Shown one piece after another: positions 1-64,000 of a stretch of 64,000 bases of DNA. This DNA is from Brucella gallinifaecis. Its GTDB lineage: Bacteria; Pseudomonadota; Alphaproteobacteria; Rhizobiales; Rhizobiaceae. Position 1 is the stretch's first letter; each line of letters opens with the position of its first letter. A program made the translations under genes and the position numbers. The notes beneath the pieces are model-generated. The model did no database searches and had not been told where the DNA came from. It was given only the letters and a program-made list of their open reading frames with translations. The DNA is taken from assembly GCF_006476605.1 (NCBI RefSeq), contig NZ_ML636812.1, positions 1 to 64,000 of the forward strand, given 5' to 3'.

Positions 1-24
1 CTGTTCTCGGCATCTAAGCCGAAG

Positions 25-633
25 TCAGGCAGAAATTCCACTTATCTCCGCTGTCCAGATTTCCCGAACCACCTCTAACAGGCTTGTTATAAAGACCAGA
101 CCACCCAGTGCTGACAGCGCCATAAAAACCACTCGCCAGCCGAATGCTTCACCAATCAGACCGCCCAATGCCGGCGCGATCACAGGCCCAAGACCTTGGA
201 TGGTCATAAGAAGCGCGAATATTTGTGTTGCACGCACGCCTTCCGCAACATCGCGAACGCTGCTCATGGCGGTTACGATAGCCAAGGATGCAGAAAGCCC
301 TTGAAAAAACCGCGCCGCAATAAGGCTTTCGGTCGATATGGCGAATGCCGCCCAAACCGAGGTCAGCACGAAGGCAACAATCGCAGAGAGCAATGGAATG
401 CGGCGCCCTAAGGCATCGATAATTGGGCCAAAAATAAGCTGTCCACCGCCCATTGCGAGCAGAAAGACAGTCAATGTCAATTGCATTGTCGTATAATCGG
501 CGCCTAGCTCCACTGCCATGGCTGGAAGCGATGGCAAATACATATCAATTGATGCTGGGCCGATCACAGCCAATAAACCAAGAGCGCAAGCTACGCCCAA
601 AGTAGCTTGATCTGAGCGCGTGACAGTCGTCAT
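25..633 (-). CDS. Bcr/CflA-type MFS efflux protein, C-terminally truncated
   Basis: The 202 residues match the N-terminal half of Bcr/CflA drug-efflux transporters of the inner membrane. Visible are the family's IDMYLPSLP motif after TM1, the GPIIDALGRR loop between TM2 and TM3, RFFQGLSAS, a VRD motif near residue 127, and the GPVIAPALGG and GWR motifs of TM5-TM6. Family members are about 400 residues long; this frame stops just after TM6, and its last residues (WTAEISGISA) do not resemble the usual LPET continuation. The gene is therefore probably broken by a frameshift or insertion, or its remainder lies left of the window. It reads away from a TetR gene, and a MITE-like element sits between them. 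A half transporter is unlikely to work. Confidence 0.7.
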   Translation of the reverse strand: MTTVTRSDQATLGVACALGLLAVIGPASIDMYLPSLPAMAVELGADYTTMQLTLTVFLLAMGGGQLIFGPIIDALGRRIPLLSAIVAFVLTSVWAAFAISTESLIAARFFQGLSASLAIVTAMSSVRDVAEGVRATQIFALLMTIQGLGPVIAPALGGLIGEAFGWRVVFMALSALGGLVFITSLLEVVREIWTAEISGISA

Positions 634-705
634 AATACCTCACAATGCTGACATTGAGCGGACTAGGGTCACTATCTCATCAGCGTATTGGGGTCAGAAC
701 CCTAG

Positions 706-967
706 GGTCAGGACCCATTAATTTGATGAAAATGGCATCTGAAATGACCAGATTTGCAAGGAGAGACGTGAGGACCGGGAATTCCCCCGGTTGAGCGGCT
801 CGACGCAGCAGTTCGCCAAGTCATTTCGATGTCCGAAGGATGTGGTCCATCCGCCCGGCCTACTTCGTCGTAAAGTCTTGAAAATGAACCACATTTCCTT
901 CGCCTTTTCTTCTCGTATCCGAACGGATGGCCTCACACCATTCCCGTCAAATTAATGGGCCCTGACC
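706..967. mobile_element. MITE-like element with 21-bp inverted ends and CTAG target duplication
   Basis: The left end begins GGTCAGGACCCATTAATTTG at 706. The right end, 947-967, is its inverted copy with one mismatch over 21 bp. The element is 262 bp and is flanked on both sides by CTAG (702-705 and 968-971), a typical 4-bp target duplication. No transposase is encoded; the longest internal frame has no recognisable domain. A further degenerate copy of the terminal ten bases (GGTCAGAACC, 692-701) abuts the left CTAG, suggesting repeated use of this target. The element separates the TetR gene from the efflux gene it probably controlled. It would need a transposase supplied in trans. Confidence 0.75.
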
Positions 968-997
968 CTAGGTTGATTAATGTTCTGGCAGATCTTT

Positions 998-1549
998 TTA
1001 AATGTGGAATTTGCGCAGAGTTGCTGCTGCGTGGTTCACCACTGATAGCCATTGAACATGGTCTGGATCGACCAGACCCAGTCCCTGTAAGAAGAACAGG
1101 CCTTCAATTGCAAGGATAGCTTGCCTGATATCGCATCCACGCTCGGTTTCTTCATCAAAATTTGCAAAGACAGTGCGATAGAATTTTCGCGCAGGATCAG
1201 ACACTGCGGGAGAGTTTGATAGCGCAGTCATCAGCAGCGACGCAGTTCTCAGATGAGTTTCTTCCTGGCTTTGTACCTCTGCGATATACGCAGCCAGCAT
1301 GGCTTCTGAAGACCGGTTATTTGGCTCTGCCTTAGCGTCCCATGCGGCGATAAAACGCTGCAACTCACGTGCCAGTGCTGCACCTATCAATTCATCCTTG
1401 CTGGGAAAGGCATAGACCAGTCCACCCTTGCTAACCCCGGCGCGCTCTGCAACAGCGTCAAGCGTAAACCCGCGCCCTTCGCTTTCAACCATAACGGATT
1501 CAGCTGCATCCAGAACGCGATCGCGATCGATTTCTCTTGGGCGGGCCAT
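998..1549 (-). CDS. TetR-family transcriptional regulator
   Basis: The 183-residue protein has a TetR helix-turn-helix at about residues 28-55, including VAERAGVSKGGLVYAFPSK, the usual recognition-helix pattern. The C-terminal ligand domain diverges, as usual in this family. It lies 30 bp downstream of the FAD oxidoreductase on the same strand, so the two may be co-transcribed, and upstream of the truncated efflux gene. Such regulators commonly repress an adjacent efflux pump. Here the MITE-like insertion at 706-967 occupies the gap between regulator and pump, so the original control circuit is probably disturbed. The ligand is unknown. Confidence 0.85.
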   Translation of the reverse strand: MARPREIDRDRVLDAAESVMVESEGRGFTLDAVAERAGVSKGGLVYAFPSKDELIGAALARELQRFIAAWDAKAEPNNRSSEAMLAAYIAEVQSQEETHLRTASLLMTALSNSPAVSDPARKFYRTVFANFDEETERGCDIRQAILAIEGLFFLQGLGLVDPDHVQWLSVVNHAAATLRKFHI

Positions 1550-1579
1550 TTTGCTTCCTCTTTATTCCATCATAAAGTT

Positions 1580-3025
1580 TCAGTGCCTGAACACATATTC
1601 AGATCCATCGGTAAAGCGATTGAGACGATAAATCGATGAATCGGCAGTTGTTTCTTGCCCGGCAATCATCTGCGCAATCATTTCGCCCGACGCAGGTGCT
1701 GTAGTCAGACCATTGCCTGAAAAACCTGTAATAACAAACAGTCCCGGGACGTCAGGAACTTCTCCGATATATTGTGTTGAATCAGGCGTTGCATCAATCA
1801 TCCCTGCCCATCTTTGGCGTATTATAGCGTTATCATATTGCGGATAAGCGCGACGAAGACTTGCAAGTGCACGGTCGGCCTCTTGAGTATCAACATTTGC
1901 TGAAAGCATTCTGACATCTTCAAACGGTGAGATTTCATCGGCTGTCCACTTAGATTTTACATGTAAAGACGCAAAGAAATCGCTTGAACTACGAACTTTG
2001 ATCAATCCGTCTGCATGTCTCAAAGCAGGCAGAAAATCGAAAAGGAACCGGAAATTGTCTTCGGTTATCGGTGAGTTATTCGTCGATACACCAATTGCTG
2101 TTTCACCATTTGCCATCTGTCTCCAGGCAAAATCTGGCCCATAACCTGCACCGGGCAGTGCATCGTCAATCCTGCTCACCCGTTGCATTGAAGAATTAAT
2201 CGCTAGTTGTGGTAAAGTATATCCTGCATTCCGAGCGAATAATGATGACCATGCACCACCGGCAATAACAACTGCTTTTGCTTTTATAAAACCAAGTTCG
2301 GTGTGAACGCCTGCAACACGGCCTGCCTCACGCTCAATAGTCCGAGCGGCGACTGGCGCAATAATTTTCACACCTTCGCGCATCGCTCCGCGTGCTATGC
2401 GGGATACTGACCATGTTGGTTCCGCCGTGCCATCACTTGCCTGATAGAGCGCCGCGATGAATTTGCCGGAAGCCCCTGGAATGAGCGCATCAAGCTCATT
2501 GCCTGTGACAATGCGCAAATCCATTTGCGGCTGCACTTCAAGTGCGCTTGATAGCCAGCTACGGCTTGCTTCAACCTCTTCTTCGTTACTAAGCAGTGAG
2601 AAGTTTCCAGATTGACGAAAGCCTATATCCTCTCCAAAATGAGCGGCAAACCCTTGCCAGATAGCCTTGGACCGGTTCGTAAGCTCAAGCTTTCCAAGAT
2701 CCCAGCCATTAGAGTAAATCCAACCAAATGCACGGCTTGACTGCTCGCCCGCGACGACACCTTTTTCAAGAACAACTGTATTTAGCCCGCGTTCATTGAG
2801 AAATAACGCAGTTGAAATACCGGCAATACCGCCACCAATAACCACAACGTCAGCGCTGGCCGGTAATTCATGTGACGTCTCGACAGGTTCGGCAAGCGGC
2901 ACATCAGAAGGGGCTCTCCAACCAGGACTTGAAGCAAACATAGCGCCGCCCGTTGCGCCCACAAGCGCACCACCGAAAGCCAAGCCAGTATTCTTGATAA
3001 ATCTTCTTCTGGAAATTGCCACCAT
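1580..3025 (-). CDS. Exported (Tat-type) FAD-dependent oxidoreductase, DAO family
   Basis: The 481-residue protein starts with a twin-arginine-like signal (ISRRRFIKNTG followed by a glycine/alanine-rich hydrophobic stretch), implying folded export to the periplasm or membrane face. The Rossmann FAD motif VVVIGGGIAGIS is at about residues 60-71, and EKGVVAGEQSSRAFGW follows as in DAO-family amine or amino-acid oxidases. The C-terminal GFSGNGLTTAP motif is the usual FAD-contacting end. The substrate cannot be read from sequence; amino acids or secondary amines are likely. The ATG at 3025 is preferred over a TTG four codons upstream; GCAGGAG lies unusually close, so a GTG one codon later is also possible. 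A TetR gene follows after 30 bp. Confidence 0.75.
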   Translation of the reverse strand: MVAISRRRFIKNTGLAFGGALVGATGGAMFASSPGWRAPSDVPLAEPVETSHELPASADVVVIGGGIAGISTALFLNERGLNTVVLEKGVVAGEQSSRAFGWIYSNGWDLGKLELTNRSKAIWQGFAAHFGEDIGFRQSGNFSLLSNEEEVEASRSWLSSALEVQPQMDLRIVTGNELDALIPGASGKFIAALYQASDGTAEPTWSVSRIARGAMREGVKIIAPVAARTIEREAGRVAGVHTELGFIKAKAVVIAGGAWSSLFARNAGYTLPQLAINSSMQRVSRIDDALPGAGYGPDFAWRQMANGETAIGVSTNNSPITEDNFRFLFDFLPALRHADGLIKVRSSSDFFASLHVKSKWTADEISPFEDVRMLSANVDTQEADRALASLRRAYPQYDNAIIRQRWAGMIDATPDSTQYIGEVPDVPGLFVITGFSGNGLTTAPASGEMIAQMIAGQETTADSSIYRLNRFTDGSEYVFRH

Positions 3026-3356
3026 CAACTCCTGCAAACCATTAAAGCACGGTTAAATAAGCTCTTGTTTTGACTTGATGGCATATATGACTATCCAGTC
3101 GAAAACTCAAAGGCTGATTTTCGCCATTGTCATAAAATGCGTTCACTTTAAGTTGTATATGGTGATAAAATCCGCAAATCCCGCTTTATGAACGGCTTTT
3201 CTTCACGCTGTTTTGCAGATGTTTTGCCGGCAATTCATTCTTTTGAGATATAATCCAGCGCTCCCAACTCGCGGCAAAAAATCTCAAATCAGCCTCAATA
3301 TTGAACTGGGCAGTTGTGGAAAAGCGAACAGAGTTACCCATATCAAGAATGCTGAC
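3026..3356. other. Intergenic gap, nothing recognised
   Basis: About 330 bp lie between the start of the FAD oxidoreductase and the stop of the HxlR regulator. The stretch is AT-rich and should hold the oxidoreductase promoter on the minus strand. I see no credible ORF, hairpin terminator or IS end in it. Confidence 0.5.
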
Positions 3357-3785
3357 TTAACTCTCATTCGATACACGCATCTTTTGATGGTGTTGTTCGA
3401 TTTTTGGAAAAGTAACTTCGATCCAGTCGGCAAGATCCCGGACTTTAGCTGCGGCCTCAAAACCCATTGGGGTCAGGCTGTATTCAACATGCGGCGGCAC
3501 AACCTTGAATGCCTTGCGATCGACCATACCATCATTTTCCAGCCATTGCAGTGTCTGGGCAAGCATACGTTCGCTTACGCCCCCAATCTTACGACGAAGA
3601 TCGCTGAAGCGCTGCGTTCCAGACTGTAACGCGATCAGCACAAGCACCCCCCAACGGCTTGTCAGATGTTTCAGAACCTCGCGCGATGGGCAGTCGGCAG
3701 CCATGAGGTTTCCGTGTTCAAGCTTATCCGAAAGGCTCAAATTGTTTTGTTCAGCTTCATCCGCAATATGAATTGAAATATTCAC
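3357..3785 (-). CDS. HxlR-family transcriptional regulator (QorR/YtfH-like)
   Basis: The 142-residue protein is a winged-helix HxlR regulator. The conserved Cys near the N terminus (DCPSREVLKHLTSRWG), the FSDLRRKIGGVSERMLAQTLQ helix-turn-helix and the PPHVEYSLTPMG wing are all present. The gene is divergent from qorB with an 85-bp shared promoter region, the same arrangement as ytfH/ytfG-like pairs in which the regulator senses electrophilic or quinone stress through its cysteine and controls the quinone reductase. That role is inferred from family and position. The N-terminal extension of about 25 residues before the DCPS motif is unremarkable. Confidence 0.85.
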   Translation of the reverse strand: MNISIHIADEAEQNNLSLSDKLEHGNLMAADCPSREVLKHLTSRWGVLVLIALQSGTQRFSDLRRKIGGVSERMLAQTLQWLENDGMVDRKAFKVVPPHVEYSLTPMGFEAAAKVRDLADWIEVTFPKIEQHHQKMRVSNES

Positions 3786-3804
3786 CTAACTTACCTTTAT
3801 GTGC

Positions 3805-3822
3805 GTACTTCTTAAAAGTAAC
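3805..3822. promoter_or_regulatory. Imperfect inverted repeat, possible HxlR operator
   Basis: GTACTT at 3805-3810 and AAGTAAC at 3816-3822 form an imperfect inverted repeat in the 85-bp region between the divergent HxlR and qorB genes. HxlR regulators commonly bind short dyads of this kind. A related half-site (AACTTACC) lies nearer the HxlR start. Assignment is by position only. Confidence 0.35.
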
Positions 3823-3870
3823 TATTGCCTATATACAGGATTGAGGAACAACAAAACAAGGGATTATTCA

Positions 3871-4719
3871 ATGACTATCGCCGTAACAGGAGCAACCGGC
3901 CAACTCGGCCGCATTGTCATCGAAAAACTGAAAGCAAAGGTGCCAGCCTCGGATATTGTTGCATTGGTGCGTTCGCCGGAAAAAGCTGCGGACCTCGGTG
4001 TTTCAGCTCGCCCGGCAGACTATGTTAAGCCTGAAACACTGGTCGCTGCCTTGGCAAATGTTGAAACCGTGCTTCTGATTTCGTCGAACGAAATTGGTCA
4101 GCGTGCGCAACAGCATAAAAACGTCATTGACGCTGCTAAAAAGGCAGGGGTGAAGCGGATTGTGTATACCAGCCTGCTGCATGCAGACAACTCGCCGCTT
4201 AGTCTTGCAGAAGAACACCGTCTGACAGAAGCCGATCTGAAGGCATCTGGCCTTTCCTATACAATCCTGCGTAATGGCTGGTATACTGAGAACTATACCG
4301 GCTCTATCGGAGGCGCATTGGCTGGCGGTGCATTTATTGGCAGCGCAGGCGAGGGAAAAATCTCTGCTGCGCCACGCGCAGATTTCGCAGAAGCTGCCGT
4401 TGTAGCTCTCACTGGTGAAAGCCACGATGGAAAAACTTATGAGCTGGCTGGTGATACGGCCTGGACGCTCTCGGATTTGGCTGCTGAAATTTCCAAACAA
4501 ACCGGCAAGAATATTCCTTATAAAAATCTGCCAGAAACTGAATATGCAGCCGCTCTTAAAGGCTTTGGCCTCCCAGACGGTTTCGCAGACGCCATCGCTG
4601 GATGGGATGCCGATGCTGCAAAGGGTGCTTTATTTGACGATAGCAAACAGCTCTCCAGTTTGATTGGCCGCCCAACAACTCCTCTTTCGGTTTCTGTCGC
4701 CGAAGCTCTCAAGTCCTGA
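3871..4719 (+). CDS. qorB: NAD(P)H:quinone oxidoreductase, NmrA/QorB type
   Basis: The 282-residue protein is an atypical SDR of the NmrA family. The Rossmann motif TGATGQLG is at residues 6-13 and the family pattern VYTSLLHAD near the middle is followed by LRNGWYTENYT, the QorB/YtfG hallmark. It should reduce quinones with NADPH in the cytoplasm. The ATG at 3871 is preceded by an AAGG-type ribosome site; the frame is open 24 codons further upstream, but that would run into the promoter region shared with the divergent HxlR gene. Length agrees with YtfG. A heavily decayed paralogue lies at 60430-60819 of this window. Confidence 0.9.
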   Translation: MTIAVTGATGQLGRIVIEKLKAKVPASDIVALVRSPEKAADLGVSARPADYVKPETLVAALANVETVLLISSNEIGQRAQQHKNVIDAAKKAGVKRIVYTSLLHADNSPLSLAEEHRLTEADLKASGLSYTILRNGWYTENYTGSIGGALAGGAFIGSAGEGKISAAPRADFAEAAVVALTGESHDGKTYELAGDTAWTLSDLAAEISKQTGKNIPYKNLPETEYAAALKGFGLPDGFADAIAGWDADAAKGALFDDSKQLSSLIGRPTTPLSVSVAEALKS

Positions 4720-4728
4720 CGACTTTTA

Positions 4729-4759
4729 GCCCCCTGCTGCAAAAGTTGCTGCAGGGGGC
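4729..4759 (+). terminator. Hairpin after qorB
   Basis: GCCCCCTGC at 4729-4737 pairs with GCAGGGGGC at 4751-4759, with a short inner GCAA/TTGC extension. It begins ten bases after the qorB stop. No T-run follows, so it is either a weak intrinsic terminator or an mRNA-stabilising hairpin. Confidence 0.5.
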
Positions 4760-5132
4760 ATTGAATACAAATGATAAGACCTGATGACAAAACCGATCTT
4801 TCCCGCCGTTGGGCACAGTTATAAAACTGATTTTGGCGGCAGCAATGTCCTCCAAATCAAATTCAATCCCAATATTAAAATGGTTTTCATCAAGTTGGCC
4901 GAACCCACAATGGGTTCGTGGAAGCTGTGAAGCGTGCCTATAAACAAATCCGTGACGGCGTTTTTAGCCTATAAGCAATAGGCTGACAAAACCATAATCG
5001 TCCATGTGTAAGACTGCGGCAAGGGCAAGGGCAATTCCATTATTGCTGCCCCCGACGGTTCATTCTTCAACGGCTTCTCAAAATTAAATCGGTTCTCCTG
5101 AACCACTCAGTCTCCATATCAAGGAAATCCTC
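4760..5132. other. Intergenic gap, possible decayed coding sequence
   Basis: Roughly 370 bp separate the qorB hairpin from the MBL-fold gene. Short open stretches in different frames read like eroded protein sequence (for example NSIIAAPDGSFFNGFSKLN near 5034-5090), interrupted by stops. I could not assign a family. The MBL gene promoter should lie at the right end. Confidence 0.25.
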
Positions 5133-6032
5133 ATGACCCTGAAATCTCTCCTTTCAACTGCAGCTTTCGTATCGACTATCATCGGCTCTTCATTTATTTA
5201 TGCGGCCAACGCTGATACGCTTGACATTGCAGTTTATAACCCTGGCAAGAAAGGCATTTTTGCCGTTTCCTCGGAGATCGTGACAGGGCCGACTGAAGTC
5301 CTGCTTGTTGATGCTCAGTTCTCGAAAACTGATGCGCAAGCGCTCGTTGATCAGATCAAAGCAACCGGCAAGACACTGAAAACCGTTTATATCAGTCATA
5401 GCGACCCGGATTATTATTTCGGCCTCGAGACCATCCACGCAGCATTTCCCGATGTGCATATTATTGCGACGCCACAGACAGTTGCCGCAATTGAAGCGAG
5501 CAAGGATACTAAGCTTGCTCATTGGGGACCAGAACTGAAGGAAAACGCTCCGAAAGATGTCGTCGTTCCTGAAGTGCTGAAAGGCGATACGCTTTTAGTG
5601 GATGGTCAGGAAATTAAGATCATAGGGTTGGATGGGGCCACCCCCGATCACACCTTCCTCTGGATCCCTTCAAACAAGGCAGTTATCGGCGGCATTTCTG
5701 TTCTGGCGAATGAACACGTTTGGGTTGCTGATACACAGACACCCGGATCCCGAGAGAACTGGAAAAAGATACTTGACGCTATTACAGCACTTCAGCCGGA
5801 AAAAGTCGTGCCAGGGCATTATTTACTCAATGCTGACGGTAGCGAACCATTCACTCTTGCTGCAGTAGAGTTCACTCGAGATTATCTCAATGTATTTGAA
5901 GCGGAAGCAGCGAAGGCAAAAAATGCTGCAGATCTCATTGCCGCAATGAAAAAGCTTTATCCAGATCTCGCGGGAGAATCCGGGTTAGAAATTAGCGCCA
6001 AAGTCATCAAAGGTGAGATGCAGTGGCCATAA
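5133..6032 (+). CDS. Exported metallo-beta-lactamase-fold protein with degenerate metal motif
   Basis: The 299-residue protein has a Sec signal peptide (hydrophobic to about residue 25, ending AANA) and an MBL fold. In place of the canonical HxHxDH metal motif it reads SHSDPDYYFG near residue 90: the first His and the Asp survive, while the second and third His are replaced by Asp and Tyr. Further family landmarks are a DGATPDH motif and VPGHYLLN near residue 230. Metal binding may therefore be altered to a one-metal site or lost. AAGGAAAT upstream supports the ATG at 5133. The gene stands alone between qorB and an IS110 relic, with a terminator behind it. Substrate unknown. Confidence 0.75.
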   Translation: MTLKSLLSTAAFVSTIIGSSFIYAANADTLDIAVYNPGKKGIFAVSSEIVTGPTEVLLVDAQFSKTDAQALVDQIKATGKTLKTVYISHSDPDYYFGLETIHAAFPDVHIIATPQTVAAIEASKDTKLAHWGPELKENAPKDVVVPEVLKGDTLLVDGQEIKIIGLDGATPDHTFLWIPSNKAVIGGISVLANEHVWVADTQTPGSRENWKKILDAITALQPEKVVPGHYLLNADGSEPFTLAAVEFTRDYLNVFEAEAAKAKNAADLIAAMKKLYPDLAGESGLEISAKVIKGEMQWP

Positions 6033-6054
6033 GATTCAGCTGACTGAATAAAGG

Positions 6055-6092
6055 GACCGGTGAAATAGCTAATTTCCCCTCGCCGGTCTTTT
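6055..6092 (+). terminator. Intrinsic terminator after the MBL-fold gene
   Basis: GACCGGTGA at 6055-6063 pairs with TCGCCGGTC at 6080-6088 (one G-T pair), followed by TTTT. It lies just downstream of the MBL gene and ends where the IS110 relic begins. Confidence 0.7.
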
Positions 6093-6094
6093 CA

Positions 6095-6415
6095 TTATTC
6101 CAAATGAAACATTTGTACCTGTTGGCCACAGCCCACAGGTACAAATAGCCGATGTTCAAAAGCGATGGCTTTCGCATCATTCCTCTGGCACTTCACACAA
6201 GCTGTCGGGACCAATCGAGCTGCGTGATATGACCTGGAGCACAAATCGTGCGACCCCAAAGACAACTGCTGGAACACACCTCTATCGCGACCGTGCAAGC
6301 AGGCTGTTTGGCGCCGTAATTTCTAGCGCAACACAACGCGTCCGTCACTGTCTACTCCGTGAATCTGTATTATATTCTTCGCCAGATCCAAACCATCTGT
6401 TGCGATCTCTTCCAT
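6095..6415 (-). pseudogene. Decayed IS110-family transposase fragment
   Basis: Reading from 6415 leftwards, the first residues are MEEIATDGLDLAKNIIQIHG followed by VDSDGRVVLR. This matches the N-terminal RuvC-like DEDD domain of IS110 transposases (GLDLAKN holds the first catalytic Asp). A stop codon follows, and in a shifted frame comes a segment ending VPTACVKCQRNDAKAIA and RLFVPV, which matches the KNDAxDAEAI region. Deletions, stops and frameshifts show it is dead. The C-terminal two thirds of the transposase is missing. No ends could be recognised. Confidence 0.75.
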
Positions 6416-6522
6416 GGTTACATCCTTCCCAAAGATGCTCGACGCACCCCTTCTGCTAAATAAACGCAGTCGGAGAAGCAGCCATCAAATCACAACGATC
6501 CAAAGAGCATAAGGGCCGGATT

Positions 6523-7479
6523 TTAACGCGGCCCCTGTAATAAAGCGCGAGCTACACCTTCATTAGTGACAAGACGATTGACATAACCACCGCGCAAAAT
6601 GGCCCGAATAATCGGAATTTTATTTATCCCACCTGAAACCAGAACCGATGCGGGTTTGAGTTTGAGCTTGTCCGGTGGTAGAGCAATGATAGAGTTATTG
6701 AGGAAATGATCAATCGGACGCCCCTGAGAATCAAGAAAATACCCCAGAAACTCACCGACCGCCCCAAGTTTCAGTACAGCATCAAGATTGTCCTTCACCA
6801 CGCGAATATGCGTCAGTGAAGTTTCCGATGTGAGTGCTCCGCAAGATACAATACCAATATCGGCAATCTCGGTGCGCGCTAAAACATCTGTCAGTTCATC
6901 ACTTAAAAGAATTGCATCGCGGCTTTCACGATTGGCGCAATAAATCGGTGCAGTGAGATAATGACACTCCACCCCCAAAGCGCGAGCAAAATCGGTCGCC
7001 ACTTCAAATGTATTGGTTGAGGAACCACTCGTCACACCACCGGTGAGACTTACCACCCAGCTCTCCGGCTTTGGATGTGAGCGTAGACTTCTGACCGCAA
7101 AACTCAACGTGCGGCCTGATGCAATTCCAACCCCCATGTCGCGACCAGCGATCAATTCGCTTGCCATAATGCCTGCAGCTTCGCCAATCACACGTTTTTG
7201 ATCGATATAATCGATGAGGTCGGGAACGACGACAACATCTTCCAGACCATAACGAGTAGCGACTTTCTCGGCTAACTCGATACAATCCACGAGAGGCAGG
7301 CTCACACTCACTTGTATCTGTCCGAACTCGCGAACCTGACCAATGATCTTATTGACCTTCAACCGCGTAATATTGAGCCGTTGCGCGATTTCCTGCTGGG
7401 TTTGGCCACCAATGAAATAGAGCCAAGCCACTCGCGCACGCTCTCGTTCTTCTTCAATCGATAAAAAGTATTCGCTCAT
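6523..7479 (-). CDS. SorC-family sugar-binding transcriptional regulator
   Basis: The 318-residue protein has an N-terminal helix-turn-helix (TQQEIAQRLNITRLKVNKII, about residues 27-46) and a C-terminal sugar-phosphate-sensing domain of the SorC/DeoR_C type. GIASGRTLSFAVRSL, SLTGGV and VSGGINKIPIIRAIL are typical effector-site motifs. Members sense phosphorylated sugars and control neighbouring carbohydrate operons. It is the last minus-strand gene of the pentose/pentitol locus, separated from the DeoR regulator by an AT-rich gap. Having two sugar-phosphate sensors in one locus suggests separate control of two branches, or one newcomer. AAAGG upstream supports the ATG at 7479. Confidence 0.88.
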   Translation of the reverse strand: MSEYFLSIEEERERARVAWLYFIGGQTQQEIAQRLNITRLKVNKIIGQVREFGQIQVSVSLPLVDCIELAEKVATRYGLEDVVVVPDLIDYIDQKRVIGEAAGIMASELIAGRDMGVGIASGRTLSFAVRSLRSHPKPESWVVSLTGGVTSGSSTNTFEVATDFARALGVECHYLTAPIYCANRESRDAILLSDELTDVLARTEIADIGIVSCGALTSETSLTHIRVVKDNLDAVLKLGAVGEFLGYFLDSQGRPIDHFLNNSIIALPPDKLKLKPASVLVSGGINKIPIIRAILRGGYVNRLVTNEGVARALLQGPR

Positions 7480-7936
7480 TCAAAGGCCTTTAACGACAAC
7501 GCTATGTCAAATTATTGCTGGCTATCAACTCTCCCCTTTAATCTATTTTTTTAATGTTGTGGTCAACTAGACGTATGCCTGACTGGGTTCATAAAACATT
7601 CAATCAAAGCCATAGTATTACAGCTGCTGCGATGCATATGTTTGAAAAAGGAGTAAGCGTAGTGGTCATATCATATGTGGATACATCTCCAATCTTTGTG
7701 TCTTCAGAACATGTTCTCGATCTTGTGACATCTGTGTATAGAGTGAACTATGCAAAGCTATTGATCGCCAAATATCTAATTGCTTTTCAGTTCCATCATA
7801 TTGGCGTGCTGCTCGAATAATTTTCCATTATTGTCTCAAAGCATTCGCATATGGGAAATTGCAGCCAGTCTCGTCCGTAAATACACACACCATGCTCTGT
7901 TCACGCCACAACATCTTAAAAATCATTACGCAAAAT
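7480..7936. other. Intergenic gap, no gene seen
   Basis: About 457 bp separate the SorC start from the DeoR stop. It is AT-rich and should carry the SorC promoter. One plus-strand frame of 88 codons (7554-7820) is open but has no recognisable family and no convincing ribosome site, so I do not call it. No strong hairpin was seen after the DeoR gene. Confidence 0.5.
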
Positions 7937-8704
7937 CTACGTAGAGCATACAATCAGCTCCACTCCTGCATCTTCAATCATTTTTGCATTTGCATCAGAA
8001 ATTCCATCGTCAGTAATAAGGGTGCTTATGCGATTAAAGGTCAAGGCACGAAGCCGCGGTCTTGCAAAGAACTTGGAGCTATCAGCAAGAACAACAACTT
8101 CACTTGCGCGTCCAACTACCATATCGATAACTCGGACAAGAAGCGGATTATTCTCCAGCAAACCTTCATCGTCTATTCCAAGTGTACCTAGAAAATAGCG
8201 CGATACATAAAACTCTTCGGCCCAGAGTTGTGGAGAATAAAAAATTGCAGGCTCACGATGTAAGTCACCACCCAATACATGTAGATTACATGTCGAACTG
8301 TTCCATATCGTATCTGCAACGGCTACCGAGTTTGTAATGACCTTAAGATTTTTAAGTGCAAGCTTCCGCGAGAAAAGAGAACAGGTCGTACCACCATGTA
8401 TAAAAATTGTATCACCGTCGTTGCAATACTCCGCAGCGGCGGTTGCAATTGCTTCTTTCTGGGAAACATTGATGACCTGATTTTCAATATAGGGCTTTGA
8501 GCGTGAAGATGCTGAGCTGAGATTATCAGCGGTTGTAATTCCACCATGAACTTTGCGTATCAAACCCTGCTCGTTGAGCTTTGCAATATCACGGCGAACT
8601 GTGGCTGGTGAAACATCCAGCAAATCCACAATATCATTGACGCTTGCAAACTGCGATGTCGCAAGAATTCGAAGAATAGCTTCCTGACGCTCAAGTTCGT
8701 TCAC
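7937..8704 (-). CDS. DeoR/GlpR-family transcriptional regulator
   Basis: The 255-residue protein carries the DeoR N-terminal helix-turn-helix (VNDIVDLLDVSPATVRRDIAKL, about residues 22-43, then IRKVHGGI) and a DeoRC sugar-phosphate-binding domain (IFIHGGTTCSLFSRKL, KVITNSVAVA, DSSKF). The start is GTG at 8704, supported by AGGA eight bases upstream. It follows the kinase gene in the same direction with a small gap and probably represses the kinase-epimerase operon and the divergent transporter, using a pentose phosphate as inducer. The palindrome at 12031-12056 is a candidate operator. Confidence 0.88.
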   Translation of the reverse strand: MNELERQEAILRILATSQFASVNDIVDLLDVSPATVRRDIAKLNEQGLIRKVHGGITTADNLSSASSRSKPYIENQVINVSQKEAIATAAAEYCNDGDTIFIHGGTTCSLFSRKLALKNLKVITNSVAVADTIWNSSTCNLHVLGGDLHREPAIFYSPQLWAEEFYVSRYFLGTLGIDDEGLLENNPLLVRVIDMVVGRASEVVVLADSSKFFARPRLRALTFNRISTLITDDGISDANAKMIEDAGVELIVCST

Positions 8705-8784
8705 ACTGAATTTCCTATCAATTTTTTCGACACTATCAGCATTTTATAACGATGAGAAACCCATTGTGACTAGTGCAATACTGC

Positions 8785-10353
8785 TCAGGCTTTACGGCGC
8801 ATTTTTTTCAATGCTGGAAGAACGCTTGCTAGATCCACCGGCCTTCCTTCGCCAAAGCCAAAATAGAGATCCCGGTAAATTTGAAACAATCTCTCATAGA
8901 TTACCATTGCCTCAGGCCGGGGTTGTATAACGCGCATAGGCAAGCATAGAGCATCCTGAGCCTCTTCCAAAGTCGCAAATGCTCCAGACGCTAAACAGGC
9001 AAAGATACCCGATCCCAGACCTGTTGAAGCATCATCCGGGACCAGAACCGGGCAACCAAGTACATCAGCATAGATCTGGTTCAGAACTTCATTCTTTTGC
9101 GGAATGCCTCCGCCATTAATGACACGTTTGATAGGGATACCACCACTGCGTATACGTTCGAAAATGATGCGCGTGTGGAAAGCTGTTCCTTCAATTGCGG
9201 CATGTAATTCATCGGCCGCAGTATGATTGATGTCCCATCCCAGTGTTACGCCGCCGAGATCCGATCGAACGAGCACAGTGCGGTCACCATTGTCCCATGT
9301 CAGCCTGATCAAGCCAGTTTCACCCGGTGCATAATTTTCAAGACCGGCCGAGAGCGTAGCTACGTCACTTTCAGCACGACGAGCAATTGCTTCGAACAGA
9401 TCTCCTGTAGCTGAAAGTCCAGCTTCGATTCCCATATGATTGGGGTGAACACTACCCGGAACAAGGCCGCACAGGCCAGGAACGACCCCACAATCTTCCG
9501 GACCAAGCGCTATAATGCACGTCGACGTGCCGACCACATTGACAACGTCGCCCATCTTGCATCCAACACCTATCGCATCCCAGTGAGCATCTAAAGCTCC
9601 AACGGGGACAGGAATACCAGCACGCAAACCCAGCCGTTCTGCCCAATATGGCGATAAATAGCCCGCTATGCAGTCAGATGTTTTATATTCCCCGGCGAGC
9701 TTGTCATTAATGCCATTAAAGAGTGGATCTATGCGCGTAAGAAAGTCTTGTGGTGGCAGCCCGCCCCAAGCCTCTCCCCACATCCATTTATGCCCCATCG
9801 CACAAATACTGCGTGTGACCTTGCTAATGTCTGATACACCGCAAAGGGTTGCTGTTAACATATCACAATGTTCAAGAGCACTGGCAAAGCGATCACGTTT
9901 GTCCGGGTTATGACGCAAAAAATGGAGTACTTTCGCATAACCCCACTCATGCGAGTAAACACCGCCGCACCATTCGATAGCCTCGATGCCATCGCGATGT
10001 GCGGCGGCTGTGATTTCTGCTGCTTCTTTGTGAGCACGATGGTCACACCAGAGATAATAATCATCAAGAGGGGTCAGTGTCTTATCGACCATGACGACGC
10101 TGGAACCAGTCGTTTCACAAGCTAATGCTTCGACACTTTCACCATCGATATCAGCACGGGAGATTGCTTCACGAACAGCGTTTACGAGCGCATTCATATG
10201 GTCGTCGTGTGATTGCGTTGCAAAATCTGGATCTGTGGTCGATCGCTTTAGTGGGTAACTGCTCGATGCATTCGACAAGATACCCTTTACGGAATCCATA
10301 ATTGTTGCGCGCACGCTCAACGTGCCGAAATCGACACCGACAACAACACTCAT
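8785..10353 (-). CDS. FGGY-family pentulose kinase, ribulokinase (AraB)-like
   Basis: The 522-residue protein is an FGGY carbohydrate kinase. The phosphate-1 motif GVDFGTLSVRA is at the N terminus, the conserved GALDAHWDAIGVGC holds the catalytic Asp mid-protein, and VINGGGIPQKNEVLNQIYADVLG is the FGGY signature region near residue 425. It most resembles ribulokinases that phosphorylate ribulose or xylulose at C5. The ATG at 10353 is preceded by GGGAGGA; a TTG five codons upstream lies inside that ribosome site and is rejected. It ends a three-gene operon with the AraD- and UlaE-like epimerases. No pentose isomerase gene is present, so the entering substrate may be a ketose or a polyol. Confidence 0.85.
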   Translation of the reverse strand: MSVVVGVDFGTLSVRATIMDSVKGILSNASSSYPLKRSTTDPDFATQSHDDHMNALVNAVREAISRADIDGESVEALACETTGSSVVMVDKTLTPLDDYYLWCDHRAHKEAAEITAAAHRDGIEAIEWCGGVYSHEWGYAKVLHFLRHNPDKRDRFASALEHCDMLTATLCGVSDISKVTRSICAMGHKWMWGEAWGGLPPQDFLTRIDPLFNGINDKLAGEYKTSDCIAGYLSPYWAERLGLRAGIPVPVGALDAHWDAIGVGCKMGDVVNVVGTSTCIIALGPEDCGVVPGLCGLVPGSVHPNHMGIEAGLSATGDLFEAIARRAESDVATLSAGLENYAPGETGLIRLTWDNGDRTVLVRSDLGGVTLGWDINHTAADELHAAIEGTAFHTRIIFERIRSGGIPIKRVINGGGIPQKNEVLNQIYADVLGCPVLVPDDASTGLGSGIFACLASGAFATLEEAQDALCLPMRVIQPRPEAMVIYERLFQIYRDLYFGFGEGRPVDLASVLPALKKMRRKA

Positions 10354-10383
10354 AAAATGTCCTCCCAACGTCGTTCAGAAGCC

Positions 10384-11073
10384 TTATTGTCCGTAGCTGG
10401 CGTTGTCACCATGCTTGCGCAAATAATGCCGGTCCAGCAGACTTTGTGAAATCGGCTGAGCATCGGGATTAAGCGAAATTGTATGCCATGCCAGACGGGC
10501 AACTTCTTCCAGAATTAGTGCATTGTGCACAGCATCCGCAGGTTCGTTTCCCCAGACAAACGGTCCGTGCCCGGCAACAAGGGCCGCTGGTATAGACATC
10601 GGATCATAGTTCCCCAGTGCTTCCACAACCACATGCCCAGTCGCTTCCACATAGCGGTCACGAATTTCTTCATCAGTGAGGAGGCGTGTTACGGGAATCG
10701 TGCCGTGAAAATAGTCCGCGTGCGTTGTTCCGAAAGCCGGGATAGAGCGCTGGCTCTGTGCAAAAATTGTCGCATATGTTGAATGCGTATGTACAACTGC
10801 ACCAATGGCAGGAACTGTTTTATAAAGAACAAGATGTGTAAGGAGGTCAGACGAAGGCTTTAGTTTGCCTTCAATGACGTTACCATCAAGATCTGTCACA
10901 ACCAGATCAGCAAGCGACAGCTTGTCATATTCAACACCACTTGGCTTTATAACGATGCGACCACTTTCCCGGTCAATACCGCTGACATTGCCAAAAGTTG
11001 AAAGAACCAGTCCTTCCCGAACCGTTGCGAGGTTCGCCTCAAGGACCGCCTTTTTAAGTTCGTTCAAATCCAT
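10384..11073 (-). CDS. araD: L-ribulose-5-phosphate 4-epimerase (AraD/UlaF family)
   Basis: The 229-residue protein is a class II aldolase-fold zinc enzyme. The metal ligands appear in VVHTHSTYATIFAQ and in VAGHGPFVWG (third His), with the catalytic-site stretch AFGTTHADYFHG between them. It interconverts L-ribulose 5-phosphate and D-xylulose 5-phosphate, feeding the pentose-phosphate pathway. Length matches E. coli AraD (231). It lies between the UlaE-like 3-epimerase and the AraB-like kinase, all on the minus strand with small gaps, indicating one operon. Confidence 0.9.
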   Translation of the reverse strand: MDLNELKKAVLEANLATVREGLVLSTFGNVSGIDRESGRIVIKPSGVEYDKLSLADLVVTDLDGNVIEGKLKPSSDLLTHLVLYKTVPAIGAVVHTHSTYATIFAQSQRSIPAFGTTHADYFHGTIPVTRLLTDEEIRDRYVEATGHVVVEALGNYDPMSIPAALVAGHGPFVWGNEPADAVHNALILEEVARLAWHTISLNPDAQPISQSLLDRHYLRKHGDNASYGQ

Positions 11074-11128
11074 AACCCTACCGCTGACACTATGAGGATG
11101 GCACAGCCAGAACCATGATCAAATTCAT

Positions 11129-11935
11129 TCACGCAACAATTCGAGCGAGATAGTCCTGATTGAGTTTGACAGCCGTAGCGGGGTCTCGACCTGCGTCATC
11201 CGATTCTTCTTCCCCAATGAGCCAGCCATCGAAACCGAGTTCATTATGAAGATGCGCGATAACTCCTGGAATATCGCAGTCCCCCGCCCCCATCATACGC
11301 CATACACCATCAGAAGATGCATCTTTGAGGTGAACATAAGCAATCCGTTCGTGGAAAAGCGATAACGTTTCTGGGATATCTTGCGCACCCCGAATAATAT
11401 GGCCTGTATCTGGCACCCATTTTACGAGTGTTGGGTCCGTCGCAGCCATAATTGCTTCATATTGCGGGCGCGTCACAACAACAGAACCTTGATGACTGCT
11501 GGGGTGGAACGCCACAGGAATACCGCGCGCCTTACCAAGCTCTCCAGCTCGATTGAAAATACGCCCCGCAGTTTCAATGGCTTTTGCATCTCCTATACCC
11601 TGATGATCGGTCGGGCATCCAAGAGACAGAATTGCACCTGGAAAAGACGCGATGAAGTCCATTGCAGAAGAGATTGCGGTAAGCTCTTCATCCGCTTTTT
11701 CTTCAACAGTAAATCCACTCTGCGTCGAGAATGCATAAGCCACGAAAGCCAAGCCTGTCTCGGAAAGAAGATTTTTAAAATCCTCGGCATTTCGATCATA
11801 ACCACCTATCATGTTATTGGTGATTTCAATCCCGGCATAACCTGCAGCACCAATCGCCCTGACGACATCGTCCGTGCTACCCGCCCAACCATCACCCAGC
11901 ATCTCCCAGGTGAATGTTTGACAACCTATCTTCAT
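11129..11935 (-). CDS. Sugar-phosphate isomerase/epimerase, xylose-isomerase-like TIM barrel
   Basis: The 268-residue protein belongs to the AP-endonuclease-2/xylose-isomerase-like barrels. Metal-site motifs include EITNNM near residue 37, AFHPSSHQG, VPDTGHI, VHLKDAS and WLIGEEE at the end. Such enzymes in pentose loci include L-xylulose-5-phosphate 3-epimerase (UlaE type), which fits the AraD-like gene that follows, but inositol- or hexose-type epimerases are possible. The ATG at 11935 has a GGAGGAGG ribosome site directly upstream; an in-frame ATG at 11971 is less likely. It is the first gene of the minus-strand operon and faces the transporter operon across the palindrome at 12031-12056. 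Confidence 0.8.
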   Translation of the reverse strand: MKIGCQTFTWEMLGDGWAGSTDDVVRAIGAAGYAGIEITNNMIGGYDRNAEDFKNLLSETGLAFVAYAFSTQSGFTVEEKADEELTAISSAMDFIASFPGAILSLGCPTDHQGIGDAKAIETAGRIFNRAGELGKARGIPVAFHPSSHQGSVVVTRPQYEAIMAATDPTLVKWVPDTGHIIRGAQDIPETLSLFHERIAYVHLKDASSDGVWRMMGAGDCDIPGVIAHLHNELGFDGWLIGEEESDDAGRDPATAVKLNQDYLARIVA

Positions 11936-12030
11936 ATTAAAACCTCCTCCAAGGCGGGCTAATATCATCACAGTGTGATCATTTTTGATCTTATTTGATG
12001 TTTTTCATGCTTTTATAAGCTTATGTCAAT

Positions 12031-12056
12031 GAAATTTTATCAATTGACAAAATTTC
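12031..12056. promoter_or_regulatory. 26-bp near-perfect palindrome, candidate operator of the pentose locus
   Basis: Twelve of thirteen positions pair about the centre CAATTG (12041-12046); the arms read GAAATTTT and AAAATTTC. Flanking it, TCAATGA and TCATTGA add a further inverted pair. The site lies between the divergent epimerase and transporter genes and overlaps a TTGACA (12044-12049), which with TATGAC at 12066-12071 could be the transporter promoter at 16-bp spacing. A repressor such as the local DeoR or SorC protein bound here could shut both operons. Confidence 0.55.
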
Positions 12057-12163
12057 TCTCATTGATATGACGTTATTTGATCGCAATTAGTTAAAATACT
12101 TCTGCGGTCGGGAGAAACCGGTTTATTAGGAGATGGACCGGGATCGTTTTTTGGGAGGAAGAT

Positions 12164-13183
12164 ATGAATAGATTGAAAAAAATAGCTCTCGCCAGTGCAG
12201 CTGCCTGCGCCCTGATGGCAACACCTGCTGCTGCCAAAGATATAGTTGGCTTGATCACAAAAACCAATATCAATCCATTTTTCGTCAAGATGAAGGAAGG
12301 CGCAGAAGCAAAGGCTGCCGAATTAGGCGTCGAGCTTCGTTCCTTTGCTGGTCGCATTGATGGCGATAATGAAAGTCAGGTTGAGGCTATCGAAAATCTC
12401 ATCTCTGCAGGCGCCAAAGGCATTCTTATTACTCCAAACGATTCAAAAGGAATTATATCGGCAGTCAAAAAAGCCCGTGATGCTGGCCTTATCGTTATCG
12501 CGCTCGATACTCCGCTTGATCCTATCGATGCTGCCGATGCGACTTTTGCAACTGATAACTTTAAAGCCGGCCAACTGATTGGTGAGTGGGCAAACAAAAC
12601 ACTCGGCGATGAAGCTGCAAATGCGCGTATTGCCTTCCTCGATGTCAGCAAGCTTGGTTTTACCGTCGATCTCCTGCGCGATCAGGGCTTCATGCAAGGC
12701 TTCGGTATTGATATTAAAGATCCGAACATCATTGGCGATGAAGACGATAAACGTATCGTTGGCCATGAAGCGACTGATGGCAATGAAGAGGGTGGACGCA
12801 CAGGCATGGAAAACCTGCTTCAGCGCGATCCGACCTTGAATGTTGTTTACACCATCGCAGAACCAGTTGCTGCTGGTGCATATGAAGCAATCAAGGCTGT
12901 TGGCGCGGAAAAAGGCATCACGATCACTTCTATCGATGGTGGTTGTCCAGGTGTAGAAAATGTTCGTGCAGGTGTTATCGGCGCAACGTCAATGCAGTTT
13001 CCATTGCGTATGGCTGAACTCGGCGTTCAGGCTATCGTTGATTACGGCAAAACCGGAAAACTCCCGGAAAACACACCTGGCTTAAACTTTCTTGATACCG
13101 GAACACAGCTTGTCACAGATAAGCCTGTCGAAGGCCTGGATTCCATCACATCGGAAGAAGCACTCAAGCTCTGCTGGGGTTAA
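12164..13183 (+). CDS. Sugar ABC transporter periplasmic binding protein, FrcB-like
   Basis: The 339-residue protein has a Sec signal peptide ending near ATPAAA and a periplasmic-binding-protein type I (RbsB-like) fold. It closely resembles rhizobial Frc[60 protein letters not shown] and the C-terminal CWG are near-identical in pattern to that fructose/ribose/mannose-binding protein. The context of pentulose kinase and epimerases suggests a pentose or pentitol ligand here. GGGAGGAAGAT precedes the ATG. It is the first gene of the transporter operon and follows the palindromic operator region. Confidence 0.9.
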
Positions 13184-13354
13184 TTATCTGATCTGTGGAA
13201 GAAGTAAGCACATCTTTCACAGATCACTGCTTTAAGTGAGTGCGTGATGGAAATTAATCATGCCTCTCATATTCCCCGATATACACCTTCGCAACACGTT
13301 GTGGCGAAGTGTGCTATCCCGGTCTCGCAAGACGTCGGTAGGAGGCGATGCAAG

Positions 13355-14401
13355 ATGAGTCAAACAGAAACCACTCAACCCCAAGACGGCATAGCGTCAT
13401 TTGAAGAGCCCGCTCCCAGCGTACTGCGTCGTGTGCAGCACTTTCTTCACAAAAATCCAACTGCCGTTCCCGCAATTGTTCTTCTGCTCGCAATCGTTCT
13501 ATTTTCCATGATTGTGGGAAGCCGATTCTACCATCCGATGAACCTGTCGCTCATCATGCAGCAGGTTACGATCATCGGCATTCTGGCGATTGCTCAAACA
13601 CTGATCATTCTGACTGCAGGCGTCGACCTTTCGGTTGGTGCTATCATGGTGCTCGCATCCGTTATAATGGGCAAGCTTGCTGTTATCGTCGGTTTGCCGC
13701 CTGCTGTTGCTTTCGCGATAGGCATCGCTACCGGTGCCGTCTGTGGATTCATAAATGGCTTCCTTGTTACATATGTGCGTCTACCGCCTTTTATTGTGAC
13801 GCTGGGCACATGGAACATGTTCTTCGCGCTGAACCTCTGGTATTCATCAAGTGCGACCATTCGTTCGCAAGATGTGGCCGCGGCAGCACCTTTCCTTCAA
13901 TGGCTAAGCACAAGTTTCACGATTGGTGGCGCACGCTTTACCTATGGTGTTATTTTCCTCATCATTCTTGCCGTCGTCTTTTGGCATATTCTCAATAGGA
14001 CCGCTTGGGGCCGTCATGTCTATGCAGTTGGTGATGACGTGGAAGCAGCCCGGCTTGCAGGTATCCGTACAAACAAGGTTCTCTTGCAGGTCTATGTTGT
14101 TGCAGGCATCATTTGCGCACTCGGTGCATGGGCGCTGATAGGCCGCATCGGCTCTGTCAGCCCGCAGGCTGGACAGCTCGCTAATCTTGACTCCATCACT
14201 GCGGTTGTCATCGGAGGCACTAGCCTGTTTGGTGGTCGTGGATCCATTCTTGGCACCTTGTTCGGCGCCCTGATCGTTGCCGCTTCCCGCAATGGCCTTT
14301 CGCTCGCTGGTGTAGACGTGTTGTGGCAAGACTTTACTGTCGGTTTCCTTATCATCGTTGCTGTCGCACTTGACCAGTGGATTCGGAGGGTTTCTGCATG
14401 A
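13355..14401 (+). CDS. Sugar ABC transporter permease, FrcC/RbsC-like
   Basis: The 348-residue protein is an inner-membrane BPD_transp_2 permease with about ten hydrophobic segments. Characteristic motifs are ILTAGVDLSVGAIMVLASV, GFINGFLVTYVRLPPFIVTLGT and AVVIGGTSLFGGRGSILGT, as in FrcC and RbsC. The ATG at 13355 has GGAGG about ten bases upstream and begins MSQTETTQ, giving the usual cytoplasmic N-terminal tail; the frame is open 37 codons further upstream but without support. The stop overlaps the start of the ATPase gene by four bases (ATGA), so the two are translationally coupled. Confidence 0.88.
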   Translation: MSQTETTQPQDGIASFEEPAPSVLRRVQHFLHKNPTAVPAIVLLLAIVLFSMIVGSRFYHPMNLSLIMQQVTIIGILAIAQTLIILTAGVDLSVGAIMVLASVIMGKLAVIVGLPPAVAFAIGIATGAVCGFINGFLVTYVRLPPFIVTLGTWNMFFALNLWYSSSATIRSQDVAAAAPFLQWLSTSFTIGGARFTYGVIFLIILAVVFWHILNRTAWGRHVYAVGDDVEAARLAGIRTNKVLLQVYVVAGIICALGAWALIGRIGSVSPQAGQLANLDSITAVVIGGTSLFGGRGSILGTLFGALIVAASRNGLSLAGVDVLWQDFTVGFLIIVAVALDQWIRRVSA

Positions 14402-15180
14402 ATAATGTTCAACCAGTTCTTCAAGCTCGTGGTCTGGTCAAAAAATATGGCAACGTCACCGCTATCGACGCAGCTGAATTTGATCTCATGCCTGGTGAAA
14501 TTCTTGCTGTTATTGGCGATAATGGAGCCGGAAAATCCTCGCTGATCAAGGCACTTTCGGGTGCTATTACACCCGATCAAGGTGACATCCTGCTCGATGG
14601 GAAAAAAGTTTCATTCCGTTCCCCTATGGAAGCACGCGAAGCCGGGATAGAAACCGTCTACCAGAATCTGGCACTTTCACCAGCCTTGTCAATCGCCAAC
14701 AACATGTTTCTAGGCCGTGAAATTCGCAAACGCGGTTTATCTGGCATGCTATTACGCACACTCGATACAACCCAGATGGAAGATATTGCTCGTCAGAAGC
14801 TCAGCGAGCTTGGCTTGATGACGATCCAGAAAATTGACCAGACGGTTGAAACACTTTCTGGCGGGCAACGGCAAGGCATTGCTGTGGCACGTGCCGCTGC
14901 TTTTGGCTCAAAAGTCGTGATCATGGACGAACCAACTGCGGCGTTGGGTGTCAAGGAATCGCAAAAAGTTCTTGATCTCATCTTACGCGTCCGTGAGCGT
15001 GGCATGCCAATCGTGCTTATCAGTCATAATATGCCCCATGTCTTCGAAGTCGCTGACCGTATCCATATTCATCGACTAGGCAAACGCGCCTGTGTCGTGA
15101 AATCGACAGATATATCCATGTCAGATGCTGTAGCGATTATGACAGGCGCACAGCAACCACCATTGCCCGCCGCAGCCTGA
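14398..15180 (+). CDS. Sugar ABC transporter ATP-binding protein, FrcA-like (single domain)
   Basis: The 260-residue protein has a single ABC ATPase domain, unlike the double-domain RbsA but like FrcA. Walker A is GDNGAGKSS (about residues 38-46), the signature is LSGGQRQGIAVARAAAFGS, Walker B is VVIMDEPTAALG, and LISHNMPHVFEVADRI holds the switch His. It energises the permease encoded just upstream, with a four-base gene overlap. Eleven bases later the SGNH hydrolase gene begins, so the operon continues. Confidence 0.9.
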   Translation: MNNVQPVLQARGLVKKYGNVTAIDAAEFDLMPGEILAVIGDNGAGKSSLIKALSGAITPDQGDILLDGKKVSFRSPMEAREAGIETVYQNLALSPALSIANNMFLGREIRKRGLSGMLLRTLDTTQMEDIARQKLSELGLMTIQKIDQTVETLSGGQRQGIAVARAAAFGSKVVIMDEPTAALGVKESQKVLDLILRVRERGMPIVLISHNMPHVFEVADRIHIHRLGKRACVVKSTDISMSDAVAIMTGAQQPPLPAAA

Positions 15181-15191
15181 AGAAAATAAAA

Positions 15192-15848
15192 ATGACAGAA
15201 GCTATCAATATTCTTTGCTTTGGAGATTCCAACACCTACGGAACGGTGCCTATGCTTCATGCAGCGCATGCCGAACGTTTCGGATCCGACATTCGCTGGA
15301 CCGGTGTTATGCGAAATAAGCTCGGCAGTGGGTATCACATCATCGAAGAAGGGCTTCCAGGGCGTACCACAGTTCATGATGATGCGATTGAAGGTGCTTC
15401 AAGGAACGGAAAAACTTATCTCTTACCTTGCTTGCACAGCCACAATCCAATTGACCTTATCGTGCTGACCCTAGGCACAAATGACCTCAAAACACGCTTC
15501 AACCTGACACCGGAAGACATTCGGCGTGGCCTTGAGGCCTTGCTTGATATCATTCACAAAAACCCATCTGGAAGAAATGGTGCTATCCCAAAACTACTCA
15601 TTGTCGCACCAACGCCTATTGAAGAAATCGGCTTTCTTGGAGAAATCTTTCTTGGAGGCGCGGCCAAGTCGCGCAAGATTGCCTCTAAATATCACGAAGT
15701 TGCGCGGGCTTCCGGCGCCTCATTCCTTGATGCAGGGAGCCTTATTCGTGTGAGCAACGTCGATGGTGTACACTTTGATGCAAAGCAGCATGAAGTTCTC
15801 GGCAAAGCTATCTCTGAGAAAATACTTCATATCGTCAGTACAAAATAG
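15192..15848 (+). CDS. SGNH/GDSL hydrolase (esterase), cytoplasmic
   Basis: The 218-residue protein has the SGNH blocks: ILCFGDSNTYG (catalytic Ser, block I, residues 7-17), GLPGRTT (Gly block), LTLGTNDLK (Asn, block III) and DGVHFD (catalytic Asp and His, block V). It has no signal peptide and resembles small aryl- or acyl-esterases of the arylesterase/acetylxylan-esterase type. Its place inside a sugar uptake operon suggests deacylation of an imported acylated sugar, but this is inference from position. The start lies 11 bp after the ATPase stop with only a purine-rich ribosome site. Confidence 0.8.
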   Translation: MTEAINILCFGDSNTYGTVPMLHAAHAERFGSDIRWTGVMRNKLGSGYHIIEEGLPGRTTVHDDAIEGASRNGKTYLLPCLHSHNPIDLIVLTLGTNDLKTRFNLTPEDIRRGLEALLDIIHKNPSGRNGAIPKLLIVAPTPIEEIGFLGEIFLGGAAKSRKIASKYHEVARASGASFLDAGSLIRVSNVDGVHFDAKQHEVLGKAISEKILHIVSTK

Positions 15849-15870
15849 TCCTCAAACTTCAGAGCTTAAA

Positions 15871-17004
15871 ATGAGTAAAATGAGAATTGGCGTCATCGGT
15901 TGCGGTAACATTTCAATGACTTACATGCGCAATGCAGCGCTGTTCAACAATATCGAACTGACAGCCTGCGCAGATATTATTCCTGAAACCGCAGCCAAAC
16001 GGGCTGCCGAATATGGCATATCCGCTATGACTGCAGAGCAACTGCTAGCCAGCCCAACTGTGGATATCGTTCTCAATTTAACCGTTCCTACTGAACATTA
16101 TCCGGTAACGAAAGCAGCCCTTGAAGCTGGCAAACACGTATTTACCGAGAAACCTTTGGCTGTCTCAACCGAGCTTGGCAGCAAGCTGGTAGCACTGGCT
16201 GCGGAAAAAGGTTTGGCATTAGCATCTGCGCCAGATACATTTTTAGGAGCTGCAGGCCGTAAGGCGCACAATCTCATCAATGACGGTTGCTTAGGTCCAA
16301 TTATCGGTGGAACTGCTTATATGATGGGCCACGGTATGGAACATTGGCACCCCGCTCCATCGTTTTATTATCAAGAGGGTGCAGGACCGATCCTTGATAT
16401 GGGTCCGTATTATATCGCAATGCTTCTCAGCCTTCTCGGTCCGGCCAACCAGGTTTTTGCGATGACTTCTATCGGCAACAAAAATCGCACCATTACAGCA
16501 AATGGCCCAAACAAAGGCACAAGCTTCGGTGTTACTACAGAAACCACAGCGATGGCAGTTATACGCTTCGCTTCAGGTGCAATTGTCAATCTCGGTATTA
16601 GTTGGGATGTTTGGGCTCAAGGTCACCCATATATTGAACTTTATGGTCGCGATGGTTCGCTACGTCTGCCTGACCCTGATACTTATGGTGGTGATCTGCT
16701 TTATAGTGATCACGGTGGTGATTGGCAGACATTCAAATCTGAAGATAGTCTATTGGGCGTGATCAACTGGCCATACGATGCACCACGCATTGCGAATTAT
16801 CGCACAACTGCTGTCGCCGAAATGGCTGATGCTATTGTCAACAAACGTAAGCCCCGTGCCACAGGCAGCAACGCACTTCACGTACTGGAAATTCTCGAAG
16901 CTATTCTAAAATCAGGGCGCACCAACGCTCCAGTGGAAATTAAATCGAGCTATGAACTCATGACGGCGATGCCTGATAAAGATATAATACGTCTGCTTGC
17001 TTAA
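15871..17004 (+). CDS. Gfo/Idh/MocA-family NAD(P)-dependent dehydrogenase
   Basis: The 377-residue protein begins with a Rossmann fold (MRIGVIGCGNISMTYMRNA) and has the family motif EKPLAVS near residue 100, with the catalytic Lys in EKP. The C-terminal alpha/beta domain contains GPILDMGPYYIAMLLSLLGP. Such enzymes oxidise or reduce sugars, polyols or their derivatives. As the last gene of the transporter operon it could perform the first oxidation of a polyol before the kinase, explaining the lack of an isomerase. The ATG at 15871 starts the Rossmann core directly; upstream codons in frame overlap the SGNH gene and are rejected. IS debris begins about 100 bp downstream. Confidence 0.87.
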   Translation: MSKMRIGVIGCGNISMTYMRNAALFNNIELTACADIIPETAAKRAAEYGISAMTAEQLLASPTVDIVLNLTVPTEHYPVTKAALEAGKHVFTEKPLAVSTELGSKLVALAAEKGLALASAPDTFLGAAGRKAHNLINDGCLGPIIGGTAYMMGHGMEHWHPAPSFYYQEGAGPILDMGPYYIAMLLSLLGPANQVFAMTSIGNKNRTITANGPNKGTSFGVTTETTAMAVIRFASGAIVNLGISWDVWAQGHPYIELYGRDGSLRLPDPDTYGGDLLYSDHGGDWQTFKSEDSLLGVINWPYDAPRIANYRTTAVAEMADAIVNKRKPRATGSNALHVLEILEAILKSGRTNAPVEIKSSYELMTAMPDKDIIRLLA

Positions 17005-17100
17005 AAAATTAGGCAGGCTTGAAAAAACTCTAGAGCCTGCCATTTTGATTTAGTCGCAATTAGAATCAGGATTCATTCCGTTTCGAGCTAGAAGAAACGG

Positions 17101-17530
17101 GGTAGCGATCATAACGGATGGCAATTCTTCGCCAATTTTTCAATCGTCCGAACATCATTTCAATACAATTGCGCCGCTTGTCATATTTGATAGGCTACTT
17201 ATGGTGTTTACACCGCGGGATGCACAGCTTTATCTCTTTGTCTTTAACCGTTTTCTGCACCAATCGCATCATAGCTTCTGTCAGCAAGTAACCAGTCCAC
17301 CTTCGATAACCTCCCAATAAGGGTTGCTTCGCCGGTATAATTGCTGATTTGTTCCGCCATGATGTGTAACGTGATGAGGCGCCCCTGTGCATCGGTGACA
17401 CCGTGCAATTTGGTATTGATGCCACCTTTCGTCCGACCGATCAGTCGTCCATAGTCCCCTTTTTAACCGCAAGCTTGAAGCCGTATGGTGTGCTTTCAAA
17501 ACCGTCTTCAAAAAGATCAAGTCGGAACTG
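17101..17530 (-). pseudogene. Decayed IS5-family (IS427-group) transposase
   Basis: Reading leftwards from about 17530, the segments TVLKAHHTASSL, GRLIGRTKGGINTKLHGVTD, ITLHIMAEQISNYTG, DWLLADRSYD and YDKRRNCIEMMFGRLKNWRR appear in order but in different frames with intervening stops. These match the DDE transposase of IS5/IS427-type elements: the TKGG...LH block, the DRSYD second Asp, and the EMMFGRLK catalytic-Glu region. Both the N-terminal third and the last residues are missing. No inverted ends were identified. It separates the pentose locus from the Liv catabolic block. Confidence 0.78.
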
Positions 17531-17732
17531 ATCTGGTGCACTGTGTTCCAGACCAGAAATAACGCAACCATAGCCATTGGTATTCGAGACGAAAAACCAA
17601 AAATTAGTGCAAGAAGCTCTCCACTAAATAAGGGAAAGTCCAATATGTACCCAGTGAATGCAGTGAGGGTCGGCATATGCTGAGAGTCGAAATTGTTCTA
17701 AAAAACGAACGGTTTGAATATTGCGATATTTT

Positions 17733-18314
17733 TCAACGCTGCCCATCTTCGCCTTTTATATCATCCTTCAACAACCCACCAAGTCTTGGATTAAGACGGC
17801 CTGAAGTTCCCATCACAAGGGCGAAAAGAATTTCGTCAGGTCGTGGAGCATCCTGAATACCGACTTCCATTGAATTAAAGTGGCTGCGGACATAACAGGC
17901 ATGAATATAATGAACAGGCACCATAATACGATAACCTGCCTGCGCGACAGCTTTATTGGCCGGCACAATCGCCTTGGGTTGTCCCAACACTTGACGCATG
18001 GCCCAGCCACCCGCTTCATGCCAGACGGCACCATGTTCCATTTCTCCGTTCAGCCCTACGATAGCTGCTTTAGAATAGACCTCGATATTCTCCTTGCCGC
18101 CTAACGTCTCCACAAGTTCTTCGGCCAGATCATGGCCAAGTGCCCGTAATTCCTGCATAAATGGAAGCAGGTCTTCAACATAGCGCCCTGCATAGGGGTT
18201 TGCGACAACCGCCATGGCAGCAGCCATCTTCAATGGAACTGCAGGCTCTGGACCGAGTTCATGGAATGTTGTTTCAACTGTGAGACTTTTCTTTCTAATT
18301 CTGACCAATGACAT
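17733..18314 (-). CDS. DUF1185 family protein ('amino acid synthesis' family)
   Basis: The 193-residue protein matches DUF1185 (PF06684), named for a loose link to amino-acid synthesis but without a proven reaction. Landmarks are AAMAVVANPYAGRYVEDL near residue 32, GAVWHEAGGWAMRQVLGQPKAIVPA in the middle and the RPDEILFALVMGTSGRLNPRLGGL end. It is the last gene of the Liv-amidase-thiolase block; such proteins often sit in ABC-linked catabolic operons of alpha- and betaproteobacteria. GGGGAAAA upstream supports the start. The gap to the preceding gene contains the CTAG-flanked footprint at 18380-18397. Confidence 0.78.
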   Translation of the reverse strand: MSLVRIRKKSLTVETTFHELGPEPAVPLKMAAAMAVVANPYAGRYVEDLLPFMQELRALGHDLAEELVETLGGKENIEVYSKAAIVGLNGEMEHGAVWHEAGGWAMRQVLGQPKAIVPANKAVAQAGYRIMVPVHYIHACYVRSHFNSMEVGIQDAPRPDEILFALVMGTSGRLNPRLGGLLKDDIKGEDGQR

Positions 18315-18379
18315 CTATATTTTCCCCGTTTGTCTTCATTGTCTTGTAATATGTGTATTATTTCACACAGCTGCGCGTC

Positions 18380-18397
18380 CTAGGGTCAGGACCCTAG
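18380..18397. repeat. CTAG-flanked footprint of the 706-967 element
   Basis: The sequence is CTAG (18380-18383), GGTCAGGACC (18384-18393), CTAG (18394-18397). The inner ten bases equal the first ten bases of the MITE-like element at 706, and the CTAG duplication is the same. This looks like the remnant of an imprecise excision or internal collapse of a second copy. The stop codon and last three codons of the neighbouring dehydrogenase gene lie within it. Confidence 0.55.
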
Positions 18398-19261
18398 TGT
18401 GCGATAGATTTTCAGGCTATCCACATTCGGGCCGACCTTCCTGATCGTTTCATCCCACAACTCAGCCACATGTGCACTCATCGGCATATCAAGGCCGATA
18501 CCTGCGCAGCTTTCGATAAAATTGCGAACGTCTTTTGCAATCAGACCTGTTGTAAAGCTCACGCTGTCATCATCGCGCGCCACGGTTTCAATCTTGTTCA
18601 GCGAGACATAACTTCCGCCACTCGAACTGTTGACCACCTCGTCAAATTTTTCGAACGAAATGCCAGCTTCACGTGCAAAACGCAGTGCTTCGGCAAAGCT
18701 GATAATATTCGCCGCAAGCAGGTAATTGTTTGCAGTTTTCATCACGTGACCATCGCCCACTTTTTCCAAAGATACGACTTTGGCCGCGAAAGCTTCAATG
18801 ATATTCATCAATGGATTGAGAGTATCCAGACCGCCCACCATAACGGTGAGTTCGCCCTTCCATGCACGGACCAAACCACCGGAAACCGGCGCGTCGTGAA
18901 ACGCTATTCCACGCTTTCCCAGAAGCTCCGCCAGACGTATCGTCTCGGTGGCAATACAGGAACTGCAATCTATAATCGTTGACTCTGCATGCAGTATCTC
19001 TGACAGACCATCAAGATTACCCCTGCCTTCTACAACGGTGGACACGACGTTGCTATCTGGCAGGCATAAGATCACAACATCGCAATCTGCCAGATCGTGC
19101 AGGCTCGATGAAAAATTGAACATTGCCGGGTCAATGTCCAATTCATCTGGAATTTTGGGTAGATGCGGGTCAACAACAGTGATTGGCCGACCAAGTTTTC
19201 GCACTATATTGAATGCGATTGGTAATCCCATTTTTCCTGCACCGACAAAGCCGATATTCAT
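18386..19261 (-). CDS. NAD(P)-dependent dehydrogenase of the 3-hydroxyisobutyrate dehydrogenase family
   Basis: The 291-residue protein is a beta-hydroxyacid dehydrogenase. The Rossmann motif GFVGAGKMGLPIA is at the N terminus, the substrate motif DAPVSGGLVRAWKGEL lies mid-protein and the catalytic Lys is in GHVMKTANNYLLAAN. It should oxidise a 3-hydroxy acid to the semialdehyde or keto acid. The ATG at 19261 has AGGAAG upstream; an in-frame start 11 codons earlier is less likely. The last residues (LGS) and the TGA stop come from the CTAG-flanked footprint at 18380-18397, so the native C terminus may have been altered. It follows the SDR gene in the block. Confidence 0.85.
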   Translation of the reverse strand: MNIGFVGAGKMGLPIAFNIVRKLGRPITVVDPHLPKIPDELDIDPAMFNFSSSLHDLADCDVVILCLPDSNVVSTVVEGRGNLDGLSEILHAESTIIDCSSCIATETIRLAELLGKRGIAFHDAPVSGGLVRAWKGELTVMVGGLDTLNPLMNIIEAFAAKVVSLEKVGDGHVMKTANNYLLAANIISFAEALRFAREAGISFEKFDEVVNSSSGGSYVSLNKIETVARDDDSVSFTTGLIAKDVRNFIESCAGIGLDMPMSAHVAELWDETIRKVGPNVDSLKIYRTLGS

Positions 19262-19322
19262 TTTCTGCTTCCTGAATTTGTTGCATTCTCGCATTCAAAG
19301 AGGTCTTCCAAGGCAAAACCTC

Positions 19323-20120
19323 TCACGCAATTTTAGCGCTGCTGATCCCGCCATCGACCTTGAAATCAGCGCCGGTAACATAGGAGGCGAGGCTTGATGC
19401 GAGAAATGCTGCGATGTTTGCCACGTCCTGCGGCTCTCCCAGTCGCTTCATTGGCACTTGCGCTGAGCGCTTAGCTATAATCTGATCAAAACTCTTCTCG
19501 TCATAAGATTGAGCAAGATTAACCCGGATGCGTGGCGTATCGATAAATCCGGGAGAAATTGAATTGGCCCGAATACCAAAGCTGGCATTTTCCTGGGCTA
19601 TCATTTGTATATAATGGTTCATTGCGGCTTTTGACGTCGCGTAGAACGCATGACTGTAACCAAGATGACGATGAGACCAGGCTGAGCTGCTTGCCAGTAT
19701 AACGCCGCTTTTACGCAGCCGCATGCCGGGCAGTACGGCTCGCGATGCCTGATGCAGGCCAACCAGATTAACATTCAAAACAGTTTGAAACTGCGCTTCA
19801 TCGAGCGAAAGGGTGTCACTCGCAAACCCGATACCAACATTGTAGTAAAGAACATCAATTGTTTGAGGATCAATAGCTGACAGCGCCGTTTGCGTGGCAT
19901 TATGATCAGCTACATCGAATACAGCAATGCTGGCCTTTCCCCCTTCCATATTCACCAACTCGGCAGTGGCATTCGCCGCTTCTTCGTCGCGGTCGGCAAT
20001 AATCACCTGTGCACCGCAAGCGGCGAAAGTGCTGGCAACCGTCCGGCCAATACCATTACCCTCACCAAAGGTGCCACCACCAATGATCAATGCGCGTTTT
20101 CCGGAAAGATCAATCTTCAT
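19323..20120 (-). CDS. Short-chain dehydrogenase/reductase (SDR)
   Basis: The 265-residue classical SDR has a cofactor motif variant GGGTFGEGNGIG at residues 14-25 and an NVG motif in place of NNAG. The catalytic Ser lies in LASSSAWSH, YATSK carries the catalytic Tyr and Lys near residue 155, and the C-terminal FLASSLASYVTGADFKVDGG is standard. It probably oxidises a hydroxyl in the substrate handled by this block. The start overlaps the IclR stop by 11 bases, indicating coupled expression. Confidence 0.88.
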   Translation of the reverse strand: MKIDLSGKRALIIGGGTFGEGNGIGRTVASTFAACGAQVIIADRDEEAANATAELVNMEGGKASIAVFDVADHNATQTALSAIDPQTIDVLYYNVGIGFASDTLSLDEAQFQTVLNVNLVGLHQASRAVLPGMRLRKSGVILASSSAWSHRHLGYSHAFYATSKAAMNHYIQMIAQENASFGIRANSISPGFIDTPRIRVNLAQSYDEKSFDQIIAKRSAQVPMKRLGEPQDVANIAAFLASSLASYVTGADFKVDGGISSAKIA

Positions 20121-20931
20121 GTGCGCGTTCCACCTTTGCTATTTTCAAAGAGTTTTCGAGCGCTTCAGTGATCAGCCTGGCTTCACTACAAAGATATTGT
20201 CCAATTTCGTTGCGGCGCGTTTCGTCAAGGCGCGTACTCAAAGCAGCAACTGATAGTGCCCCTATCGGACGTTTGGAATCAGGATAATAGATAGCGACAC
20301 CGATCGCAGACATACCTGTCAGCAAATCACCCTGGCTGACGGCGATGCCTGTTTCACGCGTAAGAACAACCCGTCTTCGCAGCTCACTTTCATCAATAGG
20401 AGAATAGCGGGAAAGCACAGGCATATAGTTTTTAAGATAGTAATCGACATAGTTATCGTCGTGTGCAGCCAACAGGGCCAAACCTACAGCACCTATACCA
20501 AGAGGCCAGATATCACCTTCTTCAAGCGATAAGGTTCGCACAGGAAAACTGCCTGTTATCCTGCGCAGACAGTTCATGTGATCGTTCTCGGCGAGCACAG
20601 CAAATGCGGTATCATCTGTCGTTTCACTCAGCCGCAAAAGAGCGGGTTCAGCAAGGCGGGCAAAGTTCTGGGATAGCGATCTGACGCCAATATCCATTAA
20701 CCGGGCACCCAGAAAATAAGCTTCGCTTTGGCTGTCATAAGCAATGAAACCAACCGACTGTAAGGCTTTCAGAAGCCGGAAAGCGGATGGCTTTGGCAAT
20801 TTCGCTAATCTGGCAAGCTCTGCCAGACTTACAGGCTTTGGATAGTTTACGGAAAGGCACTCAAGAAGCAGCGCATAACGCGCTGCCCCTTTATTAACGG
20901 CGGAAAACTCCGATGCCTGTTTGATCGCCAT
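20110..20931 (-). CDS. IclR-family transcriptional regulator
   Basis: The 273-residue protein has the N-terminal winged helix-turn-helix (SLAELARLAKLPKPSAFRLLKALQSVGFI, about residues 36-64) and the C-terminal IclR effector domain. AVSQGDLLTGMSAIGVAIY contains the usual ligand-pocket pattern. It is embedded within the catabolic block between the binding protein and the SDR gene and probably controls the block in response to an aromatic or small organic acid. GGGGAGGAA precedes the start, one of the strongest ribosome sites in the region. Confidence 0.88.
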   Translation of the reverse strand: MAIKQASEFSAVNKGAARYALLLECLSVNYPKPVSLAELARLAKLPKPSAFRLLKALQSVGFIAYDSQSEAYFLGARLMDIGVRSLSQNFARLAEPALLRLSETTDDTAFAVLAENDHMNCLRRITGSFPVRTLSLEEGDIWPLGIGAVGLALLAAHDDNYVDYYLKNYMPVLSRYSPIDESELRRRVVLTRETGIAVSQGDLLTGMSAIGVAIYYPDSKRPIGALSVAALSTRLDETRRNEIGQYLCSEARLITEALENSLKIAKVERAHED

Positions 20932-20950
20932 ATCGTTCCTCCCCTATGAT

Positions 20951-22156
20951 CTATTGAGGAATAGGATAAATGAGCTTTTCAGTAGCTACTTCCGCCGGTG
21001 CAACCGGAACCAGCCCTTTGCCCGGTTGGTTTTGCAGAACAATCGGTTCCATTCCGATCTGCTTACCCGTTTCATCAATTGCAAATTTTCCGCTGATCGT
21101 GGTGATCTTGCCCCCCATATCAAGCGCCTTTTGCTTCAAAACAGCCGGGTCTGTTGATTGAGCTTCACTGACAAGACGTTCCAATGCAACCGCTGCGCCA
21201 TAAGCAAGCACCGTCTGGAAATCTTCAGAATATGAGGCATTTGGAAACAATTCTTTATAGCGGCTCACGAATTCTTCATTATTGAGTCCGTCAGTGATGT
21301 TCCATTTGGCGTTTGGACTATATTGTGTGTGGCTAGTGATAAATTCGGCCAGCTTGCCCAACTCCATAAACTGGGGTGTTGAGCCATACATAAAGTACAC
21401 ATTATTGAAATGAATATCGAGTTCCTGCATTTGCCGGGCCATAAGGACACTGTCGACCTCATAGCTATGCGGGTAGAAAGCTTCTGCGCCAAGCGCTTTT
21501 GCTTTTTGCAACAAGACAGAGAAGTCTTTTGTGCCTTTCTGGTAGGTCTCGTCCATGACCACCTCAAAGCCCATTTCTTTTGCATCTTTCACGGCTGCAG
21601 CAGCCAGACCTGCCGGGAAGGATTCATCCACATGAATAATGGCAATCTTTTTAACGCCGGCATCCTTTAAAAGACGAAGATTGGTACTTGGGATGAGCGA
21701 TGAAGGCACAACTGCTGATACAATATTTTTATAGCCTTGCTGGTAAATCTCATCAGCAGATGCCGACCATGACATCAGAAATTTGTTGTTACGTTCTGCA
21801 ACTGTTGCCGCAACGCCTGTCAGGGTTGAACCAAAAGGTGCCATCAGTACATCGACATTATTGCCAGAAATCAGCGTTTCATAAACACGCGGAACCATGG
21901 TTTTATCAGAGCGGTCATCCAGAACAACAAGCTCTACAGGACGCTTCTCGCCATCAAGTTCAATACCTCCACGTCGATTGACATCATCAACCCACATACG
22001 AACGCCACGTTCACCGGATTGCGAAGCAAGCATGAAGTTGCCGCTATTTGAAACCGTTATACCGACTTTAAATGGCTCTGCGGCCTGTGCCTGTAAACCA
22101 ATAGCTACAAAAGCGATTGCAGATACGGTCATCATAAAAAATTTTCTTCTGTTCAT
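20951..22156 (-). CDS. Branched-chain-type ABC transporter substrate-binding protein (LivK/Peripla_BP_6)
   Basis: The 401-residue protein has an N-terminal export signal (NRRKFFMMTVSAIAFVAIG, cut near LQAQA) and the Peripla_BP_6 fold used by Liv-type transporters: VGITVSNSGNFMLASQSGERGVRMWVDD, GNNVDVLMAPFGS and the binding-site serines in SWSASADE. It captures the ligand for the LivHMGF components encoded at 26178-29475. Separation from the transporter genes by the amidase, ligase and thiolase genes on the same strand supports a shared pathway. Ligands of this fold include amino acids, amides, urea and aromatic acids, so the substrate is open. Confidence 0.85.
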   Translation of the reverse strand: MNRRKFFMMTVSAIAFVAIGLQAQAAEPFKVGITVSNSGNFMLASQSGERGVRMWVDDVNRRGGIELDGEKRPVELVVLDDRSDKTMVPRVYETLISGNNVDVLMAPFGSTLTGVAATVAERNNKFLMSWSASADEIYQQGYKNIVSAVVPSSLIPSTNLRLLKDAGVKKIAIIHVDESFPAGLAAAAVKDAKEMGFEVVMDETYQKGTKDFSVLLQKAKALGAEAFYPHSYEVDSVLMARQMQELDIHFNNVYFMYGSTPQFMELGKLAEFITSHTQYSPNAKWNITDGLNNEEFVSRYKELFPNASYSEDFQTVLAYGAAVALERLVSEAQSTDPAVLKQKALDMGGKITTISGKFAIDETGKQIGMEPIVLQNQPGKGLVPVAPAEVATEKLIYPIPQ

Positions 22157-22183
22157 TTTTATTCCCCTTTTATTGTTAACAAT

Positions 22184-23353
22184 TCAAACTCTGATCAAGA
22201 CAGCTTCGCCCTGGCCAAACCCTCCACAAATGGCACATAAAGCGAGCCCGCCACCCCTATGGCGCAATATATTGGCAGACTGCTGAACAATACGGATACC
22301 CGATGCTGCGAGCGGATGGCCGATAGCGACCGCTCCACCATAGATGTTCGTTTTCGCCCGCAGCGCATCCAGATCGGTATGAAGTGCCTTCGCCATAAGT
22401 GCTGTGCTAACCAAAGGCGTTGCGGCAAAAGCCTCATTGATTTCGACAACTGAAATGTCGTCAATATTCAAGCTGTTACGCGCCAGAAGACGCATCATTG
22501 CAACCTGAGGAACAGAGGTTCCCTCCTGAATATCACCAGCAACCTGAACGCGATCCACAACTTCTGCTATCGCGGTGGCACCGGTCGCTTTCATGGCATC
22601 ACCCGTCATCAGTACCAGTCCTGCGGCACCGTCCGACAGACCGGGGGCATTGCCTGCTGTAATGGTTTCAGAACCATTCACTGTCGGCAGGTTTGCCAGT
22701 TTCTGACGGTCGGAGTTGGCGCGCGGCCCTTCATCAGCAGTGTCTGACAAGCCAGGTTCAGGTGGTGAAAAAACAAGATCATCATAGAGACCAAGTCCTT
22801 TACCTACGAAGTATTTCTGATGGCTGGCGAACGCCCAGTCATCCTGCATTTCGCGGGTAATACCGTAATGAAGCGCTTCTTCTGACGTATATTGTGCGAT
22901 CGTTTTGGGCGAGACACGACCACCAAGCAATAACGGGTCCGTCAGGGCCATACTGGCAATTTTACGCTCATTCCCGCGTGAAATCAGCAATGGCGTGTTC
23001 GACAGACTTTCAACACCGGCGATATAAGCCTTATCACCACCACCCGTTTTGAGTTGCGCAAATGCCGCCGATATTGCCGTCATTCCCGTACAACATGCTC
23101 TATCCACAGCAATGGAAACAGTTCTATTTGGTAAATCAGAGCCAATCAGCATCTGCCGAAGAGCGGTCAGATGAACGCCGCCCATAAGCCCTGATCCTCC
23201 GATTACGGTATCCGGCAAAGTTGCCTGAGGATCTCTTTTAGTCAGCTCATTCAACAGGGCTGCACCAAGGTCCACGACATCAATGCCAGCAAGTTTACCC
23301 TTAAACCGTCCAAATGGAGTCCGCGTCATTGCGGTAATGAAAACACCACTCAT
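22184..23353 (-). CDS. Thiolase-family acetyl-CoA acetyltransferase
   Basis: The 389-residue protein is a type II thiolase. The nucleophilic Cys is in DRACCTGMTAI (around residue 89), the active-site NEAFA is present, the catalytic His is in GHPLAASG, and the second Cys is in CAICGGFGQG at the C terminus. It should cleave a 3-ketoacyl-CoA with CoA to acetyl-CoA (or propionyl-CoA) plus a shorter acyl-CoA. The start overlaps the ligase stop by four bases (ATGA). No acyl-CoA dehydrogenase or hydratase is nearby, so the 3-keto group probably arises from the SDR or hydroxyacid dehydrogenase of the same block. Confidence 0.88.
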   Translation of the reverse strand: MSGVFITAMTRTPFGRFKGKLAGIDVVDLGAALLNELTKRDPQATLPDTVIGGSGLMGGVHLTALRQMLIGSDLPNRTVSIAVDRACCTGMTAISAAFAQLKTGGGDKAYIAGVESLSNTPLLISRGNERKIASMALTDPLLLGGRVSPKTIAQYTSEEALHYGITREMQDDWAFASHQKYFVGKGLGLYDDLVFSPPEPGLSDTADEGPRANSDRQKLANLPTVNGSETITAGNAPGLSDGAAGLVLMTGDAMKATGATAIAEVVDRVQVAGDIQEGTSVPQVAMMRLLARNSLNIDDISVVEINEAFAATPLVSTALMAKALHTDLDALRAKTNIYGGAVAIGHPLAASGIRIVQQSANILRHRGGGLALCAICGGFGQGEAVLIRV

Positions 23354-24828
23354 TGACCCTGCTCCTCAAGCCAGATTTTTAAAGCTTTTTTGTCAATTTT
23401 CCCCGTTGCCGCCTTCGGCAGCTGCGGCAGGAGATGAAAGACTTTGGGCGTTTTGATGCCAAGAACCGGCTTCAAAGACTGACGTAATCTGTCGACGGAT
23501 AATTCTGCACCCTGCTGCGCTGACAGAACACAAACAACCTTCTCACCCCATTCTTCATCGGAGATGCCCATGACAGCGACTTCGTCTACCTCAGGCAAAG
23601 CGGCAACAGCTGCTTCCACCTCCATCGGATAGATATTAAAGCCTCCCGAAATAATCATATCTTTGGCACGCCCGACGAGCCGGAATAGGCCGGGTGCGAT
23701 TTCGACACCCAGATCCCCGGTGAGAATTTCATTCCTGCGATAAGCGGCAGCGGTCTGTTGCGGATTGTTCCAGTATTCCAGCATGGTATGCGGACCGCTC
23801 ACGCAGATTTCACCAACCTCGCCGATTGCGCAGGCTGTGCCGTCTTCAGCCCGGATTGCGACACTGGAAAAAATATAACTTCGGCCAATCAGACCAGCTT
23901 CATGGTCATGTTGCTGCTCCCGTGCAAGATTATAAAAAGCACATGTCATCATCGCTTCGGTCTGGCCGAAATTCAAAACGACACGTCTGCCAAAGATGCT
24001 TATTGCCCGTTCAAGTAAAGCCGGACTGGTTGGAGCGCCTCCGACACCAATCCATTTCAGGGACTGGCATAGCGGATGATGATTGCCCACTCCTTTGATG
24101 ATCCGCGACAATGTCGTTGGAACGCAGGTGATGATTGTGATTTCATCCTGTTGCGCAAATGCGAGCATTGCGTCGACATCGCCAGCATCAAAAACAGCAG
24201 CTCGCGCACCGCGCAGCAGGCCAGCATAGAGATAGCTCCATCCTGCATGGGTAAGTGGACCAATGAAGGCGAGTGTATCTGTTGCCGATATATCGCGATC
24301 AATCAGCATATTCGCAAAAACATAATGCCAATTGGCATGGGTGAGTACCACGCCCTTCGGCTTTCCTGTCGAACCTGATGTATATGTTATGGAGCATCGT
24401 GCGGCAGGCGAAAGCGCATCAGAGTTTGTGTATGAATCATCGCTGATCGAAGCGAGTGTTGCCGCTTCGATTGCTTTTATTGCAGGCGCCTGTGCAAGCA
24501 GCCCTTCAGTTTCTGCCTCATAAACAACCAGTTTCGGCGAACAATCCGCAAGCAAAGCCGCAATTTCGGCGGGCGTTGCCTTGATGTTGAGTGGAACCCT
24601 GATTGCACCAATCAATTCAGCTGCGAGCGAAAGCGTGATGAAGTCGAGTGTATTGCCACATAGCAATGCAATACGGTCTCCACTCGACAAATGCCTGGTC
24701 AGCTCTTTCGCTTGCCGGGATATGCGCTCAGCAAGGCCATTATAATCCAGTGTGACACCACAGATCACAATGGCAGGACGCTCACCGTATTTTTGACAGG
24801 CTGCGAGAAGGTCTTTAACCGGAACCAT
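23350..24828 (-). CDS. AMP-dependent acyl-CoA synthetase/ligase (ANL superfamily)
   Basis: The 492-residue protein has the ANL core motifs: ITYTSGSTGKPKGV (P-loop A3, near residue 150), NFGQTEAM (A5), GDLGVEIAPGLFRLVGRAKDMI (A7-A8), ISGGFNIYPMEVE, and TGKIDKKAL with the catalytic Lys near the C terminus. It activates a carboxylic acid as acyl-AMP and then acyl-CoA. The ATG at 24828 overlaps the amidase stop by one base (TGATG); a GTG one codon earlier is possible. It sits between amidase and thiolase genes, consistent with activation of the acid released by the amidase. Confidence 0.87.
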   Translation of the reverse strand: MVPVKDLLAACQKYGERPAIVICGVTLDYNGLAERISRQAKELTRHLSSGDRIALLCGNTLDFITLSLAAELIGAIRVPLNIKATPAEIAALLADCSPKLVVYEAETEGLLAQAPAIKAIEAATLASISDDSYTNSDALSPAARCSITYTSGSTGKPKGVVLTHANWHYVFANMLIDRDISATDTLAFIGPLTHAGWSYLYAGLLRGARAAVFDAGDVDAMLAFAQQDEITIITCVPTTLSRIIKGVGNHHPLCQSLKWIGVGGAPTSPALLERAISIFGRRVVLNFGQTEAMMTCAFYNLAREQQHDHEAGLIGRSYIFSSVAIRAEDGTACAIGEVGEICVSGPHTMLEYWNNPQQTAAAYRRNEILTGDLGVEIAPGLFRLVGRAKDMIISGGFNIYPMEVEAAVAALPEVDEVAVMGISDEEWGEKVVCVLSAQQGAELSVDRLRQSLKPVLGIKTPKVFHLLPQLPKAATGKIDKKALKIWLEEQGQ

Positions 24829-26171
24829 CACACCACCTCTTTCAAGCCGGAGAGACTTGCTTCTATCTCAGCAGAAAGTGCAAATACGAGATCATCATCT
24901 CCATGCTTGCCGATCACCTGAACAGAATGGCGCAACCCCTCCTGCGTTACCTGTGCAGGAATAGCCATCGCACAAAGATCAAGATAATTGACGACACGCG
25001 TGAGATCGCCAAGTGGCATGGCGCGTTCGATGATCTCATCCAGTCGTGGAGGTAAAACGGGTAGCGTCGGAAACAGAATGGCGTCAATGCCCTCCATCTG
25101 TTGCTGCATTTTTGCAATATAATCATCCCGGACGAGCCACTCCGCAGTTGCATCAGCTTTCGAAAAGCGTTTCGCGTCCGTCAGTCGATAATTCACGCCG
25201 CGATCAAGCCCTTCAGGAGTGCTTTGTAATATGTCACCAAAATGCTCAACGGCCTCCTGACCAATCAGCACGGCTGTCCGGCTCAGCACTTCATCGACTT
25301 TCATTGGAAAGCGAAACGGCACGAGATCAAACCCCTTGTCTCGCAATTGAGCGCAGCTGTGATCGAAGGCCTTCATGACACGCGAGCTGTAACTGCCATA
25401 AGCTTTCAGATCGGCGACACCAATACGAAGTTGTGACCGGGATGCTGGTATTGAGCGTTCTGTCTGAGACGACATGGCCGCAAAAAGTGTCCAGCACTCC
25501 CCGACACTTCTCGCCATCGGGCCCACAACATCAAAACGCGCACATAGCGGAACCAGATGATCAGACGGGATCAGGCCACTGCTTGGTTTGAAACCGGCCA
25601 GACCGTTTGCACCTGCCGGAATACGAACCGATCCACCCGTATCCGTCCCCAATGCCAAAGGAACCAGACCAGCCGCAACCGCAACGCCTGAACCCGATGA
25701 TGATCCACCTGGAACCCTGTGATGCACATCGTCCAACGGATTTCGGGGTGTTCCTGTAGCGGTATTCGTTCCCCAGCCACCAAAAGCAAACTCGACCATA
25801 TGTGTATGGCCAATAATGATTGCGCCCGCTTCTTTCAGCCGCGCCACAATCGACGCATCGCTATCAGCAATATTTGCAGGCCGCATAAGCGATCCAGACG
25901 TCGCACCATGACCGCAAATATCGATATTTTCTTTCACCGCAACCGGAATTCCATGCAAATGTCCACGCCACAGGCCGTTGGCAATCTCCGCATCAAGATA
26001 AGACGCCTGCGCACGTGCTTCATGCGCAAAAACAGAGCGGAAAGCATGATAATAAGCATTCTTCTCGGCGATTTTTTCGAGAAAAATTTCAATCGTCTCA
26101 GCGACACTGCGTGTGCCGGTGCGGATCGCTTCCGATAATTCAGAAACCGTATACATCGTAACGTCATGCAT
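24828..26171 (-). CDS. Amidase-signature family hydrolase
   Basis: The 447-residue protein carries the amidase signature with its Ser-cisSer-Lys triad: the Lys is in IPVAVKENID (about residue 78), GGSSSGSGVAVAAG contains the cis-Ser, and LGTDTGGSVRIPA holds the nucleophilic Ser. It hydrolyses amides to acid plus ammonia or amine in the cytoplasm. Family members range from indoleacetamide hydrolases to AtzF and mandelamide hydrolases, so the substrate cannot be named. It follows LivF by six bases and overlaps the ligase gene, tying transport, hydrolysis and CoA activation together. Confidence 0.87.
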   Translation of the reverse strand: MHDVTMYTVSELSEAIRTGTRSVAETIEIFLEKIAEKNAYYHAFRSVFAHEARAQASYLDAEIANGLWRGHLHGIPVAVKENIDICGHGATSGSLMRPANIADSDASIVARLKEAGAIIIGHTHMVEFAFGGWGTNTATGTPRNPLDDVHHRVPGGSSSGSGVAVAAGLVPLALGTDTGGSVRIPAGANGLAGFKPSSGLIPSDHLVPLCARFDVVGPMARSVGECWTLFAAMSSQTERSIPASRSQLRIGVADLKAYGSYSSRVMKAFDHSCAQLRDKGFDLVPFRFPMKVDEVLSRTAVLIGQEAVEHFGDILQSTPEGLDRGVNYRLTDAKRFSKADATAEWLVRDDYIAKMQQQMEGIDAILFPTLPVLPPRLDEIIERAMPLGDLTRVVNYLDLCAMAIPAQVTQEGLRHSVQVIGKHGDDDLVFALSAEIEASLSGLKEVV

Positions 26172-26177
26172 TGGAAT

Positions 26178-26918
26178 TCAATCCACCTTATGCGCGATCC
26201 AACCCGCGATCAGATCCATCATTTCAGTATTTCCGCTCATCTGTGCAGTCTCGCAATTGATCTTGTTTCGACCGAGTTCGAGCACATAAAGGTGATCAGA
26301 GACGTTGACGCACTGCCGCACATTCTGGTCGACAAGAATAACGGTCTTGCCACTCTCTTTCATCCGTGTGAGGAACTGGTAGATTTGCTTTGAATATTTG
26401 GGCGCAATCATCGCGCTTGGCTCATCAAACAGGATGACTTCAGGATCCGTGATCAAAGACCGGGCGATTTCAAGAAAGCGTTGCTGACCACCTGAAAGGG
26501 TCCCCGCAAGAGCACGATCCTTCTCGCGCAGCATCGGGAAAATATCGTAGACCCGTTCAATAGCATCACGAATGCGTGCTTGTTCGCGCCGGATACTCCA
26601 GCCGCCAAGCACCAGATTGTCACGGACACTAAGACCACCGAATATGGAGTGGTTCTGAGGCACGAAAGCAATACCGCGCCGTATCAGCTCGGTCTGTTCA
26701 ATACGGGAAATGACATCGCCTTTGAAAAGCAGCTCGCCACTGCCAACATTGAGCATCCGATACATCGTTTTCAAAGCAGTCGATTTACCGGCACCGTTGG
26801 GGCCAATAATACCGGTTATCTTTCCAGTCTGTGCTTTGATCGTAAGATCCTTAAGGATCGTAATATCGCCTGAATAGGAGACTGTAACATTGCGCAGTTC
26901 AAGTATGACATCGGTCAT
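26178..26918 (-). CDS. livF: Liv-type ABC transporter ATP-binding protein LivF
   Basis: The 246-residue ATPase has Walker A GPNGAGKST, signature LSGGQQRFLEIARSL, Walker B VILFDEPSAMIAP and the LivF-typical VPQNHSIFGGLSVRDNL. The ATG at 26918 follows the LivG stop by one base and is preceded by GGGAGAAT; an in-frame start 26 codons earlier would lie inside livG. It powers uptake through LivH and LivM together with LivG. Confidence 0.9.
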   Translation of the reverse strand: MTDVILELRNVTVSYSGDITILKDLTIKAQTGKITGIIGPNGAGKSTALKTMYRMLNVGSGELLFKGDVISRIEQTELIRRGIAFVPQNHSIFGGLSVRDNLVLGGWSIRREQARIRDAIERVYDIFPMLREKDRALAGTLSGGQQRFLEIARSLITDPEVILFDEPSAMIAPKYSKQIYQFLTRMKESGKTVILVDQNVRQCVNVSDHLYVLELGRNKINCETAQMSGNTEMMDLIAGWIAHKVD

Positions 26919-26919
26919 C

Positions 26920-27618
26920 TTATTCTCCCAGATAGGCTTCGATGACAGCGGTCGAGTTCTGGATATCGCGAGCATTGCCTTCAGCGATAATTTCACCCTG
27001 ATTGAGCGCGATAATATTGTCGCTCAGCTCATAAATTGAGGTGAGGTCATGACTGATCAGCAGGACGGTTTTGCCGGCTGCGCGAAATGCTGCAATCAGA
27101 TCTAAAAACAATCGGATAAGATCAGGATGCACGCCAGCAAATGGCTCATCGAGCAGGATTAAATCTGCCTTGTGATATTGAATACGCAGCAGCTCAATCA
27201 GCTTTTTCTGCCCGCCCGACAATTCATTAGCCAGATTATCGCGTAATCGATAAAGGTGGACCTGCTCCAGAAGATGATCGACTTCATCATGGCGGGTTGG
27301 ACCCGTTTCGCCGATAGCGATATTCTCGCTCAGAGTCAGGGAGTTAAAGAGCCTGGGTATCTGGAACGTGCGCCCCATCCCCATCGCAGCAACCTTATCT
27401 GTTGGCTTATTGTGCAGTACATGACCGTTCCAGATGATCTCACCGGACGAGACTGTGTACAGGCCGCACAGGCAATTTAAGAGCGTCGATTTTCCAGCAC
27501 CATTGACACCAATAATACCAGTAATGGTTGCTGGGGCAGCCGAGAAACTGACATTGTTAATTGCCAGCAGACCACCGAATGCCTTGCGAATATTTCTAAC
27601 CTTTAGGCCGGGGTTCAT
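26920..27618 (-). CDS. livG: Liv-type ABC transporter ATP-binding protein LivG
   Basis: The 232-residue ATPase has Walker A GVNGAGKST, signature LSGGQKKLIEL, Walker B LILLDEPFAGVHP and the LivG-type GRTFQIPRLFNSLTLSENI. It partners LivF. Its start overlaps the LivH stop by four bases. It is slightly shorter than E. coli LivG (255), as is common in alphaproteobacterial members. Confidence 0.9.
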   Translation of the reverse strand: MNPGLKVRNIRKAFGGLLAINNVSFSAAPATITGIIGVNGAGKSTLLNCLCGLYTVSSGEIIWNGHVLHNKPTDKVAAMGMGRTFQIPRLFNSLTLSENIAIGETGPTRHDEVDHLLEQVHLYRLRDNLANELSGGQKKLIELLRIQYHKADLILLDEPFAGVHPDLIRLFLDLIAAFRAAGKTVLLISHDLTSIYELSDNIIALNQGEIIAEGNARDIQNSTAVIEAYLGE

Positions 27619-28493
27619 TGATTGCGTCCTCCCAGAATGCCATTCGGCAGAACATAGACAACAATGATGAGCGCTACGTAGCTGATGATCTGCGCAAGCG
27701 TCTGACTGCCATAGAGAATTGTTAACTGCTCAACGAGACCAAACAGAATTCCACCAAAGATCGCTCCTATCGGATTAACCAGTCCGCCAATCACAATCAC
27801 GACGAAAGCAATCAGCGTTATTTCCATTCCGCCGGCAGGGTTGAACGCGGGAAAGACCAGAGCAGTCATGATGCCCGTAAGACCAGCAAGGACAATGGAC
27901 ACGACAAATGCCGCTGCAGTTACGCGTTTGTAGGGAAGACCAATGACACCCATGGCAGGACGGTTCATGATGGCCGCACGCAGTGCTTTGCCATAGATGG
28001 TCCTGAAGAGCACCCACCAGATGCACAGGATAGTGACGACCCCAAAACCCATAGCAATCAGGCGCGCTTTGGGAATAATAAGCCCTGCAAATTTAACATA
28101 AGCAGGCGAGAACCCCAGATCGATGGACCTTGTGTCCGCTTCAAAAAAGATCAGCAGCAGCGAACCAATGATCAGGGAGACACCGTACATAGCAAGGAAC
28201 GACGGCAATTCATGATCATCATTCTTCATCAGTCGGGGCACGATCAGATAATAAATAACCAGCCCAACGACGCCAAAAAACAGAATTGCAGCAGGCACGG
28301 CCAGCAATAATGGCAGCCCAAGCACGGTGACTACGATATACGAAAGATAGCTGCCCGAAATGACAAATTCACCGTGAGCAAAATTCACAATCCGCATAGT
28401 CCCGTAGATGATAGCAAGACTACAGCCAATGATCCCATAAATGGTGCCAACAATGATGCCATTGATAATGGTCTGGAACAGAAGTTCAGTCAT
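27615..28493 (-). CDS. livH: Liv-type ABC transporter permease LivH
   Basis: The 292-residue inner-membrane permease starts MTELLFQTIINGIIVGTIYG and contains the family signature SLAIIYGTMRIVNFAHGEFV, with about eight hydrophobic segments; the C-terminal VIVIGGLVNPIGAIFGGI loop is the ATPase-coupling region. The ATG at 28493 begins the first membrane segment; the frame upstream runs into livM in another frame and is rejected. It overlaps livG by four bases. Confidence 0.9.
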   Translation of the reverse strand: MTELLFQTIINGIIVGTIYGIIGCSLAIIYGTMRIVNFAHGEFVISGSYLSYIVVTVLGLPLLLAVPAAILFFGVVGLVIYYLIVPRLMKNDDHELPSFLAMYGVSLIIGSLLLIFFEADTRSIDLGFSPAYVKFAGLIIPKARLIAMGFGVVTILCIWWVLFRTIYGKALRAAIMNRPAMGVIGLPYKRVTAAAFVVSIVLAGLTGIMTALVFPAFNPAGGMEITLIAFVVIVIGGLVNPIGAIFGGILFGLVEQLTILYGSQTLAQIISYVALIIVVYVLPNGILGGRNQ

Positions 28494-28503
28494 ATCATGT
28501 TCC

Positions 28504-29475
28504 TCACAGCATCCACTTGCGCAGCGGCTGCCAGCGCTTCGTAATGGTTCCAACGATGCCTTTTGGGAAAAAGACCATGAGGGCGACGATAACGACACCA
28601 AGAGCCAGATTATTCAGGCTCGGGAAGCGCTCCCATATCCAGTTATCAACGCTGTACATCGCAAGTGCGCCAACCACAGGCCCTATCGCCGTGCCAAACC
28701 CACCAAATGCCGCAAAGATGATAGCCTTGGTGCTATAGAGAAGATTGAAAGCTGTTTCCGGATCGATAACACTTGAATAGCAGGCTTCAACTCCGCCAAT
28801 CAGTGAGCCAAGTCCCGCTGATAGCATCCATGCATGAAGGCGCAATCGGGCTACATTCAGTCCGGCTACCTGCGCGGCTTCCATATCGTCGCGGATAGCG
28901 GCGAGATGACGACCAAAACGCGACAAGCGAATCCAGAAAGAAATTCCGACCGCCAGCAGCGCCAGGCAAAGCATTGCATAATAAGCAAATTTCGGATCGA
29001 GGCTTGCACCTATCGTCAAACCATGTGCGCCACCGGCCACATCAGATGGAAGCATGGAGATAACATTACGACATATGATCGCAATCGCGAGGGTTACCAT
29101 GGAAAAGTAAATGCCACGCAGGATTAAAATTCGCGAAAATGCCAAACTTGCAACGACACCGACGAGGCCAGCGCACAAAACAGCGAGAAAAATGGGAAAG
29201 CCAAGCTTCGTTGCAAATATGGCTGTCGCATAAGAACCAAGACCAAAGAAAGCGACGTAACCGAAAGCAACATAGCCAGTAAATCCGGCCATGATATTTA
29301 CGCCTGACGCAAGGGCAATCCACATCATAAGATAAAAATAGAACGAATACGAACCGGTCATAAATGGAATTACTGACAGATAGCCAGTCATCACCAGAAA
29401 AACCAATCCATAGGCAAGCAAAACCAGTCGTCGGTGACGTTCTGTCACCGCCCGTATTTTTGATTTGTCGAGCAT
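28504..29475 (-). CDS. livM: Liv-type ABC transporter permease LivM
   Basis: The 323-residue permease has about nine hydrophobic segments and the LivM patterns GVNIMAGFTGYVAFGYVAFFGLGSY and AIRDDMEAAQVAGLN (coupling helix), followed by FAAFGGFGTAIGPVVGAL. It is the first gene of the block; GGGGAAGAG precedes its ATG, and the 180-bp gap to the next gene upstream must carry the main promoter of this 12-gene strand. Confidence 0.9.
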   Translation of the reverse strand: MLDKSKIRAVTERHRRLVLLAYGLVFLVMTGYLSVIPFMTGSYSFYFYLMMWIALASGVNIMAGFTGYVAFGYVAFFGLGSYATAIFATKLGFPIFLAVLCAGLVGVVASLAFSRILILRGIYFSMVTLAIAIICRNVISMLPSDVAGGAHGLTIGASLDPKFAYYAMLCLALLAVGISFWIRLSRFGRHLAAIRDDMEAAQVAGLNVARLRLHAWMLSAGLGSLIGGVEACYSSVIDPETAFNLLYSTKAIIFAAFGGFGTAIGPVVGALAMYSVDNWIWERFPSLNNLALGVVIVALMVFFPKGIVGTITKRWQPLRKWML

Positions 29476-29657
29476 AACTTACACTCTTCCCCTTTTTATT
29501 AAGGATGAGGTTATTTCAAAATATGCAAAAATCAACCGCAAAAAACGAAACGCTAGAAGAGCTATTGGGATTTCACATCTGACACTCTTTAAAAGCAGTC
29601 AGCGACAAATCTATAAAAACCAGTAATTTCTGTGCTATATGTTCGGATATGCCTGAC

Positions 29658-30911
29658 TCAGTTGCTAAAACGGTCAGGTGCAAAACCTTCTATGTCAATT
29701 TCCGGCTTCAATCCTGAAAACAATGATGCCACAATACGTCCTGTTCTGACTGATGCCATCAATCCGATGTGTCCATGACCAAAGGCATAGGCAATATCCC
29801 GTGAGCGCTGTGAAAAGCCGATACAGGGTCGTCCATCCGGCATCGATGGACGATGCCCCATCCAAAAGCGCGTCTTTCCCATGTCGAGCAACGGGAAAAG
29901 TGCCGCAAGATGCCGCTTCAGAATTTCAGCGCGTTGCCAGTCCGGTGCGTCATTAAGACCAGCAATTTCGACTTGTCCGGCAGCACGCAAACCAGATTCC
30001 ATCTGCTGCACAACCATCCCGGCATCGGATGCCATAAAGGTACTGTCGATGCTCAAAGAAACGGCCTCAACCGAAACGTGATAACCACGCTCACTCTGGA
30101 GCGGGAGCCGGTCGCCAAGTCTTTTGGCCAACTCTCCCGACCAAATTCCGGCAGCAATGACGGCCTTATCGCAAATGACTTCACCACAATCTGTCACGAC
30201 AGCTTTAAGACGATCACCTTCAAATCGAAAATCACGCGCATTGGCTGTTTCAAATATGGCGCCTCTTACCCTAACAAGATTGGCCAGAGCCGCGACATAG
30301 ATGCCCGGATCCCTGCATCGTCCGGCCTCATCAACAGCGACAGCAAAACGATAACGTTCCGGCAAAGCCGGTTCCTCATCATAAAGCGCGGGTCCAGAGA
30401 GCTCACGCCATTCGATGCCGGCGCGCGCACGAATACTCCATGCAAGCATCTCTTTTTCAAAATGAGAACGTTCCGTGTAGGCGCAGAGCACGCCGCCTTC
30501 GGCGATCAAATGCGCCACTCCTGCCTCATGCGCCAGTGCCTTGTGCAATTGTGGCGCTTCGGCCAGCAATGGGCGTAAAATTTGTGCCGTTTTCTCAACC
30601 TGTTCCCATGTCCAGCCCGCACGCAAATAGCGCAACAGCCATGGCAATGCTTTTGGCAGATACGGCCAACGGATAGCCAATGGGCCAAGTGGATCAGCAA
30701 TATAAGATGGAATCTTTTTCCAAACGCCTGGAATGGCAGGTGGCAAGATGGACTGGGTGGATAACCAACCCGCATTGCCATAGCTTGCCGCCTGCTCTCC
30801 ACCGGGAATATCTGGTTCGATTACGGTAACTCTGTGACCACAGCGAAGCAATTCCAAAGCGCAGGCGATACCGACTACTCCAGCTCCTATCACCGCTATA
30901 TGTCTGCTCAT
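29658..30911 (-). CDS. D-amino-acid dehydrogenase-like FAD oxidoreductase (DadA family)
   Basis: The 417-residue protein opens with the FAD Rossmann motif VIGAGVVGIACALELLRCGH, then EPDIPGGEQAASYGNAGWLS, the DadA hallmark. The FGHGHIGLMAS motif near the C terminus closes the FAD site. It has no export signal and should act at the inner face of the membrane, oxidising a D-amino or D-imino acid to the 2-oxo acid or cyclic imine. The ATG at 30911 follows a GGGCGGGA ribosome site. It is the last gene of the polar amino-acid transporter operon. Confidence 0.85.
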   Translation of the reverse strand: MSRHIAVIGAGVVGIACALELLRCGHRVTVIEPDIPGGEQAASYGNAGWLSTQSILPPAIPGVWKKIPSYIADPLGPLAIRWPYLPKALPWLLRYLRAGWTWEQVEKTAQILRPLLAEAPQLHKALAHEAGVAHLIAEGGVLCAYTERSHFEKEMLAWSIRARAGIEWRELSGPALYDEEPALPERYRFAVAVDEAGRCRDPGIYVAALANLVRVRGAIFETANARDFRFEGDRLKAVVTDCGEVICDKAVIAAGIWSGELAKRLGDRLPLQSERGYHVSVEAVSLSIDSTFMASDAGMVVQQMESGLRAAGQVEIAGLNDAPDWQRAEILKRHLAALFPLLDMGKTRFWMGHRPSMPDGRPCIGFSQRSRDIAYAFGHGHIGLMASVRTGRIVASLFSGLKPEIDIEGFAPDRFSN

Positions 30912-30979
30912 ATTCCCGCCCCGTTGCAGCAATAATTGAGCAAATCGGCTATATTCACCGAATTACCCAGAAAAACGCG

Positions 30980-31756
30980 TCAGGCTGTCGGAAGCCGGAA
31001 GGCTGTATGACCACGCAGAAATGCCTGAGTCCTCTCGTTTTGCGGATGGACCAGAACGTCGTCCGGTGTGCCTTCCTCGATAATTTTGCCATCGTGCAGG
31101 AAAGCGATACGATTGGCGACATTATAGGCAAACCCCAGTTCATGCGTGACAATCAACATGGTCATGCCTTCTGTAGCAAGACTCTTCATTGTCATGAGAA
31201 CCTCACCAACAAGTTCTGGATCAAGCGCGGATGTCGCTTCATCGAACAGCATGACGTCGGGCTCCATTGCCAGCGAACGAGCAATGGCCACACGCTGCTG
31301 TTGACCACCGGAAAGGCGTGATGGATATTCCTTGATTTTTTCTGCCAGGCCCACTTTTTCAAGATAATGATGGGCACGTTCACGTGCCTCCGCCTTGCTG
31401 CGCCCCAATACCTTTCGCTGTGCGATCATGACATTCTCTTCCACAGAAAGATGCGGAAAAAGGTTAAACTGCTGGAACACCATGCCAACGCGTTGACGAA
31501 GATGGCGCAATTCTTCCTGCGAATATTGCATGCCACCTTTGGAATCGGGTGTACCGACGCGCTTATGGTTCAAGTATATTTCACCCGAAGTCAGCATTTC
31601 CAGAAAATTCATGCAACGCAGAACCGTGCTTTTGCCCGAGCCGCTCGCACCAAGCAGAACTACGGTTTCGCCTTCGTTGATATCAAGGTCGATGCCTTTC
31701 AACACATCGCGCGTGCCGAACCGTTTGTGAATATTCCTGGCAGCAATCATGCTCAT
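30980..31756 (-). CDS. Polar amino-acid ABC transporter ATP-binding protein (GlnQ/HisP type)
   Basis: The 258-residue ATPase has Walker [11 protein letters not shown]-loop [18 protein letters not shown], signature [16 protein letters not shown], Walker [21 protein letters not shown] and the switch His in IVTHELGFA. These are the patterns of the PAAT family that import polar or cationic amino acids. It follows the second permease by nine bases and precedes the DadA-like gene. Confidence 0.9.
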
Positions 31757-31765
31757 GGGATGACC

Positions 31766-32431
31766 TCAACTCGACTTGCGAAATTTATATTCAAGCGCAT
31801 AGGACAAGCCACTCAGCACAAGAATAATGGCCGTCAGCAGCACGGCGATAGCGGTATAGGCTTCCACCGGGCGATATTCCGTATCGCTGATAAGTTTTGC
31901 CTGATAGAGCGCATCTGGATAGGCGATGGTGGCGGCGACCGAACTGATCTTGACGACTTCGATAGCTTCATTGGTCAAAGCAGGTAATGTGCGCCGGATC
32001 GCCTGTGGTAAGATAATGCTGCCGAAAACAGTACGTTCAGACATGCCAAGCGCCGTCGAGGCTTCCCACTGTCCCCGATCTATCGATTGAACACCCCCAC
32101 GAAGAATTTCACAGAAATAAGCCCCAGAATAGAGCGAAAAGGCAACTGCTGCAGTAAGGAAGCGGCCGTTCTGTATGCCTGTAAGGACTGGAATTGTGTA
32201 ATAGAACCAGAATAAGAGGATCAGCGCTGGCAGATTGCGCAATAATTCTATATAAATGGCCGCAAATCCCCGCAGGATGAAAAATCGCGAAATGCGGGCC
32301 ATCGCCAGCACGACACCCAATGCAAGCCCGCATATGAGAACGGTCAGCGAAAGATAAACGGTATTCAGCAGACCTTCTAAGAGCACATGCTTATAATTGA
32401 GCAGAAACGAGAAATCCCAGCGATAATTCAT
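31766..32431 (-). CDS. Polar amino-acid ABC transporter permease (HisM/GlnP type)
   Basis: The 221-residue permease has about five membrane segments. IELLRNLPALILLFWFYYTIP and GQWEASTALGMSERTVFGSIILPQAIRRTLPALTNE (EAA coupling loop) are classic for the HisMQ family. It starts MNYRWDF, mirroring the MSYQWDF start of the other permease, so the two probably arose by duplication and form a heterodimer. Four-base overlap with the upstream gene. Confidence 0.9.
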   Translation of the reverse strand: MNYRWDFSFLLNYKHVLLEGLLNTVYLSLTVLICGLALGVVLAMARISRFFILRGFAAIYIELLRNLPALILLFWFYYTIPVLTGIQNGRFLTAAVAFSLYSGAYFCEILRGGVQSIDRGQWEASTALGMSERTVFGSIILPQAIRRTLPALTNEAIEVVKISSVAATIAYPDALYQAKLISDTEYRPVEAYTAIAVLLTAIILVLSGLSYALEYKFRKSS

Positions 32432-33099
32432 CGTATATGTGCTTTCTGAAGTCGCCGCTCGTATCCGCGCGAAATCATGCTGAGAATGAAAATCACCACG
32501 AAGAAGATGACACCAAGAACTGTGAAAGTTTCAATGGGACGGAAGGTTCGTGAGGAAATCTGCGAGGCTTTGTAAACAATCTCACCATAGGTGATGATTG
32601 AAGCCAGCGTTGTGGTCTTGATAAGGTCGATGACACGGGTCAGAAAAATCGGCAACATGTTACGCATGGCCTGCGGCAGTATGATCGATGTGAAAAGCGA
32701 ACGCCTTTTCATGCCGAGAGCCAGAGCAGCTTCCCATTGGCCCCTGGCAACAGAGCCAATGCCGGAACGAAAGACTTCACAGAAGAAAGCTGCTGATTGC
32801 AAACCGACTGCCAGTGAGGCTGCTGTGATCGGCGAAAAATTGAGGCCAGCGATCATCGGAAGGGCAAAGAAGAACCAGTAGATCAGAACAATCGCTGGTG
32901 CTGCGCGAAAAATCTCGACATAGACCGCAGCCGCCTGCGAAAAAAACGGGATACGAGCAAGCCGCAGCAATGCCAGCGCCAATCCGAGTGGCAGCGCGAT
33001 GATCATTGACAACACTACCAGCACAAGCGTTCCATAAGCTCCTTCGATGAGGAGATCATAATTTCTAAAAACAGGACCGAAATCCCATTGATAACTCAT
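32428..33099 (-). CDS. Polar amino-acid ABC transporter permease (HisQ type)
   Basis: The 223-residue permease has EIFRAAPAIVLIYWFFFALP and the EAA loop GQWEAALALGMKRRSLFTSIILPQAMRNMLP. The ATG at 33099 has GAGGAT upstream and starts MSYQWDFGP, aligning with the paralogous permease; in-frame codons further upstream fall in the hairpin region after the binding-protein gene and are rejected. It ends overlapping the second permease by four bases. Confidence 0.88.
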   Translation of the reverse strand: MSYQWDFGPVFRNYDLLIEGAYGTLVLVVLSMIIALPLGLALALLRLARIPFFSQAAAVYVEIFRAAPAIVLIYWFFFALPMIAGLNFSPITAASLAVGLQSAAFFCEVFRSGIGSVARGQWEAALALGMKRRSLFTSIILPQAMRNMLPIFLTRVIDLIKTTTLASIITYGEIVYKASQISSRTFRPIETFTVLGVIFFVVIFILSMISRGYERRLQKAHIR

Positions 33100-33137
33100 C
33101 GAGATATCCTCGGCTTTAAGCGTCTTTTTCAACGTGT

Positions 33138-33157
33138 GCGCGGGTGAAAACCCGCGC
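33138..33157 (-). terminator. GC-rich intercistronic hairpin between binding protein and permease
   Basis: GCGCGGGT (33138-33145) and ACCCGCGC (33150-33157) form a perfect 8-bp stem with a four-base loop directly after the binding-protein stop. In the transcribed (minus) direction no T-run follows at once. Such hairpins commonly protect the highly expressed binding-protein message and dampen the permease genes downstream. Confidence 0.6.
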
Positions 33158-33166
33158 AACTTTCTA

Positions 33167-34060
33167 TTATTTCCAAAGTTCGCGTTGCACTGGAACTGCC
33201 GTTGCCGGGTCGATATTACGGAAGCGCAGGAAATCCTCGTAGATGCTCTGCGTCTTGCCAGTATTGTAATAATAGGAAACCGCTACATTCAGAAAGTCGC
33301 GCCAGCGGGCATCCGGTTCCTTGCGTACGGCAACGCCACCCGGAATGGATACAGCGGGCTTTAGTACAATGGTTTTGCCAAATCCGATGCGCGCGCGCGC
33401 GATATCTGCTGCCACTGCCGAAATGATACCACCATTGGTGCGACCCGACTGGAAAGCAGCAAAAATTTCTGCACTGTTCTGGAAGCGTGCAATATTGGCC
33501 TTCGGTGCAATCGTGCTTAGATACTCATCCGAATTGGTGCCGAGCGCAACACCGACAGAATATTTCGGATCATTGAGATCGGACCAGTTGGTGACATCGA
33601 TATCATCCTTGGCGATCAGGGCCATCGGATACCAGAGCATCGGCGTCTGCACGAAATCAACCGAAACCGCACGGGCAGGTGTCGCGTCGAGCATAAAGAA
33701 TGCATCGAACTGGTCAGCTTGCAAGCCGGCAACGGCATTGCCCCAGGTCGTTTCAACGATTTCAAGACGTACATCCAGCGCATCAGCGATTTCTTTTGCA
33801 ACGGCAGGGCCAATGCCACGCCATGTAGTGTCGCCAATAACAACAGCACCCGGCGCATCAGAATTGCTGGTATCCTTGAAATACCAAGGTTCAAGAAGAG
33901 CTGCACCAATACGCAAAACCTTGTTCTTGGTAACTTTGTCCCATGTACTGTCACCGGAAGCACTCTGTGCGACGGCTGGAGTGACAAGGCTTGCCGCGGT
34001 GCCTGCCGCAATGGCTGCAAATGGAGCGGCAGCTAAAAGTTTACGTCTGTTCATTGTCAT
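33167..34060 (-). CDS. Polar amino-acid ABC transporter substrate-binding protein (SBP_bac_3)
   Basis: The 297-residue protein has an export signal (MNRRKLLAAAPFAAIAAGT, cut near AVAQ; the RR may indicate Tat) and the SBP_bac_3 fold. LRIGAALLEPWYFKD begins lobe 1, followed by WRGIGPAVAKEIADALDVRLE and the hinge region DAFFMLDATPARAVSVDF, where the usual xxxxTxxR ligand motif reads ATPARA. The aspartate that binds amino groups is not obvious. With flanking DAO-family enzymes, the ligand is likely a D-amino or imino acid. Confidence 0.87.
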   Translation of the reverse strand: MTMNRRKLLAAAPFAAIAAGTAASLVTPAVAQSASGDSTWDKVTKNKVLRIGAALLEPWYFKDTSNSDAPGAVVIGDTTWRGIGPAVAKEIADALDVRLEIVETTWGNAVAGLQADQFDAFFMLDATPARAVSVDFVQTPMLWYPMALIAKDDIDVTNWSDLNDPKYSVGVALGTNSDEYLSTIAPKANIARFQNSAEIFAAFQSGRTNGGIISAVAADIARARIGFGKTIVLKPAVSIPGGVAVRKEPDARWRDFLNVAVSYYYNTGKTQSIYEDFLRFRNIDPATAVPVQRELWK

Positions 34061-34094
34061 TTCTTTCTTGGGAAAATAAAGGTTTGGGGGATGG

Positions 34095-34853
34095 TCAGAC
34101 GACAGGGTTCACATGAACCTTGCAATAAACCTTACGAATGTAACCGGTCGTCTTCCAAGCATTGGAAACGCTGCGGTTAACGAGAAATGCTTCATAGGGT
34201 TTGAACAGGCGGCTTTCACCGATTGCATTGGTGATTTCCACGTCTCCTTCGATGAAATACATCAACTCGTAGTCACCGAATGCAGCAAGTTTACGGGTAT
34301 AGGCGGTGGCTTCCCAAAGGCCGACGGAAAAATGCCCGCCATTGCTTGTATATATGACCTTGCGACCGACAATTGGTCTTGGGCTCGTCAAAATAAGATC
34401 AGCTGCGGGTCCATCGATGGCATCGAGTTTCTCATCAAGTCGCGGAACCACGACCGCCAGTTCGTCCGCATTATCTACCGTTGCAGTCTCACCACTGTGC
34501 AGCATAAAGAAAATACGCGTATTCTCACCCTGTTTCCAATGCGCACGAAGCCCACGCGGAAATGCTGCTGTCTCGTTTCTGGTAAGCTTTGTTACACGGC
34601 CTTTCGCATCCGTGACGCTGATTTCACCCTCAACGACGATCAAAAACAATTCAACCGGCAGGCTTGCAACCTCGCCATCGAAAGCGCGCAGAACAGCTTC
34701 ACCTGCGAACATGCCATGCTCATCGTTACGTGTATAATAAAAGCCACGCTTGAAAAACGCATTCTTCGACAGATCTGTGTTCTCTTCGTCTATCCATGGC
34801 AGAAAGGCAGCGCTTCGGTTTTCAGAAGGATTGAACTCGATAATGGGAAACAT
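34095..34853 (-). CDS. Two-domain cupin protein (DUF861/Cupin_3 type)
   Basis: The 252-residue protein holds two Cupin_3-like domains, at about residues 35-115 (ELFLIVVEGEISVTDAKGR, then AAFPRGLRAHWKQGE) and 165-245 (ELMYFIEGDVEITNAIGE, then WKTTGYIRKVY). The usual histidine metal ligands are sparse, so metal binding is uncertain. No enzyme activity can be assigned; EutQ-like relatives sit in amine catabolism. The ATG at 34853 has AAGGAC upstream; the longer frame would overlap the FAD oxidoreductase gene. It lies between that gene and the binding protein. Confidence 0.72.
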   Translation of the reverse strand: MFPIIEFNPSENRSAAFLPWIDEENTDLSKNAFFKRGFYYTRNDEHGMFAGEAVLRAFDGEVASLPVELFLIVVEGEISVTDAKGRVTKLTRNETAAFPRGLRAHWKQGENTRIFFMLHSGETATVDNADELAVVVPRLDEKLDAIDGPAADLILTSPRPIVGRKVIYTSNGGHFSVGLWEATAYTRKLAAFGDYELMYFIEGDVEITNAIGESRLFKPYEAFLVNRSVSNAWKTTGYIRKVYCKVHVNPVV

Positions 34854-34908
34854 TTTCTGTCCTTGTTGATAATCAAGAATTTTGGCATCACACTGATGGA
34901 TCGGCAAT

Positions 34909-36261
34909 TCAGCGGCCTTTATTGAGGCCCGCGTTTTCCCCGAGCTTTGAATAGAATAAATCAGAAACCCTATCATGAGCTCTGTTCCAGTTGATGAGCG
35001 CAGAGACCAGAGGCCGGTGAAATGCGTGCCAGATTTTAGGCTGCAAGGGGCTGATTGGATGCACCGCTTCCTCAGGCCGCGATAATGCGTGGGCAGCCAG
35101 ATCGCGCCCCATGATCGTGCCGATAGCGATACCACGTCCGCTGAAACCATAGCCCGACCACAGACCGGGTGCGAGCGCGTGGAGCTTTGGGTATTCATCC
35201 ACAGTCATATCGACCCAACCGCCCCAGCTCTCCCCCCATTTCAGGCCTTTGAGCTGCGGATATGTCATTTCAATCCGCCGAATGGCAGAGCGCACATAAG
35301 CCTTCCCATCCATAGCAAAAGGCGGTCCATCAATACCGATCTGCAAACGCCCGTCAGGCCAGATGCGGATACCGGAGTAAAGCTTGCGCGTATCGTTCAA
35401 TGACTGACGACCCGGCAATACGGTCGCGAGCTGTGTTTTATTCAATGGTTCACTGACAATCTGGTAGGCGCGCACCGGAAAAACCTCGCGCCCTATCGCG
35501 GGGAAAAGCGCGTTACTCGTAAAGGCATTGGTCGCAAGCAAAACTGCGTCAGCCCTTATCTCACCGCCATTCGTCTTGGCGACCCAGCCGCTTTTGTCGC
35601 GCCGCAATCCAAGAACTGCGGTTTTCTCATGAATAAGCGCACCAGCCCCGATTGCCGCGCGTGCCAGACCGCGGGCATAGCCCAATGGATTGAGTGACCC
35701 ACCGCGGCGGTCGTGAAGCGCTACACGATAACGCGGACTACCCGTCACAGTCCTGCAATCATCGCCTTCCAGCAATTCGACCGGATATCCGCGTCGTACA
35801 AGGTCCTCAACGGTTCTTGCCAGACCCGCCTCTTTCGAGGGTATATGGGCTGCAATCAGATTACCCGTGCGCACAACGTCACACGTCATCCCATGTTTTT
35901 CGACCAGACCGAAAACAAGGTCGGGCGCATGCGCGGCAGCTTGATTAATGCGTTCGGCCACATCGGAAGGAAAATCTGTTTCTATTTGCGCTGGCATGAA
36001 TTTGGCTGAAGCCGCAACCTGTCCCCATGCGCGACCTGAGCCACCCCAACCGATATGCCGCGCATCCAGCACACGCACATCAACACCGGCTTCAGCCAAT
36101 GTCAGAGCCGCAGAAAGACCGGTGAACCCTGCACCAACCACAATCACATCTGCTTTTGCATCGGCCTCAAAATTATGTGTTTCAGGTGCACTTTCAGTCC
36201 GCGCATCAAAGTAATGCGAAACGGGCTGCTGGCGGGCAGAAAGCAGGAAAGATGGCTTCAT
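34909..36261 (-). CDS. DAO-family FAD-dependent oxidoreductase (PuuB/OrdL-like)
   Basis: The 450-residue protein has the FAD motif VIVVGAGFTGLSAALTLAEAG about 40 residues from the N terminus, preceded by the HYFDAR segment typical of OrdL/PuuB gamma-glutamylputrescine-oxidase-like enzymes. GWGGSGRAWGQVAAS and the C-terminal GYGFSGRGIAIGTIMG complete the fold. It likely oxidises a primary or secondary amine or amino acid with oxygen or a carrier as acceptor. It is the first gene of the minus-strand operon, facing the Ldh2-family gene. An in-frame start seven codons upstream (36282) is possible; ribosome-site support is weak for both. Confidence 0.82.
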   Translation of the reverse strand: MKPSFLLSARQQPVSHYFDARTESAPETHNFEADAKADVIVVGAGFTGLSAALTLAEAGVDVRVLDARHIGWGGSGRAWGQVAASAKFMPAQIETDFPSDVAERINQAAAHAPDLVFGLVEKHGMTCDVVRTGNLIAAHIPSKEAGLARTVEDLVRRGYPVELLEGDDCRTVTGSPRYRVALHDRRGGSLNPLGYARGLARAAIGAGALIHEKTAVLGLRRDKSGWVAKTNGGEIRADAVLLATNAFTSNALFPAIGREVFPVRAYQIVSEPLNKTQLATVLPGRQSLNDTRKLYSGIRIWPDGRLQIGIDGPPFAMDGKAYVRSAIRRIEMTYPQLKGLKWGESWGGWVDMTVDEYPKLHALAPGLWSGYGFSGRGIAIGTIMGRDLAAHALSRPEEAVHPISPLQPKIWHAFHRPLVSALINWNRAHDRVSDLFYSKLGENAGLNKGR

Positions 36262-36282
36262 AATGCTCTGGCATTCACGCAT

Positions 36283-36542
36283 GCATCCATATGGATGATC
36301 ATATTAGAAAACAAGCATTTTAATGACACAGGCAAGCCAGAACTGCGCGGTACCCGATACTATATCGTGCTATATATAAAGAATAATATTCTAATTTTAT
36401 GGCATATGACGCAAATTCAAAAATCTATGATTTGTTATATAAGAGATGCCTTAGAATTTGCTGGAAATAACGATATGAAGCAAGTTATCCATCACAGGGC
36501 CACTCTGCAATCCTCTCAAATACCACATCCACGGACAATCCT
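36283..36542. promoter_or_regulatory. Divergent AT-rich promoter region
   Basis: The 260-bp region separates the FAD-oxidoreductase operon from the Ldh2/DpkA-family gene and must hold promoters for both. It is strikingly AT-rich. Short dyads such as ATATCGTGCTATAT (36363-36376) are present, but I cannot assign a regulator; none is encoded next to it. Confidence 0.4.
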
Positions 36543-37550
36543 ATGAACAGACACATGTCAAAAGATGAAGCCCTGCGATTTGTTCAGGTCATCTTGATCA
36601 AAAACGGCGCCGATGGGCGGGTTGCTGACATTATTGCGGACTGTCTTGTTCGTGCCGAGTGTGATGGTGTGCACAGTCATGGTTTGGCTCGCCTTCCCGA
36701 TCATATCGCTTCAATCCGGGCAGGATGGGCAAACCCCACCACATTGCCCGATATTACAGAAGTCCGCAGCGGTATTTTACGTGTGGATGGCAATAATGGC
36801 TTCACTCCTGTTGCAGCGAAGCTTGCACGTGAGCAACTCGCTGATATGGCACGGCGTGAAGGCATGGCCGCGCTCTGTGCACGCAACTCCCATCATATTG
36901 GTGCTTTATGGTGTGATATTGAGCCCTTGGCAGAGATGAACTTCGTTGCTTTCAACTTCGTCCACTCGCGCCCACGTATGGCGCCTTATGGAGCGAGCAA
37001 AGCCTTGATTGGCACAAATGCCATGGCCTTTTCGTTTCCCGACGGGAAAGGCGGCGCTATCACTTTCGATCAGGCTTCAAGTCTGCTGTCACTGGGTGAT
37101 GTAAGGCTTCATGCTCAGCAGGACAAGGAATTGCCGGAAGGCGTGGGGCTGACGCGTAGCGGGCTTCCCACCACAGACGCTTCCGAAATTATGGCGGGAG
37201 GACCCTTGCTACCATTTGGTGGACACAAGGGAGCGTCAATCGCCATGATGGTCGAAGTGATGGCGGCAGCCATGACTGGGGCCGCTTTTGGTTTTGAAGA
37301 TCGCTCTTCTGCCTATCCAGGTGCGGCAAGCTCCAATGCCGGTCAGTTTCTGCTAGTATTATCTCCCGAAGCCACATCGGGAAACAGTGCAATGGAACGT
37401 TTCGCGGATTTCGTCACACATCTTCATTCCGATCCCGCTGTGCGATTGCCTGGCGAGCGGCGACACGCCAACCGGGCAAAAACCGAGACAGAAGGTTTGA
37501 TCATCGGCGAGGATCTGGCCCAGCGCCTTTCTGCACTTCAGGATGACTGA
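36543..37550 (+). CDS. Ldh2-family NAD(P)-dependent oxidoreductase (DpkA/MDH type)
   Basis: The 335-residue protein belongs to the malate/L-lactate/ureidoglycolate dehydrogenase fold, unrelated to Rossmann dehydrogenases. The catalytic His is in GVHSHGLARLP (about residue 46), ARNSHHIGALW carries the second conserved His, and GTNAMAFSFP and PFGGHKGASIAMMVEVM are the cofactor-pocket motifs. In this genomic setting the best guess is a delta1-piperideine-2-carboxylate/pyrroline-2-carboxylate reductase (DpkA), which would reduce cyclic imines made by the D-amino-acid oxidoreductases. A lactate- or malate-type role cannot be excluded. Its 3' end overlaps the convergent OYE gene by 13 bases. Confidence 0.85.
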   Translation: MNRHMSKDEALRFVQVILIKNGADGRVADIIADCLVRAECDGVHSHGLARLPDHIASIRAGWANPTTLPDITEVRSGILRVDGNNGFTPVAAKLAREQLADMARREGMAALCARNSHHIGALWCDIEPLAEMNFVAFNFVHSRPRMAPYGASKALIGTNAMAFSFPDGKGGAITFDQASSLLSLGDVRLHAQQDKELPEGVGLTRSGLPTTDASEIMAGGPLLPFGGHKGASIAMMVEVMAAAMTGAAFGFEDRSSAYPGAASSNAGQFLLVLSPEATSGNSAMERFADFVTHLHSDPAVRLPGERRHANRAKTETEGLIIGEDLAQRLSALQDD

Positions 37551-38647
37551 ACGAGCAGATCACGGAATTGGCGCGGCTGACTGCGCAAATATTGCGGAGC
37601 AGCTTCAATTTTTTCCCCGAAATGGGCCGCAGCATGCCATGGCCAGCGCGGATCATAAAGAACTGTACGCGCAAGAGCTACGAGATCCGCATCACCTGTT
37701 GCCAGAATGGCCTCTGCCTGCTCGAATTCCGTAATCAGTCCGACGGCAACCACCGGCATATTTGTCTCTGCCTTCACAGCCCTTGATAGCGGTACCTGAT
37801 AGCTCGGCCCGACCGGAATTGCCTGCCGCGCATCAAGCCCACCGCTCGAAACATGAATGGCAGCACAGCCGCGCTTTTCGAGTTCCTGCGCGAAGGCAAT
37901 GGTCTGCTCAATATCCCATCCCTGCTCGACCCAGTCAGTGCCGGAAACGCGCACTGTTACAGGTCGCTCGGCAGGAAAGACTGAACGAACGGCATCGAAC
38001 ACTTCGAGTGGAAAGCGTAGACGATTTTCCAGAGATCCTCCATATTCATCCTCGCGCTGATTTGAAAGCGGCGACAAAAACTGATGCAGAAGATAACCAT
38101 GCGCGGCATGAACCTGAACTGCATCCAGTCCAAGACGGCCAGCACGGCGCGCAGCTTCGGCAAACGCATCGCGAAGCGCTTTCAAGGTATCCTTGTCGGC
38201 TGCTACAGGCGCATTATCATTCGGACTGAAAGGCAAGGCGGAAGGTGCAATCGTTTGCCAACCATTGGTTTTATCGGGAGCAATCTGGGCTCCGCCGTTC
38301 CATGGCAGGTCCGTGGACGCTTTGCGTCCTGCATGCGCCAACTGGATAGCTATGGGCACATTCGACCATTTACGAATGCCTGAGAGAGTGCGTCCCAACG
38401 CAGCTTCACATTTGTCCGAATAAAGGCCGACATCTGCGTAACTGATGCGCCCTTCTGGAGCCACCGCCGTCGCTTCGATCGTGAGCAAGCCTGCACCCGA
38501 CAAAGCAAGATTCCCAAGATGCATGAGATGCCAATCAGTGGTCTCACCATTTTCTGCGGAGTATTGGCACATCGGCGCAATGACAATGCGATTGCTCAGC
38601 TTTAATGCACCAATATTGATGGGAGAAAACAGTTGCGTCTGACTCAT
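37538..38647 (-). CDS. NADH:flavin oxidoreductase, YqjM-type Old Yellow Enzyme
   Basis: The 369-residue FMN-binding TIM barrel is a class II OYE. The flavin-tuning Cys is in APMCQYSAENG (about residue 26), IEATAVAPEGRIS follows, the substrate-binding His pair lies in HAAHGYLLHQFLSPLSNQREDEYGG, and the C-terminal VALARTVLYDPRWPWHAA phosphate region is present. It reduces activated C=C bonds of enones or nitro compounds with NAD(P)H. It stands alone and is convergent with the Ldh2-family gene, overlapping it by 13 bases. A link to the neighbouring amino-acid catabolism is not shown. Confidence 0.9.
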   Translation of the reverse strand: MSQTQLFSPINIGALKLSNRIVIAPMCQYSAENGETTDWHLMHLGNLALSGAGLLTIEATAVAPEGRISYADVGLYSDKCEAALGRTLSGIRKWSNVPIAIQLAHAGRKASTDLPWNGGAQIAPDKTNGWQTIAPSALPFSPNDNAPVAADKDTLKALRDAFAEAARRAGRLGLDAVQVHAAHGYLLHQFLSPLSNQREDEYGGSLENRLRFPLEVFDAVRSVFPAERPVTVRVSGTDWVEQGWDIEQTIAFAQELEKRGCAAIHVSSGGLDARQAIPVGPSYQVPLSRAVKAETNMPVVAVGLITEFEQAEAILATGDADLVALARTVLYDPRWPWHAAAHFGEKIEAAPQYLRSQPRQFRDLLVQSS

Positions 38648-38950
38648 GATCCGCTCAGCCTCAGTTGAAATATTCGAATTCGACCGCCCGATACTGGGTT
38701 TGAAAATTACCCTGAGGTCTAATCCTATGGAACTACCGTTACAAGCTCTTTAGTTGGAGTATAAGAACCTCATTTGCACTCACATTTTGAATATAATCCC
38801 AAGCGATATTACTGTTCTGGAAATGGCGCATTGATTTGGACAAGGGAGCTTTCATTTTTGCCGAGCTCATGGTTTTGGTGATAACCAGCTTTTTATGGAG
38901 TTCACTGGTGCTGACATATTGATTAAAACGCTCTCAAAAGTCATGTTGTG
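38648..38950. other. Intergenic gap upstream of the OYE gene
   Basis: About 300 bp between the OYE start and the recognisable IS6 relic. No gene or clear hairpin is seen; the right part may be further eroded IS6 sequence. Confidence 0.4.
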
Positions 38951-39111
38951 GCAAATGTCAATTATCGCGCGCATAAAGGACTGAACAATCGAATAGAGAA
39001 TTCACACTCACCATTTCGTAACGACAGTGAACTCGGTAAGATTTTCAGTCGATTGGATCATTGCAGTACTTTGTATCAATTTTCTCAGCTACCCAAAACT
39101 CCTTTGTTTTA
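38951..39111 (+). pseudogene. Decayed IS6-family transposase fragment
   Basis: One frame reads ANVNYRAHKGLNNRIENSHS and continues PFRNDSELGKIFSRLDH before a stop. The HKGLNNRxENSH block is the diagnostic catalytic-Glu region of IS6/IS26-type DDE transposases, and the downstream residues follow the family's C-terminal pattern loosely. The N-terminal catalytic domain and both ends are unrecognisable. More eroded sequence may extend to about 39250. Confidence 0.65.
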
Positions 39112-39339
39112 AAAGAATTAATCTTTCCGCTAATCAGAGCCAAGCGCATCGTTAAAGTGCTATCGCTGGATGGAAAGCAGCGTCTATCAAACTTGCCTGA
39201 AATTCACCGATTGGCTTCAATACTTATGAGCTTTCAAACAATGTAACAGCACCAATAAAAGGCCAAGACTTAGATCAACCCGACATCGCCCCATCGCAGT
39301 AGAAATAATTCAGAAAAAACTGCTAAGGTCTATCTAAAA

Positions 39340-40065
39340 TCAGATTTGTACAGAATACGTTTCTGCATTAACCTTGTGATGCGCTTTGATTTCGGCAGCA
39401 ACAAGCTCTTGCAGCTTCCATAAATTGCGGTCGCGAATACCTTTTTCTTCCAGGTGCCTGACGGTGTGATAAAGGTATTCGGCGCATGATCCAACATGAC
39501 CACAGGCGCGTGCCAAAACATGCGCCACAGACTCCAGCGATAAGCCATTTAGCACTCGGTCGCCACGCGGTCCGGCCCAGAAGGTCAAAGCGCGAACAGG
39601 GCCTTCCGGTGTGTCGACCGCGACCCAGCGGATGCTGTAAGCGTCACTCATTGAACTGATTTCACGGCGGATCATACGCTGTATCTGCGCAAGCCGGTCT
39701 TCTTCCGATAAACGAAAAACAATCCCGTTGCAGCTACCGCCACGCCTTAATGCGAGCATTAGTCCGGGTTGGCTTTGAGTGCCGCGCCAGCGAGTCAATC
39801 TAAGACAGAAAGAGCGATGCCAGCCCTTCACGCCGCCATGGCGCCAGCCAACAGCATTAAAGTCAGGCTTCCAAATAAGCGAACCGTAGGCAAAGACCCA
39901 TAGTGGTGTGTCTCCACTCTCAAGAAACAGCTTTTCCGACAGGGCTTCAACATCTTGATCTGTTATGGGAATTCGATGAGGCTCTGGCCCCCGATCAACT
40001 TCAGTCCGAATGCTTAATGAAACCAATTCCTCAGTCAGGGTCATTCTGGATGCAAAATCACTCAC
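39340..40065 (-). CDS. Gamma-glutamylcyclotransferase, ChaC family
   Basis: The 241-residue protein has the GGCT-fold nucleotide of the family, LWVFAYGSLIWKPDF (about residues 55-69), and continues CNGIVFRLSEED and YLYHTVRHLEEKGIRDRNLWKLQELV as in ChaC proteins, which cleave glutathione to 5-oxoproline and Cys-Gly in the cytoplasm. The start is GTG at 40065, supported by AGGA about nine bases upstream; the internal ATG seven codons later has no ribosome site. It stands alone between IS6 debris and a small orphan gene. Confidence 0.85.
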   Translation of the reverse strand: MSDFASRMTLTEELVSLSIRTEVDRGPEPHRIPITDQDVEALSEKLFLESGDTPLWVFAYGSLIWKPDFNAVGWRHGGVKGWHRSFCLRLTRWRGTQSQPGLMLALRRGGSCNGIVFRLSEEDRLAQIQRMIRREISSMSDAYSIRWVAVDTPEGPVRALTFWAGPRGDRVLNGLSLESVAHVLARACGHVGSCAEYLYHTVRHLEEKGIRDRNLWKLQELVAAEIKAHHKVNAETYSVQI

Positions 40066-40140
40066 TGTGCTTTTCCTGTTGAACCCAATTTCACTTTCTA
40101 CAATTCACACGGCAAATATGAAACGAATTTGGCATTTTAC

Positions 40141-40413
40141 TCAAGGCCTGAAAGAGGCTCTTGCATCATCAAGCTGGCGGATACTGGAAAACAGCGATTC
40201 ACGATCTAATAAGTGACGCTCGAACAATGCGATAAAGGTTGTATTATCGGCAACATGCGGAAGAGGAGCCGACTGCGCTCGACGCAGGCTGTCATTTGCA
40301 GCCTGTTTTGCAACTTCAACAGCAGTCAATAAGGATGCGATGGTTCCTCGATCTTTCAAGCATTGGCCATAACCCTTTGATAAAGAGTGCTGATAATCTG
40401 ACTGAGTTTGCAT
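40141..40413 (-). CDS. Small orphan protein of 90 residues
   Basis: The ATG at 40413 is preceded by a GGAGA ribosome site. The protein (MQTQSDYQHSLSKGYGQCL..., ending ARASFRP) is hydrophilic and helix-prone with no recognised domain. The frame is open upstream to 40686, but that part reads poorly and lacks a better start. It is followed by the ChaC gene on the same strand after about 75 bp. Function unknown; it could also be non-coding. Confidence 0.4.
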   Translation of the reverse strand: MQTQSDYQHSLSKGYGQCLKDRGTIASLLTAVEVAKQAANDSLRRAQSAPLPHVADNTTFIALFERHLLDRESLFSSIRQLDDARASFRP

Positions 40414-40993
40414 CGTGATCACATCTCCTATCAATAGCACTGATGATCTATTGTTTATGCGCTTATTGTACGTTCTTGAACGCCACTGAAGCGAGGTACT
40501 CAAAGCTATATCTTTACCACGATTTGAAATATCGACACTTTGATGGGCAAAGCTGAGCAAAAAACCGCCTCTTGGCAGCTCATGTAACAAAAATCGCGCT
40601 TGCGCTGTCGCTCTGTCTTCTCGTCTGGAAAATAAGCTTTTTGATTTCGTGCGAACCCTGAAAACGCACAATACCTTGTCATACATCCTCCCCTCAGGAT
40701 TGACTTATCGCCGTCCCACTTGATTTAAGAAAAAAGACTGACCTATGTTACTTGCGCAAAAGCTCATAACGTCGCCATGATAAAGTAGATATGCACCTCC
40801 ACATGTCACAATTTTAAGTACACATCCAATGATAATCGCGAAAATTCCAATTTCAAACGTTTACCATTCAGTATCCTCACAGCATGAAACACACTTAATG
40901 CAGATTTTATCAGCGACTTATTTTGTAGAAAACTAAAATCAATGAAACGCGAACGGCGCAATCACCCGCCGCCCAATAGTGTTGTCAGTAATA
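40414..40993. other. Intergenic gap, no gene seen
   Basis: About 580 bp without a credible gene between the orphan ORF and the LLM cluster. The right part is AT-rich. No IS ends, tRNA or terminator were recognised. Confidence 0.4.
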
Positions 40994-42262
40994 TCAAGCT
41001 GATAGGCCTATATTGCCTTTTAATGTACTTGTCGAATATTCTTCACGATAGACACCCTTGTCCTGCAAAATAGGAATGACCTTTTCGACAAATTCATCAA
41101 AGCCGCCTGGCGTGAGATGTGGTGCAAAAACGAATCCATCAGCGGCATCGGCCTGAACATAGGTGTTGATTTCATTCGCAATAGTTTCCGGCGTACCAAC
41201 AAATTCCTGTCGCGCTGTAACCTTGATAATCAGATCGCGTATGCTGAGTTTATCCTGTTCAGCAAGCTTGCGCCATGCTCGCGCGGTATCGATGCGGTCA
41301 TCATAACGGTTGGCACGCCCCAGAGCCAATTGGTCATGTGAAACATCCGGTTCCAGTTCCGGCAGAGGCCCATCCGGGTCATAACTGGAAAGATCACGGT
41401 TCCAAACCTGTTCCAGAAACGTAATGGCAGATTTAGGGCTAACCTGCTGAAGACGGATTTGACGCAGCTTGTGCTGAGCATCCTCTTGTGTATCGCCGAC
41501 AACAAAATTTGCCCCCGGTAAAATTTTGAGTGAATCGGGACTGCGTCCATAATGTGCCAGACGTTGTTTGACATCGCGGTAGAACTGCTGACCGGCTTCA
41601 AGTGTGCCATGCCGCGAATAAATAACGTCGGCATGACTTGCGGCCAGCTCCCGGCCTTCTTCAGAGTCACCAGCTTGAGCAATTACAGGCGCACCTTGCG
41701 GTAATGGTGCTAAATCAGAAAGGCCAGCAATATCAAAGTGCCTGGATTTGAATGAAAAGGCACCGCCCGCCCAGATTTTCTGAGCAGCATCCAGGAATTC
41801 TCGTGCCCGTTCATAGCGTTCCTTGAATGGCAGATGATCGCCCCGTCTGAAATTCGCGCCCGTGAATGCGCCGGGCGAAGTCACTACATTCCAGCCAGCA
41901 CGACCAGCCGAAAGGTGATCAAAAGTCGCGAGTTGTCGTGCAAGCGCATAAGGCTCGTTGAACGTGGTTGTCAGCGTGCCAATCAGTCCGACATTTTCGG
42001 TAATAGCAGAAAGGGCGGTCAGAATGGCCAGTGTATTCGGGCGGCCTGCAACATCAAGCTCGTGCAACTTGCCCTTTTGCTCGCGTACCCGCAAACCTTC
42101 CGCAAGAAAGATAAAATCAAATTTTCCGCGTTCGATTGTTTTGGCAAAATGCCTGAACGAAGAAAACTCGATCTGGCTGCCTGCGGCCGGATCGCTCCAG
42201 ACTGTGAAATTATTGACACCCGGAAATTGTGCTCCGAGAATAACCTGCTTCAGCTTTGTCAT
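40994..42262 (-). CDS. LLM-class flavin-dependent monooxygenase (NtaA/SnaA/DszA type)
   Basis: The 422-residue protein is a two-component FMN monooxygenase of the NtaA/SnaA/DszA group. Landmarks are FDFIFLAEGLRV, VGLIGTLTTTFNEPYALARQLATFDHLSAGRAGWNVVTS, ERYERAREFLDAAQKIW, PVIAQAGDSEEGRELAASHADVIYS and FVGTPETIANEI. It uses FMNH2 supplied by a separate reductase to oxygenate a C-N, C-S or similar bond. No flavin reductase gene is in the window. GAAGGAAGG precedes the start. It ends the minus-strand half of the LLM cluster. Confidence 0.88.
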   Translation of the reverse strand: MTKLKQVILGAQFPGVNNFTVWSDPAAGSQIEFSSFRHFAKTIERGKFDFIFLAEGLRVREQKGKLHELDVAGRPNTLAILTALSAITENVGLIGTLTTTFNEPYALARQLATFDHLSAGRAGWNVVTSPGAFTGANFRRGDHLPFKERYERAREFLDAAQKIWAGGAFSFKSRHFDIAGLSDLAPLPQGAPVIAQAGDSEEGRELAASHADVIYSRHGTLEAGQQFYRDVKQRLAHYGRSPDSLKILPGANFVVGDTQEDAQHKLRQIRLQQVSPKSAITFLEQVWNRDLSSYDPDGPLPELEPDVSHDQLALGRANRYDDRIDTARAWRKLAEQDKLSIRDLIIKVTARQEFVGTPETIANEINTYVQADAADGFVFAPHLTPGGFDEFVEKVIPILQDKGVYREEYSTSTLKGNIGLSA

Positions 42263-42279
42263 TTTCCCGGTTCCTTCCT

Positions 42280-43254
42280 TCAGGCGGCAGTCGAATAACG
42301 ATTGAGTGCTTCGGGCAGACCAAACCGCGCCCGTAGCGTAGTGCCTTTCGTCTCACGGATGAGGTTGTGGGCGTGCAACGCCGGCAGCAATTCTTTCAAA
42401 ACAAAATCGCTTTGCGATTGCGGGTCAGACAAAAGCAACCTTATGCCGAAAGCACCCCATGCTTTGTTCTCGGTGATGTTATCGATTATTTCCCGAACAT
42501 CAGGTTTGTCTGAAAGCGTGAGATCTGCAATGACCAAAGAAGCTGCACTTGCTGCTTTTATAAGCGGTTGATTTTGTGAAACCAAAACTACATCTGCGCT
42601 TTGCACAGCAGTCAGGTCATCAACATTCGAAAGCGTTGCGGCGATGATTGGTTGTCCCTGCGGCGGTCGGGGAGTGATCGAAGGCCCGAGTACGCGAAAA
42701 TTCTCGCTCTCGAAATTGATGTAATGAAGTTTGGATGCATCAAGGAAACGCTGTGTTTGCTTATCACGGATGACGGCATCGTCCTCCCAGCTATCCCAAA
42801 GCCTGCGGATAACCTCAATTGCGTCCTTTGTGTCAGTAATAAGCGCCTGTTGATCAAGTGACGGATAACCGTTCAATGTGCCCGTTGCCTTGTGCGTTTC
42901 GTGATTGCGATCCTCTGTAAGTCGCTGTGCGAGAAGACCGGCTCGTCCTTCGCTGACATAATCAAGTGTCGCAATCGCGGTAGAAACATGAAACGGTTCC
43001 AGAAAATTCAGCGGAGCCCCTGCAATAATACCAATATTATTGAGATGTGGTGCCAGCCAGTTTGCCAGCAGAATGGCATCCAGACCGTCATTACTTTGGG
43101 CCGCGAATTCATCTTCCAATGTCAGAAAGGCAAATGCATTGTCAAACGGCTTTGCCAGTTCCGTCCAGAATTGTCGCAGCGATGTGTTGTTATTTTGAGG
43201 CTTGGTTGCTGCGCTGATGCCAATGCCGAAAAGCAGACCGTCAGATTGCGTCAT
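42280..43254 (-). CDS. Luciferase-like (LLM) protein, divergent member
   Basis: The 324-residue protein has the LLM TIM-barrel framework (EPFHVSTAIATLDYVSEGRAGLLAQRL matches the ARQLATLDHLSGGR block; PPQGQPIIAATLSNVDDLTAVQSADVVLVS matches the PQG-P-I-QAG block). It is shorter and more divergent than its neighbours, with the flavin-contacting QAG replaced by AAT, so its FMN binding and activity are uncertain. It may be an accessory or divergent oxidoreductase. It follows the next LLM gene by 16 bases, so they are co-transcribed. Confidence 0.78.
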   Translation of the reverse strand: MTQSDGLLFGIGISAATKPQNNNTSLRQFWTELAKPFDNAFAFLTLEDEFAAQSNDGLDAILLANWLAPHLNNIGIIAGAPLNFLEPFHVSTAIATLDYVSEGRAGLLAQRLTEDRNHETHKATGTLNGYPSLDQQALITDTKDAIEVIRRLWDSWEDDAVIRDKQTQRFLDASKLHYINFESENFRVLGPSITPRPPQGQPIIAATLSNVDDLTAVQSADVVLVSQNQPLIKAASAASLVIADLTLSDKPDVREIIDNITENKAWGAFGIRLLLSDPQSQSDFVLKELLPALHAHNLIRETKGTTLRARFGLPEALNRYSTAA

Positions 43255-43269
43255 GACTTTATTCCGATC

Positions 43270-44319
43270 TTAAATGGATGAGGTGGACGACCAGCCTGCG
43301 TGAGCAATATTCAGCCCAGGCTTTTTCGCGTCGGCAGCGGGAAGAAGTTGCGCAAAGTCCGACAGGATCTGCGCATAATCTTCTGCGTGAAATTCGTAAG
43401 GCAGCTCGAGGCGAAACTCGGATACAAGCGGCAGAACAGGATCGGCGGCGAGTGTTTCCAGAATTTGTTCAATTGTGCCTGTAATATCGGGCAAAAACAG
43501 CGTACGGCGCGGACCATGAGCAAAGCCTGTTCGTTTGTCGCGCTCTGCAACAAACTCCTTATAACGGTGACGTACATCCGCGCTCGCGCTGTCTGTGGGC
43601 AGGATCACGCGACCCAGTGCAACACGTGGCGCACGTTCATGTCGCCATTCCTGCTGGAAGCGTTCAATCAGTGCTTTTTGTGCTGTCAGAAAATCATCGG
43701 TGTTTTCACCCGTGATGATATTGCCGGTCAGCAAGTTAAAGCCTGATTTTCCGGCCCATAGCGCCGAATTCTGTGAACCTGCGCCATACCAGAGCCGATC
43801 AGTCAGCCCTTCAGCAAAGGGACGCAGGCGCGGTATCTGCGCACCCGCAGCATTGCCTGCTTCGGTTTCGCCTGAAAGCGGTTCTGACCGCAGAGCCTGT
43901 GCCAGTTTTTCTGCACGCGTATGACTATAATCTACGATCGGAGCGGCATCGACAAAATCAGCGATAAGATGCGCAAAAGGCGGCGCACCAACTGAAACGC
44001 CAACATTCAGCCTGCCCTTTGACAACAGGTCCACAGTCGCAAGATCCTCAGCCAGCCGGAACGGGTTTTCATAACCAAGCTGGATAACCGCAGTTCCAAG
44101 ACCGATATGTTTTGTTCGCTGCGAAGCGGCAGCGAGAAAGGTCGCAGCCGAAGAGATGCCACGTTCCAGATGACGCTGGCGCACCCAGCCGCTGTCATAG
44201 CCTAGTCTCTCACCATGCTCAAAAAGCTGCAACGTGTCTTCCAGGCCCTGCGCAGGATCATTCTCGCGATGGCTGCCGGGAATGAGGAAGGCAAAATGTT
44301 CAATATGTGAAAGGGGCAT
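43270..44319 (-). CDS. LLM-class flavin-dependent oxidoreductase
   Basis: The 349-residue protein has luciferase-like motifs: GYDSGWVRQRHLERG at the substrate pocket, IGLGTAVIQLGYENPFRLAEDLATVDLLSKGRLNVGVSVG, and DRLWYGAGSQNSALWAGKSGFNLLTG. The form resembles alkanal- or nitrilotriacetate-type LLM enzymes in rhizobial sulfur loci. It is followed at once by the divergent LLM gene and preceded by the GNAT gene, all on the minus strand. Confidence 0.85.
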   Translation of the reverse strand: MPLSHIEHFAFLIPGSHRENDPAQGLEDTLQLFEHGERLGYDSGWVRQRHLERGISSAATFLAAASQRTKHIGLGTAVIQLGYENPFRLAEDLATVDLLSKGRLNVGVSVGAPPFAHLIADFVDAAPIVDYSHTRAEKLAQALRSEPLSGETEAGNAAGAQIPRLRPFAEGLTDRLWYGAGSQNSALWAGKSGFNLLTGNIITGENTDDFLTAQKALIERFQQEWRHERAPRVALGRVILPTDSASADVRHRYKEFVAERDKRTGFAHGPRRTLFLPDITGTIEQILETLAADPVLPLVSEFRLELPYEFHAEDYAQILSDFAQLLPAADAKKPGLNIAHAGWSSTSSI

Positions 44320-44334
44320 TTTATATTTGCTTTC

Positions 44335-44961
44335 TCACGCTGCGGTTTCACGATAGTTTTGCAGACGCGCCAGAATTTTTGCTTCCTGCTCAGATTTGCG
44401 TTCCTGTACGCGCCGGGTCGCCTCTTCAAAGGATGCAGATGCCGGGTAGAGCGGTGTTGAAATCGACTGACCCAGCTTAGCCCCTATATGCTTTTCAAAC
44501 GGCAGCGAGCGATATTGTTCCGCATTGGCTGAGGTATCAAAAAGTGGCCGGTAGCCCAGTGAGATATAAAGTGCAGCCGCTTCCGGCTGACGAAACCCCG
44601 TAGACAGATAGGCTCGTGTATAACCAAGTTTTCCTGCGTTCTCTTCGAGTGCCAGGACGATGCGGCGAGCCAGTCCCTGTCTGCGTAAATGCGTTGCAGT
44701 CCAGATGCGCTTCAATTCCACAGTCTCATCATCATGGCTCATGAAGGCACCACCGGCAATGGTTTCGCCGTGGCGCTGTAACAGCAGAAAGCCACCCAGT
44801 GGCGGCGCGAATGCCTCGACAGGATAACGCAGGATTTCAGCGCGTGCGCCACCCGGACGCTCCAGATTGGCGTAGCGGTTGTCATACTCATGAACCAGCC
44901 CATCAATAAGAGGCTGTGCAGCAGGGTCCAGAAGAGATGATTGAAAAATAATATCTACCAT
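44335..44961 (-). CDS. GNAT-family N-acetyltransferase
   Basis: The 208-residue protein has the GNAT acetyl-CoA-binding pattern: VELKRIWTATHLRRQGLARRIVLALEENAGKLGYTRAYLSTGFRQPEAAALYISLGY spans motifs A and B, with the RRQGLARR pyrophosphate loop. The ATG at 44961 follows a GGAGG ribosome site. It is the first gene of the minus-strand LLM operon. Acetyltransferases paired with LLM monooxygenases are known from Bacillus S-alkylcysteine salvage loci (yxe/ytm type), where N-acetylation precedes S-dealkylation; this gene could do the same. Confidence 0.87.
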   Translation of the reverse strand: MVDIIFQSSLLDPAAQPLIDGLVHEYDNRYANLERPGGARAEILRYPVEAFAPPLGGFLLLQRHGETIAGGAFMSHDDETVELKRIWTATHLRRQGLARRIVLALEENAGKLGYTRAYLSTGFRQPEAAALYISLGYRPLFDTSANAEQYRSLPFEKHIGAKLGQSISTPLYPASASFEEATRRVQERKSEQEAKILARLQNYRETAA

Positions 44962-44982
44962 TGCAGGCCTCCGGGAAAACAA

Positions 44983-45035
44983 ATACTTCAAAATAGATTA
45001 TTTGCAGGAGCATAAATCTAAGCATTGTGAAGTAT
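44983..45035. promoter_or_regulatory. Inverted repeat in the divergent LLM promoter
   Basis: ATACTTCA (44983-44990) and TGAAGTAT (45028-45035) form a perfect 8-bp inverted repeat spaced 37 bp apart, upstream of the GNAT operon start and within the gap to the plus-strand operon. It could be a bipartite operator for both. No regulator gene is adjacent. Confidence 0.35.
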
Positions 45036-45179
45036 CTCTTTTCCAGATTGCCTATTTAAAATTATATTTGCACGGCATTATCGTTTAAACATTGATATAA
45101 TATTGGAACAACATTGCTCGATTAGTGAACAGCAAAAAACATAGGTTATATCTTCATTAAGTTTACTGATGAGGATTAC

Positions 45180-46181
45180 ATGCCTTACGCGCTTAGCTTT
45201 CTTGATAAGAGCCCAATTCAAGCCGGAGAGGATGCCAGAACGGCATTAAACCGAACAGTTGCGCTCGCGCAGAAAGCGGAGAAAGCAGGCTTCAGACGCT
45301 TCTGGGTTGCCGAGCATCATAACTCCCCTTCGCTTGCGAGTTCATCGCCCGAAGTGCTGATCGGATTTCTGCTCGCTCATACGAAGCATATCAGGATCGG
45401 GTCGGGTGGTGTCATGCTCCAGCATTACAGTGCCTATAAAGTTGCCGAAAATTTCAATCTTCTGTCTTCGCTGGCGCCGGATCGCGTTGATCTGGGTGTG
45501 GGGAAGGCACCGGGAGGTTTGCCGCTTTCAACGCGTGCCCTGCAAGCCGCTTATGACCCGGCGAAAAAACTTTCCTTCGAGAAGCAACTGAGTGAACTGG
45601 ATCACTATCTCAGCCATCATCAGGTGGAACCGGATGAAGAAAGTCATCTGGCAGCCTATCCGGTTCCGCCGCAAAAGCCGGAAAGGTTTCTTCTTGGTGC
45701 CAGCATTGAAAGCGCAGAAATTGCTGCCCGTCTCGATTGGGAATTTGTTTATGCCGGGCATATTCAGGGGGATGCGGAGGCCATCAAGGCAGCGCTCACA
45801 GCTTATCAGGCGATTACGCATCGCCCAGCAATACTTGCCGTCAGCATCATCGTGGCGGATAGCAATCACGAAGCGGAATGGCTGAATGGTGATATTCGGA
45901 GATTCCGCGTTGCGGTTGAAGGTTTGCAGCCTGTCAATGTTGGCAGCGAAGAGCAGGCGATCGAATATGTAAAGCAGGCAGGCGCCACCCATTATACAAT
46001 CGAAGAGCGGACTCCGCATGTCATTCGCGGCACACCGGAACACGTTCATTCGGAACTCGCGCAGCTGCATCGGGAGTTCGGCGTCAAAGAATTCGTTGTC
46101 GATTGTCCGGTTGCTGATGGTGCGCACCGTCTTAGGACGATTGAGCTTCTCGCCGATGCTCGCCCGGCTATCGCAGCATAA
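45180..46181 (+). CDS. LLM-class oxidoreductase (MsnO8/YhbW-like)
   Basis: The 333-residue protein is a single-component-like LLM family member: FRRFWVAEHHNSPSLASSSPEVLIGFLLAHT, IRIGSGGVMLQHYSAYKVAENFNLLSSLAPDRVDLGVGKAPGG and RFLLGASIESAEIAARLDWEFVYAG are the MsnO8/LuxA-homologue patterns. TGAGGATTAC precedes the ATG. It opens the plus-strand operon, upstream of the two binding proteins and the peptide-type ABC transporter. Confidence 0.87.
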   Translation: MPYALSFLDKSPIQAGEDARTALNRTVALAQKAEKAGFRRFWVAEHHNSPSLASSSPEVLIGFLLAHTKHIRIGSGGVMLQHYSAYKVAENFNLLSSLAPDRVDLGVGKAPGGLPLSTRALQAAYDPAKKLSFEKQLSELDHYLSHHQVEPDEESHLAAYPVPPQKPERFLLGASIESAEIAARLDWEFVYAGHIQGDAEAIKAALTAYQAITHRPAILAVSIIVADSNHEAEWLNGDIRRFRVAVEGLQPVNVGSEEQAIEYVKQAGATHYTIEERTPHVIRGTPEHVHSELAQLHREFGVKEFVVDCPVADGAHRLRTIELLADARPAIAA

Positions 46182-46213
46182 AATCTTTCATTTCCCTAAA
46201 CTGGATATTCAAA

Positions 46214-47845
46214 TTGGTAACAAGACGACTTTTATTAAGCTGCATCAGTGCCTTGGCACTCATTTATTCCGCCGGAGCAGGCATTGCTTTTGCGCAGTCG
46301 GGTTCTGAGCCTGTCAGTGGTGGTTCTCTCACTTGGGGCGTTGAGACAGAGCCCAGCACATTGAACCCGCATCTTAATGGCCAGGCGAAAGCCAAGCTCA
46401 TTCTGCGTAACAGCTATGAATCTCTGTTAGCCCGCACACCTGAAGGTGACTATGTGCCATGGCTCGCCAAGAGCTATGACGTTTCTGAAGACGGCAAAAC
46501 CTACACATTTAAACTACGTGACGGCGTGAAGTTTTCGGATGGTGAGAAATTCGATGCGGCGGCTGTTGCTCTCAACTTCACAAAACTCAAAGAGCCAACC
46601 TACTCGGGCAGCATAAGCGCAGGCCATGTTGCCCGTGTCAGCGAAGTAACGGCTGTTGATCCGCTAACAGTGGTTATTAAACTCGACAGCGTTTACGCAC
46701 CTTTTCTTGATGGCGCTGCTGGCATTGAAATCATCTCGCCCAAGGCATTTGAATCTTCGCAATTAAAAGCTGGCGGAAAAGAAGTTGCCGGAACCGGCCC
46801 TTTTATTATCGATCGTTATGTCAAAGGGCAGGAAATCCGCTTCGTTAAAAACCCGGACTATAATTGGGCGCCACAAAATGCGGCGCATCAGGGTCCGGCC
46901 TATCTCGATGATGTGACCTATCGTTTTCTGCCTGAATCTTCTGTGCGCATTGGTGCTCTGACTTCCGGTCAGATTGATGCTGCTGAAGGTATTTCAGGCA
47001 ATGATGCTCAGCTTTTCAAGGATAACCCGGAATTTAGCTACCAAACGTCAATCAATACCGGAACACCTTATACGCTCTATCTCAACATCACCCGTGAACC
47101 AACCTCCGACGTTAATGTGCGTAAAGCAGTGCTGGCTGCGATTGATGTCGAGCGCATTATTCAGTCGGTTTATCGGGGTGAACGTGAACGTGCCTGGGGT
47201 ATTTTGACACCTGCCGACACTGATTTTTACGACAAGTCGATTGAGGGTTCCTATGGCTTTAATCCGGAACTGTCCAACAAGCTTCTTGATGAGGCTGGTT
47301 GGACAGAACGCGATGCAGACGGGTTTCGTACCAAGGACGGCAAGCGCCTGACAATCGAGGTGGTGCAGTCCCAATCCACTGTGCGCGACCAGCGGGATAT
47401 TCTGTTGCAGGCGGTACAGGCACAGGCCCGGCAAAATGCAGGCATCGATATTGCGCTGCAATATGTCGATGCCGGCACCTATTCCAGCCGTCAGAAAGAC
47501 GGCGAATACGGCATCATTCCGAATTCGACCACGACGCAGGAAAATGGTGTCACCATCTATTTCCATTATCTGCCGCGCGATAAGGGCGGTTCGATCAATT
47601 ATAGCAGAACAGAAGATCCGAAGGTCTCCGAATGGCTGGATCAGGGGGCCTCTACTCTTGATCCCCAGAAGCGTTTTGAGACTTACGCAGAATTGCAACG
47701 TTTTGCGTTGCTCGATCAAGCTTATGGTCTGCCGCTTTATGTGCCAGCAGACCAGATCGCTGCTTCATCCCGCGTACAAGGTATCGGTTTCCGTCCTTTC
47801 AAGCGACTTCCTGAAAACGCATACGACATATGGCTTCAAGATTAA
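46214..47845 (+). CDS. Peptide/opine-type ABC substrate-binding protein (SBP_bac_5), first of two paralogues
   Basis: The 543-residue protein has a signal peptide (TRRLLLSCISALALIYSAGAGIAFA) and the SBP_bac_5 fold: GGSLTWGVETEPSTLNPHLNG, the DGKTYTFKLRDGVKFSDGEKF signature near residue 95, and GTGPFIIDRYVKGQEIRFVKNPDYNW. The start is TTG at 46214; alignment with the ATG-initiated neighbour (NRR versus TRR signal) supports it, although the ribosome site is poor. It is closely similar over its full length to the next protein. Confidence 0.83.
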   Translation: MVTRRLLLSCISALALIYSAGAGIAFAQSGSEPVSGGSLTWGVETEPSTLNPHLNGQAKAKLILRNSYESLLARTPEGDYVPWLAKSYDVSEDGKTYTFKLRDGVKFSDGEKFDAAAVALNFTKLKEPTYSGSISAGHVARVSEVTAVDPLTVVIKLDSVYAPFLDGAAGIEIISPKAFESSQLKAGGKEVAGTGPFIIDRYVKGQEIRFVKNPDYNWAPQNAAHQGPAYLDDVTYRFLPESSVRIGALTSGQIDAAEGISGNDAQLFKDNPEFSYQTSINTGTPYTLYLNITREPTSDVNVRKAVLAAIDVERIIQSVYRGERERAWGILTPADTDFYDKSIEGSYGFNPELSNKLLDEAGWTERDADGFRTKDGKRLTIEVVQSQSTVRDQRDILLQAVQAQARQNAGIDIALQYVDAGTYSSRQKDGEYGIIPNSTTTQENGVTIYFHYLPRDKGGSINYSRTEDPKVSEWLDQGASTLDPQKRFETYAELQRFALLDQAYGLPLYVPADQIAASSRVQGIGFRPFKRLPENAYDIWLQD

Positions 47846-47873
47846 TTGCATCCCTCTCTGGAGAGTCTGATAC

Positions 47874-49496
47874 ATGATAAATCGCCGATATTTTCTCACA
47901 CTCGCAACTGCTCTTCTTGCAACCGTTGCATTGCCAAAAATCGCTTTTGCAGAAGATGCCAAACCTGTTGAAGGCGGCAAGCTGGTCTGGGGTGTTGAAA
48001 CCCAGCCCGCTACGCTTAATCCGCAACTCAATGGTCAGGACAAGACAAAACTACTGCTGCGCAATGTTTATGAATCTTTGCTCGCACGCACTGCTGACGG
48101 CGGCTATGTGCCTTGGCTTGCCAAGGAATATAAGATCTCGGACGATGGTAAAACTTATACATTTACGCTTCGCGATGATGTAAAATTTACGGATGGCGAA
48201 AAATTCAACGCAGAAGCCGTCGTAGCCAATATCACTGCACTCAAAGATCCGGCCTATTCCGGCAGCACGAGCACCGGGCCAGTGTCGCGGATTGCAGAAG
48301 CGAAAGCACTTGACGAAAACACCGTCAGCTTCACCCTCAAAGGCATTTATGCGCCATTTCTCGACTATATTGCCAGCCTGGAACTTCTCTCACCTGCTTC
48401 ATTTAAATCAGAAGAGATCAAATCTGGCGGACCTGAGATTGCAGGAACCGGTCCTTTCATTTTGAAGCGCTATGCCAAAGGGCAGGAACTCAATTTTGTA
48501 AAGAACCCGGATTATAATTGGGCTCCTGCAAATGCCGGCCATCAGGGTCCGGCCTATCTTGATGAAGTGACCTACCGTTTCCTGGGCGAGTCTTCAGTCA
48601 GAACCGGCGCACTGACATCTGGTCAGGTTGATGTCATTGAAGGTGTTTCCGGCAATGATGCAGCCCTGTTCAAAGATAATCCAGATTTCACTTATCTGAC
48701 TGCCTTGAACACCGGTACACCTTATTCGCTTTTTCTCAATGTCGAATGGGGACCGACGCAGGAGCTTAATGTTCGCAAAGCGCTGGTTGCAGCGATTGAT
48801 GTCGACGCCGTTCTCAAATCTGTCTATCGCGGCGAACGCACTCGCGCATGGGGCATTACTTCGCCGATTGATCCGCAGTTCTACGACAAAAGCATTGAAG
48901 GAAAATACGGTGCCAATCCGGAGCTTGCTAACAAGCTTCTCGATGAAGCGGGCTGGACCGAACGCAATGCAGAAGGTTTTCGCACCAAGGATGGAAAACC
49001 GCTGACCATTGAAGTTATTCAGGCACAAGCTACCGTGCGCGATCAGCGCGACGTTCTTTTACAGGCCTTACAGGCACAAGCACGTCAGAATGCAGGCATC
49101 GACCTCAAGATCGTTTATGTTGATGCCGGGACCTACACAGATCGCCGCAAGACCGGCGAATTTGGCTCGATTGCCAATTCCAATACGCCAACCGATGCGG
49201 TTGATATCGAGCTGCATTATCTGCCACTCGATAAAGGCGGTTACATCAATTACAGCCGCGCCTCCGCACCGGAACTGGAACAATGGCTGAATGAAGCCGC
49301 CTCAACACTCGATCAGAGCAAGCGGTTCGAGCTTTACAGCAAGCTGCAAAACTTTGCCATTCTGGATCAGGCCTATGCCCTGCCGCTCTACGAGCCTGAA
49401 GATCAGGTTGCGGCGGCAAGCTATGTCAAAGGCATCAGCTACCGTCCTTTCAAACAACTTCCTGAAAGCGCACACAATATCTGGCGTAGCGAATAA
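47874..49496 (+). CDS. Peptide/opine-type ABC substrate-binding protein (SBP_bac_5), second paralogue
   Basis: The 540-residue protein has a signal peptide (NRRYFLTLATALLATVALP, cut near IAFA) and the same motifs: GGKLVWGVETQPATLNPQLNG, DGKTYTFTLRDDVKFTDGEKF and GTGPFILKRYAKGQELNFVKNPDYNW. It aligns with the preceding protein almost without gaps, indicating tandem duplication with divergence. Both probably feed the permeases encoded downstream, with different ligand preferences. GGAGAG precedes the ATG. Confidence 0.9.
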   Translation: MINRRYFLTLATALLATVALPKIAFAEDAKPVEGGKLVWGVETQPATLNPQLNGQDKTKLLLRNVYESLLARTADGGYVPWLAKEYKISDDGKTYTFTLRDDVKFTDGEKFNAEAVVANITALKDPAYSGSTSTGPVSRIAEAKALDENTVSFTLKGIYAPFLDYIASLELLSPASFKSEEIKSGGPEIAGTGPFILKRYAKGQELNFVKNPDYNWAPANAGHQGPAYLDEVTYRFLGESSVRTGALTSGQVDVIEGVSGNDAALFKDNPDFTYLTALNTGTPYSLFLNVEWGPTQELNVRKALVAAIDVDAVLKSVYRGERTRAWGITSPIDPQFYDKSIEGKYGANPELANKLLDEAGWTERNAEGFRTKDGKPLTIEVIQAQATVRDQRDVLLQALQAQARQNAGIDLKIVYVDAGTYTDRRKTGEFGSIANSNTPTDAVDIELHYLPLDKGGYINYSRASAPELEQWLNEAASTLDQSKRFELYSKLQNFAILDQAYALPLYEPEDQVAAASYVKGISYRPFKQLPESAHNIWRSE

Positions 49497-49537
49497 AACG
49501 CTGCCCTGCGGATTTCGGTACAAAGGAGCTACAGATC

Positions 49538-50545
49538 ATGGATGCAGAAAACACAACGGCTATCGGTCGTGCACCCGCAAGCTGGTTGCCCTGGCGTTTT
49601 GGAGTTCCGCGCAGCAACCTTGCTAGGCAAATCACCCTGCGCGTCAGCTCAGGCCTGTTAGTCCTTTGGGCGGCGATTACGCTGAGCTTCATCAGCGTAC
49701 ATCTCGCGCCCGGCGATATCGTCAGCATATTGATTGGCGAACAGTTACGCACGACGGAAGTTGAAGCCGCCATTCGTGCAGAATGGGGTCTGGATGATCC
49801 CATTTTCATGCAATACCTGTCCTATCTGGGACGTATATTGCATGGCGATTTCGGTCGCTCTTATTATCTGCAAACGGATGTATCCCAACTACTGTTTTCG
49901 CAGATGTGGCCGACCTTGAAGCTCGCCGGCGCAGCACTTTTTGTAGCATTGGTTTATGCTGTCGCCAGTGCCGTTTTGACTGCGGGTAAAAAGCTGCCAC
50001 GCTCAATAGCAGCAGGCACTGAGCTGGTGCTGATTTCAACACCGTCCTTCTGGCTTGGTATTGTTCTGCTTTTCGTCTTTTCCTTCACACTCAAGCTGTT
50101 TCCGGTGTCGGGTGACAGGAGTTTCGCAGCACTCGTTCTGCCAGCCCTATCTCTGGGCTTGTCCTTGGGCGCGGTCATTGGGCAGGTTTTGCGCGAAGGT
50201 CTGGAACGCGCACTGGAAGAACCTTTTGCGCTTACAGTGCGCAGTTGGGGAACCAGCAATCTTGTGTTGCGTCTGAGGCATGGTTTGCGCCACGCTTCAC
50301 TGCCAGCAGTCACATTGACAGGCTGGCTGATTGGTGGGCTTCTTTCAGGCGCCGTCATTACCGAAGCCGTCTTCGGGCGACCTGGTCTTGGGCGCATCAC
50401 CGTTGATGCAGTGCTTTATCACGACCTGCCGGTGGTGCTGGCTGTCGCTATTTTCTCGGCATTTATCTATGTGGTGATGAGCACCATCGTTGATGTGCTC
50501 TATCTGCTGATTGATCCGCGCCTGAGAACCGAAGGCCGGAGATAG
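49538..50545 (+). CDS. Peptide-type ABC transporter permease (DppB-like)
   Basis: The 335-residue permease begins with the DppB-type N-terminal segment and continues LAPGDIVSILIGEQ, YLSYLGRILHGDFGRSYYLQTDV, and an EAA loop, RSWGTSNLVLRLRHGLRHASLP, then GAVITEAVFGRPGLGRITVDAV. AAAGGAGC precedes the ATG. It pairs with the DppC-like permease three bases downstream. Confidence 0.9.
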   Translation: MDAENTTAIGRAPASWLPWRFGVPRSNLARQITLRVSSGLLVLWAAITLSFISVHLAPGDIVSILIGEQLRTTEVEAAIRAEWGLDDPIFMQYLSYLGRILHGDFGRSYYLQTDVSQLLFSQMWPTLKLAGAALFVALVYAVASAVLTAGKKLPRSIAAGTELVLISTPSFWLGIVLLFVFSFTLKLFPVSGDRSFAALVLPALSLGLSLGAVIGQVLREGLERALEEPFALTVRSWGTSNLVLRLRHGLRHASLPAVTLTGWLIGGLLSGAVITEAVFGRPGLGRITVDAVLYHDLPVVLAVAIFSAFIYVVMSTIVDVLYLLIDPRLRTEGRR

Positions 50546-50548
50546 ATC

Positions 50549-51436
50549 ATGAGTGTCACCCCCGCACTTGAAACCCGCTCGACGGCAAAACCCGCTGCTG
50601 CTGGTTTTCTTAATTCGGCCCGATTTATCCTTTCGCGCCCGGCATTGGCAATGCCGTCGCTTTTTCTGGCGCTTATTACCGTTGCAACGCTCTGGCCGGG
50701 TTTACTCACAAGGGCCGATCCATTGCTCGCCGATCCACTACAAGCGCAATTGCCGCCTTCAGCAGAATATTGGTTTGGCACAGATCATCTGGGACGAGAT
50801 GTGTTTTCCCGCGTGGTCCATGGTGCGCGTTATTCGGTACTGATCGGTTTTAGTGCTGTGGCCATTGGCGCTATCGCTGGCTCTATTCTAGGGCTGCTGG
50901 CTGGATTATCGCGCGGCCTGATGGATGAAGCAATTTCCCGTTTTCTCGATGTCGTGTCTTCGTTTCCCGATCTGCTGCTGGCTCTTGTTTTCATCTCGTT
51001 TACGGGACCGGGTACAATCAATCTGATTTTTGCGCTTGGGGTCGCGATTATTCCGCGTTTCGCCCGCGTCGTGCGTGCGCAGACCTTTGTTATTGCGCAG
51101 AGCGGTTATGTTGAGCAGGCGAAAACATTTGGGCTGAAACGTCACATCCTCGTGCTGCGTCACATTCTTCCTCATGCGATTGCGCAGGTACCAATTCTTG
51201 CAACAATCGGGCTTGGCACTGCGATCATCAGTGCGGCAGGCTTGAGCTTTCTTGGTATGGGACCGCAACCGCCAGCGCCAGAATGGGGTGCGATGCTTTC
51301 AGAAGCGCGTAATTATTTGCGTGTTGCCTGGTGGATTGGCATCTGGCCGGGCCTGGCTATCACGCTTACCGTCATCTCCATCAGCAGTCTCGGACGCCGC
51401 TGGCAGCTAGCCTTTGAAGGCCGGAGACAAGCATGA
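50549..51436 (+). CDS. Peptide-type ABC transporter permease (DppC-like)
   Basis: The 295-residue permease has the DppC hallmark HWFGTDHLGRD-like segment (YWFGTDHLGRDVFSRVVHGARYS), then ALVFISFTGPG, the EAA loop YVEQAKTFGLKRHILVLRHILPHA, and FLGMGPQPPAPEWGAMLSEARNY. Its start is three bases after the DppB stop and its end overlaps the ATPase gene by four bases. Confidence 0.9.
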   Translation: MSVTPALETRSTAKPAAAGFLNSARFILSRPALAMPSLFLALITVATLWPGLLTRADPLLADPLQAQLPPSAEYWFGTDHLGRDVFSRVVHGARYSVLIGFSAVAIGAIAGSILGLLAGLSRGLMDEAISRFLDVVSSFPDLLLALVFISFTGPGTINLIFALGVAIIPRFARVVRAQTFVIAQSGYVEQAKTFGLKRHILVLRHILPHAIAQVPILATIGLGTAIISAAGLSFLGMGPQPPAPEWGAMLSEARNYLRVAWWIGIWPGLAITLTVISISSLGRRWQLAFEGRRQA

Positions 51437-53067
51437 CCACATCCCTTGTTGAAATTCGCAACCTATCCATCAGCTTTCAACGCGATGACCAATTGGTCAA
51501 AGTCGTCGAAGGCATCGATCTGACCATTCATCGCGGTGAGACGGTAGCGCTTGTTGGAGAGTCCGGTTCGGGCAAGTCGGTGACCGCCCGAGCACTGATA
51601 GGGCTTTCAGGCCCAAGCGCAATCGTCAAAGCTGACCTTTTTGAGATCGATGGTCTGAGTGTTCTTGACTACCGCGATAAGGAATGGCGGGGTTTGCGCG
51701 GCAACAAGATCGGTTTTGTCTTGCAGGATGCACTTGTTTCGCTTGATCCGCTACGTCGTATCTCGCAACAGCTTTCAGATGCATTTGGAACAACAAGCTT
51801 CTTTCGACGACCAGACGTTTCAGATCGCAGCAAAGCCTTGTTGCGTTCAGTTGGCATTCCCGACCCTGATCGAAGATTGCTGCAATATCCACATCAGCTT
51901 TCGGGCGGTTTGCGACAACGCGCACTGATCGCAACAGCGGTTGCGCGTTCGCCCTCGCTGCTCATTGCCGACGAACCAACCACAGCGCTTGACGCAACGG
52001 TTCAAAAACAGATCCTTGATCTGCTGGCAGAGCGCCGCCGGGCGGGTCAGACACTTCTGCTGATCAGCCATGATCTTGCTGTCGTCTCACGGCTGGCTGA
52101 TCGCGTTCTGGTGATGCATAATGGCCGCATCGTTGAAGAAGGCCCGACTAACCAGATCCTCAATGCGCCGAAGGAAGCCTATACCCGTCATTTGCTTGAA
52201 GCCGTTCCATCAGCGGGATCACGTGGCTTTCGGCTCTCGCCGGCACATCCGCACCAAGCTCAAATCAGGGTGGCCCTGCCAGCAAAGCGTATCGATGAGA
52301 GCATCAATGTTCTGGAAGCCAGAGGGCTTTTCAAACATTATGGCAAAGCCAACACGCCTTTGGCCGTCAATGATGTCTCCTTCTCGCTGAAAGCTGGTGA
52401 AGCGCTTGGCATTGTCGGGGAATCCGGCTCTGGCAAAACCACCGTTGCAAAGATTGTTCTGGGTCTTACAGAGCCCGATCAGGGCACAGTGCATATTGAT
52501 GGCCAGCTCTGGAGCAATCTGCGCGAAGAACAGCGTCGCCCCCGACGTGCTCATATGCAACTGATTGCGCAAGATGCGCTCAGTTCATTCGACCCGCGTT
52601 ATACGGTTGAAAAAATCGTCGGTGAAAGCCTTGATTCAGTTCAGGTTTATGGTGATGCCCGCCGCAAGCGCGTGGTGGAAGCACTGGATGCTGTGCGTCT
52701 GGGATCGCAGTTTCTCAAGCGCTACCCCCGTGAACTGTCGGGCGGTCAGCGCCAGCGTGTCGCTATCGCGCGTGCTTTTGCACCGCGCCCGAAACTGCTG
52801 ATCGCCGATGAACCTGTGAGTGCGCTTGATGTATCGGTGCAGGCGCAGGTGCTCGACCTTCTGGCCGAGCTACAAGCTGCCTCCGGCACATCGCTTCTTT
52901 TCATTTCACACGACCTTGGTGTTGTCCACCATCTGACAGATCGCGTTCTGGTGATGAAGGATGGACGCATTGTTGAAGGCGGCGCTGTTGAACGCGTCTT
53001 TTCTCAACCACAGCACAATTACACACGCGCATTGCTCGACGCCGTTCCGACGATAAGCGCGGCATAA
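51433..53067 (+). CDS. Fused double ATPase of a peptide-type ABC transporter (DppD-DppF)
   Basis: The 544-residue protein contains two complete ABC domains in tandem. The first has Walker A GESGSGKSV, signature LSGGLRQRALIATAVARSP and Walker B LLIADEPTTALDA; the second has GESGSGKTT, LSGGQRQRVAIARAFAPRP and LLIADEPVSALDV. Each has the DppD/F-type C-terminal extension (RHLLEAVPSAG and YTRALLDAVPT). A single polypeptide thus replaces DppD and DppF. It couples to the two permeases encoded just upstream. Confidence 0.92.
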   Translation: MTTSLVEIRNLSISFQRDDQLVKVVEGIDLTIHRGETVALVGESGSGKSVTARALIGLSGPSAIVKADLFEIDGLSVLDYRDKEWRGLRGNKIGFVLQDALVSLDPLRRISQQLSDAFGTTSFFRRPDVSDRSKALLRSVGIPDPDRRLLQYPHQLSGGLRQRALIATAVARSPSLLIADEPTTALDATVQKQILDLLAERRRAGQTLLLISHDLAVVSRLADRVLVMHNGRIVEEGPTNQILNAPKEAYTRHLLEAVPSAGSRGFRLSPAHPHQAQIRVALPAKRIDESINVLEARGLFKHYGKANTPLAVNDVSFSLKAGEALGIVGESGSGKTTVAKIVLGLTEPDQGTVHIDGQLWSNLREEQRRPRRAHMQLIAQDALSSFDPRYTVEKIVGESLDSVQVYGDARRKRVVEALDAVRLGSQFLKRYPRELSGGQRQRVAIARAFAPRPKLLIADEPVSALDVSVQAQVLDLLAELQAASGTSLLFISHDLGVVHHLTDRVLVMKDGRIVEGGAVERVFSQPQHNYTRALLDAVPTISAA

Positions 53068-53084
53068 AACACGAGGATACTTCC

Positions 53085-54404
53085 ATGACCAGAACACATA
53101 CCCGCCGCTTGAAAACCCTGTTCGGTGCCAGCAATGTTATTTCCGCGGACAATGATCAGGACAAAACCTTTGGGTTCAAACGCGCCATAGAGCTGGCAAA
53201 GAAGGCTGAAGCCGAGAAAATCACCGGTCTCTTTACTGCCGACCTTCTGCAACTTGATCCGGCGGGTCTTGCCGGCACCACCGGCACGCAAGACCCGGTA
53301 ATCGCGCTTGCAGCGCTGGCACATGCCACATCGCATATCGGACTTATTGCAACAGTCTCAACGACATTTTTGCATCCTTACAATCTTGCACGCCAGATCG
53401 GAACACTGGATCATTTGAGCGGTGGCAGAACGGGCTGGAATGCCGTGACTTCTTCGGTCGGCGAAGAGAATTTCGGTGGCGATCTGCCAAGTCCGGAAGA
53501 GCGCTATGAACGGGCCGCAGAATTTATTGAAATCGTCAACGCGCTCTATGATGCGAATGAACGTGATGCGATTACCCGCAAGGCATCGGGTAATATCTCT
53601 GTCCATCCGGAAAAATTTCACTCTATCAATTACAAGGGCAAGCATTTCAGCGTAGAAGGGCCATTGAATGTGCCACCTCTTCCGCAGGGTCGTCCGGTCC
53701 AGTTTCAGGCGGGTCAATCCGACGCCGGTATCACGGTTGGCGCCCGCTATGCTGAAGTCGTTTATACGTCACAGCCAAAGCTCGAAGATGCTGTGGCCTT
53801 TGCCACCGAGCTGCGCCGTCGCGCAGCACAGTTTGGGCGTGGCAATAATCTGCCATTCATTATGAACTCGCTTCATTCGCTGATTGGCTCATCGGAAGCC
53901 GATGTTGCCCGACGGCTGAAAGATAAGCATGAAGCAATCGATTATGATCAGGGGCGTATCAAGCTTGCTGATATGCTCGGCGGGCATATTGATCTGAGCG
54001 ATTTGCCACTCGACAAGCCATTGCCGGAAAACCTGTTGCCGGAAATCACCAGCATTAACCGTCGTCGGGGCCGTGTCGAAGTGTTCCGTCGCTATGCGCG
54101 TGAAGGCCTGACCTTGCGTCAGTTGATTATTGAAGCGCAGGAAACAGGCCACTGGTCTATTGCAGGCACGCCGGAGCAACTGGTTGACGCCATCGAAGAA
54201 CGCTTTAATACAGGTGCTGTCGATGTTCTCACGCTGCACGGCATTGGTAATCCCGATCAGGAAGATTTGCTTCTAAATGGTTTGATCCCGGAGCTTCGGC
54301 GACGGTCGTTGATTGATACGGATTATATCGGTTCTGACTTCCGCGCCAATCTGGAACTGCCACCCTTATCTGTTATCGCACCATCCCAGGCCCGGAGCGC
54401 CTAA
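53085..54404 (+). CDS. LLM-class flavin-dependent monooxygenase (NtaA/DszA type)
   Basis: The 439-residue protein has NtaA-type motifs: SHIGLIATVSTTFLHPYNLARQIGTLDHLSGGRTGWNAVTS, ERYERAAEFIEIVNALYD, RPVQFQAGQSDAGITVGARYAEVVYT and IAGTPEQLVDAIEERF. It is paralogous to the protein encoded at 40994-42262. GAGGAT precedes the ATG. It is the last gene of the plus-strand operon, so transport and oxygenation of the ligand are probably co-regulated. An IS6-derived element lies about 45 bp downstream. Confidence 0.88.
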   Translation: MTRTHTRRLKTLFGASNVISADNDQDKTFGFKRAIELAKKAEAEKITGLFTADLLQLDPAGLAGTTGTQDPVIALAALAHATSHIGLIATVSTTFLHPYNLARQIGTLDHLSGGRTGWNAVTSSVGEENFGGDLPSPEERYERAAEFIEIVNALYDANERDAITRKASGNISVHPEKFHSINYKGKHFSVEGPLNVPPLPQGRPVQFQAGQSDAGITVGARYAEVVYTSQPKLEDAVAFATELRRRAAQFGRGNNLPFIMNSLHSLIGSSEADVARRLKDKHEAIDYDQGRIKLADMLGGHIDLSDLPLDKPLPENLLPEITSINRRRGRVEVFRRYAREGLTLRQLIIEAQETGHWSIAGTPEQLVDAIEERFNTGAVDVLTLHGIGNPDQEDLLLNGLIPELRRRSLIDTDYIGSDFRANLELPPLSVIAPSQARSA

Positions 54405-54449
54405 AATGGCAAAGCGTGAGGGTTTTCTGCGGTTTGGCTTGTTCGTCTA

Positions 54450-54648
54450 GGTTCTGTTGCAAACTTTTCATGTCTGCTACGTAGTGTGATGACTTGTGTC
54501 GATTGCAGACGAAAATGACACATACGATCCTCTAAAACCAATTTGCACATGACAACCGCTCACCATTCAGAATCTTTGCAGAGCTCGCGGCGTAAATGCC
54601 TCCAGAATAAGGCTGCTTTTAAACGGCTAAAAAATGTGCACCAGAACC
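54450..54648. mobile_element. IS6-like terminal-repeat remnant, about 199 bp
   Basis: The left end GGTTCTGTTGCAAAC (54450-54464) matches the terminal repeat of IS6/IS26/IS6100 elements (GGxxCTGTTGCAAA). At 54635-54648 GTGCACCAGAACC is an imperfect inverted copy. No transposase frame remains in between. No 8-bp target duplication is obvious. It is most likely an internally deleted IS6 copy. Confidence 0.5.
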
Positions 54649-54965
54649 CTATTGATCATAATTAGATTAGAATAATAAGAAGTTATCTTTTCAGAAAATT
54701 TGAAAAGCAATTTTAATTCTCCAGCCTCTTGATTTCGATACCCACCGGAAAAACGATAATAATTATCCAAATACGACAGCTAATAGCCATTCTCCGTCGA
54801 ATTTGGTTTTTTTCTCTTGCGTTGAGTGCTAAGCCGCATTCGCGATAGATGCTGATAAATTTCTAGAGTTGAAATCCGCCGCATGCCCCAAAATATCGCG
54901 ACGACATTTGTGGATATATTTATGTCGCTGAGCGAACACCGAGCCAGAGCCTGAAAGCCCCTAAC
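54649..54965. other. Region upstream of serA
   Basis: About 315 bp between the IS6 remnant and serA, AT-rich on the left. It should contain the serA promoter, but no convincing -35/-10 pair, riboswitch or leader was identified. The ribosome site directly before the serA ATG is weak. Confidence 0.35.
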
Positions 54966-56204
54966 ATGACCGTACGTCTTTCATTTGCGCGTGAGCGTAT
55001 CAATGTTCTTCTTCTCGAAGGTATTAACCAATCTGCTGTCGATTATTTCAAGTCGTCTGGTTATACCAATGTCGTTCATCTTCCCAAAGCACTGGACAAG
55101 GCTGAGCTAATAGAGGCGATTGCTTCAGCGCATATTGTGGGTATTCGTTCGCGCACTCAGCTTACTGATGAAGTGTTTGAAGCCGCGCAGCGCCTTGTCG
55201 CGGTCGGCTGCTTCTCGGTTGGCACCAATCAAGTTGATCTGAAGGCTGCCAGAAAGCGTGGTATTCCGGTCTTTAATGCCCCCTTCTCCAACACACGTTC
55301 AGTTGCCGAACTGGTAATTGGCGAAATCATCATGCTGATGCGTCGTATTTTTCCGCGTTCCAATTCAGCGCATACAGGTGGTTGGGACAAGAGTGCGACC
55401 GGTAGCCGTGAAGTGCGCGGCAAGACGCTTGGAATTGTTGGCTATGGTAATATTGGTTCGCAGGTTGGTAATCTTGCGGAAAGCCTTGGCATGACCGTTC
55501 GCTATTTCGACATGACCGACAAATTGCAATATGGCAATGTTATCCCGACAGATACGCTCGACGAACTGCTTGAAATTTCAGACGTGATCAGCCTGCATGT
55601 GCCCTCGAACAAGTCGACGGCCAAGATGATCACTGAAGCCAAATTGCGCAAGATGAAGAAAGGCGCCTTCCTCATCAACAATGCGCGCGGTTCTGTGGTT
55701 GATCTGGAAGCACTGGCCAAGGTTCTTAAAGAAGGCCATCTTGGCGGTGCAGCGATTGACGTGTTCCCGGTTGAACCGGCATCCAACAAAGACCCGTTTG
55801 TTTCTCCATTGCAAGGGTTGGAGAATGTTATTCTTACTCCGCATATTGGTGGCTCAACCGAAGAAGCGCAGGAGCGTATCGGTATGGAAGTCAGCCGTAA
55901 GCTGGTTGAATATTCAGACGTCGGCTCGACACTGGGAGCGGTCAATTTCCCACAGGTACAATTACCAGCGCGTCCAAGCGGTACACGTTTCATGCATGTG
56001 CATGAAAACCGCCCGGGCATTCTCAACAGCCTTGTTAATATTTTCTCGTCGCATAACATCAACATCGTCAGCCAGTTTCTGCAAACCGATGGCGAAGTCG
56101 GCTATGTGGTGATCGAAGGCGATGCAATGGAAGACCATGCTGATGATGTATTGCAGGCAATGCGCGAAATTCCAGGAACAATTCGTACGCGCCTGCTTTA
56201 TTAA
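54966..56204 (+). CDS. serA: D-3-phosphoglycerate dehydrogenase
   Basis: The 412-residue protein matches the short E. coli-type SerA (410). The NAD motif is GIVGYGNIGSQVGNLAESLGM (about residues 157-177), the catalytic Arg is in NNARGSVVD and the catalytic His in TPHIGGSTEEAQ. A C-terminal ACT domain (FMHVHENRPGILNSLVNIFSSHNINI) binds serine for feedback inhibition. It oxidises 3-phosphoglycerate to 3-phosphohydroxypyruvate, the first step of serine synthesis, in the cytoplasm. A hairpin follows, and asd lies downstream behind its own leader. Confidence 0.93.
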   Translation: MTVRLSFARERINVLLLEGINQSAVDYFKSSGYTNVVHLPKALDKAELIEAIASAHIVGIRSRTQLTDEVFEAAQRLVAVGCFSVGTNQVDLKAARKRGIPVFNAPFSNTRSVAELVIGEIIMLMRRIFPRSNSAHTGGWDKSATGSREVRGKTLGIVGYGNIGSQVGNLAESLGMTVRYFDMTDKLQYGNVIPTDTLDELLEISDVISLHVPSNKSTAKMITEAKLRKMKKGAFLINNARGSVVDLEALAKVLKEGHLGGAAIDVFPVEPASNKDPFVSPLQGLENVILTPHIGGSTEEAQERIGMEVSRKLVEYSDVGSTLGAVNFPQVQLPARPSGTRFMHVHENRPGILNSLVNIFSSHNINIVSQFLQTDGEVGYVVIEGDAMEDHADDVLQAMREIPGTIRTRLLY

Positions 56205-56223
56205 ATAGTTGGTATTTTTATTT

Positions 56224-56255
56224 AAGGCCCACAATATATAGGCTAGGTGGGCCTT
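56224..56255 (+). terminator. Hairpin after serA
   Basis: AAGGCCCAC (56224-56232) pairs perfectly with GTGGGCCTT (56247-56255), 20 bp after the serA stop. The following bases are CCTGTTCG, so the T-run is poor; it still separates serA from the asd leader. Confidence 0.55.
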
Positions 56256-56390
56256 CCTGTTCGAATATGCGCACGTAATAAGCGATATTGTTTCTGCATA
56301 TTTGAGCAGTTTTGTTGCGCATATCACTGCAAACACATTGACTCTTTCTTCAAAGGGCTTAAAAGCGCATTCGGAAAAGGAGACAATCCC

Positions 56391-56519
56391 GTGAACGCTT
56401 GCTGCGCATCACATTGCCTGTATGAACTCAACGGCCTTAACGCCATTGATGTCCTTATGGCATCTGTTTCCAAAACTATCACGGCCACTTGCATTAAAAC
56501 GACCATCAAAACGGTCTGA
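56391..56519 (+). CDS. Putative 42-residue Thr/Ile/Lys-rich leader peptide upstream of asd
   Basis: A GTG start at 56391 follows the Shine-Dalgarno AAAAGGAG (56375-56382) at ideal spacing. The peptide ends KTITATCIKTTIKTV before TGA at 56517-56519: six Thr, three Ile and three Lys in the last fifteen residues. Thr, Ile and Lys are all products of the aspartate pathway that begins with Asd. E. coli thrL shows a similar Thr/Ile run. Downstream to 56586 lie alternative stems and a terminator-like hairpin. The four cysteines in the first half (NACCASHC) are unexplained. No homologue was consulted; the call rests on composition, ribosome site and position. Confidence 0.55.
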   Translation: MNACCASHCLYELNGLNAIDVLMASVSKTITATCIKTTIKTV

Positions 56520-56520
56520 C

Positions 56521-56586
56521 CCCTTGGCCTGCTCGCCCTCTCTCCCCGGGTCCGGCCCAGGGAAAGGCCCGCTGGTCGCGGGTTTT
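56521..56586 (+). promoter_or_regulatory. Candidate transcription attenuator of asd
   Basis: Three stems can form. CCCTTGGCC (56521-56529) pairs with GGCCCAGGG (56554-56562) with one mismatch. CGGGTCC (56547-56553) pairs with GGCCCG (56566-56571) with a bulged T; it crosses the first stem and covers the 5' arm of the third. CCCGC (56568-56572) pairs with GCGGG (56578-56582) followed by TTTT, a terminator-like hairpin. In addition GGCCA within the Thr codons (56483-56487) can pair with TGGCC (56525-56529), linking ribosome position to the fold. The T-run is short. Confidence 0.5.
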
Positions 56587-56616
56587 ATGGAAGCGGAGAG
56601 GACAGGAGACAAATAA

Positions 56617-57651
56617 ATGGGCTTTAAAGTTGCAGTCGTCGGCGCTACCGGAAATGTCGGTCGCGAAATGCTTAATATTCTTGAAGAACGTGGCTTTCCA
56701 GCTGATGAAGTCGTAGCACTCGCTTCACGTCGCAGTCAGGGAACGGAAGTGTCCTATGGCGATAAAACGCTGAAGGTTAAAGCGCTGGACCAGTACGATT
56801 TTTCCGACACTGATATTTGTCTGATGTCCGCTGGTGGCAATATTTCCAAGGAATGGTCTCCAAAAATTGGAGCACAGGGTTGTGTTGTTATCGATAATTC
56901 GTCTGCATGGCGTTATGATGCCAATGTGCCACTGATCGTTCCTGAAGTGAACCCGGATGCGATTGAAGGTTTTCGCAAGAAAAACATCATTGCCAACCCG
57001 AATTGCTCAACTGCACAGCTTGTTGTCGCATTGAAGCCTTTGCATGATGCGGCCAAGATCAAGCGCGTTGTCGTCTCAACCTACCAGTCCGTATCAGGGG
57101 CCGGCAAAGAGGGTATGGACGAGCTTTTCCAGCAGTCGCGTGCAGTTTTCGTGGCCGATCCTGTTACAGCTCAGAAGTTTACCAAGCGCATTGCATTCAA
57201 TGTGATCCCGCATATCGATGACTTCATGGAAGACGGCTATACCAAGGAAGAATGGAAGGTGATGGCCGAAACCAAGAAAATGCTTGATCCAAAAATCAAG
57301 CTCACGGCAACAGCTGTGCGTGTTCCGGTGTTCATTGGCCATTCTGAAGCAGTCAATATCGAGTTTGAAAACCCGATTTCGGCTGACGAAGCCCGTGAAA
57401 TTCTGCGTGAAGCGCCAGGTTGTCAGGTGGTCGATAAGCACGAAAATGGTGGTTACATTACACCTTATGAATCGGCAGGCGAAGACGCAACTTACATCAG
57501 CCGCATCCGTGAAGACATAACGGTTGAAAACGGTCTTTCATTGTGGGTTGTTTCGGACAATCTGCGCAAGGGTGCAGCTCTTAATACGATCCAGATTGCC
57601 GAGCTTCTTATCGCTCGTGGCCTGATTACACCTAAGGCCGTTGCTGCCTGA
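56617..57651 (+). CDS. asd: Aspartate-semialdehyde dehydrogenase
   Basis: The 344-residue protein has the NADP motif GATGNVGRE (residues 9-17), the nucleophilic Cys130 in NPNCST and the catalytic His in FIGHSEAVNIE. It reduces aspartyl phosphate to aspartate semialdehyde, the branch point to lysine/diaminopimelate, threonine, methionine and isoleucine, so it is essential for peptidoglycan. GACAGGAGAC precedes the ATG. A leader-peptide/attenuator region is proposed directly upstream, and a strong bidirectional terminator follows. Confidence 0.95.
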   Translation: MGFKVAVVGATGNVGREMLNILEERGFPADEVVALASRRSQGTEVSYGDKTLKVKALDQYDFSDTDICLMSAGGNISKEWSPKIGAQGCVVIDNSSAWRYDANVPLIVPEVNPDAIEGFRKKNIIANPNCSTAQLVVALKPLHDAAKIKRVVVSTYQSVSGAGKEGMDELFQQSRAVFVADPVTAQKFTKRIAFNVIPHIDDFMEDGYTKEEWKVMAETKKMLDPKIKLTATAVRVPVFIGHSEAVNIEFENPISADEAREILREAPGCQVVDKHENGGYITPYESAGEDATYISRIREDITVENGLSLWVVSDNLRKGAALNTIQIAELLIARGLITPKAVAA

Positions 57652-57671
57652 TTGATTTTAAAGCCTGAAAG

Positions 57672-57699
57672 AAAAAGCGCCGGTTTTCCGGCGCTTTTT
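57672..57699. terminator. Strong bidirectional terminator after asd
   Basis: GCGCCGG (57677-57683), loop TTTT, CCGGCGC (57688-57694), followed by TTTTT and preceded by AAAAA. It ends asd and may also serve the convergent nitronate monooxygenase gene. Confidence 0.85.
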
Positions 57700-57774
57700 G
57701 CATTAATAATAATAGAACCGCTCTATCTGTTTGTGAGCAATTACATCTTACTGCGAACAGACCTTGCCCACTTA

Positions 57775-58755
57775 TCAAGATTGGTTCTGGGCAATTCGAC
57801 CAATGCGACTATAGGCTTCACTATATTCTTGTTCGAGCCGGTTTATGAGTTTGGCCACAGGAACGATATTTTTAATTGCACCTATTCCCTGCCCACAACC
57901 CCAAATATCTTTCCAGGCTTTAGAACCTTCCTGCTGTGCTTTGCCGAAATCCATTTTTGATGGATCAGCAATGGGTAAATTATCAGGATCAAGGCCAGAT
58001 TTGGCGATAGATGATTTTAGATAATTGCCAGAAATTCCGGTGAAATAGTTAGAATAGACAATATCCGATGCGTTTGAGTCGACAATTGCCTGTTTGTAGT
58101 CCTCTGAAGCACGAGCTTCTGTAGTCGCGATAAATGGCGATCCAATATAGGCAAGATCGGCGCCCATAGCCTGAGCAGCAAGAATCGAACCCCCATTGGC
58201 AATGGCGCCCGAGAGCAGCAATGGCCCGTCGAACCATTCGCGAATTTCCTGAATAAGAGCGAAAGGAGAAAGTGCTCCTGCGTGCCCGCCAGCACCTGCT
58301 GCGACCGCAATAAGCCCGTCAGCGCCTTTGCGAATTGCTGATTTTGCATGGCGATTATTGATGACATCATGCAGAACAATGCCACCATAAGAATGGATTG
58401 CTGCGTTGACTTCAGGCACAGCGCCTAGCGAGGAAATGACAATCGGTACCTTATATTTCACGCAAAGACCAAGGTCATGTTCAAGTCGCTTATTGGAGTG
58501 ATGGACGATCTGATTAACCGCGAAAGGCGCAGCCGGATGCTCCTGATTTGCAGCATTGTATTTATCAAGATCTTCAGTGATTTCTGCCAGCCATTCGTCA
58601 AGTTGCGCCTCGGGACGCGCATTTAGTGCAGGAAATGACCCGACCACACCTGCCTTGCATTGCGCCAACACCAATGCCGGATTGGAAATGATAAACAGTG
58701 GCGCCGCAACTACAGGAATGCGAAGTCTGTTTTTCAAGATATCCGGCAATGACAT
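57775..58755 (-). CDS. Nitronate monooxygenase (2-nitropropane dioxygenase family)
   Basis: The 326-residue FMN TIM barrel has an N terminus RIPVVAAPLFIISNPALVLAQCKAGVVGSFPALNARP, the flavin-binding GADGLIAVAAGAGGHAGALSPFALIQEI (catalytic His in GGHAG), and GSILAAQAMGADLAYIGSPFIATTEA. It oxidises alkyl nitronates, often for detoxification of propionate-3-nitronate. The ATG at 58755 follows GGAGGAT; the frame is open 27 codons further but without support. It is convergent with asd. Confidence 0.88.
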   Translation of the reverse strand: MSLPDILKNRLRIPVVAAPLFIISNPALVLAQCKAGVVGSFPALNARPEAQLDEWLAEITEDLDKYNAANQEHPAAPFAVNQIVHHSNKRLEHDLGLCVKYKVPIVISSLGAVPEVNAAIHSYGGIVLHDVINNRHAKSAIRKGADGLIAVAAGAGGHAGALSPFALIQEIREWFDGPLLLSGAIANGGSILAAQAMGADLAYIGSPFIATTEARASEDYKQAIVDSNASDIVYSNYFTGISGNYLKSSIAKSGLDPDNLPIADPSKMDFGKAQQEGSKAWKDIWGCGQGIGAIKNIVPVAKLINRLEQEYSEAYSRIGRIAQNQS

Positions 58756-59007
58756 TTCATCCTCCATTAATTGACGTTTTCGTAAACGTAATATACTTAG
58801 CACGGCTTTTAATGACGGCAACATCAAATTTGGCAAAGAAAATGTACATTAGAGCTAATAATAAGTGCTTTTGACAGGTCAATAGGCTAGCCAACACGGT
58901 TAATGAACAGATAATGCCTTGATTCAGACTTTAATTTCGCTGAGGCTTATTTAATTAGCATATTGGCAAGCCCAAAAAACAATACATAACCAAGGAAGAA
59001 CGTCCCT

Positions 59008-60018
59008 TTGGAAAGCTTCGAACGCGCAATCAGAAATGCACTCGCAAAATCGGATGCTCATAATCCGGCTACTCGACAGCGCATATATGAAGCGGCGTGG
59101 AGCGCACATGAACGCGCGTTTGCCAGCAATACGACACTTAGCGAAGAACAGAAAAATCAGCGGCGCGAGAAAGTTAAAGAGGCGATCTCAAGAATCGAAG
59201 CAGAATTCACCACCGCTCAGGTTGAGGGTTCAAGAATCGATCCATCGCTTTCTTCTGACCTTGCACCTGGGGATGACAGTCTTGAGTCTATTCCAGCCCT
59301 TGATCCAACGGATATTCGCATTGCTGCAAGCAAGAGACAGGCTTCGACCAATCATGGTTATGAAACAACAGTCTCTCGAAAGCCGGTTAAAAAGAAACGT
59401 CGATCACCTTTATTACGCATCGGGCTTCCAGTGCTCATTATTGCTATACTCGGGTTGATTGTTTTTTCTCTTTACAACAGCTTTTCAAATTTCACCCGAA
59501 GCTCTGGTTCCAGTCCGCTTCTCAGCGAAAACAGCATGGCGCCGATTAAAGAAGGCGACGACCCGGAAGGCCGACGCTGGATCAATATTTTTACCCCTGC
59601 AAATGCTACACAACTGTCTGTTCAGGGACGAGCGACTGCTGAGATCCAACGCGAAGGCTCAAATAGTTTTGTACGTGTTCAAACAGCAGGCGTCGAAGAC
59701 AGTGTAACCTTTGATGTCGGAGAGGGAGTTCTCAATCAGCTTGCTGGCAAGAAGGCGACTTTTGATATTGTTGCGCGCAGTGATGATGGCAAAACAACCC
59801 AGATGACAGTCATCTGTGATTTCGCAGGTCTTGGGGACTGTGGACGCAGGCGCTATGATGTTCGCGACTCTGTGAGTGACTTCCTCTTTGATCAGGAGTT
59901 TCCGGCAGGCCAATCTGCCGGTCGTGCAGGCAAGATCATTATTAATTCCGATCTTAGTGGTTCCGGCAAACCCGTGGATATTTATGCAATCCGCGTTACA
60001 ATTGCAGTTGAAAAATAA
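59008..60018 (+). CDS. Single-pass membrane protein of unknown function
   Basis: The 336-residue protein has a soluble, charged N-terminal part (helical, about residues 1-65), a basic linker (PVKKKRRS), one membrane helix (LLRIGLPVLIIAILGLIVF, about residues 131-150) and a C-terminal domain of about 170 residues that should be periplasmic. The C-terminal domain reads as a beta-rich sandwich (VTFDVGEGVLNQLAGKKATFDIVARSDDG) with two Cys near FAGLGDCG. I do not recognise the family; such proteins are conserved near core genes in Rhizobiales. The start is TTG at 59008 with AAGGAAG eight bases upstream. Confidence 0.65.
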   Translation: MESFERAIRNALAKSDAHNPATRQRIYEAAWSAHERAFASNTTLSEEQKNQRREKVKEAISRIEAEFTTAQVEGSRIDPSLSSDLAPGDDSLESIPALDPTDIRIAASKRQASTNHGYETTVSRKPVKKKRRSPLLRIGLPVLIIAILGLIVFSLYNSFSNFTRSSGSSPLLSENSMAPIKEGDDPEGRRWINIFTPANATQLSVQGRATAEIQREGSNSFVRVQTAGVEDSVTFDVGEGVLNQLAGKKATFDIVARSDDGKTTQMTVICDFAGLGDCGRRRYDVRDSVSDFLFDQEFPAGQSAGRAGKIIINSDLSGSGKPVDIYAIRVTIAVEK

Positions 60019-60207
60019 TTAAACATATGCGGTCGGGTTGAAACCAATTTTTAAAATGGACCAATGGTTTCAACTTTACTTTTAGAACGCCTCGGAAGAG
60101 CGTAATACGGTTTTATAAACAGGATTTACGGCTCAAAACAAAAATTTGAGACACGCTGATCTAATCCAATTAGATGCCGAAATATTCTAGCTAAACCGGG
60201 TTGAAAT

Positions 60208-60282
60208 TGGCTGGGGCGCCTGGATTCGAACCAGGGAATGCCGGTACCAAAAACCGGTGCCTTACCGCTTGGCTACGCCCCA
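60208..60282 (-). tRNA. tRNA-Gln (anticodon UUG)
   Basis: On the minus strand the sequence folds into a cloverleaf. The acceptor UGGGGCG pairs with its 3' partner, the D arm is present, the anticodon stem CCGGU/ACCGG encloses loop UUUUGGU giving anticodon UUG, and the T arm contains GGTTCGAATCC. The 3' CCA is encoded (60208-60210). The 5' U and overall sequence closely follow E. coli tRNA-Gln. It lies about 150 bp from a decayed qorB copy, in a typical integration neighbourhood, although no integrase is present. Confidence 0.95.
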
Positions 60283-60429
60283 ACTTATAAAGGTGACTTA
60301 GACGCTCTCACCGCAAAACTCAAGCATGGATTTTTGTTTATATTACGTTTTTTTGGACACTGTAACTGCATACCCTGCCCGTCGTCATTTAATGCATACA
60401 TTGTTGATGTATGGTAATGGACGGCCCCG

Positions 60430-60819
60430 TATACAATTCAGCATAACGGCTGGTATATAGAAAACTACACCAGAGCAAACTTTGCTGAAACAGCAATAGC
60501 AGTTCTTCTTGACAATGGTCATGATGAAAAAAACTGTGAGCTAGCGGGCGATGCAGCCTGAACACTATCTGGTCTTGCAGCCTAAATCTCAAAGCAAACA
60601 GGCAAACATCTTCCTTGTAAAAAAATCTACCGGAATCTGAGTGCGCAACTGTTCTCAAAAGTTTCGGCCTGCCAGCAAATACGACAACAGCTATCGCCGA
60701 ATGGGATTCAGAAGTAGTAAAAGATTGTTCTCTTTAATAATTGTAAACAGTTTTCCAGATTGTCAGGATATCCAACTACACCGCTTTCACTATCGGTCGC
60801 TGAAACTCTCAATTCCTAA
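60430..60819 (+). pseudogene. Decayed qorB paralogue (C-terminal half)
   Basis: In frame from 60430 the sequence reads YTIQHNGWYIENYT, then directly RANFAETAIAVL, NGHDEKNCELAGDAA, stop, TLSGLAA, stop, ISKQTGKHLPCK. After a frameshift it continues KNLPESECATVLKSFGLP and AIAEWDSEVVKD, and after another PTTPLSLSVAETLNS with a final stop. Every segment aligns with the intact QorB at 3871-4719, minus about 27 residues between ENYT and the R-A-D-F-A-E block. The N-terminal half is missing. Several stops and shifts mark it as long dead. Confidence 0.85.
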
Positions 60820-61299
60820 ACCCAACACTTTGCAGGGAATTGAAGATTGACTATAAGTCCATGAATCTAATTGTTAAAATCTTAAAACCAACCAAAATTA
60901 GTACCGATTTTATATTACGTACCTTTAACGGTTAACTATGAAAGCATGATATTATAAACGTCGCTTAATCCGCCTGAACTTCACTGAACTATGTCAGCGC
61001 ATACCGACTTCAAACACTCTGACAGCAGCCTCCTATCAGGTTCGATGGCTCACACCAGGAAAATAACTCCACTGTCAATTCTCCTGCGTAAAACTAATCG
61101 CTTCATTATAATGCCGAATTATCAAGAATAGAGCCATGGAAAGCCTCTTCAGACAGCATCTTCAAGGTCTGCAAGCACATACAACATATAGCATGTGCTC
61201 AACAGATCTTTGCATTTCAGATGCATTGCCATTCAATATGGCACGATCAGAAATTTTTCGAGGCTTTCCTGACTATTGCAAAACTAGAATATGACTACC
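60820..61299. other. Intergenic gap, no gene called
   Basis: About 480 bp, AT-rich. A 52-codon frame at 61136-61294 (MESLFRQHLQGLQAHTTYSM...) ends just before gadC but has no family, no clear ribosome site and may be remnant sequence. No strong hairpin was seen. Confidence 0.35.
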
Positions 61300-62862
61300 T
61301 CACTTTGTTGCAGCATCTGAGCTGGCCTTGCCTGCACTGTTATCCACCACAATATGATGTGGTGAGCGAGCGCGTGGATGCATGAAGAAGTGCCCTTCCG
61401 GTGCATTGTGCGATTTAATCGGCACAAGCATAACATTGGTTTTTTTACCGCGTTTGTCATGCAATGCATAGACAATGAACGGAATAACCAGCACGACAAG
61501 GAAGCACACGACCAACAGGGTCACATAGGTTTCATCAGCAGCCTCTCCACCGATAGAGGTAGGCGGATAGAACGAAACGAAGAAGGCAAGCAGCGAAACA
61601 AGAAAGCCCACAACTGCAATACTAATCTTGAAGCCATTACTGCCCGGCACACGGAACGTACGCTTAAGCTCCGGCTGTTTACGGATCAGATGGATATAGC
61701 CAAGGAACAGCAGGAAATAGGTGCACAGATAAATAACCACAGTAAGTGCGAGAGCAATCAGGAACGACATGTTGCTGCCGCCACCCGTATTGGTAAGTAC
61801 AATAATAGCAACAGATGTCAGCAGAAGCTGAGCAACAACCAGTGCCACTGGCACGCCGTTTTTATTTACCTTCGCAAATACTGTTGGAAGGATACCTTTT
61901 TGCGCTGTGACATACATGCCGCGTGATGGGCCAACGATCCATGCAGCGATCTCAGCCAGCACACCAAGCAGCAACAAAGCTGCGATAATGCGCACTGTCC
62001 ACTCAAACCCCGGACCGAAATGACCAATCAATGCACTGAATGTCTGCACGACACCAGAAGAGAGATTGATGTCGTTAGATGGAATGGTCGCGGCAACAGA
62101 AAGACCACCAATGGAGCTCAGCACAATGGCTGCAATCATAAGCAGGATCATCGCGATCGGATAATCACGACCCGGATTTTTCATTTCATTGACATGGGTC
62201 GCAGAGGCTTCAACGCCCATATAACTTAGAATAAAGGCAACGAAAACGACCAAAGTGCCAATCTGCGTGAAGTCCGGGAAGAACGTCTGTGCAGACATTT
62301 CAATCTGCAGCGGTGCTCCGCTGGCAAGATAGCTGATGGCAAGTGCGGCAAGAATGAGTGCGGGCAACAAAATGCCTGCAAAGAAACCAAGCTTTGCAAT
62401 AATTGCCGTATATTTGGTGCCACCGAGCTGTGTAAAGGCCAGCACCCAGAGAATAATAAGGGCTGCGATGGTTTTTGTAACAGGATCCTGATTAAGCGCC
62501 GGCCAACTCAGAATATAGGAAAGCGCACCAAGCACAAAATAAAGCATCGGCAGAAAACCGATCGCAATTTCGAGATAACAAAACGAGATTGCAGCAAAGC
62601 CCCATCGTTCGCCAAGAGTATTGGAAACCCAGGCAAAAACGCCCCCTTCTTCCCAGCCTTCTACCGTTGCCATTTCAGCGGCGCAAAGACCAACCGGGAT
62701 AAACCAAAGTATCCCTCCAAGTAACAGAAAAAAGACGAGACTAAAGCCTGATGTTGCAAAGGTCGGATATTCATAAACTGCCATCACCATCGAGGCGGTG
62801 ATTGCAAAAAAACCTATCATAGATAATTGTTTAGCCGGACTGGCTGCTTTTACATTCGCCAT
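61300..62862 (-). CDS. gadC: Glutamate:GABA antiporter
   Basis: The 520-residue protein is an APC-superfamily antiporter with about twelve membrane helices. Recognisable GadC patterns are [45 protein letters not shown] near the N terminus, [26 protein letters not shown] in the middle, and a C-terminal cytoplasmic tail with several His residues ([20 protein letters not shown]), the pH-gated plug described for E. coli GadC. It exchanges external glutamate for the GABA made by GadB, exporting protons. It lies downstream of gadB on the same strand, separated by a terminator and a palindrome. Confidence 0.9.
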
Positions 62863-62975
62863 AATAGTTCTCCCATATGGAAGCCACTTAATGGAGCTAA
62901 TCTAGCGCCATTCTTGCGAGCACATTGCACAGGATTATAGAATTGAATGAAAGGTACAGACTGATTGTTCAATAA

Positions 62976-63001
62976 TGCGTGCTGCATGTGCAGCACGCAT
63001 C
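62976..63001. repeat. Perfect 12-bp palindromic hairpin between gadB and gadC
   Basis: ATGCGTGCTGCA (62976-62987), two bases, TGCAGCACGCAT (62990-63001): perfect inverted arms. It lies in the 238-bp gadB-gadC gap, about 115 bp before the gadC start, with no T-run. It could be an operator, a transcript-stabilising hairpin or a second terminator. Confidence 0.6.
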
Positions 63002-63063
63002 CGAAAATTCAGTCGTTACCAAACACCCAAGCCATACGCATCAATGCCATTGACTTCAGATAA

Positions 63064-63093
63064 TAAAAAATCCTGCTGAACTTCTTCAGCAGG
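63064..63093 (-). terminator. Intrinsic terminator after gadB
   Basis: On the minus strand CCTGCTGAA, loop GAAG, TTCAGCAGG, followed by ATTTTTTATT, seven bases after the gadB stop. It should terminate or attenuate transcription before gadC, so gadC may have its own promoter or be expressed at a lower level by read-through. Confidence 0.8.
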
Positions 63094-63100
63094 ACCATCA

Positions 63101-64000
63101 TTATCCGTGGTTGAAGCCACCAGCTTCCTCAGAAGTAAGCGGCTTGCTAACAGGATGCTTTTCAAAATAATCAACAGCACGTTTCATATCGCCAACAAGC
63201 AGATTTGCCAGGTCACGGCTGACACCATGACGAACAAGAATACGTTGGACAACAAGGTCTTCGCGATGGGCAGGCATGGAATAGGCCGGAACTTGCCAGC
63301 CGCGACTGCGCAACCGATCCGCAAGATCGTAAAGTGTATAGCCTCCGATAGCTTCCTGTTCTTTTAATTTCCATGCAATGGCAGGAATGCCTTTTTGGCT
63401 GTCACCATCAAAGATCATCTCGAAAGGTCCGATCTTGACGATTTCCTTTGCAAGATACTGCGCTGTTTCATAACAGGCATTGTGAATTTTGGTATAACCT
63501 TCACGGCCCAGGCGCAGGAAATTATAATATTGCGATATAATCTGCCCGCCGGGACGCGAGAAATTCAATGCAAATGTCGGCATATTGCCTCCAAGATAAT
63601 TCACATTGAAAATCAGCTCTTCCGGTAGATCAGTAGCTTCACGCCAAATGACCCAACCAGCACCGAGTGGCGCCAAACCAAATTTGTGGCCAGATGTATT
63701 GATGGATTTTACCCGTGGGAGGCGGAAATCCCATTCAACATCCGGCGCACAGAATGGTGCAAGGAAACCACCGCTTGCGCCGTCAACATGGATTGGAATA
63801 TCCAGCCCGGTTTCTTTTTGCAGCTGATCCAGCGCATCATGCACCGCTTTCACTGGTTCGAACTGACAGGTAAATGTGACACCAAGTGTTGGAACAACAC
63901 CAATCGTATTCTCATCGACGCGCTTTAGAACCTCTTCCGGGCTCATGATCAAACGATCGCCTTCAAGTGGAATTTCACGCAGTTCAACGTCAAAATAACG
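63101..64000 (-). CDS. gadB: Glutamate decarboxylase, 5' end beyond the window
   Basis: The 299 C-terminal codons shown belong to a PLP-dependent glutamate decarboxylase. [12 protein letters not shown] and [22 protein letters not shown] contain the PLP-binding Asp and Lys (in SGHKFG); [36 protein letters not shown] follows, and GFNHG forms the C terminus, a short form of the GadB autoinhibitory tail (here ending ...NHG without the HHT-type extension). It consumes a proton per glutamate decarboxylated to GABA. The frame continues to the window edge; the true start is outside. With gadC it forms the acid-resistance system. Confidence 0.93.

What the first reader, a model, noticed from the sequence alone, without database searches (positions are those of the whole stretch)
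56375..56616. Putative Thr/Ile/Lys-rich leader peptide with attenuator upstream of asd
A 42-codon GTG-start ORF with an optimal ribosome site ends in a run with six Thr, three Ile and three Lys among fifteen residues, directly before crossing RNA stems and a terminator-like hairpin ahead of asd. Seen in sequence: the ORF, stems and spacing. Known: thr/ilv leaders such as thrL work this way. Inference: asd in this lineage is controlled by attenuation sensing end products of the aspartate family. An asd-specific leader of this composition is not one I know of. Doubts: the U-run is short, and the classical logic of competing stems is only partly evident.
Basis: partly seen in the sequence, partly recalled or inferred. 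Interest (0 to 1): 0.8.

Follow-up and report, generated by a model that had tools for sequence, protein, structure and literature searches.

The report
Threonine/lysine leader peptide before asd
A short gene packed with threonine and lysine codons sits just before asd, the gene for a branch-point enzyme of threonine and lysine synthesis, and is found before asd in many related bacteria, so the cell probably reads its own amino-acid supply there to set how much enzyme it makes.

Summary
The 42-codon GTG ORF at 56391-56519 is real. It lies before a genuine asd and is present in all 30 genus loci examined, the window's included. A leader with a Thr/Lys-rich tail (typically ..KTTAKTTTKTV*) precedes asd in 170 of 190 loci of genus, family and order under a strict criterion; 0.4% of shuffled controls pass. 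Thr makes up 41% and Lys 21% of the last 14 residues. Ile is not enriched, so that part of the claim fails. A TTGAC box lies about 50 nt before the leader start in 66 of 69 loci. The leader tail can form a hairpin with some covariation. The segment after its stop codon can pair with that tail or with a downstream arm, and a CU-rich strand with the asd ribosome-binding region. This is attenuator geometry without a conserved terminator U-run (2 of 71). I favour translational attenuation sensing Thr and probably Lys. No experiment was done, and equilibrium folding does not show the switch. Prior art: the translated S. meliloti ORF SEP5 was suggested as such a leader, but called Sinorhizobium-only.

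The parts
56338..56343 (+). TTGACT, -35-like box of the leader promoter
   Evidence: TTGAC within 25-80 nt of the leader start in 66 of 69 family loci, mostly at -50 to -54; 2.8 expected by mononucleotide shuffling
56360..56365 (+). TAAAAG, possible -10 element, 16-nt spacer
   Evidence: same letters in genus loci and in several of the 14 rows printed; inference, not found by the consensus scan
56377..56382 (+). AAGGAG, ribosome site of the leader ORF
   Evidence: sequence; AAGGAG before the GTG in the genus rows printed
56391..56519 (+). leader peptide ORF, GTG start, 42 codons plus TGA; Thr/Lys-rich tail in the last 15 codons
56483..56487 (+). segment 1, GGCCA inside the leader codons (outer strand of hairpin P1)
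   Evidence: outer helix 83.6% of cells paired in 66 relatives
56501..56516 (+). inner P1 hairpin GACC...GGUC over Thr codons
   Evidence: GACC/GGUC is replaced by GACG/CGUC in relatives, with two changes on the tree
56521..56529 (+). segment 2, CCCUUGGCC just after the stop codon; can pair with segment 1 or with segment 3
56530..56543 (+). CU-rich strand (UGCUCGCCCUCUCU) that can pair with the asd ribosome-binding region
   Evidence: only 0.92 sd better than shuffles on average
56544..56562 (+). hairpin B; its 3' arm GGCCCAGGG (56554-56562) is segment 3
56564..56586 (+). hairpin D, the terminator-like hairpin with UUUU
   Evidence: present here; sequence variable and T-run not conserved in relatives
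56596..56609 (+). GAGAGG and the AGGAGA Shine-Dalgarno of asd, partner of the CU strand
56617..57651 (+). asd, aspartate-semialdehyde dehydrogenase
   Evidence: TIGR01296 asd_B 475.6 bits, cut-off 324.2

Best explanation
This is a ribosome-mediated attenuator of asd that senses charged tRNA-Thr, and probably tRNA-Lys, acting mainly on translation of asd. Proposed steps: (1) transcription starts just upstream of the leader (inferred from the conserved TTGAC box). (2) A ribosome translates the leader. (3) With ample Thr and Lys it reaches the stop codon, where its footprint covers segment 2, or it leaves and hairpin P1 takes segment 2. Hairpin B then forms, and the CU strand pairs with the asd ribosome region: low Asd. 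(4) When Thr (or Lys) is short, the ribosome stalls on the tail codons and covers segment 1. Segment 2 then pairs with segment 3 in the nascent RNA, which puts the CU strand in a loop and leaves the asd ribosome region open: high Asd. Shown by sequence and comparison: leader, codon bias, promoter-like box, and the capacity for P1, 2:3 and CU:RBS pairing. Inferred: stalling, direction of response, and the translational output.
For: ORF in 30 of 30 genus loci; the frame and a length of 41-42 codons are kept while the head differs between two clades. Strict criterion met in 30 of 30 genus, 51 of 60 family, 13 of 20 order and 76 of 80 named loci (named and unnamed sets share organisms). Thr 13-fold and Lys 19-fold enriched, tail against head. 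P1: covariation score 0.106 against 0.056, 0 of 500 shuffles as high, through Thr-codon changes; region z mean -2.05. RNAalifold run separately on 23 and 48 family sequences gives P1 plus a CU:RBS helix in both. Nascent RNA to the end of segment 3 with a ribosome at codon -5: P(2:3) mean 0.83, above 0.5 in 57 of 66; without a ribosome 0.24 (15 of 66), with P1 above 0.5 in 45 of 66. 2:3 duplex 2.05 sd better than shuffles on average. The three genomes without a hom match that were examined upstream (G039, G109, G124) lack the leader. S. meliloti SEP5 is translated (from PMC10117765).
Against: At full length the closing fold wins on average in all ribosome states, by about 5 kcal/mol over 2:3, and RBS opening energy does not fall on stalling, so the switch would have to be kinetic. 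P(2:3)=0 in the stop state is by construction (segment 2 left out). Two of the five P1 measures are no better than shuffles: pairs with a change on both sides 2 against 1.6, and further pair types 7 against 8.6; the swap rests on two changes on the tree, with one supported independent pair. 2:3 shows no covariation beyond shuffles. CU:RBS pairing is only weakly better than shuffles (11 of 68 beat 95%), and the 23-sequence group was picked in part by bearing AGAGAGC near the asd start, so that side is not independent evidence. In other families the SD is less paired. In the window's own ribosome-free RNA P1 is weak (0.00 nascent, 0.08 full) and 2:3 favoured even at full length (0.98, 0.78). Four reduced genomes that keep hom also lack the leader.
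Confidence: 0.55

Rival explanations
1. Classical transcription attenuation as in thrL: hairpin D is an intrinsic terminator and 2:3 an antiterminator.
For: The window's hairpin D is followed by UUUU, and in its close clade by up to UUUUU. Segment order resembles the thr/trp class (recalled).
Against: T-run of 5 or more in 2 of 71 family sequences, 4 or more in 16 of 71; the sister clade has GGGGUUCC instead; 0 plus-strand terminators by consensus scan of the window. D does not share strands with 2:3.
Confidence: 0.17
2. Leader translation controls Rho-dependent termination or mRNA stability, with the CU-rich stretch after the stop codon as the loading site.
For: C/U-rich segment after the leader stop codon in the aligned family sequences; no conserved intrinsic terminator.
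Against: Simple Rho logic (a ribosome stalled upstream leaves the site bare) predicts lower asd under Thr shortage. The region is predicted to be strongly paired.
Confidence: 0.12
3. Thr and Lys codons are a by-product of an RNA structure (ACG/ACC stems, AAA loops), not of amino-acid sensing.
For: Lys is AAA in 223 of 249 codons and Thr ACG/ACC in 454 of 487. P1 lies over these codons.
Against: Of 13 order-level loci with a leader, 11 lack the GGTC/CGTC ending, one has it unmatched and one (L098) keeps the match, yet Thr runs persist in them (KTTTTTT in L094, TTFTTTTSVKTT in L099).
Confidence: 0.06
4. The ORF encodes a small protein with its own function, unrelated to asd control.
For: SEP5 is translated and, as a tagged fusion, found in the S100 fraction.
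Against: The head is variable; the Thr/Lys tail and its distance to asd are what is kept; no Pfam match.
Confidence: 0.05

Closest known systems
S. meliloti SEP5 sORF (Hadjeras et al. 2023, PMC10117765; passages seen)
   Same: [quoted passage not shown]
   Different: Authors call it conserved only in Sinorhizobium; here such leaders are seen through much of the family and part of the order. The passages seen give no RNA structure. That their gene is asd is my inference; SEP5's sequence was not seen.
thrL attenuator of the E. coli thr operon (Rfam RF00506 Thr leader)
   Same: Leader peptide rich in codons of the end product; competing stems before the first gene (recalled, and passage in PMC12925634).
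   Different: Target is asd, Thr plus Lys instead of Thr plus Ile, no conserved terminator; no Rfam match at gathering threshold or, for 56200-56660, up to E=10.
Translational attenuators such as ermC (recalled, no call)
   Same: Stalled leader ribosome frees a sequestered ribosome site.
   Different: Stalling there is by drug and nascent peptide, here by amino-acid supply (inferred).

Membership tests
Ribosome-mediated amino-acid attenuator (trp/thr/his leader class) | Short ORF upstream, on the same strand, with its own ribosome site | tested here: met
Ribosome-mediated amino-acid attenuator (trp/thr/his leader class) | Cluster of codons for end products of the controlled pathway | tested here: met
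   Thr 41%, Lys 21% of tail in 84 loci; Ile not met
Ribosome-mediated amino-acid attenuator (trp/thr/his leader class) | Leader transcribed with the structural gene from an upstream promoter | tested here: inconclusive
   TTGAC box in 66 of 69 loci; no start site mapped; consensus scan negative
Ribosome-mediated amino-acid attenuator (trp/thr/his leader class) | Mutually exclusive stems whose choice depends on ribosome position | tested here: inconclusive
   Seen for nascent RNA, not at full length; partial covariation support for P1, none for 2:3
Ribosome-mediated amino-acid attenuator (trp/thr/his leader class) | Leader is translated and ribosomes stall on its codons under starvation | not testable with these tools
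   Translation reported for S. meliloti SEP5; stalling not reported in the passages seen
Transcription attenuator with intrinsic terminator | G+C-rich hairpin followed by a U-run before the gene | tested here: not met
   T-run of 5 or more in 2 of 71, 4 or more in 16 of 71; window has UUUU; scan finds none on +
Rfam Thr leader RF00506 | Match to the covariance model | tested here: not met
   no match at gathering threshold or E up to 10 for 56200-56660
SEP5-type asd leader of Sinorhizobium | sORF in 5'-UTR of the aspartate-pathway dehydrogenase gene, six Thr and three Lys codons near its end | tested here: met
   window tail 6 Thr, 3 Lys; asd identity. Met by description only: SEP5 itself could not be compared

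The most novel reading that the evidence does not exclude
An attenuator spread through the Hyphomicrobiales that reads two end products at once, Thr and Lys, on the branch-point enzyme asd, and acts by a kinetic folding decision that opens or closes the asd ribosome site rather than by transcription termination.
Probability: 0.35. Interest if true: 0.65.

Novelty: new variant of a known kind. Interest (0 to 1): 0.55.

Why it matters
asd sits where the lysine/cell-wall branch and the threonine/methionine/isoleucine branch of the aspartate pathway part (established knowledge). A conserved leader reading both Thr and Lys would explain how a large group of plant symbionts, soil bacteria and animal-associated bacteria balances these products. 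It widens an orphan observation in Sinorhizobium to a widespread element with a testable RNA mechanism, and it is a candidate for an Rfam entry.

Tried and rejected
Isoleucine as a sensed amino acid: rejected. Intrinsic terminator as the conserved output: rejected for the family, still possible in the window's own clade. Equilibrium ribosome-occlusion model of the asd ribosome site: no opening on stalling in the means over 71 family and 13 order sequences. It was followed by the nascent-RNA test, which was designed after that negative and is weaker for it. Rfam search: nothing. A Thr leader before homoserine dehydrogenase in the same genome: none among sORFs of 14 or more codons listed for L192. 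A second copy of the tail pattern in the genome: only this one. Link between loss of hom and loss of leader: 3 of 3 genomes without a hom match that were examined lack it, but so do four reduced genomes that keep hom, so no firm conclusion. G035, also without a hom match but 85% complete, was not examined upstream.

How sets were drawn: the 60 family loci are one per genus, the best-scoring genera first; the 20 order loci are one per family (L093 is a 168-base contig end); one search added 20 more divergent family loci; the 80 named loci are the best 80 of 563; the 28 loci outside the order are those among the 30 best matches. Rows dropped before counts: alignment A1 used 66 of 71 family sequences (left out L035, L064, L081, L088, L133 as hard to align). 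Searches counted 66, and 68, of 71 (the rest lack a GGCC/GGUC box near the stop or a partner). Of 71, one search found a leader start in 69. The 20 of 190 loci failing the strict criterion include some with a leader at other spacing or with 2-3 Thr (L046, L057, L100, L106, L161, L168). One search used 110 loci, those with full asd, 106 of them with a leader state. Searches held misoriented loci; the genus counts come. In one search the Rhizobium group was picked by its ending and by AGAGAGC in the last 30 bases before asd.

Full report
What is there. The window belongs to a genome whose nearest named relatives in the collection are Brucella and Ochrobactrum strains. Between serA (phosphoglycerate dehydrogenase) and asd (TIGR01296 asd_B) lies a 42-codon GTG ORF at 56391-56519 with AAGGAG eight bases before it. 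Its stop codon is 97 nt before the asd ATG.

Is it conserved? All 30 genus loci examined have it, the window's included (35 genomes were searched and 30 loci were returned). Two clades differ in roughly the first 25 codons but keep the frame, a length of 41-42 codons from the GTG, and the tail (SKTTTATCIKTTTKTV or SKTLTAITKTTTKTV, with variants). In the family the tail is typically KTTAKTTTKTV and the stop lies about 100-120 nt before asd. With a strict rule (4 or more Thr in the last 16 residues, stop 85-130 nt before asd) the leader is found in 30 of 30 genus loci, 51 of 60 family loci (one per genus, best-scoring genera first), 13 of 20 loci from other families of the order, and 76 of 80 named loci, 170 of 190 in all; named and unnamed sets share organisms. 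In 1680 shuffles of 84 upstream regions 0.4% pass and none has 6 Thr; those 84 were chosen for having the leader. Of 20 further, more divergent family loci, 11 have 4 or more Thr in the last 14 residues of an ORF ending 77-145 nt before asd. Of 28 loci outside the order, the best matches, two (L223, L241) have a Thr/Lys-rich ORF about 110-140 nt before asd; a third (L232) reaches 4 Thr at 61 nt without looking like this leader.

What does it read? Over 84 loci, Thr is 41% and Lys 21% of the last 14 residues, 13 and 19 times their share in the head; Ile is 2.4% against 4.3% in the head. The window's three Ile codons are a local feature. Lys is AAA in 223 of 249 codons, which may be structural, so Lys sensing is less certain than Thr sensing. 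In 11 of 13 order-level loci the family's RNA ending is gone, in one it is unmatched and in one (L098) it is kept, while Thr runs remain. This argues that the amino acid itself is selected.

Promoter. TTGAC lies within 25-80 nt of the leader start in 66 of 69 family loci, mostly 50-54 nt before it, against 2.8 expected by mononucleotide shuffling. In the window it is TTGACT 56338-56343 with TAAAAG 56360-56365. The consensus scan reported no promoter, so the -10 assignment is inference. This makes a start site downstream of the leader start unlikely.

RNA structure. Leader tail and post-stop sequence can form hairpin P1: GGCCA in the leader with UGGCC after the stop, and GACC...GGUC inside. In the Rhizobium group the inner stem is GACG...CGUC, through Thr-codon changes. 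Of 58 sequences (of 84) that bear one form only, 56 match (31 and 25) and 2 do not. The P1 covariation score is 0.106 against 0.056, and paired cells 84.8% against 81.0%, each reached by 0 of 500 shuffles; but the number of pairs with a change on both sides (2 against 1.6) and of further pair types (7 against 8.6) is no better than shuffles. On a tree of 110 asd genes the 3' letter changes only twice, with one supported independent pair. So covariation supports one pair, through few events. RNAalifold run separately on 23 Rhizobium-group and 48 other family sequences gives P1 in both, plus a helix between a CU-rich strand after the stop codon and the asd ribosome region (GCUCUCU with AGAGAGC in the first; CCCUCUC with GAGAGGG and a weaker extension onto AGGAG in the second), enclosing hairpins B and D. 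The first group was picked in part by bearing AGAGAGC, so only its GCUCUCU side is unselected. The P1 region folds 2.05 sd and the post-stop region 1.37 sd better than shuffles on average; the window's own post-stop region does not (+0.20).

The switch. Segment 2 (CCCUUGGCC in the window, 56521-56529) can pair with P1's leader strand or with segment 3, the 3' arm of hairpin B (GGCCCAGGG, 56554-56562). In nascent RNA from the stop codon to segment 3, 2:3 is the best or near-best fold (mean 0.3 kcal/mol from the best over 66). With a ribosome at codon -5 its probability is 0.83 on average, above 0.5 in 57 of 66 (0.73 and 51 of 66 for codon -9); with no ribosome it is 0.24 and 15 of 66, while P1 is above 0.5 in 45 of 66. 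A ribosome at the stop codon would cover segment 2 (footprint assumed 14 nt), so 2:3 is zero there by construction. This is the 1:2 / 2:3 / closing-fold geometry of an attenuator. The CU strand lies in the loop of 2:3, so 2:3 should hinder sequestration of the asd ribosome site. Against it: at full length the closing fold wins on average in all states, by about 5 kcal/mol over 2:3, and the opening energy of the ribosome site does not drop on stalling. 2:3 has no covariation beyond shuffles, although its duplex is 2.05 sd better than shuffles (37 of 68 beat 95%). The window itself is an exception: in ribosome-free RNA P1 is weak (0.00 nascent, 0.08 full) and 2:3 is favoured even at full length (0.98, 0.78), while with segment 2 covered the CU:RBS helix forms. 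In general the decision would have to be made during transcription, as in known attenuators (established knowledge).

Transcription or translation? A T-run of 5 or more beyond 40 nt after the stop occurs in 2 of 71 family sequences and of 4 or more in 16 of 71. Hairpin D varies freely in sequence. I therefore favour a translational output; in the window's own clade, with UUUU to UUUUU after D, some termination cannot be excluded. In other families of the order the Shine-Dalgarno region is less paired (0.16-0.63 over 13; family mean 0.59, above 0.5 in 54 of 71), so the exact output may differ there.

Physiological fit. Of 48 genomes searched for homoserine dehydrogenase four have no match; the three of them examined upstream of asd lack the leader, but four reduced genomes that keep hom also lack it. 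The hom gene of the window's genome has no such leader among the sORFs listed, and the tail pattern occurs once in that genome.

Known or new. Searches of the paper library (listings capped at 20-30 papers) led to one direct precedent: Hadjeras et al. 2023 (PMC10117765, passages seen) report S. [quoted passage not shown] I take that gene to be asd; this is inference, and SEP5's sequence was not seen. The present data extend this to much of the family and part of the order and add an RNA model. Vitreschak et al. 2004, the main comparative work on proteobacterial attenuators (recalled as such), is not held, so whether it mentions this element is unknown to me. Passages found in Corbino et al. 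2005 (PMC1273637), PMC2245857, PMC3766115 and PMC4117421 do not mention an asd leader; PMC12925634 concerns thrL-type leaders in Vibrio and E. coli. Rfam has no match.

Confidence in the best explanation was lowered from 0.6 to 0.55 (and the terminator rival raised from 0.15 to 0.17) because recounting showed two P1 measures no better than shuffles, a partly selected group, and the window's own RNA as an exception at full length.

Verdict. A real, conserved, previously hinted-at leader peptide of asd, Thr- and probably Lys-reading, most likely a translational attenuator. New variant of a known kind.

Noticed in passing
L151 and L152, upstream of asd (Bartonella-labelled records); L046: Degenerate leaders with few Thr codons (..GHKKTTKKII*..KHTAKTSKII*) about 105-112 nt before asd.
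   Followed up: partly
L223 and L241, upstream of asd (outside the order): Thr/Lys-rich ORFs (..APTTTKKTKTVA..ATTKTATKTAGKTTGV) before asd in two class-level loci, either independent origin or long retention.
   Followed up: no
L065, L076, L196, L197 (reduced genomes G105, G144, G126, G077): Homoserine dehydrogenase is matched but no Thr leader is found before asd. In G077 asd itself is matched in two pieces.
   Followed up: partly
L057 and L168: Leader intact but 165 nt before asd, some 50 nt further than usual, suggesting an insertion between them.
   Followed up: no
order-level loci L091-L110: In several, the CU-rich strand could pair either with the 3' side of hairpin B (such as GGGGGAGA) or with a distal GGGAGAG before asd, another possible competing pair.
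   Followed up: no
window 60208-60282, minus strand: tRNA-Gln gene, anticodon TTG.
   Followed up: no
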